35,220 nucleotides of DNA from positions 1 to 35,220 of the IMG/VR virus record IMGVR_UViG_3300030107_003762. One strand, given 5' to 3'. The position numbers were made by a program, and so were the translations under genes. The notes beneath the pieces were generated by a model, which saw only the letters and a list, made by a program, of their open reading frames with translations, did not search any database and had not been told where the DNA came from. Origin of the DNA: a virus. Numbering within the stretch: position 1 is the first letter of the stretch; each line of letters begins with the position of its first letter. Shown piece after piece: positions 1-35,220 of this stretch.

Positions 1-99
1 CAAATGTTTGGTCAGCCTTATGTAACTGGGTTGCAAGCCGATAAAAGACTAGAAAGAGCAGGATCTGACACAATACTAGACCTTCCTGAAGGCTCTGTA
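1..99. repeat. Left copy of terminal direct repeat
   Basis: Bases 1-98 are identical to 35122-35219; base 99 is A here and G at 35220. The repeat lies inside the portal coding sequence and keeps its frame, so joining the ends gives one continuous gene. This is what an assembler leaves when a circular or circularly permuted genome is written linearly. A natural short terminal repeat is less likely, because it would cut the portal gene in two. Confidence 0.95.
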
Positions 100-570
100 T
101 TTGATATTGTAGCTCCTGATGCCGATTTACAGTCAGTAATAGAGACTGTTAAGTTCCAAGTGGACTTAGTCGCTCAAAATAATCACTTATATGTGCAATT
201 TGCTCAAGATGGAGGGGAAGTTCCTAGTGGAATCGCTTTAAAGATTAAAGATTTAGAGAGATTTGAGGACTATCAAGACGATATTGAGCTATGGAAGATG
301 TATGAACACGAAATGTATCAAGTAGAAAGAGAAATAGCTGCCTACAACAACATTAATATTCCAGAAGGGTTGCAATTAGACTTTAATGAGCCTGAATATC
401 CTAAAACAATGCAAGACCAAATCTTATGGGATACTCATAGACTGCAAAACAACCTTATTACCCAGCCAAAACTAATGGTAGAGTACAATGACGATCTATC
501 TTTAAAACAAGCTGAGAAGATTATAGAAGAAAACAAAAAAGTTAATGAGGTGATTGTAGATGAGGCTTAA
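1..570 (+). CDS. Portal protein, C-terminal part (gene continues from the right end of the window)
   Basis: This reading frame is open from base 1 and is the continuation of the gene that begins at 34420. Across the terminal repeat the two parts join in frame to a protein of 423 residues. The portal forms the dodecameric ring at the capsid vertex through which DNA is pumped and to which the tail attaches. The call rests on its position directly after the large terminase, with an ATGA overlap, and on size. The C-terminal part is acidic and helical, as portal crowns often are. The apparent ATG at base 4 is an internal methionine, not a start. The gene ends 11 bases inside the next gene's first possible start. 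Confidence 0.85.
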   Translation, partial: QMFGQPYVTGLQADKRLERAGSDTILDLPEGSVFDIVAPDADLQSVIETVKFQVDLVAQNNHLYVQFAQDGGEVPSGIALKIKDLERFEDYQDDIELWKMYEHEMYQVEREIAAYNNINIPEGLQLDFNEPEYPKTMQDQILWDTHRLQNNLITQPKLMVEYNDDLSLKQAEKIIEENKKVNEVIVDEA

Positions 571-1063
571 AATGAAAACTAGCATTACTTTTGATGCCTA
601 TAAGCTAAGAGACTATGTAAAAGGGAAAAAGTATCAATCTCTTAAATCTGAAGCGTTTGGAGAAACATTAGTACCAGCATATAAAAAGTTTATAAAAGCA
701 GGTAAAGTTACACCTCCTTTAGCAAAAGAGACCATAAAAGCACGAAGAGCTAGAAAACATAATCCTTCTATAGGAGGAACTAAGCCTTTGTACGATACTG
801 GTAAGTTAGTTGAAAGTATTCGATACGATAAAGGGGCAAAGTCTATAAAAGCGGTTGATTATGCTTCAGAGCATATAAAGGAAGGTGGATACAAATGGAC
901 TACTCGCAATGGCAAGTCAGTTCGAGTGCCTCAGAGAGATTTTATTGACCAAACGCATAAAAGTGTAGGAAAAATACTTGATGAAAGTTATTTTAATAGT
1001 AAGGCTACACAAAAACTATTCCAAGAGCTACGAAAAGCCTTTTCAAGACGATTAGCTAAATAA
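560..1063 (+). CDS. Head morphogenesis/neck protein (gpG- or gp10-like)
   Basis: A basic 167-aa protein. It shows the pattern of Mu gpG / HK97 gp10-like virion morphogenesis proteins: an LYDTGKLVESI segment (about residues 77-87) followed by PQRDFI (124-129), which resembles the L-x-TG-x-L-x-x-SI ... P-R-x-F signature. Such proteins act at the head-tail joint or in head completion, which fits the place right after the portal. Two starts are possible: ATG 560 (GAGGTGA upstream, overlapping the portal end) and ATG 572 (GAGG six bases upstream). The choice changes only four residues. Family assignment is by motif reading, not a search. Confidence 0.75.
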   Translation: MRLKMKTSITFDAYKLRDYVKGKKYQSLKSEAFGETLVPAYKKFIKAGKVTPPLAKETIKARRARKHNPSIGGTKPLYDTGKLVESIRYDKGAKSIKAVDYASEHIKEGGYKWTTRNGKSVRVPQRDFIDQTHKSVGKILDESYFNSKATQKLFQELRKAFSRRLAK

Positions 1064-1079
1064 ACACTCAGGAGGAAAT

Positions 1080-1286
1080 ATGAACTCATTTGAAAAGAAA
1101 ATGTTGGTTAAGATATTAAAGACTATACAAGAGTGTGACAGCAGATTAAAGGATCTTGAAGCTCAATTCTATCACGAACCTACTATAGAAGATATTGACC
1201 AAATAGTAGCCCCTATAACTGAAGAAGTATTTGATGCGATTGTAAAAGCTACTGGAAGTAGACTAATCTTTATGGGAATTGCTTGA
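1080..1286 (+). CDS. Small acidic hypothetical protein
   Basis: A 68-residue protein preceded by AGGAGGAAAT, one of the clearest ribosome sites in the window. Its N-terminal half is predicted helical and charged; its C-terminal half is acidic. No family recognised. It is the last gene of the rightward packaging block, and its last 24 bases overlap the 3' end of a small leftward gene (1263-1400). Confidence 0.75.
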   Translation: MNSFEKKMLVKILKTIQECDSRLKDLEAQFYHEPTIEDIDQIVAPITEEVFDAIVKATGSRLIFMGIA

Positions 1287-1400
1287 AATATCGTTTATTT
1301 GGTCTTGTAAAGCTTTAATTGCTAATTTCATAGCATATATCTCAGACATACACCAAACAATACCTTTATCTCTATCTTTATTTGTTTTCTTTTTGCTCAT
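1263..1400 (-). CDS. Small hypothetical protein downstream of small terminase
   Basis: A 45-codon frame on the minus strand beginning ATG-AGC-AAA and ending TAG at 1263. It overlaps the 3' end of the small-terminase-like gene by 23 bases, in the ATGA-coupling style seen elsewhere. The product is basic at the N-terminus, then amphipathic, with plausible composition (a Trp-Cys pair and a helix-forming C-terminal half). No family recognised. Its 3' end is antisense to the end of the rightward gene 1080-1286. Confidence 0.55.
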   Translation of the reverse strand: MSKKKTNKDRDKGIVWCMSEIYAMKLAIKALQDQINDISSNSHKD

Positions 1401-2043
1401 TTTCATTCTCTCTCCGTATTATTTCCTCTCTCCACTCTTGTTTCTGAGCAGGTGTAGGTCTTCTAGCAGGTAATGTTTGCATTCCAACCTTTTTAGCCCT
1501 TGCAATCCAAGCATTCCACTCCTTTCTCTTGGCATTACGCTTTTTCTTTTGAGTTTCAGACAATACTCTCTTTTTTATCTGTTTTTTCTCTCGTTTTGTC
1601 CGTCTTATCTGACTCTCCGTATTTCTCTCTGGTAATTCGGCTTCTATATCTGGAACAGAGTCAACTATATCTTCTATTTCAGCATCTTCGTACTCTATTT
1701 CAACTTTATCTGCTTTTAAAAACTTCTCAAACGGACTATCAATCGTCACATTCACATTCTTAACCAATTTACCACTATGCTCTAATATAAGTCTTCCTGC
1801 CTGCACATTGCCAGCTTTAGCTTCTCGTATCATTGCTTGTAAAACCGCAGGCAGTTCTGAACCAAACTCTACCATATATCTTTCGTATATAGCATCGACA
1901 AAGTTTGGGTTTTTCCTCCAAATATAAATTAACTCCCTAGATACACCAATCGCATTAGCAACCTCAGTCGCTGTGACTTCAGGCTGCAAAGCATATAACT
2001 CTATTGCTTGTTTTACGTCTGGTCTTTTTAGTAGATCACTCAT
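1378..2043 (-). CDS. Terminase small subunit-like DNA-binding protein
   Basis: A 221-aa protein with an N-terminal helix-turn-helix (about residues 24-47, containing TATEVANAIGVSRELIYIW). This resembles the phBC6A51-type HTH of phage small terminases. A helical oligomerisation-like segment follows (ALQAMIREAKAGNVQAGRLILE region), then an acidic linker and a very basic C-terminal third. Small terminases recognise the packaging site and load the large subunit. The start at ATG 2043 is coupled by TAATG to the upstream small gene and has no clear ribosome site. The gene is encoded opposite to, and about 4 kb from, the large terminase, which is unusual. A transcriptional regulator is the main alternative. 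Confidence 0.7.
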   Translation of the reverse strand: MSDLLKRPDVKQAIELYALQPEVTATEVANAIGVSRELIYIWRKNPNFVDAIYERYMVEFGSELPAVLQAMIREAKAGNVQAGRLILEHSGKLVKNVNVTIDSPFEKFLKADKVEIEYEDAEIEDIVDSVPDIEAELPERNTESQIRRTKREKKQIKKRVLSETQKKKRNAKRKEWNAWIARAKKVGMQTLPARRPTPAQKQEWREEIIRRENENEQKENK

Positions 2044-2240
2044 TAATGTTTGATTGTGTGTTTTAAATACTTAGCCAACCACCAACATTTGCCATTATTG
2101 GTCGCTTTATTGATAGCATCTTCCACTTTCTTATACCTGCGATAAGATCGTTTTTTGTTTCTATCCCTAGCCCCCTCCCTTTTAGTGACTAAGGTTTCTT
2201 CCATAACCGTAATATATAACCACTTGGACTTCTTTTCCAA
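2043..2240 (-). CDS. Small basic hypothetical protein, start uncertain
   Basis: A 65-codon minus-strand frame that can only start at TTG (2240), or at an internal ATG (2204) without a ribosome site. The C-terminal 30 residues (a KVEDAINKATNNGKCWWLAKYL segment, interrupted here only for length) look like real protein. The N-terminal half is a run of Arg/Lys. A GGGAGGGGG tract lies inside the frame, so translation might begin further in. The frame stays open upstream to a TAG near 2355 but has no start there. Function unknown; TAATG coupling to the HTH gene suggests co-expression. Confidence 0.45.
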   Translation of the reverse strand: MEKKSKWLYITVMEETLVTKREGARDRNKKRSYRRYKKVEDAINKATNNGKCWWLAKYLKHTIKH

Positions 2241-2736
2241 ATTCTTTCTGTACTTCCTTTTTACATTTTTTGTGGAATGGTGACTGACAAAGAGAATCGC
2301 AAGCTGTACCCCCTGCCCCCGTCGATTAAAGCCTATACCCTTAGCCCAGTACCTATTCTAAATAATATCGCCTTAAATGGCTTGTTTGCAGGGTTATGTA
2401 CTTTTCTCTTGCATATGTGAGACAGAATTGCTCTTAAACTCTCATTTTTTTAGATAGTTTTAGTAATTAAGAATAAGACCTGTAAGTTTTTGTCTTACTC
2501 TATAGGTTAATTAGATAAATAAGATTCGGCTGGCGATTTGATATGCTTAAATACTTTGTTAGCTTATCCAATCTTTTTTTAAGGGTTTTACTATACAATT
2601 AAATGATACTAAGTATTGGCTTTCTGTCTTATTTAGTCTATATACAAAAAAAAGCTAACACCATATATATATTATTTTGTAACTTAATTTTAATGAGAGT
2701 GAATTAAAATAAATAATTAAATAAGGGATAAATAAA
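2241..2736. other. Divergent intergenic region, about 500 bp
   Basis: No convincing gene on either strand. It separates the leftward small-terminase unit from the rightward early region, so it should hold promoters for both. Visible elements: a -35/-10-like pair at 2616-2644 (plus); a small stem region at 2474-2498 with two competing pairings (TAAGAC/GTCTTA and GTAAG/CTTAC); and a G-rich minus-strand tract near 2311-2325. A Cys-containing minus frame without a start codon runs from 2325 to 2182. The part right of 2440 is very AT-rich, which would also suit a replication origin; nothing proves that. Confidence 0.6.
2616..2644 (+). promoter_or_regulatory. Candidate promoter for the rightward early region
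   Basis: TTGGCT (2616-2621) and TATATA (2639-2644) are separated by 17 bases, a 4/6 plus 4/6 match to sigma70 boxes. Transcription would start near 2651, about 85 bases before the first early gene. Confidence 0.4.
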
Positions 2737-2961
2737 ATGAGTTTAAAAAGAAAAATAAAAAAGAATAGATATAATAGAATAGATATAACAAAATATTCAG
2801 ATAACGAACTAAGCCTTTTAACATATAATACATATGAGCTGTACAATATCAGATATAGTTTGGTATTAGTAGACATATTGAAAAGGCTTTACAGATTTAC
2901 AGACAATCAATTAAATGTATTATTAAATGATTTAACAAACGAATTAAAAGAAACTAAATAA
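2737..2961 (+). CDS. Small basic hypothetical early protein
   Basis: A 74-aa protein with a strongly basic N-terminus (SLKRKIKKNRY) and an amphipathic helical remainder. It is the first gene of the early operon; the region before ATG holds an AAGGGATAA ribosome-site-like stretch. Codon use is extremely AT-rich, as in the rest of this block. No family recognised. First-position early phage genes often encode host-takeover factors, but nothing in the sequence shows this. Confidence 0.7.
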   Translation: MSLKRKIKKNRYNRIDITKYSDNELSLLTYNTYELYNIRYSLVLVDILKRLYRFTDNQLNVLLNDLTNELKETK

Positions 2962-2984
2962 TTAAATAAAAACGGGAGATTAAA

Positions 2985-3236
2985 ATGAAATTAAAAATTA
3001 CAGAAAACGAATATTCATATTGGAATGAATTAGATGGTTATGCTAATGGAACATTTGATGATGATGGAAGTGAGGTAGAGAAAGGTATGTATGGTGAGGT
3101 AATATATAAACTTAATGCACCATTAGAAGAAATATCAGAAGGTAAATTTAAAATTGTAGGCTATGAATTAACTATTTTAAATGGTTTTTTATTTGAAAAG
3201 TTACAAGAGGAATTAATGTCAAATAATGCTTTTTAA
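2985..3236 (+). CDS. Small acidic hypothetical protein
   Basis: An 83-aa protein preceded by GGGAGATTAAA. Composition is acidic with many aromatic residues (NEYSYWNELDGYANG near residues 7-21), suggesting a compact beta-rich fold. No family recognised. Small acidic early proteins in phages sometimes inhibit host enzymes or act as DNA mimics; this is only a possibility. Confidence 0.7.
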   Translation: MKLKITENEYSYWNELDGYANGTFDDDGSEVEKGMYGEVIYKLNAPLEEISEGKFKIVGYELTILNGFLFEKLQEELMSNNAF

Positions 3237-3272
3237 TAAATAAGTAAATAAATAAGGTTAAGGAGATTAAAA

Positions 3273-3470
3273 ATGGGATTAAATAAAAATATAATTAAGG
3301 GGCTAGAGGATATTCAGGAGTGTATGGGATCAGATTTATTTCAGTTAGATAGTGAAACTGAAGATGAGATGTTGAAGGAGGGCTGTATTAGTATGTATAC
3401 CGAAGATATGCAGGAGCAACTTGAACAAGCTATAAAGCTATTAAAACTCATTCAAAAAATAGGAGATTAA
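3273..3470 (+). CDS. Small acidic helical hypothetical protein
   Basis: A 65-aa protein with an AAGGAGATTAAAA ribosome site. It is almost wholly helical by appearance, with two acidic helices separated near residue 37. No family recognised. It sits in an evenly spaced series of small genes transcribed in the same direction. Confidence 0.7.
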   Translation: MGLNKNIIKGLEDIQECMGSDLFQLDSETEDEMLKEGCISMYTEDMQEQLEQAIKLLKLIQKIGD

Positions 3471-3474
3471 AAAA

Positions 3475-3561
3475 ATGAGAATAACAATATCAGTATTAAT
3501 GTTTTTAAGTGTGCCTGTGTTTATAGGCTTAATGACTAAATATATTACAGGAGGCTTTTAA
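3475..3561 (+). CDS. Membrane micro-protein, 28 aa
   Basis: Begins at ATG after TAGGAGATTAAAAAA and ends immediately before the next ATG. Residues 3-20 form one hydrophobic segment, so the product is probably a one-pass membrane peptide. An AGGAGG inside its last codons serves as ribosome site for the next gene. Function unknown. Confidence 0.6.
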   Translation: MRITISVLMFLSVPVFIGLMTKYITGGF

Positions 3562-3645
3562 ATGAATAAAGAACAATTAGAGAATTTTAAATGTACTATA
3601 TATTTTATAGGCTTGGTAGCTTGCCTAATATTATTAACAATATAA
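3562..3645 (+). CDS. Membrane micro-protein, 27 aa
   Basis: Starts the base after the preceding stop, with AGGAGG six bases upstream. A charged N-terminus of about ten residues is followed by a hydrophobic helix to the end. It pairs with the previous membrane peptide; both are too short for a family call. Confidence 0.6.
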   Translation: MNKEQLENFKCTIYFIGLVACLILLTI

Positions 3646-3667
3646 AAAAATAAAAAAGGGGTATAAA

Positions 3668-4405
3668 ATGAGAGTAAAACAAACTATGTATTTAAATAAT
3701 CAATCAGTAGATAATAATAAATATTTTGAAACTTCATCTGATCTTTTAAAATATTCCGATAAAAAACTAAATGAAATTAAAGCATATAAAAAAAGAACTG
3801 GTTTTCTAAAAAATGGGAATTCAAAATTAGGTCGTAAAATATATGCTTTCGATTTGCCAGCCGTTGTATCTTGTCCTGATTCTTCAGAATGTTTTGAAGA
3901 TTGTTATGCTAATAAAGGGGCTTTTCTTTATAAAAGTGGTAAACAAAGTAATACTTTTAATTTTGCAATCGCTTTAAATGATATAGAATATTTACAAAAA
4001 GAACTAATAAAAGAAATAGAAAAAAAGAATATTAAATTTATTAGAATTCATTCTAGTGGAGATTTTTATTCTAAGGAATATTTTTTAATGTGGTGCAATA
4101 TTGCAAAACATTTTGAAGATTTAAAGATATTTACATATAGCAAAGCCCCACAAATTGACAGAAAATTAATTCCTAGCAATTTAAATATTATTAATAGTTT
4201 TATTGAAGTTGACGGAAACCGATATTTAAATTTTGGTAGCTACGAGGCTATGAAAAAACTTGCTAAAAAGTCAAGAGGATTGCTTTGTCCTATAACTAAA
4301 GGAACTTATTTAGATAAACCTAAACTAACCCCTAAAGAAGGTTTTACTTGTAGTACCTGTAAGTATTGCATAACAAAAAGTAAGCCAACATTTATACAAC
4401 ATTAA
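3668..4405 (+). CDS. Gp88-family phage protein
   Basis: A 245-aa protein matching the layout I know for the Gp88 family (named from a mycobacteriophage gene and widespread in phages). It has a GFLKNGNSKLG segment near residues 45-55. A Cys cluster with the form CPDSSECFEDCYANKGAF is near 68-85. An SGDFYSKEYFLMW segment is near 134-146, and a C-terminal Cys set (CPITKG, then CSTCKYC) follows. Seven or more ordered cysteines suggest a metal site; some authors compare the family to radical-SAM-like folds, and its activity is unproven. The start has AAGGGGTATAAA upstream. It is the largest protein of the early block. Confidence 0.75.
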   Translation: MRVKQTMYLNNQSVDNNKYFETSSDLLKYSDKKLNEIKAYKKRTGFLKNGNSKLGRKIYAFDLPAVVSCPDSSECFEDCYANKGAFLYKSGKQSNTFNFAIALNDIEYLQKELIKEIEKKNIKFIRIHSSGDFYSKEYFLMWCNIAKHFEDLKIFTYSKAPQIDRKLIPSNLNIINSFIEVDGNRYLNFGSYEAMKKLAKKSRGLLCPITKGTYLDKPKLTPKEGFTCSTCKYCITKSKPTFIQH

Positions 4406-4419
4406 AAAAGGGGCTAAAA

Positions 4420-4662
4420 ATGAATAATGAGATAAAATTTAAATATTACTTTAAAAAAAATCATAAAGTATATAAAAATGAATTAAACTATTTACAATTA
4501 TTAAATCTATTAGATATGCAAAATAAAACCGATAACAAGGGACAAGCATATAAAAAAGGTCACACTTATCAGTTACAATGGCTGCAAGAATTTTTACTAA
4601 ATAATAAAGATTTAAAAATATTTAAATGTAATGTTTATTTACAAGATCAAATAATATTATAA
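4420..4662 (+). CDS. Small basic hypothetical protein
   Basis: An 80-aa Lys/Tyr/Leu-rich protein preceded by AAAAGGGGCTAAAA. A basic aromatic N-terminus is followed by two leucine-rich helical stretches. No family recognised. It is the last gene before a clear terminator at 4680-4701, so it closes the first early transcript. Confidence 0.65.
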   Translation: MNNEIKFKYYFKKNHKVYKNELNYLQLLNLLDMQNKTDNKGQAYKKGHTYQLQWLQEFLLNNKDLKIFKCNVYLQDQIIL

Positions 4663-4679
4663 AATAGACTAATAAAAAT

Positions 4680-4701
4680 AGCCTTAAAAGAGGCTTTTTT
4701 T
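4680..4701 (+). terminator. Rho-independent terminator
   Basis: AGCCT (4680-4684) pairs with AGGCT (4691-4695) around a TAAAAG loop and is followed directly by a run of T to 4701. Short stem but textbook geometry, 18 bases after the 4420-4662 gene. Confidence 0.75.
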
Positions 4702-4706
4702 ATACC

Positions 4707-4734
4707 TTGCTGAGATTAGTATTATATATATAAA
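4707..4734 (+). promoter_or_regulatory. Candidate promoter after terminator
   Basis: TTGCTG (4707-4712), a 16-base spacer, and TATAAA (4729-4734). The -10 box is good and the -35 weak. Its place just behind the terminator and ahead of a new run of small genes supports restart of transcription here. Confidence 0.35.
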
Positions 4735-4821
4735 TATAATGAAATTAAAAAAACACATAATAAAAATTATAAATTCGGTAATTATTTCGGTTGCTTGAAT
4801 TATAATAAAGGGGTTATAAAA

Positions 4822-5001
4822 ATGATTGATAAAATAATAGAAGATAAATATTGTGATGAGTGTAATAATGAAGATGAAAATGCAATTTTATTTTGGAATT
4901 GTGGAGTTATATGTGAAGATGAATTGACACACAAAAACACAAAAGATTATACTTGTTTGTGTGAGGATTGTAAATATGAACTTGAAAAGGAGGAAAAATG
5001 A
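4822..5001 (+). CDS. Small Cys-rich, zinc-ribbon-like protein
   Basis: The supported start is ATG 4822, nine bases after an AAGGGG ribosome site; an upstream TTG in frame at 4795 has none. The 59-aa product has CDEC near residues 11-14, single Cys residues in the middle, and CLCEDC near the end. Ordered CxxC pairs in an acidic small protein suggest zinc binding, as in the peptides at 5790 and 6252. No specific function. Confidence 0.7.
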   Translation: MIDKIIEDKYCDECNNEDENAILFWNCGVICEDELTHKNTKDYTCLCEDCKYELEKEEK

Positions 5002-5102
5002 CTAAAAAAACATTAACTAAGTTTAAAAAATTATCTAAAAAAACCATAAAAGATATAGATAAAATTATATTTACTGAAATTAAAAAAGCTTTAAATAAAT
5101 AA
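4998..5102 (+). CDS. Lys-rich micro-protein, 34 aa
   Basis: Starts with an ATGA overlap on the previous stop, with AAGGAGG upstream. Half of the residues are Lys or Thr/Ile in a helical pattern, so a basic amphipathic helix is likely. Function unknown. Confidence 0.5.
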   Translation: MTKKTLTKFKKLSKKTIKDIDKIIFTEIKKALNK

Positions 5103-5119
5103 TAAAAGGGGTTATAAAA

Positions 5120-5197
5120 ATGGTAATTGATTTAAGTTTTGGTTCACTAATAATAGTATGCCTTACTATTATATTTATCACTATATTAAATAAATAA
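5120..5197 (+). CDS. Membrane micro-protein, 25 aa
   Basis: ATG 5120 follows AAAAGGGGTTATAAA. Residues 3-22 are nearly all hydrophobic, giving one predicted membrane helix. The leader sequence resembles that of the 4822 gene, so the ribosome sites are consistent across the block. Confidence 0.5.
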   Translation: MVIDLSFGSLIIVCLTIIFITILNK

Positions 5198-5207
5198 GGC
5201 TTTATAA

Positions 5208-5303
5208 ATGGGCAATTATAAACAAGATCGGCTGGTTATTATATTAGTTAGCTGGCTTATAATAGCTATTATATTTTTAAGTATATTTTATGGCTTTTCG
5301 TAG
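5208..5303 (+). CDS. Membrane micro-protein, 31 aa
   Basis: ATG 5208 follows AAGGCTTTATAA. A short charged N-terminus (GNYKQDR) precedes a roughly 20-residue hydrophobic helix. It is the fourth one-pass micro-protein in 2 kb. Function unknown. Confidence 0.5.
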   Translation: MGNYKQDRLVIILVSWLIIAIIFLSIFYGFS

Positions 5304-5647
5304 CTATAAGGCTATATATGAAAAAAACATTTGGAATTGTCAATTATAAATAATAAGTTATAATAGTTGAAAGAGTTAAAAGGTTTTTGAAATATCGCAG
5401 TATAAATAAACATTGATTTAATAATGTATGAGTAGTTTTAGTGGTTTTGTTGAATGGATAATAGATTTGTCTATTATAAAATCTTGCAAGTCAAAGCCAT
5501 TATAATTAAAAATCAAGTTTAAAAGCTATGAATGAGATTAATACAGATTATATTATTATCTTATAACAAAATATGGAGATAACTGCGAAAGGCATAATTT
5601 CAATGTTTTTTATGCCTAAAAATTATAAAAAAGGGAGTTAAGAGTAA
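5304..5647 (+). other. Intergenic segment with promoter and long structured leader
   Basis: No gene of credible length. It holds a near-consensus promoter (5337-5364), a perfect 8-bp hairpin (ATAATAGA/TCTATTAT, 5458-5477, 4-base loop) and a second inverted repeat GGCATAA/TTATGCC (5591-5616), ending in the ribosome site of the 5648 gene. Transcripts would carry an untranslated leader of about 275 nt, or a small RNA could be made here. Confidence 0.65.
5337..5364 (+). promoter_or_regulatory. Strong sigma70-type promoter
   Basis: TTGTCA (5337-5342), a 16-base spacer, and a perfect TATAAT (5359-5364). This is the best -35/-10 match I found in the window. It lies in a gene-free segment and points toward the 5648-7662 gene run. 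Confidence 0.65.
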
Positions 5648-5776
5648 ATGAGTAAAGCAGAGAAATTATATTTAGATATATTAAAAATGATTCGTGAAAA
5701 AGCTAAGAATATGTCTGATGATGAAGTTTATAAATTTCACGAAATATTAAAAGACTGGTTTAATAAAACAATATAA
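5648..5776 (+). CDS. Small helical hypothetical protein, 42 aa
   Basis: ATG 5648 is preceded by AAGGGAGTTAAGAG. The product is predicted helical, with a DDEVYKFHEILKDWF segment. No family recognised. It is the first gene after the long leader starting at the 5337 promoter. Confidence 0.6.
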   Translation: MSKAEKLYLDILKMIREKAKNMSDDEVYKFHEILKDWFNKTI

Positions 5777-5789
5777 GGAGGTTATAATA

Positions 5790-5963
5790 ATGAGTTATGA
5801 TTTAACAGAAAAAGAAAGATCGGCTTTAGAAAAGTATTATAGTGATATGTATTTCTTTTGTCCGTTATGTGAGGAATACCACGAAAAAACAAAGACTACC
5901 AAAGGCGAATATAAGACTATCTGGTGGTGTCAAATGCCTAATGAGGAACTTACCAATGATTAA
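5790..5963 (+). CDS. Small zinc-ribbon-like protein, 57 aa
   Basis: ATG 5790 follows AAGGAGGTTATAAT. The product has a helical N-terminus, then YFFCPLCEEYHEKTK and later WWCQMPNEE. The CPLC knuckle with further Cys/His residues suggests a small metal-binding fold. Its end overlaps the next start by eight bases. Confidence 0.65.
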   Translation: MSYDLTEKERSALEKYYSDMYFFCPLCEEYHEKTKTTKGEYKTIWWCQMPNEELTND

Positions 5964-6111
5964 AATAAGATTAGACGAAACTTTTGAAATAGATAACTTA
6001 AAATTTGAAAAGTTTTGTTATAAAAACCGAATTAAAATAAACCAAGCTAAAATTCACATTAGAAATAAAATGCTAAATGCCTGTGAAAAAATTATAAAGG
6101 AGAGTGTATAA
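5956..6111 (+). CDS. Small basic hypothetical protein, 51 aa
   Basis: The frame is open further left, but the left part is only the shadow of the 5790 gene. ATG 5956 lies just behind AATGAGGAAC and gives a coherent 51-aa basic protein with Ile/Lys-rich strands and a helix. It ends at 6111, directly before the next ATG. No family recognised. Confidence 0.6.
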   Translation: MIKIRLDETFEIDNLKFEKFCYKNRIKINQAKIHIRNKMLNACEKIIKESV

Positions 6112-6255
6112 ATGGCTAAAAAACTAAATATTGATTCGCTTTTAAAGGATCACACAAACTATAAATCGGCTTTATTAAAAATTTATAAACAATCTGTCGA
6201 GAACATAAGATTGATAAAGCCATTACTTGAAAAATCAGAATGGGAGGTGTTATGA
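6112..6255 (+). CDS. Small helical hypothetical protein, 47 aa
   Basis: Starts the base after the previous stop, with AAGGAGAG upstream. The product is basic in the first half and looks like two helices. It overlaps the following start by ATGA. No family recognised. Confidence 0.6.
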   Translation: MAKKLNIDSLLKDHTNYKSALLKIYKQSVENIRLIKPLLEKSEWEVL

Positions 6256-6374
6256 GCATTATGATTTGCGATAAATGTGATAAGAGAGTTGATACAGATT
6301 ATGAAATTATAGATGATACTGAGGATTATAAGTTGATATGTATAAATTGTAAAGAAAAGGAGGAGGGAAAATGA
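6252..6374 (+). CDS. Zinc-ribbon micro-protein, 40 aa
   Basis: ATG 6252 overlaps the previous stop; GGGAGGTG lies just upstream. The product has CDKC near residues 6-9 and CINC near 31-34, separated by an acidic beta-like stretch: the minimal two-knuckle zinc ribbon. Such peptides in phages may bind nucleic acid or host proteins; nothing here tells which. Confidence 0.7.
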   Translation: MSIMICDKCDKRVDTDYEIIDDTEDYKLICINCKEKEEGK

Positions 6375-6769
6375 GTAAAATTGATAAGGATAAATACATA
6401 AAATATCTAGAAAAAAAGATTATGGATAATGATTATGGAGAATATAATAGTGCTAGACTTGTCAATGATATTACTAATAGTGTAAATAGAATACTTGATT
6501 TGAATTATTCTGAATTATCTGTCAACCCAGATACCAAATCGGGGAAATTAGCAATTTCTTTTGATGAATATGAAAAGAATACTAAAAAAGCCCTTGAGAT
6601 ATATTCTAGATTATCTAGAGAATACTATATTAATTATACCACAATGTCTCAAGATGAGTTTTCTAAATGGCATCAAAAATGTAAAAATGACTCTAGAGAA
6701 TATGATGAAGAAGAGCTAATCATAAAACGAAAAATAGATTGGACAAAGGATTACAAGGAGGAAAAATGA
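6371..6769 (+). CDS. Hypothetical helical protein, 132 aa
   Basis: Start overlaps the previous stop (ATGA) and follows AAGGAGGAGGG. The protein is charged and helical, with a central KALEIYSRLSREYYINYTTMSQ region and an acidic DDS/EEE patch near the end. It has no Cys. No family recognised. It is well placed in a co-translated run, so expression is likely. Confidence 0.75.
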   Translation: MSKIDKDKYIKYLEKKIMDNDYGEYNSARLVNDITNSVNRILDLNYSELSVNPDTKSGKLAISFDEYEKNTKKALEIYSRLSREYYINYTTMSQDEFSKWHQKCKNDSREYDEEELIIKRKIDWTKDYKEEK

Positions 6770-6978
6770 AGAAAGAAAAGACAGAAATCTTAATGGGGAA
6801 TGAAAAGATAGAACAATGGGGAGTGTTTGTTGAAAATGAAAGTGGACACACTTATGAACTTCGATTATCTGACGAACTTACTGCTAAGGTATGGGATTTT
6901 ATACAAGAGAATGTAAATAATGGAAAGATAACAACACTTCAAGTAGGTGGAATAACTGATGGGAGGTTAGAATGGTAG
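6766..6978 (+). CDS. Small hypothetical protein, 70 aa
   Basis: ATG 6766 overlaps the previous stop and is preceded by AAGGAGG; the frame extends left to 6739 but without a ribosome site. The product appears as a beta-strand-rich domain (IEQWGVFVENESGHTYELRL) followed by a helix and a Gly-rich end. Family not recognised. Confidence 0.7.
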   Translation: MKKEKTEILMGNEKIEQWGVFVENESGHTYELRLSDELTAKVWDFIQENVNNGKITTLQVGGITDGRLEW

Positions 6979-6986
6979 GAGGGAAA

Positions 6987-7145
6987 ATGAATAATATTAA
7001 ATGGCTAGTATTAGGTTATTTTATGGCTATGTTTATAAATGGGTGTGATCTTGGAATTACATCGCCAAGCGAAGATTTTGATGTGTCTAGTAGTGGCTTA
7101 GGAGATTCGCCTTATAATCCTGTATATGTAAGGATAGTAGAATGA
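6987..7145 (+). CDS. Small lipoprotein, 52 aa
   Basis: ATG 6987 follows TAGGAGGG. The N-terminus is a type II signal peptide: NNIK, a hydrophobic core, then FINGC with the Cys at residue 20. A short Ser/Asp-rich tail follows. Lipidation at that Cys would leave a mature peptide of about 33 residues on the membrane. In an early block, superinfection exclusion or envelope modification is possible, but no homologue is recognised. It overlaps the next start (ATGA). Confidence 0.65.
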   Translation: MNNIKWLVLGYFMAMFINGCDLGITSPSEDFDVSSSGLGDSPYNPVYVRIVE

Positions 7146-7573
7146 GATTAGAAATACAGAACGACATCAAAGTAAATGAGCTAAAAGAAAAAGAGTTTAA
7201 AACAGATATAGAGAAAAAATGGAATTGCAAACTACATAAGCTAGCTATTGTATATGGCTTTGACTATGCTATAACAAAAGATGGTATTATAAAAGGCTTC
7301 CTTGAAATTAAAAAAAGAAAGTTTAAAACCACAGACTTTAACGATTCTTTAATTAATCTTAATAAATGGATTAAAGCTAAAGAACTAAGAGATTCAACAG
7401 GATTGCCTACATTATTAGCTTGTCGCTATATTGATAAAGATATTTATTGCAAGCTAGATATGGACACACCTTATGAATTAAAGTGGGGAGCAAGGACTAA
7501 AAATACTAGAGATTGGCAAGATGTCCAGCCTGCGATCCATATTCCAATTAAACATTTTAAAGAATTGAAATGA
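7142..7573 (+). CDS. PD-(D/E)XK nuclease-like protein
   Basis: A 143-aa protein with a nuclease-core pattern: a helix ending in KWNCKLHKL, then GFDYAITKDGIIKGFLEIKKRKF, where Asp (about residue 40) and the E-I-K triad (about 54-56) stand at the spacing of the PD-(D/E)XK fold. This fold covers phage exonucleases, Holliday-junction resolvases and restriction-like enzymes. Size and context do not decide between them. The start is coupled by ATGA to the lipoprotein gene, and the end overlaps the next micro-gene in the same way. Family assignment is from motif and length only. Confidence 0.65.
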   Translation: MRLEIQNDIKVNELKEKEFKTDIEKKWNCKLHKLAIVYGFDYAITKDGIIKGFLEIKKRKFKTTDFNDSLINLNKWIKAKELRDSTGLPTLLACRYIDKDIYCKLDMDTPYELKWGARTKNTRDWQDVQPAIHIPIKHFKELK

Positions 7574-7662
7574 TTTATTTTTTATTATGGTGTTTAGTGA
7601 TAATTGTATCGTTCGCAACATCTTATCTTATTATAAAACTTAAAAACCTTTTAAATGATTAA
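7570..7662 (+). CDS. Membrane micro-protein, 30 aa
   Basis: ATGA overlap with the nuclease gene. Residues 2-22 are hydrophobic; the end is basic and polar (KLKNLLND), giving one membrane helix with a positive exit side. Last gene before a gene-free segment. Confidence 0.5.
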   Translation: MIYFLLWCLVIIVSFATSYLIIKLKNLLND

Positions 7663-7683
7663 TACAACCTTTAGAGAGCAAAA

Positions 7684-7730
7684 GCATAGAGCCTTCCCTA
7701 CCCCTATATATAGGAGCAGGAAACCTATGC
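7684..7730 (+). ncRNA. Nested stem-loop, candidate structured RNA or origin element
   Basis: Three co-axial pairings: GCATAG (7684-7689) with CTATGC (7725-7730); TTCC (7694-7697) with GGAA (7719-7722); and an inner palindrome CCTATATATAGG (7703-7714). The order is fully nested. Repeat copies flank it. A structural role is inferred; no known RNA family recognised. Confidence 0.45.
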
Positions 7731-7947
7731 CTTTAGAAATTACAACCTTCAGAGTCGCTTTCGTGCATATAGATAATAATTCAAGTTATAACCTACGGAA
7801 ACCTATTTATTCACTCTTGAAAGTATATCCTCGAACTTGTGTTTCTTCGCCTCGTTCTGTGCCTGTGAGAACACCCCTTTTGGTAAGCACTTTAAAATCG
7901 TTATCGCCAAAAGTATCAAACCAAACCGATAACGGATTAGTAATATA

Positions 7948-7956
7948 TGTTATAAT
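7948..7956 (+). promoter_or_regulatory. Extended -10 promoter for the recombination/replication operon
   Basis: TGTTATAAT matches the extended -10 element TGnTATAAT exactly. There is no good -35, as is usual for this class. It would start transcription near 7963, about 85 bases before the 8047 gene. Confidence 0.5.
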
Positions 7957-8046
7957 GTATATAATTTGCAATAATAATTTTTTTCTTGTGTTTATAGTTG
8001 TTATATGGCTATATTAACACATATTAACAAAACAAGGAGAGTTGAG

Positions 8047-8652
8047 ATGTTAAACATACCACAACCAATAAAGAAGGTAGCAGAGAAATATAAGTTAAAG
8101 CTACCAACAAGCCAAAAAGATATGTCTGGAGATTTCTGGTGTATCGGCAAAAACTACATAATATTCCACGATTCTTTAACGAAGATCGCTAAGATTGAGG
8201 GGATTGTATTTCATAAGCCACAAGTAGAGATATTATATAATGATAATAACTTTTTTGGAGTTGCTATGATGGGAGAAGCTGAATTAGATGGGTACAAGAT
8301 ATGGACATCAGCCGATTCTACAAAAGAGAATACAATGGCTAAATATTACTTTAATATGGCTGAAAAAAGGCTAAGAGATAGGCAAGTCCTAAAGTTATTA
8401 GACTTATACGAGTATGGCTTATATTCTGATGTAGAGGCAGACGATTTCAAAAAACAACCCAGTAAGCCTATAACTAAATACCAAGCTACACAAATCGTAG
8501 AGATATTAAAGCATAAAGAAGGCTACGATAAAGAAAAGGTAAAGGCTATATTTCAAAAATTAACACACGAAGAAGCGAAAGATGTTTTAGAGCATTTCCA
8601 TACAGGTCGTATAGATGAGGCAGTCTCTAGCTTTTATAAATTAGGAGAATAG
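8047..8652 (+). CDS. Candidate single-strand annealing/recombination protein
   Basis: The start is ATG 8047, six bases after AAGGAGA; an upstream ATG at 8005 lacks a ribosome site. The 201-aa product has a GDFWCIGKNYIIFHDS segment (residues 28-43) and a KPQVEILYNDNNFFGVAMMG strand region. It then has MAEKRLRDRQVLKLLDLYEYG (about 104-124) ending in EADDF. I associate the MAEKR-x-RDR-VLKL block with phage recombination-type proteins of the Erf/Sak sort, though I cannot confirm the family. An SSB-like gene follows immediately, with other recombination genes nearby, which fits an annealase. A replication accessory protein is the alternative. Confidence 0.5.
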   Translation: MLNIPQPIKKVAEKYKLKLPTSQKDMSGDFWCIGKNYIIFHDSLTKIAKIEGIVFHKPQVEILYNDNNFFGVAMMGEAELDGYKIWTSADSTKENTMAKYYFNMAEKRLRDRQVLKLLDLYEYGLYSDVEADDFKKQPSKPITKYQATQIVEILKHKEGYDKEKVKAIFQKLTHEEAKDVLEHFHTGRIDEAVSSFYKLGE

Positions 8653-8784
8653 ATGAAGGAAAAAATAGAAGATAAGTTAAAAGAACTTATACAAGAAAAA
8701 GAAAAGATAGAGCAAGCGTATCACAGAGTTATTGGGGCTATTGCTAATTGTCAAGAACTATTAAAAGAAAAGGAGAGTAAATAA
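8653..8784 (+). CDS. Small coiled-coil protein, 43 aa
   Basis: Begins the base after the preceding stop; GGAGAATAG lies upstream. It is a Lys/Glu/Leu-rich helix with heptad character and one Cys. It ends in TAATG overlap with the SSB-like gene. Possibly an adaptor between its neighbours; function unknown. Confidence 0.65.
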   Translation: MKEKIEDKLKELIQEKEKIEQAYHRVIGAIANCQELLKEKESK

Positions 8785-9218
8785 TGAGTGCAATGAAATT
8801 TAAAGTTGGAGAGCCTAAAGATGTTATTTTGGCTTTCGATAGTCCAAAAGTTGGAGATAATCAATACGGAAGATGGTATTTATATGGAATAAAAAACGGA
8901 GATCTTGCTAGCGATGAAGATGGTTTCTTTGCTACAGAAGTGCTACACACAATGATTAAAACAATAGGGGCAGGGAGTGGCGATAAGATAACAATAGAAA
9001 AGTGCGAAGAAGATGATAAGATTTTTTTCAAAGTTAATGGATTGTCAATTATTGATATGAATAATGGTGGTTCGGCTGAAAAAATAGCTAAAGCAAAGCC
9101 ACATCCCTTGAAAGCAGAGGCAGAAGGAAAGATGTCTTATGATGAATTGCTAGATGCTTATAATCACTTAAAGAGTGCTTACGAGCAATTAAAGGCAGAT
9201 AGTGAAATACCTTTCTAG
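8784..9218 (+). CDS. Single-stranded DNA-binding protein-like (SSB)
   Basis: A 144-aa protein ending in DSEIPF, the acidic-aromatic C-terminal tip by which SSB proteins bind partner enzymes. The first 85 residues are beta-rich, with GDNQYGRWYLYGIKNGD and KITIEKCEEDDKIFFKVNG, suitable for an OB fold. A linker and a helix precede the tip. SSB coats single strands during replication and recombination. It is TAATG-coupled to the small coiled-coil gene and has AAGGAGAG upstream. The OB fold is inferred; the tip is seen directly. Confidence 0.7.
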   Translation: MSAMKFKVGEPKDVILAFDSPKVGDNQYGRWYLYGIKNGDLASDEDGFFATEVLHTMIKTIGAGSGDKITIEKCEEDDKIFFKVNGLSIIDMNNGGSAEKIAKAKPHPLKAEAEGKMSYDELLDAYNHLKSAYEQLKADSEIPF

Positions 9219-9231
9219 ACAAGGATTTATT

Positions 9232-9609
9232 ATGCCAGACTTTAAAGAGATAACTTTTGATGAGTTTTATAAGCTATATCCTAGAAAGGTAGGTAGGTTT
9301 ATGGCGAATAAATCTTTTAAAAAACTTTCAAGGCGAGATAAAATGTTAGCCTATGATGGATTGTTAAATTACATAAGGTTTTGGGAACATAATAAAACAG
9401 AGAAGCAGTTTATACCTCATCCTTCTACTTGGATCAATCAGAGAAGATGGGAGGATGAGATTGAATTGCCTAAAACTAAAGAACAAAAATCTAAAAACAT
9501 CGATGAAGAAGTTATTGCTTTTAGGAAGCAACAACAGAAACTTTTAGAAGATTCTGCCGATGAAAGCGATATAAAAGATGCTTTGTCTGGATTTTTGGGG
9601 AGAAAGTAA
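9232..9609 (+). CDS. Phage replication-initiator/helicase-loader-like protein
   Basis: ATG 9232 is chosen: it follows CAAGGATTT, and the frame to the left only overlaps the SSB gene. The 125-aa product has FDEFYKLYPRKVGRFMANKSFKKL (about residues 9-32) and FIPHPSTWINQRRWEDE (about 68-84). I know this pair from the C-terminal part of many phage replication proteins of the O/DnaT-like kind, which recruit the host helicase. The usual N-terminal winged-helix domain is absent, so the protein is short. It overlaps the next gene by one base (TAATG). Confidence 0.6.
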   Translation: MPDFKEITFDEFYKLYPRKVGRFMANKSFKKLSRRDKMLAYDGLLNYIRFWEHNKTEKQFIPHPSTWINQRRWEDEIELPKTKEQKSKNIDEEVIAFRKQQQKLLEDSADESDIKDALSGFLGRK

Positions 9610-9791
9610 TGGAAGACGAAATAGATATAGAAGAGTTTAAGGTTTTTTTAGAGATTACAGATGATATGTATTCTGATGAGCAATTAAATAAGTTTTTAAA
9701 AACTTGTGTAAACTCATTATTTATTATGCACGAACAACAGGGGCGTAATATGGCTAAAAAGACTTTAATTGAATTAAAAAACTATTTATAG
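9609..9791 (+). CDS. Small acidic hypothetical protein, 60 aa
   Basis: TAATG-coupled to the replication-like gene. Acidic first half, then a helix with one Cys and a basic end. Its size, acidity and place right after a loader-like protein might point to a replication accessory factor; no family recognised. Confidence 0.65.
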   Translation: MEDEIDIEEFKVFLEITDDMYSDEQLNKFLKTCVNSLFIMHEQQGRNMAKKTLIELKNYL

Positions 9792-9799
9792 GAGACAAT

Positions 9800-10015
9800 A
9801 TGAATACTTTAGATTTTTACATAGTTCGCTATGAAGATGGCGATGTGGAATTTTGTTCCTTTTACCGAAATAAAAGAGATGCTATGAAAGGAAGAACAGA
9901 ATTTAAACGACAATTTAAAAAAATGGGTAGTGTTGAGAAAAAAACTATTAGCAGAACTAAAGAAGGGTTCTTAAATTTATTTACTCGATACGCAGTTAAG
10001 TCTAGGAAAGTATAA
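9800..10015 (+). CDS. Small basic hypothetical protein, 71 aa
   Basis: ATG 9800 follows AGGAGACAAT. The first 25 residues look like beta strands (FYIVRYEDGDVEFCSFY), followed by a basic helix (KRDAMKGRTEFKRQFKKMG) and a further basic end. DNA or RNA binding is possible. It is followed by a long inverted repeat. Confidence 0.65.
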   Translation: MNTLDFYIVRYEDGDVEFCSFYRNKRDAMKGRTEFKRQFKKMGSVEKKTISRTKEGFLNLFTRYAVKSRKV

Positions 10016-10021
10016 TAAAAT

Positions 10022-10082
10022 TGGGGCAGGTTTCTTAACTCTCGTTTTTGGCTACTCACCAAAAAACCCCACTCCTGCCCCA
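10022..10082 (+). repeat. Long nested inverted repeat in intergenic gap
   Basis: TGGGGCAGG (10022-10030) pairs perfectly with CCTGCCCCA (10074-10082). Inside it, TTTTTGG (10035-10041 region) pairs with CCAAAAA about 7 bases later. A tandem CCCCACTCCT repeat (10067-10076, 10078-10087) covers the right arm. It is G/C-rich against a very AT-rich background and fills the whole gap between two genes. No T-run follows, so it is not a classic terminator. Confidence 0.7.
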
Positions 10083-10092
10083 CTCCTCTATT

Positions 10093-10215
10093 ATGGAAAA
10101 TAAAACAAAGATATATAAAGAACTGGCTTTCGTCTATATTGTAGACAACAAGAGGTTTTTGTGCAAAAAGAAAGCTGAGAGATACTTAAAAAAAATAAAC
10201 AAGGACAGAGAATGA
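10093..10215 (+). CDS. Small basic hypothetical protein, 40 aa
   Basis: Starts ten bases after the inverted repeat, with a CACTCCTCTATT leader and no clear ribosome site, so structure or readthrough may control it. The product is a strand-like ELAFVYIVDNKRFLCKK segment and a Lys-rich helix. It overlaps the next start by ATGA. Confidence 0.55.
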   Translation: MENKTKIYKELAFVYIVDNKRFLCKKKAERYLKKINKDRE

Positions 10216-10493
10216 AAAAGAAAACTATAATAAAAATTTCTGTGATCTGCTTTAGCATTATATCGCTAGCAGTTATAATTAGCTTTATAGATTTTGAAGG
10301 TATGGTTAAAGATAGGGCTAAAGAAGAAATTGAAAAAAAGATAGAAGAAGTTAAAGAAGATGTTGAAGCTAAGAAACAAGAAGTAGAAGAAAAAGTTGAA
10401 GAGAAAAAAGAAGAAATAGACGAAGGTGTTAATAAAATTAAAAATCAAATAGAAAACGAAATCAAAAACAAATTAGAAGATTTAATAAAATGA
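10212..10493 (+). CDS. Membrane-anchored coiled-coil protein
   Basis: A 93-aa protein: basic N-terminus (KKKTIIK), a hydrophobic helix at about residues 8-26, then about 60 residues of alternating Lys and Glu heptads forming a long charged coiled coil. It resembles a type II membrane protein with a rod. ATGA overlaps join it to both neighbours. Inner-membrane spanin subunits can look like this, but the position among DNA-metabolism genes makes a lysis role doubtful. Confidence 0.7.
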   Translation: MKKKTIIKISVICFSIISLAVIISFIDFEGMVKDRAKEEIEKKIEEVKEDVEAKKQEVEEKVEEKKEEIDEGVNKIKNQIENEIKNKLEDLIK

Positions 10494-11119
10494 AAGTTTT
10501 AGAACTATTTGCAGGATCCAGGAGCTTTAGTAAGGTTGCTGAAAAATTTGGATTTGAAACATATACTACAGATTTTAAAGCCTTTGACAATATTGACCAA
10601 GTATGTGATATTAGGGATTTTGATTATAGCAAGTTGCCTTTTAATCCAGATATTATTTGGGCATCCCCTCCTTGCACTAGTTTTAGTGTAGCTAGCATAG
10701 GACATCATTGGACAGGGGGCAATCAAGCTTATATACCAAAGACTGAATCTGCCGAACTTGGTATGGAATTAGTCAAAGACACAATACTTAAAATAAAAAG
10801 ATTAAAGCCTTTGTATTATATAATAGAGAATCCAAGAGGATTATTGAGAAAACTAGATATAATACCCCACAATCCTAAGACAGCTTGGTATTGTCAATAT
10901 GGAGATGCTAGGGCAAAACCTACTGACCTGTGGGTTAATTTTGACTGGACTCCCAAATCTTGCAAGAATGGTAATCCAAATTGCCATCATCAACCAGCCC
11001 CTAGAGGAAGCAGGACAGGAACACAGGGCTTAAAAAATGCTTATGAAAGAAGTAAAGTTCCTGAAAAATTATGTGAAGAAATTATAAATAAGCTGATAGA
11101 GGACTATAATGCCGAATAA
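10490..11119 (+). CDS. DNA cytosine-5 methyltransferase
   Basis: A 209-aa protein with C5-methyltransferase motifs in order: motif I VLELFAGSRSFSKVA (3-17) for S-adenosylmethionine; motif IV SPPCTSFS (59-66) with the catalytic Cys at 62; and motif VI as IIENPRG (111-117) with the catalytic Glu. Near the end is RSKVPEKLCEEII, like motif X. At 209 aa it is much shorter than the 300-400 aa of restriction-type enzymes and has little room for a target-recognition domain; a CHH-rich stretch near 175 may replace part of it. It probably modifies phage DNA against host restriction. ATGA overlap with the previous gene. Confidence 0.85.
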   Translation: MKVLELFAGSRSFSKVAEKFGFETYTTDFKAFDNIDQVCDIRDFDYSKLPFNPDIIWASPPCTSFSVASIGHHWTGGNQAYIPKTESAELGMELVKDTILKIKRLKPLYYIIENPRGLLRKLDIIPHNPKTAWYCQYGDARAKPTDLWVNFDWTPKSCKNGNPNCHHQPAPRGSRTGTQGLKNAYERSKVPEKLCEEIINKLIEDYNAE

Positions 11120-11225
11120 AAAAGCTAAATATAGAAAACAAGAAAGAAGAAAGAAAAACTTAGAAATAAAGAAGTATAAACGAATGAAGAAAAAACTAAG
11201 GAGAGAGAATGGCTCATCCAAGTAA
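11109..11225 (+). CDS. Very basic micro-protein, 38 aa
   Basis: ATG 11109 lies inside the end of the methyltransferase gene, with GAGGACTATA upstream. More than half of the residues are Lys or Arg. It overlaps the resolvase-like gene by 17 bases. A nucleic-acid-binding helix is likely from composition; no family recognised. Confidence 0.55.
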   Translation: MPNKKAKYRKQERRKKNLEIKKYKRMKKKLRRENGSSK

Positions 11226-11502
11226 GGTTAAGGGAAATAAATTTGAAAGAGATGTTGTAAATAAAGCAAAAGAACTTGGTCTCGACTCCAAGAGAGCCTA
11301 TGCATCCAATGGAGAGTCTTTAGGGATGCACGCAGAAGTCGATCTTATAATTGAAGACTACAAGATACAAGCGAAGATTCGCAAAAGTATCGCCTCATAT
11401 TTAATTCCTAATGAGAATGTAGATGCACAAGTTATAAGACAAGACAGAGGCGAGGCTTATATCGTGTTAAGGTTAGAGGATTGGCTAAAGCAGATTCGCT
11501 GA
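11209..11502 (+). CDS. Hjc-like Holliday-junction resolvase (PD-(D/E)XK fold)
   Basis: A 97-aa protein whose layout matches archaeal Hjc-type resolvases: KGNKFERDV with Glu13, a Ser in the YASNGES loop, AEVDLII with Asp45, and the IQAK triad ending in Lys56. Spacing between these positions is as in the family. The usual Glu of the E-x-K triad is Gln54 here, so either a phage variant tolerates Gln or metal binding differs. Resolvases cut four-way junctions before packaging. It has AAGGAGAGAG upstream and lies in a recombination cluster. Confidence 0.7.
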   Translation: MAHPSKVKGNKFERDVVNKAKELGLDSKRAYASNGESLGMHAEVDLIIEDYKIQAKIRKSIASYLIPNENVDAQVIRQDRGEAYIVLRLEDWLKQIR

Positions 11503-11768
11503 AATACATAGAGTATATTAGAGGATGTACTTGTTTGGTCTGCTTTGCCTCTTCCCCAGACCCTGACCACCTTGAAGCAATCGGTATGGGAGGCAACCGC
11601 AAGAAACCCACACTCAAACACTACTCCTGCGTTCCTTTGTGCCGATTGCATCATAGTGAAAGACATAATTTGGGAATACCTAGATTTGAAGATAAATATA
11701 AAATAAACCTATGGAAAGAAGCATTTAAACTATTAAGGGAGTATAATGAAATTTACAGGCAAAGTTGA
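11481..11768 (+). CDS. HNH-type putative nuclease (DUF968/YbcO-like)
   Basis: A 95-aa protein starting at TTG 11481, inside the resolvase gene, with AAGG eight bases upstream; no ATG exists before the first motif. CLVC (18-21) is followed by DPDHLEAIGMGGNR and then CVPLCRLHHSERHNLG. The CxxC knuckle, Asp-His pair and C-x3-C-x2-HH-x3-H arrangement fit a zinc-bound HNH/beta-beta-alpha-metal nuclease. Similar genes sit beside NinB in lambdoid nin regions, which matches the next gene here. The end overlaps NinB by 23 bases. Confidence 0.75.
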   Translation: MAKADSLKYIEYIRGCTCLVCFASSPDPDHLEAIGMGGNRKKPTLKHYSCVPLCRLHHSERHNLGIPRFEDKYKINLWKEAFKLLREYNEIYRQS

Positions 11769-12087
11769 AAAAGGAAATTTAAAACTACACGATAGAGGCT
11801 CTTATAGAAGGTATATTAATGGTATTAAAGGCGAAGTATTAGTTGAGATAAAAGAAGCCCCTAAAATGCGTTCTGTAGAGCAGAATAACTATTACAGGCT
11901 AATAATAAGACAGATAGGAAATCATCTTGGTTATAATGAAGATGAAATGCACGAAGTTATAAAACAGAAATTCGCAGTCGAATCTACTAAGAACTTAACT
12001 AGAGAAGATTTTAGCGAACTATTAGATAGAATAATAAGATTTTCTGCCGCACTAGGTTTTGTAGTAAAAGACCCTCGTAGAAGCTAG
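11746..12087 (+). CDS. NinB-like recombination protein
   Basis: A 113-aa protein with features of phage lambda NinB (Orf): RSVEQNNYYRLIIRQIGNHLG (about 44-64), DEMHEVIKQKF (67-77) and a C-terminal FVVKDPRRS. Lambda Orf is a recombination mediator that binds single-stranded DNA and SSB and helps load recombinase. It is the last rightward gene, and its TAG stop abuts the stop of the first gene from the opposite strand, with no gap. Confidence 0.75.
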   Translation: MKFTGKVEKGNLKLHDRGSYRRYINGIKGEVLVEIKEAPKMRSVEQNNYYRLIIRQIGNHLGYNEDEMHEVIKQKFAVESTKNLTREDFSELLDRIIRFSAALGFVVKDPRRS

Positions 12088-13137
12088 CTACCAAACTTCC
12101 ATTATATTCATAGACACACTCCAAGTATTATAAGCAACTTGACTAAAGGTTAAAGAATCTTGGTCTAATCTACAAATTGCAAATTCAATATCTTGATTAT
12201 TGAGGTCAGCATCTGAATCAGAGCCTGCTGTGTTTGGGCAAAATATAAAAGGTATATTACCATTTAATGTTAATGCAAAGAAACTTCCCATAGATGAATT
12301 AAAATCATACGAACCGTCTGCATTATAGCTAAAAAATTGTGAAGGATCTTGTGCTTTTGTAAATAAATTATCACTACTTATGTAGCTAAACTTTACTTGC
12401 CAGTTTCTTCTAGGTCTATTTTCGCCAAAACTATAATTAGGATTATCCTCATCTCTTACAATAGACCAAGCAGGCAATCCGTTGCCCCATTTTGGAACGC
12501 CTGTATTATTTACATTTGTTATTGTATTTCCGCCTAATGTTTGTTGATGTGTAATGCCATCATATTCAGAAATTAGCTTTACTTGCAAGTCTGGAGAATT
12601 ACTCGGCTCGAACCATCTTCCATATGTACTTATACCTACATCATTATTTACTGTCTGATTTTTTTGTACTTTAATTAGAAAAGATGAAATAGACCCATCA
12701 AGCTCTTGATCCCAGTCTTCAATGTTCCACATAGAATACCCTTTATATGGAATGTCAAAATACTGATAATTAACAATGCTTGAAAAACTCTCGGTTTGTT
12801 TTGCTGACTGACTCTCTGTATTCATTTGAGCATATACGCCAGTTCCTTCCGCCATAATATCAAAATCATCAGAAGTGTAATTGTGTCCTAATATTCCTGC
12901 ATATATACCTGAAGATGTATCTTGTGGAATATCTGTTAAAAATTTATTCCAGAGTTCAAAATCCTCAGTAGGGTTATTAAAAGATTGTGATTGAGTATGA
13001 ACAGGAGATGTTACAGAACTATCAATGCTAGGGTCAAATCTAAAATACTTGTTAGATTCGCTGCAAAGTCCTTTTAATTTTAAATATTGTATTATATCTG
13101 CATAAAATCTGCAAGTCTGTACTGTCCTTTTAGCCAT
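12088..13137 (-). CDS. Probable tail-tip or minor virion protein, 349 aa
   Basis: Last gene of the leftward virion operon. The protein starts MAKRTVQTCRFYADIIQYLKLKGL, followed by a long Asn/Ser/Asp-rich beta-strand sequence with many aromatic residues and no membrane segment or enzyme motif. Composition and place directly downstream of two large tail proteins suggest a tail-tip component or host-contact protein. No family recognised. It is ten bases from the previous gene, with AGGAGAATAC ahead of its start. Confidence 0.7.
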   Translation of the reverse strand: MAKRTVQTCRFYADIIQYLKLKGLCSESNKYFRFDPSIDSSVTSPVHTQSQSFNNPTEDFELWNKFLTDIPQDTSSGIYAGILGHNYTSDDFDIMAEGTGVYAQMNTESQSAKQTESFSSIVNYQYFDIPYKGYSMWNIEDWDQELDGSISSFLIKVQKNQTVNNDVGISTYGRWFEPSNSPDLQVKLISEYDGITHQQTLGGNTITNVNNTGVPKWGNGLPAWSIVRDEDNPNYSFGENRPRRNWQVKFSYISSDNLFTKAQDPSQFFSYNADGSYDFNSSMGSFFALTLNGNIPFIFCPNTAGSDSDADLNNQDIEFAICRLDQDSLTFSQVAYNTWSVSMNIMEVW

Positions 13138-13146
13138 TGTATTCTC

Positions 13147-16050
13147 CTAAATAATAGATTTTTTAACCTTTCTTGTTGCTGTGCTTTCTGTAAAAACTTC
13201 TTCATACTTTCTTCCATCTGCTACAAAGTCTCCAGATGAAGAGTTCCAAGTATCACTCTTTAAATTATTAATATTTGTATAACCGCTTGTTCCATCCCAA
13301 TTTGCATATTTGCAACTTGTTATTTCAAAATCACCCATATAAGTAAATAATAAAGGCGATAATTCTGTTTCACCCATACTGTAGATTAAAACTTTATTAT
13401 CCCCTATTTTAATCTTCCAGCCTGCTCCTAATTTCTTTACTCCGTGTATTGCCCCTCTGTATGTCATTTCAAATCCTGCAACTTGTCCTGTAGTTTCAAT
13501 TTCTACATTTCCATTACCATAGCTAAGAGCAACATTGTTTGCAGGTGTTGCGTTATATACATCAGACTCTCCAGTAACTTCCTGAACTGCCCCTATAACA
13601 TCCTGCACATCTATAACCCCATCCTCATTAAAATCTGCTCTAAGAGCTTGTTGTCCGCTAAGAATATTAAGATCTATAATATGCTGTGCTATTTTAACTA
13701 TATCTAATATAGTAACAGCACCATCTCCATCTACATCTCCTGCAACCTGTAAAGCTAAACCTGAATTATCTTCTCCTAAATAGGGATAAGTGTGATAATA
13801 ATAAACATTAGTGCTTGCTTGTCTATAAAATCCTAACTCACTATCACTTAAATGGTGTAGTTGCATAGCAGTTATTTCGACCCCAGACAAACCTTTAGAT
13901 ACCTGTGTTATAATAAATAATGGCAATATGTATTGACCACATCGTATAGGCATATCCCCAGATTCTTCTAATACATAGGCTTCGCCAAATATTTTTTTAT
14001 CTAAAATCATTTTATCAAAGTTGATTAAATCGCCCACCTCTAATCCATAATATTTTAGAGGAAGAGAAAGCTCAACTATATTATGTTGATTGCAATTTTG
14101 CATTAACAAATATTTAGCTAACTTATTAGCTGTTTGTTCATCTCGTATATATTTACTTTCAAATGTAAGAAAGCTATTGTCGTGATTTAAGACCCCATCA
14201 CTATCTTCGTCAAAACCGTAATAGTTATATGAATCCAAATTTTCATCAGGATCGTTATATGTATTATAATCGCCTTGCAAATAGTAAGCTCCATCAAGAT
14301 AATGGTCATTTATTTTAAATATTTCTGTAGAAGAATTAAAGTTTCCTAATCCATAATCATATTGATATTTGACTTCAACTTGAGTAATTACATCACCAAT
14401 AGGAGTTCTTGAAAAACTATAATCAATAACCTCATTAGCTTTAATCTTTTGAATAGACTCACGCCCATCATAAGTATCTTCTATTGTTATAAATTTTAAC
14501 ATATCGTTAGAAAAAACAGGAGTCATTTTTGTTGAGTTGCAAATTTCTTTAATTAAATCTCTTGCATTTATTTGTTCGTTGATAGAAAATCCCATTTTCC
14601 AATCAGGATGAGATGCTTTAACTAAATCTTTAGAGTCTGAGTCAATATCTCCTTTATACCCACATTCTAAATATATAAGATGATGCAGTATGTCAGTAGG
14701 ATGTTCTATAAGTATATTTCCTGCATCATAAACATCTACAGCTTCTGTATTAACATCTAATACCTCTATTCTTATTGTTTCTGTGTAATCCCATCGTTCT
14801 TGAACAGTATAATATTCCCATTGCCTTTCTGCTTCTTCTGGATGTTCGTACTGATTAAAATCAGGCTGAGAAGCTTTTATAAAAATAGTAAATACATCTG
14901 TTTGCCCTGCATTTACATTGCTTGCGACATATGAAAAAGGAATTTGTATTTCAATTTGATTTTGCTCTACTGTAATTGTTGTTGGAGATGTTGAATCGCC
15001 TTGAACTTGCAAATTTCCATAATTTGCTATAGAATGTTCGTCTAATTCGCCATACCAAGATTCAAATTCTTCTTGATTAATATTACCGATATTTCCAGAA
15101 TCGTATGCGTAAATTTCTAATTCCCCTGCATAATCATAGGTATTTATTCTAAGCTCTCCTGATACCTCTAAGCCTTCTTCTACAAATGTAGGCATTGAAT
15201 AATTATAAATATTTGCTCGCATATCATAAACATAATCAGTTGAATGAAATTTTATAGGTGCATATACATATCTTTCAGAATCGTCTGTAAAAGTTGATAT
15301 TTGGCTTTGAGGCAATAACTCTATATGCTCAATTAATGTAGGCTGTGTGCCAGACTGAAAAGTTGCATTGTCAGAGGTAACTACTGCTAGCCTAATACTA
15401 GCTGCAATATTAAAATTATCAAAAAGTTCGTAATCAATATTGCTTCCATTTCCAAAAGGATTAAGTTGCTCCCATTCAAGCCCCATAGATTGCCAAAAAT
15501 TGTTATTGCTGTCGTTATAATCATTTCCATCAGTAGCATTTATTATAGAACCCCATTGATCCCAAACTCCTGTCGGCAAAGTAACTATAATTGAGTATCC
15601 GTAATTTCCATTTTCCCAATTAACACTCGGTATATAATTAAAATCACGAGAAATATTGCCAAAGCCCGTACCACTCTCTACCTCAAAACTAGGAAGATTA
15701 AAATGGGGTTGGTGAAAATAAACATTTCCTTCGTGTAAAGCATAAGGCAATCTTCCTCTTGAGCTATTTCCGCTACCTGTTACAATACCTGTACCGTTTT
15801 CTACAGGAATAAAATTATCTTCTATTTCGCTAGCAGCTTGCCAAAAGTTTTCCCAATCAAAATTTTGTATACCTGAACCGTAAGAAAATCCTAACTGCTG
15901 TAAATGTAGATATTCATAATCTGTTGAACCTTCAGCTATTCTGCCAATAGCACTATCTATAGATATTGCAGAGTTATCGTGATGTCTTATACGCAACTTA
16001 ACAGGTGCTGTACTAGAAATAACTTCAGTAACAAATTCGCATATTAACAT
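13147..16050 (-). CDS. Large tail-tip protein with internal dockerin-like module
   Basis: A 967-aa protein. Residues 1-430 are beta-rich; 440-740 look like a tail-hub domain, with a LVKASHPDWKMGF region and later NKLAKYLLMQNC and YGLEVGDLINFD, as in other siphovirus tip proteins. Near 768-826 lie two EF-hand-like loops, DVDGDGAVTILD and DFNEDGVIDVQD, each followed by a helix. This is the two-repeat form of type I dockerin. A beta-strand stretch (about 830-905) and a basic tail follow. Dockerins bind calcium and a cohesin partner. Function here (receptor contact, calcium-dependent tip assembly) is inference. TAATG coupling to the previous gene. Confidence 0.75.
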   Translation of the reverse strand: MLICEFVTEVISSTAPVKLRIRHHDNSAISIDSAIGRIAEGSTDYEYLHLQQLGFSYGSGIQNFDWENFWQAASEIEDNFIPVENGTGIVTGSGNSSRGRLPYALHEGNVYFHQPHFNLPSFEVESGTGFGNISRDFNYIPSVNWENGNYGYSIIVTLPTGVWDQWGSIINATDGNDYNDSNNNFWQSMGLEWEQLNPFGNGSNIDYELFDNFNIAASIRLAVVTSDNATFQSGTQPTLIEHIELLPQSQISTFTDDSERYVYAPIKFHSTDYVYDMRANIYNYSMPTFVEEGLEVSGELRINTYDYAGELEIYAYDSGNIGNINQEEFESWYGELDEHSIANYGNLQVQGDSTSPTTITVEQNQIEIQIPFSYVASNVNAGQTDVFTIFIKASQPDFNQYEHPEEAERQWEYYTVQERWDYTETIRIEVLDVNTEAVDVYDAGNILIEHPTDILHHLIYLECGYKGDIDSDSKDLVKASHPDWKMGFSINEQINARDLIKEICNSTKMTPVFSNDMLKFITIEDTYDGRESIQKIKANEVIDYSFSRTPIGDVITQVEVKYQYDYGLGNFNSSTEIFKINDHYLDGAYYLQGDYNTYNDPDENLDSYNYYGFDEDSDGVLNHDNSFLTFESKYIRDEQTANKLAKYLLMQNCNQHNIVELSLPLKYYGLEVGDLINFDKMILDKKIFGEAYVLEESGDMPIRCGQYILPLFIITQVSKGLSGVEITAMQLHHLSDSELGFYRQASTNVYYYHTYPYLGEDNSGLALQVAGDVDGDGAVTILDIVKIAQHIIDLNILSGQQALRADFNEDGVIDVQDVIGAVQEVTGESDVYNATPANNVALSYGNGNVEIETTGQVAGFEMTYRGAIHGVKKLGAGWKIKIGDNKVLIYSMGETELSPLLFTYMGDFEITSCKYANWDGTSGYTNINNLKSDTWNSSSGDFVADGRKYEEVFTESTATRKVKKSII

Positions 16051-17909
16051 TAATAACCCCCTCTTCTTGCTTTAACTTTTGCATCAGGTAATTTAATATC
16101 AGACACAGGTTTTTTAATAGTTTTTTCAGGAGCTTTTATAGAAGGTCTTTGTGAGATTCTTGTTTCTCTGGTTGTAGGTTCGTATGTTACCCCTTCTTGC
16201 TCAAATCTTAAAGTTTGTATGCCAGTATAAGTTCCCTGCACATCATCAACCCTACCCCTTACATTTGCATAAATATCGTAATTTAAAAAATTATTAAGTA
16301 TAGCTACTTTAGTAACTGCCATAGAATTTATTTTTAAATATTTAATTATACCGCCTTGTGGATCTAATTCAAAACCTGTAAACTCTCCATCGTCATTTGT
16401 TGTGTGGGATCTCTGACCTATTGTAAAATTATTAGCTGCAACAGAGTTAACATCTAAAGAAAATGTTCTTAATCCAGACTGCACTAAATAAGGGTCAGTT
16501 TCTGATGATTGACTACTATCATCCATATCCCAAATTTCTACAGAACTATCTGTCCATTGAAAATACAGTTCTGGATAATCGTCAGCTACATTTTGTATTT
16601 GAGCATCTATTGAAAATGCAATAGATATTTCTGACTTAACTTTCTTAGTGTTCCCATCATTATCTTTTAAAAATTCACTTACAATATTAGAATCACTTGC
16701 AAAAGGTTGTAATTCAAAATTTATAAATGATTCTCCATATAATTGAGTATAGCCAGATAAATCACTTAAATTACTTCCCCAATACCATTCTTCAGCAGGA
16801 AATAAACCTGTACCCTCATAAGAACCCCAATCTTTTATTTTAATTTTATCTGCATAAGTTCCAAACTCTTTACCTTGAACTAACTGGTCATTAAAATCGT
16901 AAGCAGCTATATCTGCTATAGCATATTTTTTAGGGAATCCTTCTTCTTGATAATGTAAAACATACTTACTATCAATTAAAGTAGGGCTAGATGTTTGCTC
17001 AACTTCTACAAATCCAAATCCTGTAGTTGTTGCCCTCATTCCTATAAGTTGATTTTCAAAATCCTCAGTAACTGCTGCATCAGGCGATTTTGACATTATA
17101 ATTCTATTGCCGCCAACTATTTCATATTGTTTAGATATAAACTCTCTATATAAAGTATTGGAACATTTAGATTCAAATAGAGTAGCATTTTCTCTTATTG
17201 TCATATAAGCACTATCAGCTAAAATTAAAGGATTAGTTATTTCTTGTATAGCAAAACTATCAGGAGTTAAGGCATAATCCCTATTTCTTGTTAAAAGTAA
17301 AGAAGAATATAAATCATAATAAACACAAGGTGCTTTATCGACTGTTCCGTAAACTACAGGTACAGGTAAATTATGATACCTTTGAGGCAATCCAATATCA
17401 TCCCTTACAAACTCATTTATAAAATCTTTATCAAATATTTTTTCAGTATTGTCTTCTACCTCTACGGTAATCATATTTTGTTTTTGCTGAATAGATTTAA
17501 CATAACCAGTATACACTAAAAGGCAATCGCCTAAATGCCTAGCAGATTGCGATTTTAAATATATCTCAACTTTTTCATTAACTATTTGTTTAGAAAAGAT
17601 TATATCAGATAAATTAGAAAAATTTGTAAATGAATTTATTTTACCGTCAAGATCGAACAAATCTATCGTTACATTGGATATGTTAAATGAATTTTCAGCC
17701 AAATCTATTTCAGAATCTAATCCACTTATATTATTTACCGCAGCAAGGTAGTCTCTTTTATTTGAATTATTAGAACTTATTTCAAAAGAATTTAAAGTAT
17801 TTGTTGAAAAATATAGGTCTCTACCTTCTATAGAGACTAAAGGAATTAGGTTCGTACGATTTGCCGATTCTATAACATCGTCTATAAATCTAGCTGGCAT
17901 ATCTAACAT
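16050..17909 (-). CDS. Tail protein, distal tail/hub-like, 619 aa
   Basis: Located between tape measure and the dockerin-bearing protein, where siphoviruses place distal-tail and hub genes. The N-terminus reads MPARFIDDVIESANRTNLIPL, then beta-rich sequence with DLFDLDGKINSF and QKQNMITVEVEDNTEKIFDKDF. A low-complexity basic C-terminus (KAPEKTIKKP, KVKARRGGY) closes the protein. No enzyme motif or coiled coil seen. Role inferred from order and size. The start follows the tape-measure stop by three bases. Confidence 0.7.
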   Translation of the reverse strand: MLDMPARFIDDVIESANRTNLIPLVSIEGRDLYFSTNTLNSFEISSNNSNKRDYLAAVNNISGLDSEIDLAENSFNISNVTIDLFDLDGKINSFTNFSNLSDIIFSKQIVNEKVEIYLKSQSARHLGDCLLVYTGYVKSIQQKQNMITVEVEDNTEKIFDKDFINEFVRDDIGLPQRYHNLPVPVVYGTVDKAPCVYYDLYSSLLLTRNRDYALTPDSFAIQEITNPLILADSAYMTIRENATLFESKCSNTLYREFISKQYEIVGGNRIIMSKSPDAAVTEDFENQLIGMRATTTGFGFVEVEQTSSPTLIDSKYVLHYQEEGFPKKYAIADIAAYDFNDQLVQGKEFGTYADKIKIKDWGSYEGTGLFPAEEWYWGSNLSDLSGYTQLYGESFINFELQPFASDSNIVSEFLKDNDGNTKKVKSEISIAFSIDAQIQNVADDYPELYFQWTDSSVEIWDMDDSSQSSETDPYLVQSGLRTFSLDVNSVAANNFTIGQRSHTTNDDGEFTGFELDPQGGIIKYLKINSMAVTKVAILNNFLNYDIYANVRGRVDDVQGTYTGIQTLRFEQEGVTYEPTTRETRISQRPSIKAPEKTIKKPVSDIKLPDAKVKARRGGY

Positions 17910-17912
17910 ATA

Positions 17913-20375
17913 TTATCCTAAGGTTTTGCCACGCCTAATGGCTTTTTTAATCATTGGTATTGCCTCTCTTTCTATAAAAGATTTACTTAATACATTACCA
18001 CTAAAAGTAACATTTACACCAGCACTTCCTGTACGATTCATTCTGTTTAAGTTTTCTACGCCTATAGACTCTACAGCACTTCTTCTCATAACAAACTCAC
18101 CTTCTTGTGCTATTATAGGAACATTTCCTCCTTGATGGTAAGATGTAATCATTCCACCTGAATGAGCCACACCAACTGCGAGGTCGTTAGCTCCTTGCAC
18201 AACAGATGAGCCAGAAGCCCCTCCAGTTATTCCTTGAAGTAATTCTTGAAATGTCTTTCCAAACAATGTGGGTGCATCGCCTATTCCAAATATAGAATAC
18301 AATATTTGATTGCTTATAAATTGAGTTAAAATTTTCTGAAGTTCTCCTAAAATTACTTCTGTCAATTCTTTCATATTTTTAGCAACTTCTTGTGAGTATA
18401 AAGCAAATTGTGTTGTGGCTTGAACTAAAGAACTTATTTGAGCCTCTCTTTCTTTTTTTTGTGCTTTTATAGATTGCTCAAGCTTTCTTTCAGATTCAGC
18501 TTGGTCATCAAGAGTTTCCTTTAATTCTCTTCTTTTTTTAATTTCTGCTTCAAGCCCTGCTATTTGATCGGTACTTAAATTTTTCCATTGGTCTGCGTGT
18601 TCAATCTCTAGCAATCTAAGAGCCAATGCATCCCCTTGAAGAGTAGTTTTTGCGTCTAATATTGCATTTTCTTTTTGAAGATTTGGAAGAATAGATGCTA
18701 AAGCGAGTTGTTGCCGCATAGTAATTTCTTCTTGTTTTTCTAAAAGTTTATTATAATATTCTTGACCTTTTTCTGATAATTGACGAAGCTTTTCTCTATT
18801 TTCTTCAGTATCTAATAAAACTGCAAGACTTTTGCTATGGTCGCTTACATTAAAACTTACTATTTGATGGGCTAATCCTAGTTCAGTTAACAAACCTGAA
18901 GGAAGAGTCAGCGTATCTTCTAAAAAATTAGCGAAATGACCTGGAGGGAGCTGTTCATACTCATCAAGTATGTTAAACAATGCATTTTGAAATTCTTCTG
19001 CATATCCTTCTGCTTCTGGTCCTAAACCTCTAAATGCATTGTCCATTTCTTTTTGAACTGTGTTTATATATTCCCTAACCTGAGTACCCATCAATCCCAA
19101 TGAAACTGGTGAATCAGCTAAAGGTAATAATTGATCCCAGTCAAATGCACCTGTTCTGTCTTGGAAAACTTCTTGACTCATTAACTGTTCTAAGGTCTCT
19201 ATTTCTCGATTAACACCTGCAAGCTTATCGGCTTTAAGTGCCATTACAATATCTCTCATTAAACCTAAATGATTTACTGCCTTAGCGGTACTATCGCCAA
19301 AATCATCCATATCCTTTGAGCTATCTTTACCCATAGTTCCTAAAGCGTGTATAAGCTCTCCAATAGCTACTACAGCAATTCCTATTCCTGATGTGACTAA
19401 AGCTACTTTCAAAGCTTTAACTCCAAGCATTGCTGCTATAGCTCCTTTTTTTGCAACTAAAAAACCTGCTGCCAATGCAGTTATAGCCCCTATATAAGAA
19501 AATATTCTTTCAGTTGTAAATAAATCCATTATAGCTGTTAATGCTTCTGCAAATGGAACTAATGCCATAAGAACCGCATCTCCAACATTTGATTGAAAAT
19601 TTTGAAAAGAAGCACTTAGTGCTTGTAGGCTTTCGCTTGCTGTACGCTGTTCATCTCCTAACTCACCTACTTTTTCCCTAGCAGATTCTAAAACAGCATT
19701 CATAAAAGCTTGCTTTCTTTCAGCATCTGTTAAATCGGCAACATTTTTTCTTAACTCACGAGCATAATCCATATAAGCTTTTTCTGTCTTTATAACAATA
19801 CCAATATTATCTAACATTAATTTAGATTGACGACCCATACCAGTAATAAGAGATTGTACTGAAGTTACAGTATCTTGACCTAAAGCTTTACCAAGTCTTT
19901 GAGCCATATCAAAAAGTTCAGACATTTCATCAGAATTTTTTGAAACTCCTAATACCATAGCATTGTTGGCTTGCTGCAACAAATCCATATTAGACATTGT
20001 TCCATCTGTTGCGGCAGTTAATTTTTCAAGAGAAATTTGAGCATTTCCTGCTCCACCAGAAAGAGTGTCAAAAGCAGTTTTCATTCCTTCTAGCTTGGCG
20101 GCATCTTTAGCAAATTGAACTAATTGTCTCCCACCCATAGAAACAGCAAAAGAAAATAAAAGCATTTTAGAACGCAAGGTAGCAAATGAGTTTGATAAAA
20201 CACTATTTGTTTGAGCTAATCGTTTATTTCTTGTGCCAAAAACATCAAGTTGTTTGCCTGTTTCTCTAGTTCTTTTTTCTAATCTTGCTTGAGCATCAGC
20301 TAATGCGTGCATTGACCTAACAAGTCGTTTATCCCCTCTGGCAGTAAACTTAATTAGTATTTTTTCTTGACTCAT
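17913..20375 (-). CDS. Tail length tape measure protein
   Basis: An 820-aa protein, mostly helical, with a coiled-coil N-terminus (ADAQARLEKRTRETGK). It has a hydrophobic region near 290-345 (YIGAITALAAGFLVAKKG and following) and a coiled coil rich in Lys/Glu/Gln near 545-650. Near the end are GGNVPIIAQEGEFVMRRSAVE and a Leu-Asn motif that I know from many tape measures. It sets tail length and is ejected at infection; at about 0.15 nm per residue the tail would be near 120 nm. The ATG at 20375 lies 26 bases inside the end of the frameshifted chaperone frame. AAAGGATATA precedes it. Confidence 0.9.
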   Translation of the reverse strand: MSQEKILIKFTARGDKRLVRSMHALADAQARLEKRTRETGKQLDVFGTRNKRLAQTNSVLSNSFATLRSKMLLFSFAVSMGGRQLVQFAKDAAKLEGMKTAFDTLSGGAGNAQISLEKLTAATDGTMSNMDLLQQANNAMVLGVSKNSDEMSELFDMAQRLGKALGQDTVTSVQSLITGMGRQSKLMLDNIGIVIKTEKAYMDYARELRKNVADLTDAERKQAFMNAVLESAREKVGELGDEQRTASESLQALSASFQNFQSNVGDAVLMALVPFAEALTAIMDLFTTERIFSYIGAITALAAGFLVAKKGAIAAMLGVKALKVALVTSGIGIAVVAIGELIHALGTMGKDSSKDMDDFGDSTAKAVNHLGLMRDIVMALKADKLAGVNREIETLEQLMSQEVFQDRTGAFDWDQLLPLADSPVSLGLMGTQVREYINTVQKEMDNAFRGLGPEAEGYAEEFQNALFNILDEYEQLPPGHFANFLEDTLTLPSGLLTELGLAHQIVSFNVSDHSKSLAVLLDTEENREKLRQLSEKGQEYYNKLLEKQEEITMRQQLALASILPNLQKENAILDAKTTLQGDALALRLLEIEHADQWKNLSTDQIAGLEAEIKKRRELKETLDDQAESERKLEQSIKAQKKEREAQISSLVQATTQFALYSQEVAKNMKELTEVILGELQKILTQFISNQILYSIFGIGDAPTLFGKTFQELLQGITGGASGSSVVQGANDLAVGVAHSGGMITSYHQGGNVPIIAQEGEFVMRRSAVESIGVENLNRMNRTGSAGVNVTFSGNVLSKSFIEREAIPMIKKAIRRGKTLG

Positions 20376-21068
20376 TTATATCCTTTTTTTCTTTTTTAGC
20401 TATAGCCGATTTTATAGCAAACGATCTTCTAACCCATTTAGCAGGCTGCTCATCATAACTTCCCTTATAAGGCGGCACATTAAACTTTTCGCAGTATAAA
20501 TACTTCTCTATATCGCTATTTATACCTATGTCTAAAAAGTGTGTTGAGCAGGCAAAAAATGGAATCTGAGATACTATCGATTCAGTTATTCCAAATGACT
20601 TGCCTTGTTTTTCATTGACTTCATTTGTTTCTTTAATTATTAAGTCAATAACATCCCAAACATCTTTCTTATTTGTAAATGTTCGAGTCTCTCTAACACC
20701 ATCAATTACGACAGGTATTTGAGCCTTATAAGGGAACTTGCAAAACTTGCAACCCTCGCAAGTAGATAATAAAAAATTAAGTTCTACTTGGAGGGCTTCT
20801 CGTTTCCCTCAAATAACATTTTTTGAACTTCTAATGCTATATCAATTCTTGCAGCATCATCATATTTTCTAATGTTATTATCAGAAGGATCTTCTAAGAC
20901 CATTTGCAAAATTAAAAGACAGTTATAATTTGGCTCAATAAGCTCAACACCAGTACCATTTTCTGTCGGCTTTACCATTTTTAACATTATATCCTTTAGT
21001 TTTGCTTCTTCTGCTATTGTTATGTCTTTTACTTTTACTGTCTTTTTGTTTTTTAGTTTAATCTCCAT
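20350..21068 (-). CDS. Tail assembly chaperone, -1 frameshift fusion product
   Basis: If ribosomes slip back one base at GGGAAAC (20808-20802), the first 89 codons of the 94-aa gene join a frame that runs to TAA at 20350. That gives about 239 residues. The second frame has no start codon but clear protein character: CEGCKFCKFPYK early, VVIDGVRETRTFTNKKDVWD in the middle, YLYCEKFNVPPYKGSY and a basic end. This is the G/GT arrangement of lambda and most siphoviruses, always placed between tail tube and tape measure. The fusion escorts the tape measure during tail assembly and is not in the finished virion. Confidence 0.85.
20753..20808 (-). promoter_or_regulatory. Programmed -1 ribosomal frameshift signal
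   Basis: Read on the minus strand: slippery heptamer G-GGA-AAC (20808-20802), spacer GAGAAG (20801-20796), then the stem arm CCCTC-CAAGTAGA (20795-20783). A 16-base AT-rich loop follows, then the second arm TCTACTTG-c-GAGGG (20766-20753) with one bulged C. The heptamer is in the correct frame (X-XXY-YYZ), and the zero-frame TAG lies inside the first stem arm. Lambda uses GGGAAAG in the same gene. Confidence 0.88.
20784..21068 (-). CDS. Tail assembly chaperone, short product (gpG-like)
   Basis: The unshifted product is 94 residues: MEIKLKNKKTVKVKDITIAE, then an acidic helical domain, ending NEKPSK at TAG 20784. GGAGATTAAAC-like and AAGAGGATG sequences precede the start. In other phages the unshifted protein is made in large excess over the fusion, and both are needed in a fixed ratio. 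Gene position and length agree with gpG-type proteins. Confidence 0.85.
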   Translation of the reverse strand: MEIKLKNKKTVKVKDITIAEEAKLKDIMLKMVKPTENGTGVELIEPNYNCLLILQMVLEDPSDNNIRKYDDAARIDIALEVQKMLFEGNEKPSK

Positions 21069-21092
21069 TTAAACATCCTCTTTTTATTTTAA

Positions 21093-22094
21093 TTATGCAG
21101 ATAAATCAAATGATATTAAATCGCTGCTACCATCATCAACCGCTTTTATAGAGCAATCTAAAGCCATTACATCACCTTCGGATAAGGCTACATTTGTAAA
21201 TATTCCGCTTGTAACAAGTATTCCATAAGCATTATTGTTAACCATTTTAAACATATTTCCAGCAGTATTTGCTGCTGTTTGTATGTCAAACTCATTAATA
21301 AATCCCTTGGTATTGGAATCGTATTTAACTTGAGAGTCAACAGTAACTGCTATTTCAGGTCCTCTGCTTGCAATCTCGTATCCTGTGCTTGTAGCCCCTG
21401 TAAACACAGCAGGACTATCAATTGTTGCTGTAAATGAGTTTAGCACCATATTTGAAACATCGCTAATTCTAACATCAGAAGCGTTTGACATCAATGGCAC
21501 ATTTGTGTTTGCATAGGCAGTTATAGTAGGTTCTGCCGTAGATGCTAAATCAGGTTTTTTGCCTGTCTGAATAGTAGCAGACCATTTATATCTACCTCCC
21601 TCTGTACCCGTATCCCCAGTTATTGAGAAGTTAGTTACCAAACAACCAAAAAATTCCATTCCTTGTTGGTTGGTTACATCAGATGGCTGAAAAACAAATG
21701 TTAATGAAGAAGCTGCGTTGGTAACTGCTGTGCTTCCTGCCATATTTTGTGAAGCTGCCGTAAACCCTGAAGCAACCGCAACATCACCACTTACATCATT
21801 ACATATATTTTGTAATAATAGTTTATGCCCTGTGTCATTATGTAAAGTTCCTGATAATGTAAATTCCGAAACCCTTAAAACATTGCTTTGAAAAACATCT
21901 TCATCTTTTAATGTTCTTCCTGCTCCTGACCTAACGTCTAATACTTGATTTGGGTTTAGTGAAGGCATCCCAATAGAATCAACATCTAATTGATTCATTG
22001 TACTGCCTATTCCTGTTGCACCTGCATTGGTCGCATCCGACACAACTGCAACTTTCCATTCTTTTGGTGAAAAAGCTTGTATTGCACCTGCCAT
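21093..22094 (-). CDS. Major tail tube protein
   Basis: A 333-aa beta-rich protein without Lys/Arg clusters, starting MAGAIQAFSPKEWKVAVVSD. It has a middle section with SITGDTGTEGGRYKWSATIQ, typical of tube or immunoglobulin-like domains. Its location just upstream of the frameshifted chaperone and tape measure is diagnostic in siphoviruses. Repeated copies stack into the tube around the tape measure. An AAGGAGATAA-like ribosome site precedes the start, and the upstream gene ends at its first base. Family call by position and composition, not by search. Confidence 0.8.
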   Translation of the reverse strand: MAGAIQAFSPKEWKVAVVSDATNAGATGIGSTMNQLDVDSIGMPSLNPNQVLDVRSGAGRTLKDEDVFQSNVLRVSEFTLSGTLHNDTGHKLLLQNICNDVSGDVAVASGFTAASQNMAGSTAVTNAASSLTFVFQPSDVTNQQGMEFFGCLVTNFSITGDTGTEGGRYKWSATIQTGKKPDLASTAEPTITAYANTNVPLMSNASDVRISDVSNMVLNSFTATIDSPAVFTGATSTGYEIASRGPEIAVTVDSQVKYDSNTKGFINEFDIQTAANTAGNMFKMVNNNAYGILVTSGIFTNVALSEGDVMALDCSIKAVDDGSSDLISFDLSA

Positions 22095-22276
22095 TATTTA
22101 TCTCCTTTCTTTTTTGATGCCGAACCAACAACATCTACGTTATCTTTAATTAATTCTGGAAGGGATTTTACTTCAACAGTCTTTCCTGCCTCTAAATCCT
22201 TCCACTCTTCTTTTGTCATTCCACAGCCTTTCCAAGCATTAGGAAGAGCTTGCGGGTTTTTTAGCTTTATTTTCAT
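22094..22276 (-). CDS. Small hypothetical protein, 60 aa
   Basis: Starts at ATG 22276 after AAGGAGGGATT. The product has a KIKLKNPQALPNAWKGCGMTKEEW segment, then a helix and a Lys-rich end. It overlaps the tail-tube start by one base (TAATG). Similar small proteins sit between tail terminator and tube genes in many phages; function unknown. Confidence 0.7.
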   Translation of the reverse strand: MKIKLKNPQALPNAWKGCGMTKEEWKDLEAGKTVEVKSLPELIKDNVDVVGSASKKKGDK

Positions 22277-22285
22277 AATCCCTCC

Positions 22286-22720
22286 TTAAGAGATATTTCC
22301 TGTGTGTTGACATTTATATTCCCATTGAACCACATAAACCCCTGATTCTTCATCGGGATTTAATTCTGTTGTTTCCATTCTACAGTTATATAAGTTACTA
22401 CTATCTGCTAGTGTAACAGAAGTATTATCGTGTATTAGTGCTTCAATTCTTGATACATATCTTAAAACGTGGTCTAATGCCGTTTTCTTAACATTATGTT
22501 CGGCAAAATAATAGAACACATTGATTGTAAATTCTCTTGATTCAGAGCTGACGTTATATTCTAGCATCTCGCTTCCAACAGGATCAAGTCTTAAAAACTG
22601 CGTTCCTTCACTACCTTCTTCTCCTATATAGACAGGTAATGCTCCTTTAAATTCTGTGCGAAGAATATTTCTTAACTTATCTAATATGTTTTTCCAATTA
22701 TTTGTAAATGTTACTGGCAT
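22286..22720 (-). CDS. Tail terminator-like protein
   Basis: A 144-aa protein beginning with a helix (NNWKNILDKLRNILRTEFKG). A strand-rich body follows (REFTINVFYYFAEHNVKK, LYNCRMETTELNPDE, GVYVVQWEYKCQH). The helix-then-strands layout and place two genes before the tail tube fit tail terminators (gpU-like), which cap the tube and join it to the head. Start overlaps the upstream stop. Inference from layout and order. Confidence 0.6.
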   Translation of the reverse strand: MPVTFTNNWKNILDKLRNILRTEFKGALPVYIGEEGSEGTQFLRLDPVGSEMLEYNVSSESREFTINVFYYFAEHNVKKTALDHVLRYVSRIEALIHDNTSVTLADSSNLYNCRMETTELNPDEESGVYVVQWEYKCQHTGNIS

Positions 22721-23691
22721 TATTTATAGTACCTTCTAGCTGGTGTTCCGCTTCTTGTTAGTTTAACTGACTTCATATCTGATGAGTCTACATATTCTGT
22801 TTGTCCTGTTACTTCTATTTCCCATTCATCATTGGCTGCGGCTTGAGTAGCATCTGTATCTCCTGCGAATCTTATTTGTAATCCGCCTGCAACAGGTTGA
22901 AAGTCTCCATTTATTTTCTCATTAGTAACAACTTGATTGCTTTTAAGAGAATCTCCATCTTTAACATATACATTGTATGTAGCAGTTCCTAAAACGCCTC
23001 CTGTGCCTATTTTAACTTTAATTAAATCCCAAGTTCCATTCCAGTTGCCTCGTGTGTCTACAGGTCGAATTTTGCCTGATGTATAAGTAATATCTCTTAT
23101 TATGCCCTGTGAAGCATCTGCTGTGTTTTGCCAAGATAAGGCAGCCTTCCCTTCATTTAACAACATTATATTTTTATCAGCCTCTATCATAAACGATTCT
23201 GCTAATTCTGATTTATGATCTTTAGATTTGATTAAAAAGCAAGCAGCAATCAAGCCAACTGTCCTTATAACCATATAATCATAGTTTCCAGACTTATCTT
23301 TTAATTGCTCTCTAGGTAAAGAGGGGTCAACTCTTGAGTCAAAGTATCGGCTTGCATCTGCTCTATATTGAGTTACCATACCTACAAATTCTTCTCCCCC
23401 TTCCATTAGTTTGTCTGATGGAGTGCTAGCTGAATAATAATAACATACATCTTCAGCCGAATTATAAAACCATTCTCCCTCAACATTTAAGTCAGTATGT
23501 GCAGATTGGGCTGGTCCTAAATCTTCTCCATTAGCAAATAATTGAGACACTTGCCCACTATCGTGAGCAGCATACTTATTGCTTGTCACTTCTGTCCATC
23601 CATAGATAGGAGTCTTTTGGTCAAACTCATCTAATTGAGGAAATATTCTTTTTAATTCTGCGTGTGTTATATATGTTGCTGCTGTAGCCAT
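22720..23691 (-). CDS. Head-tail connector-like structural protein, 323 aa
   Basis: The N-terminus (THAELKRIFPQLDEFDQKTPIYGW) and a helical part with VIRTVGLIAACFLIKSKD resemble gp6-like adaptor proteins that bind under the portal. The second half is beta-rich (KVKIGTGGVLGTATYNVYVKDGD, EWEIEVTGQTEY). Its position between fibre-like genes and tail terminator agrees with a connector. It is larger than minimal adaptors (about 100 aa), so it probably carries an added domain. Start follows the AT-hook peptide stop by three bases. Confidence 0.6.
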   Translation of the reverse strand: MATAATYITHAELKRIFPQLDEFDQKTPIYGWTEVTSNKYAAHDSGQVSQLFANGEDLGPAQSAHTDLNVEGEWFYNSAEDVCYYYSASTPSDKLMEGGEEFVGMVTQYRADASRYFDSRVDPSLPREQLKDKSGNYDYMVIRTVGLIAACFLIKSKDHKSELAESFMIEADKNIMLLNEGKAALSWQNTADASQGIIRDITYTSGKIRPVDTRGNWNGTWDLIKVKIGTGGVLGTATYNVYVKDGDSLKSNQVVTNEKINGDFQPVAGGLQIRFAGDTDATQAAANDEWEIEVTGQTEYVDSSDMKSVKLTRSGTPARRYYK

Positions 23692-23694
23692 TTA

Positions 23695-23775
23695 CTATCT
23701 CCTCTTTTTTCTTTTAAGTTTTTTCTTTTTTGGTCTTCCACGTTTTTTACCGTATGTTCCTTTTCCGTATGGCAT
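23695..23775 (-). CDS. AT-hook micro-protein, 26 aa
   Basis: ATG 23775 has TTAGGAGGGAATA directly upstream, a strong ribosome site. The product begins MPYGKGTYGKKRGRPKKKK and continues almost entirely in Lys/Arg. KRGRPKK is the core AT-hook motif, which inserts into the minor groove of AT-rich DNA. It lies between a structural protein and the connector, so it may be a virion DNA-binding peptide or an assembly factor. Real gene judged from ribosome site and tight spacing. Confidence 0.75.
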   Translation of the reverse strand: MPYGKGTYGKKRGRPKKKKLKRKKRR

Positions 23776-23783
23776 ATTCCCTC

Positions 23784-25343
23784 CTAACCTAAACTTATTA
23801 TTCTAATTTCTGTATCTGCTTTTTGGTTGCAGCTTCTTGCACCTATTGAAGTAAAAGCATTCTTTTTAGTGCCTGTTTCAAAACCGCCTGAATGTGCTGC
23901 CTTAGTATTAGCACTTACTACAAACTCTGCATTAGGATAAGCATTTAAATTAATCTCTCCTGTTTCATAGTTTATAGTACCACTACCACCTGCACCTCTT
24001 AAATTACCCATACCATCATCTAGCAAGAATGCTGCTGTATTTTTTATAGTTGCATAAGTAACAGGGTCATATATAGTATCATCAGGCAACCTAGCTGCTA
24101 CTGCTTTTTCTAATGCTCCTACAGCAGGTATAATTCCTACTCCTAAAGGTGTAGTTCCTGAACTAGGTGCTGCTATTGCTATTGCACCTGTAGATAGCCT
24201 AGAACCACTTGTAATTCTAACATCCCCTCCTACAATTCCTATTGTAGCTTTTTTACCTTTTAAGTTAGTTCCTGCTGTATACTTATCATTAATAGCTGAT
24301 TGTATCTTAGCGATAACATTTCCAAAAGTTAAATCACTAGAATCAGTTGTAAAACTAACATCATCAGAACTACCAGCATCTATTGTTAATGCAAAAGCAT
24401 AAGTTGTAGATGCGGCTAATCCTGTCTTAGTAGAAGATGTTATCCCAGCTAATCCAAACTCTTGAAATCCTTGATTATAAAATTTAATAGCAACAGATCC
24501 TGCAACTAAGCCATCACATATAGCATCTGCTGTTCTAGCATATCCAAAGAAATTCATAGCTCTAAATAAACCACTACCATTTGTTTTTACTACTGTAGCA
24601 CTACCATTACCACCACCATTATAAGATGTGTCATCAAAATCGTGGTGCATATTAAAGAAAGGAAGCCTTACTGCAACATCATCTGCGTGTGTTGCTGCTG
24701 TAGAGCCAAACAAACCTCTTTCAATAGTGCAAGTGCTATTAGCTAAGTCTGCCCCTGTACCTACTGCTGTAACTCTGCATATTTCATTTTCTAGTCTTAT
24801 TAAATCATTTACTTTAAAATATTTACTGTGTCCATCTTCTAAATTTAAAGTAGTATGTGCTGCATCAGAGCCTAATGTAGCTGAAGTAGCGTGATCAGCA
24901 TCTGCCCCACTATCTACATATTCATTTGAATCAGGAACAGCATTATCAACCTGTACTCCTAATCCTGCCCCAAAATTATCACTTGTTCCAATTAATCTAT
25001 TATTAGGTAAATAAATACATTCTTTAGCAGGTATTAAAATTCTAAGATAGTGGCTTGTATCACTTGTTGTATCTGCTGAATCTGTTGCATTATCTACTGT
25101 CCATTCTACTGATTCCATTCCTACTTCACAAGATACATTGCCTGTGTTCTCTATTAATATTGCTTTAGGTGCTTGCATACTATCTGTTTCAGCATCATCT
25201 GCATAATTAATTAATACAACAGGTCTATTCTGATTGTCTACTTTCATAACCTTATCAAATATAATATTATAATTTCCTGTTAATCTTTTAAGGTATTCAC
25301 CTTTATCTGTACTTATTTTTATTTCCTTTGTATATTGAGCCAT
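23784..25343 (-). CDS. Large virion structural protein, 519 aa
   Basis: A Thr/Ser/Ala/Asp-rich, beta-strand protein with no charge clusters and almost no long helices. Notable parts are YFKVNDLIRLENEICRV (near 177) with a following TIERGLFGST, and GTINYETGEINLN near 445. Fragments like these occur in phage baseplate or decoration proteins. Its place between fibre-like genes and connector genes suggests a head-tail or tail surface protein. Exact role unknown. GGAGAATTTGAG precedes the start. Confidence 0.7.
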   Translation of the reverse strand: MAQYTKEIKISTDKGEYLKRLTGNYNIIFDKVMKVDNQNRPVVLINYADDAETDSMQAPKAILIENTGNVSCEVGMESVEWTVDNATDSADTTSDTSHYLRILIPAKECIYLPNNRLIGTSDNFGAGLGVQVDNAVPDSNEYVDSGADADHATSATLGSDAAHTTLNLEDGHSKYFKVNDLIRLENEICRVTAVGTGADLANSTCTIERGLFGSTAATHADDVAVRLPFFNMHHDFDDTSYNGGGNGSATVVKTNGSGLFRAMNFFGYARTADAICDGLVAGSVAIKFYNQGFQEFGLAGITSSTKTGLAASTTYAFALTIDAGSSDDVSFTTDSSDLTFGNVIAKIQSAINDKYTAGTNLKGKKATIGIVGGDVRITSGSRLSTGAIAIAAPSSGTTPLGVGIIPAVGALEKAVAARLPDDTIYDPVTYATIKNTAAFLLDDGMGNLRGAGGSGTINYETGEINLNAYPNAEFVVSANTKAAHSGGFETGTKKNAFTSIGARSCNQKADTEIRIISLG

Positions 25344-25354
25344 CTCAAATTCTC

Positions 25355-26134
25355 CTATTGATAGTGATATTTTACGATTAATTGTGCTGTCACATCTGTG
25401 GTTGCACCCACATTCTCAAAAGTAGCTATAACTACCTTATCTGCCGCTACATTTGCTGAATCTATTGTTAATGTTGTTGTTGTTACTCTGTCATTGCCTG
25501 TAGTTAAAGTGCTTCCATTATGTGCAAGTAGTGTTCCACTTGATAAATCTCCTGCACCACTTCCTGTACCACTAGCCATAGTGTAGCTAAATAGATGAAA
25601 ATTGATTGTATCTGCTGCTTCTCCACCTGCTATAACTCTAACTTCATCTATAGTAATTGCTACAGGTATATACCAAGTTGAAAGAGTTAATCCACTTGAC
25701 CTTTCTTCTGATGCACTTAAAGAATATGTAGTTGCAGGATCTGTGCCTGTACCAAATGTTATTGGAGGTGTAAAGCTAGAATATCCACAATCAACCATCA
25801 TACTTGTATGAGTGTCCGCAGCAGGCTGTGCATCATAAACTGAAAATCTTTGTATTTGAGTATTTGCATAAGTCTGTGTAGTACCTGCTTTTACTGCACT
25901 ATTACTTGTATCTACTGTTAATAAATCTGTACCACCTGATGTTTCTACTATAAAAGCATCTGTTTGATCTGATGATGGTTTAATATGGGTTTTGTTTTGC
26001 CCTAGTGTTAAGGCAGTTGATTGACCTAGTCCATCTTTAATTACAGTACCATTAGCAGTTCTACCACTACCACTATTATCAGCTTGTAGTATATCTCCAT
26101 AGGTGCTTGATATTGTTTTATTTGTTAAAGCCAT
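25355..26134 (-). CDS. Fibre-like virion protein, 259 aa
   Basis: The first 100 residues (ALTNKTISSTYGDILQADNSG, then FIVETSGGTDLLTVDTSN) have the Asn/Ser/Thr repeat style of phage fibre N-terminal shafts. The last 120 residues form a beta-sandwich-like module (AITIDEVRVIAGGEAADTIN, TTLTIDSANVAADKVV). That module resembles the end of the 377-aa protein two genes upstream, so both may be receptor-binding or decoration proteins of common origin. AGGAGATTAA precedes the start. No enzyme motif. Confidence 0.65.
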   Translation of the reverse strand: MALTNKTISSTYGDILQADNSGSGRTANGTVIKDGLGQSTALTLGQNKTHIKPSSDQTDAFIVETSGGTDLLTVDTSNSAVKAGTTQTYANTQIQRFSVYDAQPAADTHTSMMVDCGYSSFTPPITFGTGTDPATTYSLSASEERSSGLTLSTWYIPVAITIDEVRVIAGGEAADTINFHLFSYTMASGTGSGAGDLSSGTLLAHNGSTLTTGNDRVTTTTLTIDSANVAADKVVIATFENVGATTDVTAQLIVKYHYQ

Positions 26135-26142
26135 TTAATCTC

Positions 26143-26277
26143 CTATTGCGAATTTATCCAATCAACAATTTCATTAATTTTATCTATTATAATGCCCAAT
26201 ATAACTGAATCAGGGGCAAGATTGCTATCCTTCACTATTTGTGAAATTTCATCTGATGTTTTATCTATTCTATCCAT
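26143..26277 (-). CDS. Small helical protein, 44 aa
   Basis: Start overlaps the stop of the fibre-like gene upstream (TAATG). The product is acidic, with two amphipathic helices and an Asn-Leu-Ala-Pro turn. It lies between two fibre-like genes and might assist their folding or attachment, as fibre chaperones do; that is only context. Confidence 0.6.
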   Translation of the reverse strand: MDRIDKTSDEISQIVKDSNLAPDSVILGIIIDKINEIVDWINSQ

Positions 26278-27410
26278 TAATCATATTCTCCACTAATTGA
26301 TACTGCAAAATATAAATCTTGATTACCACTTGTTGAATCTTTTTTTAACATAATCCAAAGCTTATCTCCTGCACTAAATGTATTGCTAGAAGATATATCT
26401 GTACTTAAATACATTTGCTTACTTGCTACAGGTGTTATAGTTCCTGTTGTTCCAATCAAAGTCAAACCTACTGATGTTGCTTCATTCGCAGGCACACCTT
26501 TAAATACATAAAATTTCAAAGGGTCTGTAGCCCCTGTATCTGATGCTCTGCAAGTAACTCTAATATTAGTAAGTGTACCATCAGCAGCAGCACAGAATTG
26601 ATAGGAATAAGAATCTGTATAAGATATTGAAGTGGGAGAGCTGTCTGCGTTTGACCAAAGATGATAGTTGGGATAATGTTGAAAATAATAAGTTAATGCA
26701 CTATTGTTATTAGTCTTATACCCACCTGCTGTAGTAGTCCATCTAACTGTTCCTCCTCCACCACCTGCTGCACTACTTCCTGATGTTAGCTGTATATCAT
26801 TTCCTGCATCATTTGTAAAATATAATTCATTGGGTGTTGCTGTCTTAACCCATATTTGCCCATAAGCTGCTGTATCTGCAATGGCTGATGCTTTTTCTTT
26901 TATGCTAACGCTACCTTCTTGTGTGCTATTGCCACTAGAATCTAATGCTAGCTTAGTAGCTGCACCTGTAAGGGCATTATAATCATATTTTAATTTATTA
27001 CTATCATCACCATCCCTTCCTATAGTCCAAATCAAGCTAGTAGTATTATATAGACTTATTGCTGAATCATATCCATCTGATGAATGTAATGTAAGCAAAG
27101 CATTATTATCTGTAGCATCTCCATCATTACCTGAATAACCATTAGCTAATAAAGAAAATCCAAGTGCTGTAAAAGAAAGATAGCCTGCTGTACTTTGACT
27201 TTCTAACAATACTCCTTCTGTCATATTAATCTCAGTAGTAGCTCCTAAAACACTTAAATCGCCTTCAACTATTAAATCTTTTTGGAAAGTTACATTTTTA
27301 TTAAATCTAACAGCATCTTTAGATAGTTCAATAGGCACATTAGCCCCATCTATTTGAATAGGGCTAAGATGCTTATCGAGAACATTACTTATCTTTAACT
27401 CTTTGCTCAT
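26277..27410 (-). CDS. Tail fibre-like protein, 377 aa
   Basis: The N-terminal part has the common fibre pattern FQKDLIVEGDLSVLGATTEI (about 42-61), followed by repeats on Asn/Asp/Gly/Ser. A Gly-rich joint (SSAAGGGGGTVRW, near 213) leads to a C-terminal module with TLTNIRVTCRAS and LKFYVFKG. Such proteins usually contact the host surface. No carbohydrate-cleaving motif is apparent. It overlaps its upstream neighbour by four bases (ATGA). Confidence 0.7.
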   Translation of the reverse strand: MSKELKISNVLDKHLSPIQIDGANVPIELSKDAVRFNKNVTFQKDLIVEGDLSVLGATTEINMTEGVLLESQSTAGYLSFTALGFSLLANGYSGNDGDATDNNALLTLHSSDGYDSAISLYNTTSLIWTIGRDGDDSNKLKYDYNALTGAATKLALDSSGNSTQEGSVSIKEKASAIADTAAYGQIWVKTATPNELYFTNDAGNDIQLTSGSSAAGGGGGTVRWTTTAGGYKTNNNSALTYYFQHYPNYHLWSNADSSPTSISYTDSYSYQFCAAADGTLTNIRVTCRASDTGATDPLKFYVFKGVPANEATSVGLTLIGTTGTITPVASKQMYLSTDISSSNTFSAGDKLWIMLKKDSTSGNQDLYFAVSISGEYD

Positions 27411-27571
27411 TTAATCTTCTTCTTTAGTTCGGCAACCTCTTTTTTTAATTTTGCTATTGCCTTGTCATTTTTATTAGGCTTGTTAACATAATCTTCCAAA
27501 GGTTTTAATTTTGGGAAAATCTCTTTTAAAATAAGAGGTAGAAGTTTCTGTAATGCTTTTTTTACAATCAT
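27407..27571 (-). CDS. Small basic helical protein, 54 aa
   Basis: ATG 27571 and TGA 27407 overlap both neighbours by four bases (ATGA). The product has a hydrophobic-basic N-terminus (VKKALQKLLPLILKEIFPKL) and a Lys-rich coiled coil at the end. It could be amphipathic and membrane-active, since it follows candidate lysis genes, but no family is recognised. Confidence 0.65.
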   Translation of the reverse strand: MIVKKALQKLLPLILKEIFPKLKPLEDYVNKPNKNDKAIAKLKKEVAELKKKIK

Positions 27572-27840
27572 TTTTTGTTATCAGACCTCAATCCTTTAAT
27601 CAGTCCTCTTAATGCTCCGCCTACCACATTGTCAATTAAGTCAATAAAGTATGGCTCAATAGTTTTATTCCACAAAGCTTTAGTCGCCCAAAACTTAGTT
27701 AAACCTGCTGTCATAAGAACACCTAGTTTTTCAAAGCAAGTTTCTACTACTGAACATATTTTTTCGTTAGGAATCTTTTTAAGTATAAATAAAACGATTC
27801 CACCACCACCACCTGCTAAACTCATTGTTAACCAATCCAT
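27568..27840 (-). CDS. Small membrane protein, holin-like candidate
   Basis: A 90-aa protein. A short Gly-rich hydrophobic stretch (SLAGGGGGIVLFILKKI, 7-23) is followed by an amphipathic middle and a basic C-terminus (RGLIKGLRSDNKK). An N-terminal membrane segment with a positive tail is usual for holins, and lysozyme lies 2.2 kb upstream in the same operon. It has only one clear membrane helix. ACGAAGGAGAAG-like sequence precedes the start. It may instead be a structural membrane protein. Confidence 0.5.
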   Translation of the reverse strand: MDWLTMSLAGGGGGIVLFILKKIPNEKICSVVETCFEKLGVLMTAGLTKFWATKALWNKTIEPYFIDLIDNVVGGALRGLIKGLRSDNKK

Positions 27841-27870
27841 AATTCTTCTCCTTAATTTAAATTAAATAAA

Positions 27871-27981
27871 TTACTCAGACTTTTCTTCTGTCTTAGCTTC
27901 TTCTTTTGGTGCTTCTTCTTTAACATCTGATCCACATCCAATTATAAATAATACTGATAATACTGTTAATAAAATTTTCAT
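27871..27981 (-). CDS. Small lipoprotein, 36 aa (outer spanin candidate)
   Basis: ATG 27981 starts the second base after the upstream stop, with AAGGAGAAGAG as ribosome site. The sequence MKILLTVLSVLFIIGCG has a classic lipobox, with Cys at 16. The remaining 20 residues are a Lys/Glu/Ala stretch. A tiny lipoprotein among lysis genes suggests the outer part of a spanin pair. No obvious inner partner with a membrane helix and coiled coil lies directly beside it; the 61-aa coiled coil upstream lacks a membrane segment. Confidence 0.65.
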   Translation of the reverse strand: MKILLTVLSVLFIIGCGSDVKEEAPKEEAKTEEKSE

Positions 27982-27982
27982 T

Positions 27983-28168
27983 CTACTCTTCTCCTTTAAG
28001 GGTTTTTATTTCATTTTTTAACTGTCTATTCTGCATTTTTAAAACTCTAATTTCGTTTTCAATTCTTCTAAACTTTAATCCATACTCATTAAGCTTTACA
28101 TCTATCATTCCTTTAATCGACACCATCATCTTTCTTTCTGTTATGCTTTGTCTCATTTTTCTTCCCAT
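27983..28168 (-). CDS. Small coiled-coil protein, 61 aa
   Basis: Basic protein with MVSIKGMIDVKLNEYGLK followed by a heptad helix (IENEIRVLKMQNRQLKNEI). It overlaps the upstream gene by 16 bases; a second ATG at 28156 is possible. No membrane helix. Situated between a membrane protein and a lipoprotein, it may be a periplasm-facing adaptor only if exported, and no signal is seen. Confidence 0.6.
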   Translation of the reverse strand: MGRKMRQSITERKMMVSIKGMIDVKLNEYGLKFRRIENEIRVLKMQNRQLKNEIKTLKGEE

Positions 28169-28518
28169 TTGCTTAAATCAAGCATTTGTAAAGGTCTTTC
28201 TATGATATGGTCTTTAAGCTTGTCATTCTGTATCTGTATCTTTGTTCCACCTTTTACATAAGGCTTCCCATTAGCAGTACCTATATCATAAGCAAAGAAT
28301 GTCGTTTTCCAAAAACCTACTCGTATAACCCTAGCAGGACGACCATCTAGTATAACCACATCGTCGGTGTTCAAATCCTTACCAAAAAAAATTTTTATCC
28401 CTTCAACTACGGTTTCTATAGTCGATTTAAATAATAGTAGAACAACTCCAGAGGCAAATAGCCATACCCAGTTCCCTAAGAATCCTTCTGCCTGTTTCTG
28501 TAATTCTTCTTCGTTCAT
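28153..28518 (-). CDS. Membrane protein with beta domain (MscS-like appearance), 121 aa
   Basis: The N-terminus has a hydrophobic segment WVWLFASGVVLLLFKSTIE (about 18-36). It is followed by NTDDVVILDGRPARVIRVGFWKTTFFAYD, a small beta-barrel pattern like the middle domain of mechanosensitive channels of the MscS type, then a polar tail. Phages carry short proteins of this kind, of unproven function. It lies right after the holin candidate, so a link to membrane permeability is possible. Confidence 0.6.
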   Translation of the reverse strand: MNEEELQKQAEGFLGNWVWLFASGVVLLLFKSTIETVVEGIKIFFGKDLNTDDVVILDGRPARVIRVGFWKTTFFAYDIGTANGKPYVKGGTKIQIQNDKLKDHIIERPLQMLDLSKWEEK

Positions 28519-28521
28519 TCA

Positions 28522-28668
28522 TTACTTCATTAACTTATAAATTTTCATACATATATATATAAATGTTGCCAACCCAACCATAATCCTAACAACTATCGGC
28601 AACCATTCCATCCAAGTAACAGCTATTCCACCTACACCTGCTGTTAAAGTTCTAACGCTATCTATCAT
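28522..28668 (-). CDS. Holin candidate, 48 aa
   Basis: ATG 28668 follows ACGGAGAGCATT. The product is MIDSVRTLTAGVGGIAVTWMEW and then a hydrophobic run ending in KIYKLMK. Two short hydrophobic stretches with a positive C-terminus match small class II-type holins in appearance. Lysozyme and phosphoesterase lie upstream. Holins set lysis timing by forming holes for the endolysin. Not confirmed by family. Confidence 0.55.
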   Translation of the reverse strand: MIDSVRTLTAGVGGIAVTWMEWLPIVVRIMVGLATFIYICMKIYKLMK

Positions 28669-28751
28669 AAATGCTCTCCGTAAATTTTGGAAGCGTAGTG
28701 CAACTCACCTGTTTAGTCATAGAGTATGGAGAGTCCAAAGTAGAGGATGTA

Positions 28752-29966
28752 CTATACGACCACCTTGAATATTGTTTCACGTTTATTCGTTTTTTTAGCT
28801 GATTTTGCATTATACGCCTCCAAAGTTTTATCAATATCATAACCATCACATTCTACATTCTGCAAGTCTATCTTAATTCCATCTCGGTTACCATTCTCAT
28901 AAAATACATAAGCATTTTGACTTGCTCTTCCACCAAGATTCAAAGCTTTTTCAGAGTAATCATTTGCACCTACCATACTAGATGATCTTCCAAATGTATC
29001 TCCTACTCTAGCCGAATGAACGTGTCCAAATATAACATAATCTATTTTTACACCTTTCATAGAATATCTACCAACTAATTGATTGACAGACTTTTCTACT
29101 CCTGCACTTATTGCTCCGTGTCCGTGAAGCATTAATAAATTCTGACCTGCTACATTTATAACTATTTCGGCAGGATCGCCATCTATAAAATGTACGTCAG
29201 ATTCTCTAAATAAATATCTTAAACAATTCCCTATGGTGTAATCATAGTTGTCAGTTGCTACTGCATTAGACCAACCTAGTTCTTTATTTGCACGACCTTC
29301 ATTTCCAACCACACAAGCTACGCTTACATTAAAGTCTTTATTTAAATGTAGTATAACCTGTTGCATTATATCTACAGCTAAGAAAGTAGCTTTAGCTCTA
29401 TTAGAAGCTTGATTTAGTAATTCATCCAGCCTTCTGTCACTATTCATTAGGTCTCCAGTTAAAGCCACCACAACTTGGCTAACATTATTTATCTTAAAGT
29501 ACGCTGATGCCTTATCTACAAAATATTGGCATCGCTGTGATGCAACCTTAAAATCATATCGATTATTCTGAAGTTCGACTAATTCATTAAAATGAACGTC
29601 ACTAAATTGGATGACCCCAACCGCCCTTTTACTAATCTTATGCTTCTTAGTTAACTTGTGTAATTTATAATTTTCAAAAAGCTCTTTTAATTTTTCGCTG
29701 TATTCTTCTACAGCATTTTCAATTCTTGCATATTCTCTAAATCCCTTACGCTCAATTCTATTAACGTCTTGGGCTTTTTGCTTCTCTTTTCTGTATCTAA
29801 CATTCTCTTTAAGAAGCTCTAAATCCTCTATAGGATTAACTGTTCTTAGATTGCAGCCCCCACATTGCCATCTCTGCTTATTTTTATCAAATCCACTTTT
29901 AGTTAGACCTGTATTGTAGCATCTAGGGCAAGCTAGAACCTTATTTAAGTATTCATCGTATGACAT
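28752..29966 (-). CDS. Metallophosphoesterase with N-terminal zinc ribbon
   Basis: A 404-aa protein. Residues 13-38 form a zinc knuckle pair, CPRC and CGGC, of transposase or transcription-factor style. After a basic helical linker the phosphoesterase motifs follow in order: FSDVH (121-125), TGDLMNS (170-176), VVGNEGR (219-225), LHGHG (280-284) and FGHVHSA (313-319). The usual GNHE His is replaced by Glu in GNEGR. The family cleaves phosphoesters in DNA, RNA or nucleotides with two metals. The zinc ribbon suggests a nucleic-acid substrate. No clear ribosome site before ATG 29966; 30 bases separate it from lysozyme. Confidence 0.8.
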   Translation of the reverse strand: MSYDEYLNKVLACPRCYNTGLTKSGFDKNKQRWQCGGCNLRTVNPIEDLELLKENVRYRKEKQKAQDVNRIERKGFREYARIENAVEEYSEKLKELFENYKLHKLTKKHKISKRAVGVIQFSDVHFNELVELQNNRYDFKVASQRCQYFVDKASAYFKINNVSQVVVALTGDLMNSDRRLDELLNQASNRAKATFLAVDIMQQVILHLNKDFNVSVACVVGNEGRANKELGWSNAVATDNYDYTIGNCLRYLFRESDVHFIDGDPAEIVINVAGQNLLMLHGHGAISAGVEKSVNQLVGRYSMKGVKIDYVIFGHVHSARVGDTFGRSSSMVGANDYSEKALNLGGRASQNAYVFYENGNRDGIKIDLQNVECDGYDIDKTLEAYNAKSAKKTNKRETIFKVVV

Positions 29967-29996
29967 AAATTAGTATATGGTAGTAGATAGAAGCAA

Positions 29997-30446
29997 CTAA
30001 AGAGATGCGATTATCTCACTTAATTCTTTAGCTCTGTTAGGCGTTTGTTTAGCCCATTTAGAATCTAACATCTCTTTTGATGCTGATTCCCACTCTGCTT
30101 CTGCTAGGTAACCAATAGTTTTTTTAAATTTACAAAATCCTCTAAAACCTAATTGGTAAGCCATATTCATCATAACACCTCGAACTTCAATAGGAGATGA
30201 CTTAAACCAATCGAATTTATCTTCAAATCTCTCTTCTAAAGCTTCTAATTTCTCTTCAAGAATCATATCGCATACTTCTTCTGATAAGTGCAGATCCTTA
30301 ATAGCAAAGCCAACTCCTATAGTATCTACACCCTCTGTGCATTTATATACGGTTGGCTTATATCCTTCGTGTATTTTTAATTGTTCTATTATATCTTTCA
30401 TAATATTAAGTTGCTCTGTCCAGTATTGATATTTATTTTCTGACAA
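29997..30446 (-). CDS. Lysozyme, T4/P22-type endolysin (GH24)
   Basis: The catalytic region reads HEGYKPTVYKCTEGVDTIGVGF. Counting from ATG 30401, the Glu is at 12, the Cys at 21 and the Thr at 27, the same spacing as T4 lysozyme Glu11-Asp20-Thr26 with Cys for Asp, a change seen in other phage enzymes. The enzyme cleaves peptidoglycan. Later parts, PIEVRGVMMNMAYQLGFRGF and SKWAKQTPNRAKEL, are also family-typical. Two starts: TTG 30446 with AGGA five bases upstream, or ATG 30401 without a ribosome site. No signal peptide, so it needs a holin. Confidence 0.9.
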   Translation of the reverse strand: MSENKYQYWTEQLNIMKDIIEQLKIHEGYKPTVYKCTEGVDTIGVGFAIKDLHLSEEVCDMILEEKLEALEERFEDKFDWFKSSPIEVRGVMMNMAYQLGFRGFCKFKKTIGYLAEAEWESASKEMLDSKWAKQTPNRAKELSEIIASL

Positions 30447-30600
30447 TTTTCCTATCTACAAGAGTATCTTTTTTACCAAATATTCTATCGTAGTTGTCTT
30501 TATATTTTTTATCGAGCAAATCTACTCCATCGCGTATCCAATCGCCCTTACCAGCCCCTATCAAGTCACCTTTTTTTCTTATAACTCTTTGTTTAGACAT
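30433..30600 (-). CDS. Small basic protein, 55 aa
   Basis: ATG 30600 lies inside the end of the sulfotransferase-like gene, with AAGGAGTGGAGC upstream. The product is basic at both ends, with GDLIGAGKGDWIRDGVDLLDKKY in the middle. It overlaps the lysozyme start by 14 bases. No family recognised. Confidence 0.65.
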   Translation of the reverse strand: MSKQRVIRKKGDLIGAGKGDWIRDGVDLLDKKYKDNYDRIFGKKDTLVDRKIVRK

Positions 30601-31309
30601 AGCTCCACTCCTTTTTAAAGTTCTCTATTTCTTTTTTAGTGTAAAAATAATTTGAATATTTAAGATTATAATTCTTTTCAATAAAGCTTAATGGGAAGTC
30701 CATTTTTTTTATTTCTTTATACTTCTGTATAAAATCTTGCCCAACATTCCTTTTTTCATAGACTCCTTTATTGCTCATTAAGACCCCATCAACCCCAGTA
30801 AGCTCTTTTATAGCCTCTTTAAGTTTTTCTTTTGTATCTTCAAGTCTAATAATAAGAATTTTATGACCATTACAATCGTATATCTTATAACCTTTTTTAT
30901 GAGGGAATGTATTTTTATATACATTAAATTTAAAGAATTTATGTAGCTCTTCATCAAACCATTTATCAGCATATTTAATATCGTATCTATCTATAAAGTC
31001 TTTCTGTATTTCCATTGATGTCATATTCTCAGGTCTTCTTGAAGACCATCTGCGAATCCTTTGAAAGAAAGCAGATAAATTTCTTGCCATAGCATTCCTT
31101 ACAAGAACTATAACTTTATATTTTACCTGACCATTCTTTATGTTATGAAAAACATCTTTGTTAGGCGTTGGAAATTCTGCTTTAGGCTCGTTAGAACCAA
31201 GCCAATGAATATGCTCTGCTTTCAAACCATTATCCTCTAAAGAAAACTTAACGCTTTGAGACCCTACTTTACCCATTTGATAAACCAGCACTCTATCGGA
31301 ATTTTTCAC
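30593..31309 (-). CDS. Sulfotransferase-like protein
   Basis: A 238-aa protein from GTG 31309. LVYQMGKVGSQSVKFSLED (8-26) resembles the 5'-phosphosulfate loop of PAPS-dependent sulfotransferases. VIVLVRNAMARNLSAFFQRI (66-85) has the Arg71 ... Ser79 pair of the 3'-phosphate site. WFDEELHKFFKFNVY is near 117. The pattern recalls the group annotated as putative capsular polysaccharide synthesis proteins. Such enzymes move sulfate to sugars or proteins. The gene sits just after the capsid terminator, upstream of lysozyme, so it may act on cell-surface or virion material. TAGTG overlap with the 63-aa gene. Confidence 0.7.
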   Translation of the reverse strand: MKNSDRVLVYQMGKVGSQSVKFSLEDNGLKAEHIHWLGSNEPKAEFPTPNKDVFHNIKNGQVKYKVIVLVRNAMARNLSAFFQRIRRWSSRRPENMTSMEIQKDFIDRYDIKYADKWFDEELHKFFKFNVYKNTFPHKKGYKIYDCNGHKILIIRLEDTKEKLKEAIKELTGVDGVLMSNKGVYEKRNVGQDFIQKYKEIKKMDFPLSFIEKNYNLKYSNYFYTKKEIENFKKEWSYV

Positions 31310-31500
31310 TATTTCTTTTTAGCCGCCTTCTTAGAAGGTTTTTTTGTAACTTTTTTAGGCTCAATGTAATCAGATAAATCTCTTCTTGATTTAATTTTCA
31401 TCCATCTCCCTGATGTAATTAAAGCATTAATAGTATTTGTATCATTTTCTTTGTACTGTCTAACATTATTATTCAAATCTTTCAACCAAACAAAACTCAT
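31309..31500 (-). CDS. Small structural-style protein, 63 aa
   Basis: ATG 31500 follows AAAAGGAGAAATT. The N-terminal part (MSFVWLKDLNNNVRQYKEN) is strand-like; the C-terminus is a Lys/Ala/Pro tail (KKVTKKPSKKAAKKK) like that of DNA-contacting head proteins. It lies directly behind the terminator that follows the major capsid gene. Possibly a minor head protein; family not recognised. Confidence 0.65.
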   Translation of the reverse strand: MSFVWLKDLNNNVRQYKENDTNTINALITSGRWMKIKSRRDLSDYIEPKKVTKKPSKKAAKKK

Positions 31501-31515
31501 AATTTCTCCTTTTAT

Positions 31516-31547
31516 AAAAAAGGGGGCGGGTAGACCACCCCCTTTTT
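31516..31547 (-). terminator. Intrinsic terminator behind major capsid gene, likely bidirectional
   Basis: GGGGGCGG (31522-31529) pairs with CCACCCCC (31535-31542), one G-T wobble, 5-base loop. Six A flank the left side and five T the right side, so it works on both strands. For the leftward operon it lies 23 bases after the capsid stop and would lower transcription of all later genes. Confidence 0.85.
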
Positions 31548-31569
31548 AGATTAACAATCAGAACTCGGT

Positions 31570-32433
31570 CTATGGATTAGTTAAATTTAATCCCATTGTG
31601 TGACCAGACTCATCGATAAGTTTAGCACCATATATCATATCGGCAACTACTTTAGTACCAAGATACTCAACATCATACTGAGCTTGAACTCTTACGTCTT
31701 GCTGTGCAGCAAACACGCAGGCTTCAGGCGGATAAACAGCACCAACAACAGTACCATCTGCTGTAGCAGAAGCTATAGAACGACCATAGAATACACTCAT
31801 TCCATAAACTAGCCCAACAGCACCTGTTCTAAGTTCCGAACCATCTCCACCTGCATCTTTTCTTATAAAATAAGAAGCAACACCTGACGAAGGATTCATA
31901 AAGTCAGCTAGACATTGGTTGTTTAAAACCATTGAACAAGTATTAGGATCAATATCTTGACCATATAAGCTTGAAAGAACAGCCTCTAATGTATCTGCAT
32001 TAAATGAATTGTCTGCATTTACATCTACTGTTGTCTGAAAGCCATCAAGTTCTGCCCATAAATCATCTTCAACTTTTCTCGCCAATGATTCTCCAAACAT
32101 TCTTGTATATTTTGAAATTAACTCAGAATTTGATTGAATTAAGGCTATATCCTCAAAAATGTTAGCAAGGTATTTGTGTTTATTGATAGATAGATCGACT
32201 TTACCTTCAGTTCCAGCGGCAGAAAAAGTTACTGCTGTTGAAGCTGCCTTGTCATTCGTTCCATCCATTTGTATTTTTGGTATATGCACAGTATCTCCTG
32301 CACTTTTTACCAATGCTGAATAATCTTCTACAGAACCTCTTAGCTTTAAATTAGCCTCAAAGTATTTATAGATAGGCTCAGCCCATAATTCAGGTATAAA
32401 ATTCGCACCTGTGGTAGTATCTAAATAAGCCAT
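31570..32433 (-). CDS. Major capsid protein
   Basis: A 287-aa protein following a scaffold-like gene and preceding a strong terminator, the usual setting for high-level capsid expression. It opens MAYLDTTTGANFIPELWAEP, has SAGDTVHIPKIQMDG (about 44-58), KHKYLANIFEDIALIQSN (86-103) and a C-terminal YDVEYLGTKVVADMIYGAKL. These phrases are common in HK97-fold coat proteins of phages with separate scaffolds. GGAGAAATAA precedes ATG 32433. It should be the most abundant virion protein. Confidence 0.88.
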   Translation of the reverse strand: MAYLDTTTGANFIPELWAEPIYKYFEANLKLRGSVEDYSALVKSAGDTVHIPKIQMDGTNDKAASTAVTFSAAGTEGKVDLSINKHKYLANIFEDIALIQSNSELISKYTRMFGESLARKVEDDLWAELDGFQTTVDVNADNSFNADTLEAVLSSLYGQDIDPNTCSMVLNNQCLADFMNPSSGVASYFIRKDAGGDGSELRTGAVGLVYGMSVFYGRSIASATADGTVVGAVYPPEACVFAAQQDVRVQAQYDVEYLGTKVVADMIYGAKLIDESGHTMGLNLTNP

Positions 32434-32459
32434 TTATTTCTCCTTTCCCTTTTGGGAAT

Positions 32460-32999
32460 TTAATTTTTTTTCATTCGTGCTTCGGCTGACTTAACAATAT
32501 CTTCCCAATTTTCTCGCAATTCACTAGGATCCATTTTAGTCCAATCTTTAGAGACTTCCTTAAATCCTCTTGGATTACCAGCAAGTTCAGGAGCATTAGC
32601 TTTAGCACTATTAATTTTTTTTGTAACAAATTCAAGAGTTTGCAAATCTAGCTTTGCTAGTTGCTCCCTCTCTTCTTCAGGATGTTTTTCTAGTAATTCG
32701 GCTGTTCTAGTTTCAACGTGCTTAGTCCATTTATTAGCTACAGATGATAAAGTTTCATTTTCAGAAGACACTTTTTCATAAAGCGTTTTAAAATCTTCTT
32801 TCTCTTTTAACTTTGTTTCTTCTGCTTTAGCCATAGACTTTTCAAGTTCCGCTATACGAGCCTCTGCATCCTGCGACCTTTTTCTATACTTTTTGCTTTC
32901 TGCTATTAATGCACCGACATCGGTCGATTCTGTCTGTGTTTCTTGGGTAGGTTGCTCACTTACTGTTTCGCTTGCTACTGTTTTTGTTTCTTCGGACAT
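32460..32999 (-). CDS. Capsid scaffolding protein
   Basis: A 179-aa acidic protein: disordered Thr/Glu/Gln-rich N-terminus, then a long coiled coil (AEARIAELEKSMAKAEETKLKE region, quoted in part) and a C-terminal helical section with a positive end (SAEARMKKN). It lies directly upstream of the capsid gene, as scaffolds do. It guides procapsid assembly and leaves before packaging. First gene of the leftward operon, with AGGAGGGCAGT before ATG 32999. Confidence 0.85.
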   Translation of the reverse strand: MSEETKTVASETVSEQPTQETQTESTDVGALIAESKKYRKRSQDAEARIAELEKSMAKAEETKLKEKEDFKTLYEKVSSENETLSSVANKWTKHVETRTAELLEKHPEEEREQLAKLDLQTLEFVTKKINSAKANAPELAGNPRGFKEVSKDWTKMDPSELRENWEDIVKSAEARMKKN

Positions 33000-33032
33000 A
33001 CTGCCCTCCTATGTTGTGTTTTTTGAAAATAA

Positions 33033-33055
33033 AAATACAATATCTTGTATTTATA
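33033..33055. promoter_or_regulatory. Palindromic operator and leftward -10 box in the divergent head promoter region
   Basis: AAATACAA (33033-33040) and TTGTATTT (33045-33052) form a perfect 8-bp inverted repeat with a 4-base centre. On the minus strand TATAAA (33055-33050) overlaps it as a -10-like box. Between the scaffold and terminase starts, it is well placed to bind one dimeric regulator for both operons. Confidence 0.5.
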
Positions 33056-33080
33056 CTCCGCCATAAGTTAGATTAAGGTA

Positions 33081-33095
33081 GTTGTTGAAAACAAC
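33081..33095 (+). promoter_or_regulatory. Hairpin just before large-terminase start
   Basis: GTTGTT (33081-33086), GAA, then AACAAC (33090-33095), ending five bases before the terminase ATG. No ribosome site is visible here, so this hairpin would occupy the initiation region of the mRNA, or serve as an operator in DNA. Confidence 0.5.
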
Positions 33096-33100
33096 AAATA

Positions 33101-34423
33101 ATGGAAAATACTTTAAAAAAAGAGTTACATTTTAAAAAATCTTGGTTTGACTATATGGGGTACACACCTCACAAAGGTCAGGAAAAACTACATTACCCAA
33201 GTAAAGATGCGGCTCGGTTTTTTGTAATGGTATGTGGAAGAAGGTTTGGTAAGACAACTTGTTCTGCTATGGAAGCCACATTTGTAGCCTCTCAGCCAAA
33301 TAAAAGAATATGGTGTGTCGGCTTATCTTACGACAAAGCTGATCTAATGTTCCGAGAAATTTGGAAAAAGATGGTTATCGGTCGTTCTAATGATATTGAG
33401 CGTGCCTCTGAGAAAGAAAGATATATAAAGTTTAAATGGGGAACTGTAGTAGAAGGTAAGTCGGCTGACAATCCTGATTCATTAGTAGGTGAAGGATTAG
33501 ACTTACTTATTATTGATGAGGCTGCCAAAGTTAAAAGAAAGATATGGGATATGTATTTATCTCCTACTTTGTCAGATAGGAAAGGAAAAGCAATATTTAT
33601 AACTACACCTGAAGGCTTTAATTGGGTTTATGATTTATTTTTGCTTGGACAAAAAGATGAATTGTGGGAATCTCATCAAGCACCATCTTGGGATAATCAG
33701 TTTGCATTCCCTGATGGAGAAAATGATTCGTTTATTGTTGAGCGTAAACGAAATATGGCAAAAGAGTCGTATGACCAAGAATATGGTGCTAAATTTACAA
33801 CTTTTGCTGGGCAAGTTTATCCTTTTGACCGTAATTTAGATGTTGGATATTTTCCTTACAATCCAAGCTTTCCAACATTTTGCAGTATTGACTTTGGTTA
33901 CAGAATGCCAGCAGTAGGTTGGTTTCAAACACAGATGATAAATGGAGAATGGCATATAAATATAATTGATGAGATTATACACGAAACAAACATTAAAACA
34001 GATGAGCTTATTAAGCGTATCAAGTCAAAGCCTTACTATGTTAGGGCATATTATGGAGACCCTGCTGGAGGACAAGCTCAAGGTCAATCAGGTATGGGGG
34101 ATATAGAGATTTTTAGACAAAACGGAATACATATACAGACTATAAGAGATAAAGTATCTAGGAATATAGCATCTGGTATTTCACACGTTAGAGGTTTTAT
34201 AGAGAGTGCTATGGGCAAGCGTTATTTGCATATAAATAATAAATGTCAGGGAATAGCCGAAGATTTAGAGAATTATCGTTATCCAGAACATAAAGAAGGC
34301 AAAGAATTGAAGCCTGACCCCTTAAAAGATGGGTTTCACGATCACGGATGCGATATGTTAAGATATTTTTTTATAAATAGGTTTCCAATTAAACAACAAG
34401 AATTAATAGTGAGGAAAAGATGA
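33101..34423 (+). CDS. Terminase large subunit
   Basis: A 440-aa ATP-driven packaging motor and nuclease. Walker A GRRFGKTT (46-53), Walker B LLIIDEAA (135-142) and the ITTPEG coupling motif (167-172) form the ATPase. The nuclease part has FCSIDFGY (near 263), YYGDPAGGQAQG (near 324) and GFHDHGCDMLRYF close to the end, giving the acidic residues of the RNase H-like fold. Full length for the family. The ATG at 33101 lacks a ribosome site and follows a hairpin. The TGA stop overlaps the portal start. Its small subunit is not adjacent. Confidence 0.95.
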   Translation: MENTLKKELHFKKSWFDYMGYTPHKGQEKLHYPSKDAARFFVMVCGRRFGKTTCSAMEATFVASQPNKRIWCVGLSYDKADLMFREIWKKMVIGRSNDIERASEKERYIKFKWGTVVEGKSADNPDSLVGEGLDLLIIDEAAKVKRKIWDMYLSPTLSDRKGKAIFITTPEGFNWVYDLFLLGQKDELWESHQAPSWDNQFAFPDGENDSFIVERKRNMAKESYDQEYGAKFTTFAGQVYPFDRNLDVGYFPYNPSFPTFCSIDFGYRMPAVGWFQTQMINGEWHINIIDEIIHETNIKTDELIKRIKSKPYYVRAYYGDPAGGQAQGQSGMGDIEIFRQNGIHIQTIRDKVSRNIASGISHVRGFIESAMGKRYLHINNKCQGIAEDLENYRYPEHKEGKELKPDPLKDGFHDHGCDMLRYFFINRFPIKQQELIVRKR

Positions 34424-35220
34424 CAGTCGAACAAATAATACAAGAATCAGTAAAAGAATTTAAACAAAATCAAGCACGAGCTAGGCGTAATCACATAAGA
34501 AAGCTAATAGATTATTATTGTGGTTCAAATACATCAAATTACATATCTCAATATTTTGATGCGGATGCTTTTAGAGAAATTCCTTGCTATGAAGCTAATT
34601 TTACAAAAAGATTTATAAATAAGATGAGCCGAATATATACTGTAGGGGCAAATCGTAATGTTGGAAATAAATACGACAATCTTACTGTTTTAAAAGATGC
34701 TAGAATGAAGCATATAGAAAGAATGACTCGTTTAATTGGAAGCGTAGCGACACAAGTTGTTTTTATAGATGATGATATGCCGCACTTTGATTATAGACCT
34801 ATTTATTATTTCGATGTACATCTTGGAGACAATCCTTTTAAGCCTGAAGCTATTACTTATCCTATTCTTATGAACTCAGATGATGTTAGTTATACAGATA
34901 AGCTTAAATATGCTTATTGGGATAAAGGAATGTATGCTTTATATGACGAAGATGGTAATATCTTAGAAGAATACGAACACGGTTACGGTGTATTGCCATT
35001 TGTATTTACTCACAGAGAAAATCAATTAGATTCTTTCTTCGTAGATGGAGCAGATGATATAGTTTCGTGCAATGAACACGTTAATATAACAATGACTGAG
35101 CTTCAACTAGGATTAAGATTCCAAATGTTTGGTCAGCCTTATGTAACTGGGTTGCAAGCCGATAAAAGACTAGAAAGAGCAGGATCTGACACAATACTAG
35201 ACCTTCCTGAAGGCTCTGTG
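34420..35220 (+). CDS. Portal protein, N-terminal part (runs off the window and continues at base 1)
   Basis: Starts ATG 34420 inside the terminase stop (ATGA), with GAGGAAAAG upstream. 267 codons are present before the window ends; with the part at bases 1-570, less the 33-codon overlap, the gene encodes 423 residues. The N-terminus is helical and basic (ARARRNHIRKLIDYYCG). Then come FREIPCYEANFTKRFINKMSRIY, a beta-rich middle with FIDDDMPHFDYRPIYYFD, and an LPFVFTHRENQ stretch. Position and length support portal. The GTG at the very end differs from GTA at 97-99 but both encode Val. Confidence 0.88.
   Translation, partial: MTVEQIIQESVKEFKQNQARARRNHIRKLIDYYCGSNTSNYISQYFDADAFREIPCYEANFTKRFINKMSRIYTVGANRNVGNKYDNLTVLKDARMKHIERMTRLIGSVATQVVFIDDDMPHFDYRPIYYFDVHLGDNPFKPEAITYPILMNSDDVSYTDKLKYAYWDKGMYALYDEDGNILEEYEHGYGVLPFVFTHRENQLDSFFVDGADDIVSCNEHVNITMTELQLGLRFQMFGQPYVTGLQADKRLERAGSDTILDLPEGSV
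35122..35220. repeat. Right copy of terminal direct repeat
   Basis: Matches bases 1-98 exactly, with one mismatch at the final base (35220 G versus 99 A). Same reading frame of the portal gene in both copies; the mismatch is synonymous. Interpreted as assembly overlap of a circular map with unit length 35121. Confidence 0.95.

Follow-up and report, generated by a model that had tools for sequence, protein, structure and literature searches.

A tail assembly chaperone gene expressed by a programmed −1 ribosomal frameshift of the lambda G/GT type is the best reading, at a probability of about 96%, of two overlapping open reading frames (ORFs) on the minus strand of the viral DNA stretch analyzed here (35,220 nt; hereafter, the window). 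We favor this reading because of the anatomy of the site, its conservation, the coding signature of the −1 frame, a hairpin more stable than the encoded protein needs, the chaperone-like predicted fold of the first product, and the map position. That ribosomes slip here, how often they do so, and what the two products do are inferred. A −1 slip in the tail chaperone is common to lambda and many other tailed phages; the feature is thus ordinary for tailed phages and of a familiar kind, found here in uncultivated ones. A preliminary description of the same DNA had called it a textbook −1 frameshift, and the term is fair in view of the site kept in 36 relatives, the fold, and the gene order. The positions of the features are listed in Table 1.

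Table 1. Features of the frameshift locus and its neighbors (window coordinates)
Feature	Position	Strand	Remarks
Tape measure protein, 820 aa	17913–20375	minus	PHROG 3779 tail length tape measure, E 1.3e-14
−1 frame ORF, 152 codons, T-like domain	20350–20808	minus	joined to the first ORF by a −1 shift (predicted)
Stimulatory hairpin (predicted role)	20753–20795	minus	5′ arm 20783–20795; 16-nt loop 20767–20782; 3′ arm 20753–20766; bulged C 20758
Zero-frame stop TAG	20784–20786	minus	within the 5′ arm of the hairpin
Zero-frame ORF, 94 aa, predicted tail assembly chaperone (G-like product)	20784–21068	minus	GAGGA SD-like sequence upstream; predicted fold
Spacer GAGAAG, 6 nt	20796–20801	minus	in the GGGAAAC clade, length identical and sequence near-identical
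Slippery heptamer G_GGA_AAC	20802–20808	minus	in zero-frame phase; identical in 14 relatives, G_GGG_GAA in 22
Probable major tail tube protein	21093–22094	minus	Pfam Phage_tube_2, E 1.4e-5, slightly below the curated cut-off

Slippery site and hairpin

The frameshift gene lies between a tail-tube-like gene upstream and the tape measure gene downstream. This gene order is the usual one, and the position is also that at which the preliminary description had placed the device by reference to lambda G/GT. A terminase and a major capsid protein are also encoded in the window. Elsewhere, a 967-aa tail protein (13147–16050) matches the Pfam Dockerin type I/EF-hand domain at 30.3 bits (cut-off 22.9); such a domain is, to our knowledge, unusual in a phage tail.

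The heptamer GGGAAAC occurs once in the window. It is read as GAG GGA AAC in the zero frame, ahead of the first stop, and both its phase and the six-base spacer agree with the preliminary description. Bare GGGAAAC was present in 84 of 100 shuffled windows, with 1.9 occurrences expected per shuffled window; therefore, the heptamer alone is no evidence. However, of all the XXXYYYZ heptamers that stand in phase within 22 ORFs (57 in total), it is this site that has by far the strongest downstream structure (−24.5 kcal/mol, against −20.4 kcal/mol for the next).

The hairpin consists of CCCUC and CAAGUAGA in the 5′ arm, paired with UCUACUUG, a bulged C, and GAGGG in the 3′ arm. Every count given earlier for this stem-loop (8 + 5 pairs, one bulged C, and a 16-base loop) was reproduced, as was the statement that the zero-frame stop is hidden in the stem. 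The hairpin is more stable than dinucleotide shuffles of its sequence (z = −3.8; 0 of 200 shuffles equally stable) and its folding energy is among the lowest 0.11% for 64-nt windows of the minus strand. Only two other minus-strand windows are equally stable, at 7667–7745 and 27317–27390 (−30.4 and −26.4 kcal/mol). When the overlap was held fixed and the rest of the −1 protein was recoded synonymously, 0.2% of the recodings were equally stable (z −3.05), and the hairpins of the GGGAAAC clade gave z values from −2.1 to −3.8 in the same type of control. These controls were used in place of column-by-column covariation, as the 3′ arm re-pairs in clade-specific registers. A stable structure beyond coding needs is thus found 6 nt past the heptamer, within the 5–9 nt expected of a hairpin-stimulated −1 frameshift; this is less clear in the L038 and L044/L048 clades, where the hairpin barely exceeds the recoded controls in strength. 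A pseudoknot between loop AACUU and a downstream AAGUU appeared possible by eye in the window and was dropped, its partner being absent from relatives such as L021.

The two predicted products

The predicted structure of the 94-aa protein has a pLDDT of 87 and matches predicted viral proteins in BFVD. Many of the named matches listed are tail assembly chaperones, including Mu FS-gp41, itself a probable frameshift product, and proteins of Bacillus, Mycobacterium, and Arthrobacter phages. These matches are individually weak (E 0.03–1, probability up to 0.98; best named match E 0.03), but they are consistent together, and it is this pattern that points to a tail assembly chaperone as the first product. 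With the tube and tape measure neighbors, it agrees with the gene identity proposed in the preliminary description. Neither ORF of the window passes the chaperone models of Pfam and PHROG, a sequence search of the PDB gave no convincing relatives, and a fold comparison of the first domain against the PDB gave weak matches throughout (best Z 4.4). The −1 domain of one relative matched PHROG 9001, "tail assembly chaperone", with E 9e-4. The first protein has diverged to 18–24% identity among the relatives, with the Gly of the slip site kept. Judged by sequence, this putative chaperone family is unnamed and goes unrecognized by Pfam and PHROGs.

From the slip site onward the −1 frame stays open; it is coding, conserved, and without a start of its own. 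It overlaps the tape measure ATG (20375) by 26 nt, and its first ATG, GTG, or TTG is a GTG at codon 111 (0-based 110), so the earlier account of a frame of about 150 codons reaching the tape measure start without its own start codon holds. The annotation gap of 430 bp given there came to 408 bp on recount. Substitutions between close relatives are biased to the third positions of the −1 frame (25/16/58 in one example). Twenty-nine residues are invariant over 25 sequences, including Cys17, Cys20, Cys87, and Cys106. These four Cys residues, found in CxGC, FFxC, and YCEKFN, form a possible metal site. The predicted model of the −1 domain (pLDDT 61) is too poor to interpret, and its sole strong match is a sequence relative. 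Its top viral structure match in BFVD is A0A516LCZ5, a deposited 108-aa viral protein with 68% identity over 104 columns; this record is probably a truncated call of the −1 frame that starts at an internal ATG, near codon 46.

In the proposed mechanism, most ribosomes would terminate at the TAG within the hairpin and release the 94-aa protein. The hairpin would stand unmelted about 6 nt ahead of a ribosome on G_GGA_AAC, and a minority of ribosomes would slip back one base there, with the P-site GGA and A-site AAC tRNAs re-pairing on GGG and AAA. The slipped ribosomes would then read 150 further codons to give a fusion of about 239 aa, for which a tandem slip predicts the junction peptide ..LFEGNREALQVELN... 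If the products act as in lambda, the first domain would bind the tape measure protein, the part made only by frameshifting would recruit tail tube subunits, and the slip rate would set the ratio between the two products.

Conservation in related phages

IMG/VR was searched with the tape measure protein, the −1 ORF, and a profile, and the profile search gave 38 loci, 36 of which include the site. Loci found through the tape measure protein or the distant YCEKFN motif were chosen independently of the site, while a second pattern, GKRE[AT]LQV, touches it. All 36 have a slippery heptamer at the same base and in the same phase (GGGAAAC in 14 and GGGGGAA in 22), a hairpin-forming region, and an open −1 frame. 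This is the comparison that had been proposed as a check on the feature, and since the device is kept in all 36, we regard the observation as settled. The −1 frame spans 148–161 codons in the relatives; in L055, which is truncated by the contig end, it is open to that end at 81 codons. No relatives of the −1 protein were found among 50,697 named phage records with the sequence of the window or of L048 as the query, nor in bacterial and archaeal genomes by one pattern scan.

A one-base sequencing or assembly mistake could split one continuous gene, and a one-base shift next to an error-prone run of G is what such a mistake would look like. However, the frame changes at the same base in 36 other contigs with two different heptamers, and the zero-frame stop has a common position in all distinct relatives tested except L053. 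In that locus (L053:2967–2976), the TAG directly follows the slippery GGGGGAA; in all others, the stop comes 15 nt later, within the stem. With this conservation, an error is ruled out for practical purposes.

Alternatively, the −1 ORF could be a gene in its own right whose translation begins by re-initiation or at a non-canonical start. Termination within the upstream ORF could permit such coupling, and the 108-aa record mentioned above, if it starts at the internal ATG as we infer, would fit. However, no ATG, GTG, or TTG is conserved in the frame, and seven relatives (L031–L034, L036, L039, and L047) have none in its whole length. Moreover, the conserved residues start directly past the heptamer (LQVELN), and in the window and the GGGAAAC clade a TGA closes the −1 frame immediately before it. 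Because relatives lack start codons and the −1 protein is conserved from the slip onward, re-initiation is very unlikely.

The five-G run of the sister clade would also suit transcriptional rather than ribosomal slippage as the source of the fusion. However, the longest homopolymer in GGGAAAC is three, and the hairpin spacing suits a ribosomal stimulator; slippage of the polymerase is hardly credible here, and the programmed ribosomal frameshift remains our reading of the locus.

Known systems and a possible exchange of signals

The heptamer of lambda is GGGAAAG, and E. coli dnaX has an upstream SD stimulator besides its hairpin; the site of the window differs from the former by its GGGAAAC and from the latter by lacking an SD stimulator. 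Lambda is not known for a strong conserved hairpin such as the present one, the second domain here has conserved Cys residues, and no sequence similarity to lambda G or G-T was detected by profile. The two systems are alike in the position between tube and tape measure, the −1 slip of the XXXYYYZ type late in the first ORF, and the frameshift-only second domain (PMC5009743). For lambda, binding to the tape measure falls to the G part and binding to the tube subunit to the T part, at a ratio of about 30:1 (PMC5009743). The simple 3′ stem-loop recalls the stimulator of dnaX, although the gene and heptamer are different (PMC5009743). The reported g-t shift site of the haloarchaeal siphovirus HCTV-1, G_GGA_AAC, is identical to that of the window, but its host is archaeal and the likeness concerns the shift site alone (PMC5009743). 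The AAC second codon may slip poorly because A_AAA_AAC is less shifty than A_AAA_AAG in E. coli (PMC5009743), which may not be the host.

GGGGGAA is the "fivetwo" slippery motif of the SEA-PHAGES annotated frameshifts in the PRFect paper (PMC10885494) and the proposed site of corynephage phi16 gp14A, for which an internal SD plus a pseudoknot were proposed (PMC5506516). The chaperone gene of the diverged relatives has exactly this motif, in contrast to the GGGAAAC of the window's clade. In a separate record, Rhodobacteraceae phage LS06-2018-MD06 (OP947162.1; L070:2976–3913), the ORF ahead of the tape measure is annotated "ribonucleotide reductase" and ends in GAAGAAAAAAAAGCATAA. A Cys-rich −1 frame is open there from 3311 to the tape measure ATG at 3914, where the record annotates only two short ORFs. 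From its sequence, this resembles a chaperone frameshift on an A-run that the annotation missed.

In a tree of the −1 protein, all GGGAAAC members are grouped (support 100/95) and adjoin a GGGGGAA group, which is consistent with one slippery-site switch within the chaperone family; the tree is midpoint-rooted and does not give the direction of the switch. The stimulators may differ as well. In the GGGAAAC group, an upstream SD-like element is lacking and the hairpin goes well beyond coding needs; in the window, no anti-SD pairing of note was found about 10–14 nt upstream of the heptamer (−0.5 kcal/mol). In the L038 group, AAGGAG lies 12 nt upstream (−8.5 kcal/mol) and the hairpin has a z of about −1 against recoded controls; L048 is similar, with an SD-like element at a gap of 10 (−6.9 kcal/mol) and a hairpin z of −0.6. 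The SD-like sequences of both also encode protein, so an exchange of an SD-like element and a hairpin as stimulators is suggested as a lead only. That the family swapped both the heptamer (GGGGGAA versus GGGAAAC) and the stimulator (in one state a weaker hairpin plus an upstream SD-like element, in the other a strong hairpin and no SD), with the slip base unchanged, is a tentative proposal that we consider rather doubtful as a whole.

The analysis brings to light a coding frame of 152 codons in a group of uncultivated phages and identifies their putative chaperone family. The slippery-site switch within the family, together with the possible change of stimulator, is mildly new. If true, the swap would be a natural record of the rebuilding of a frameshift signal under a constant required product ratio. 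The range of sites across the relatives forms a small natural series in which to ask how the slip rate is kept as the heptamer and the stimulator change.
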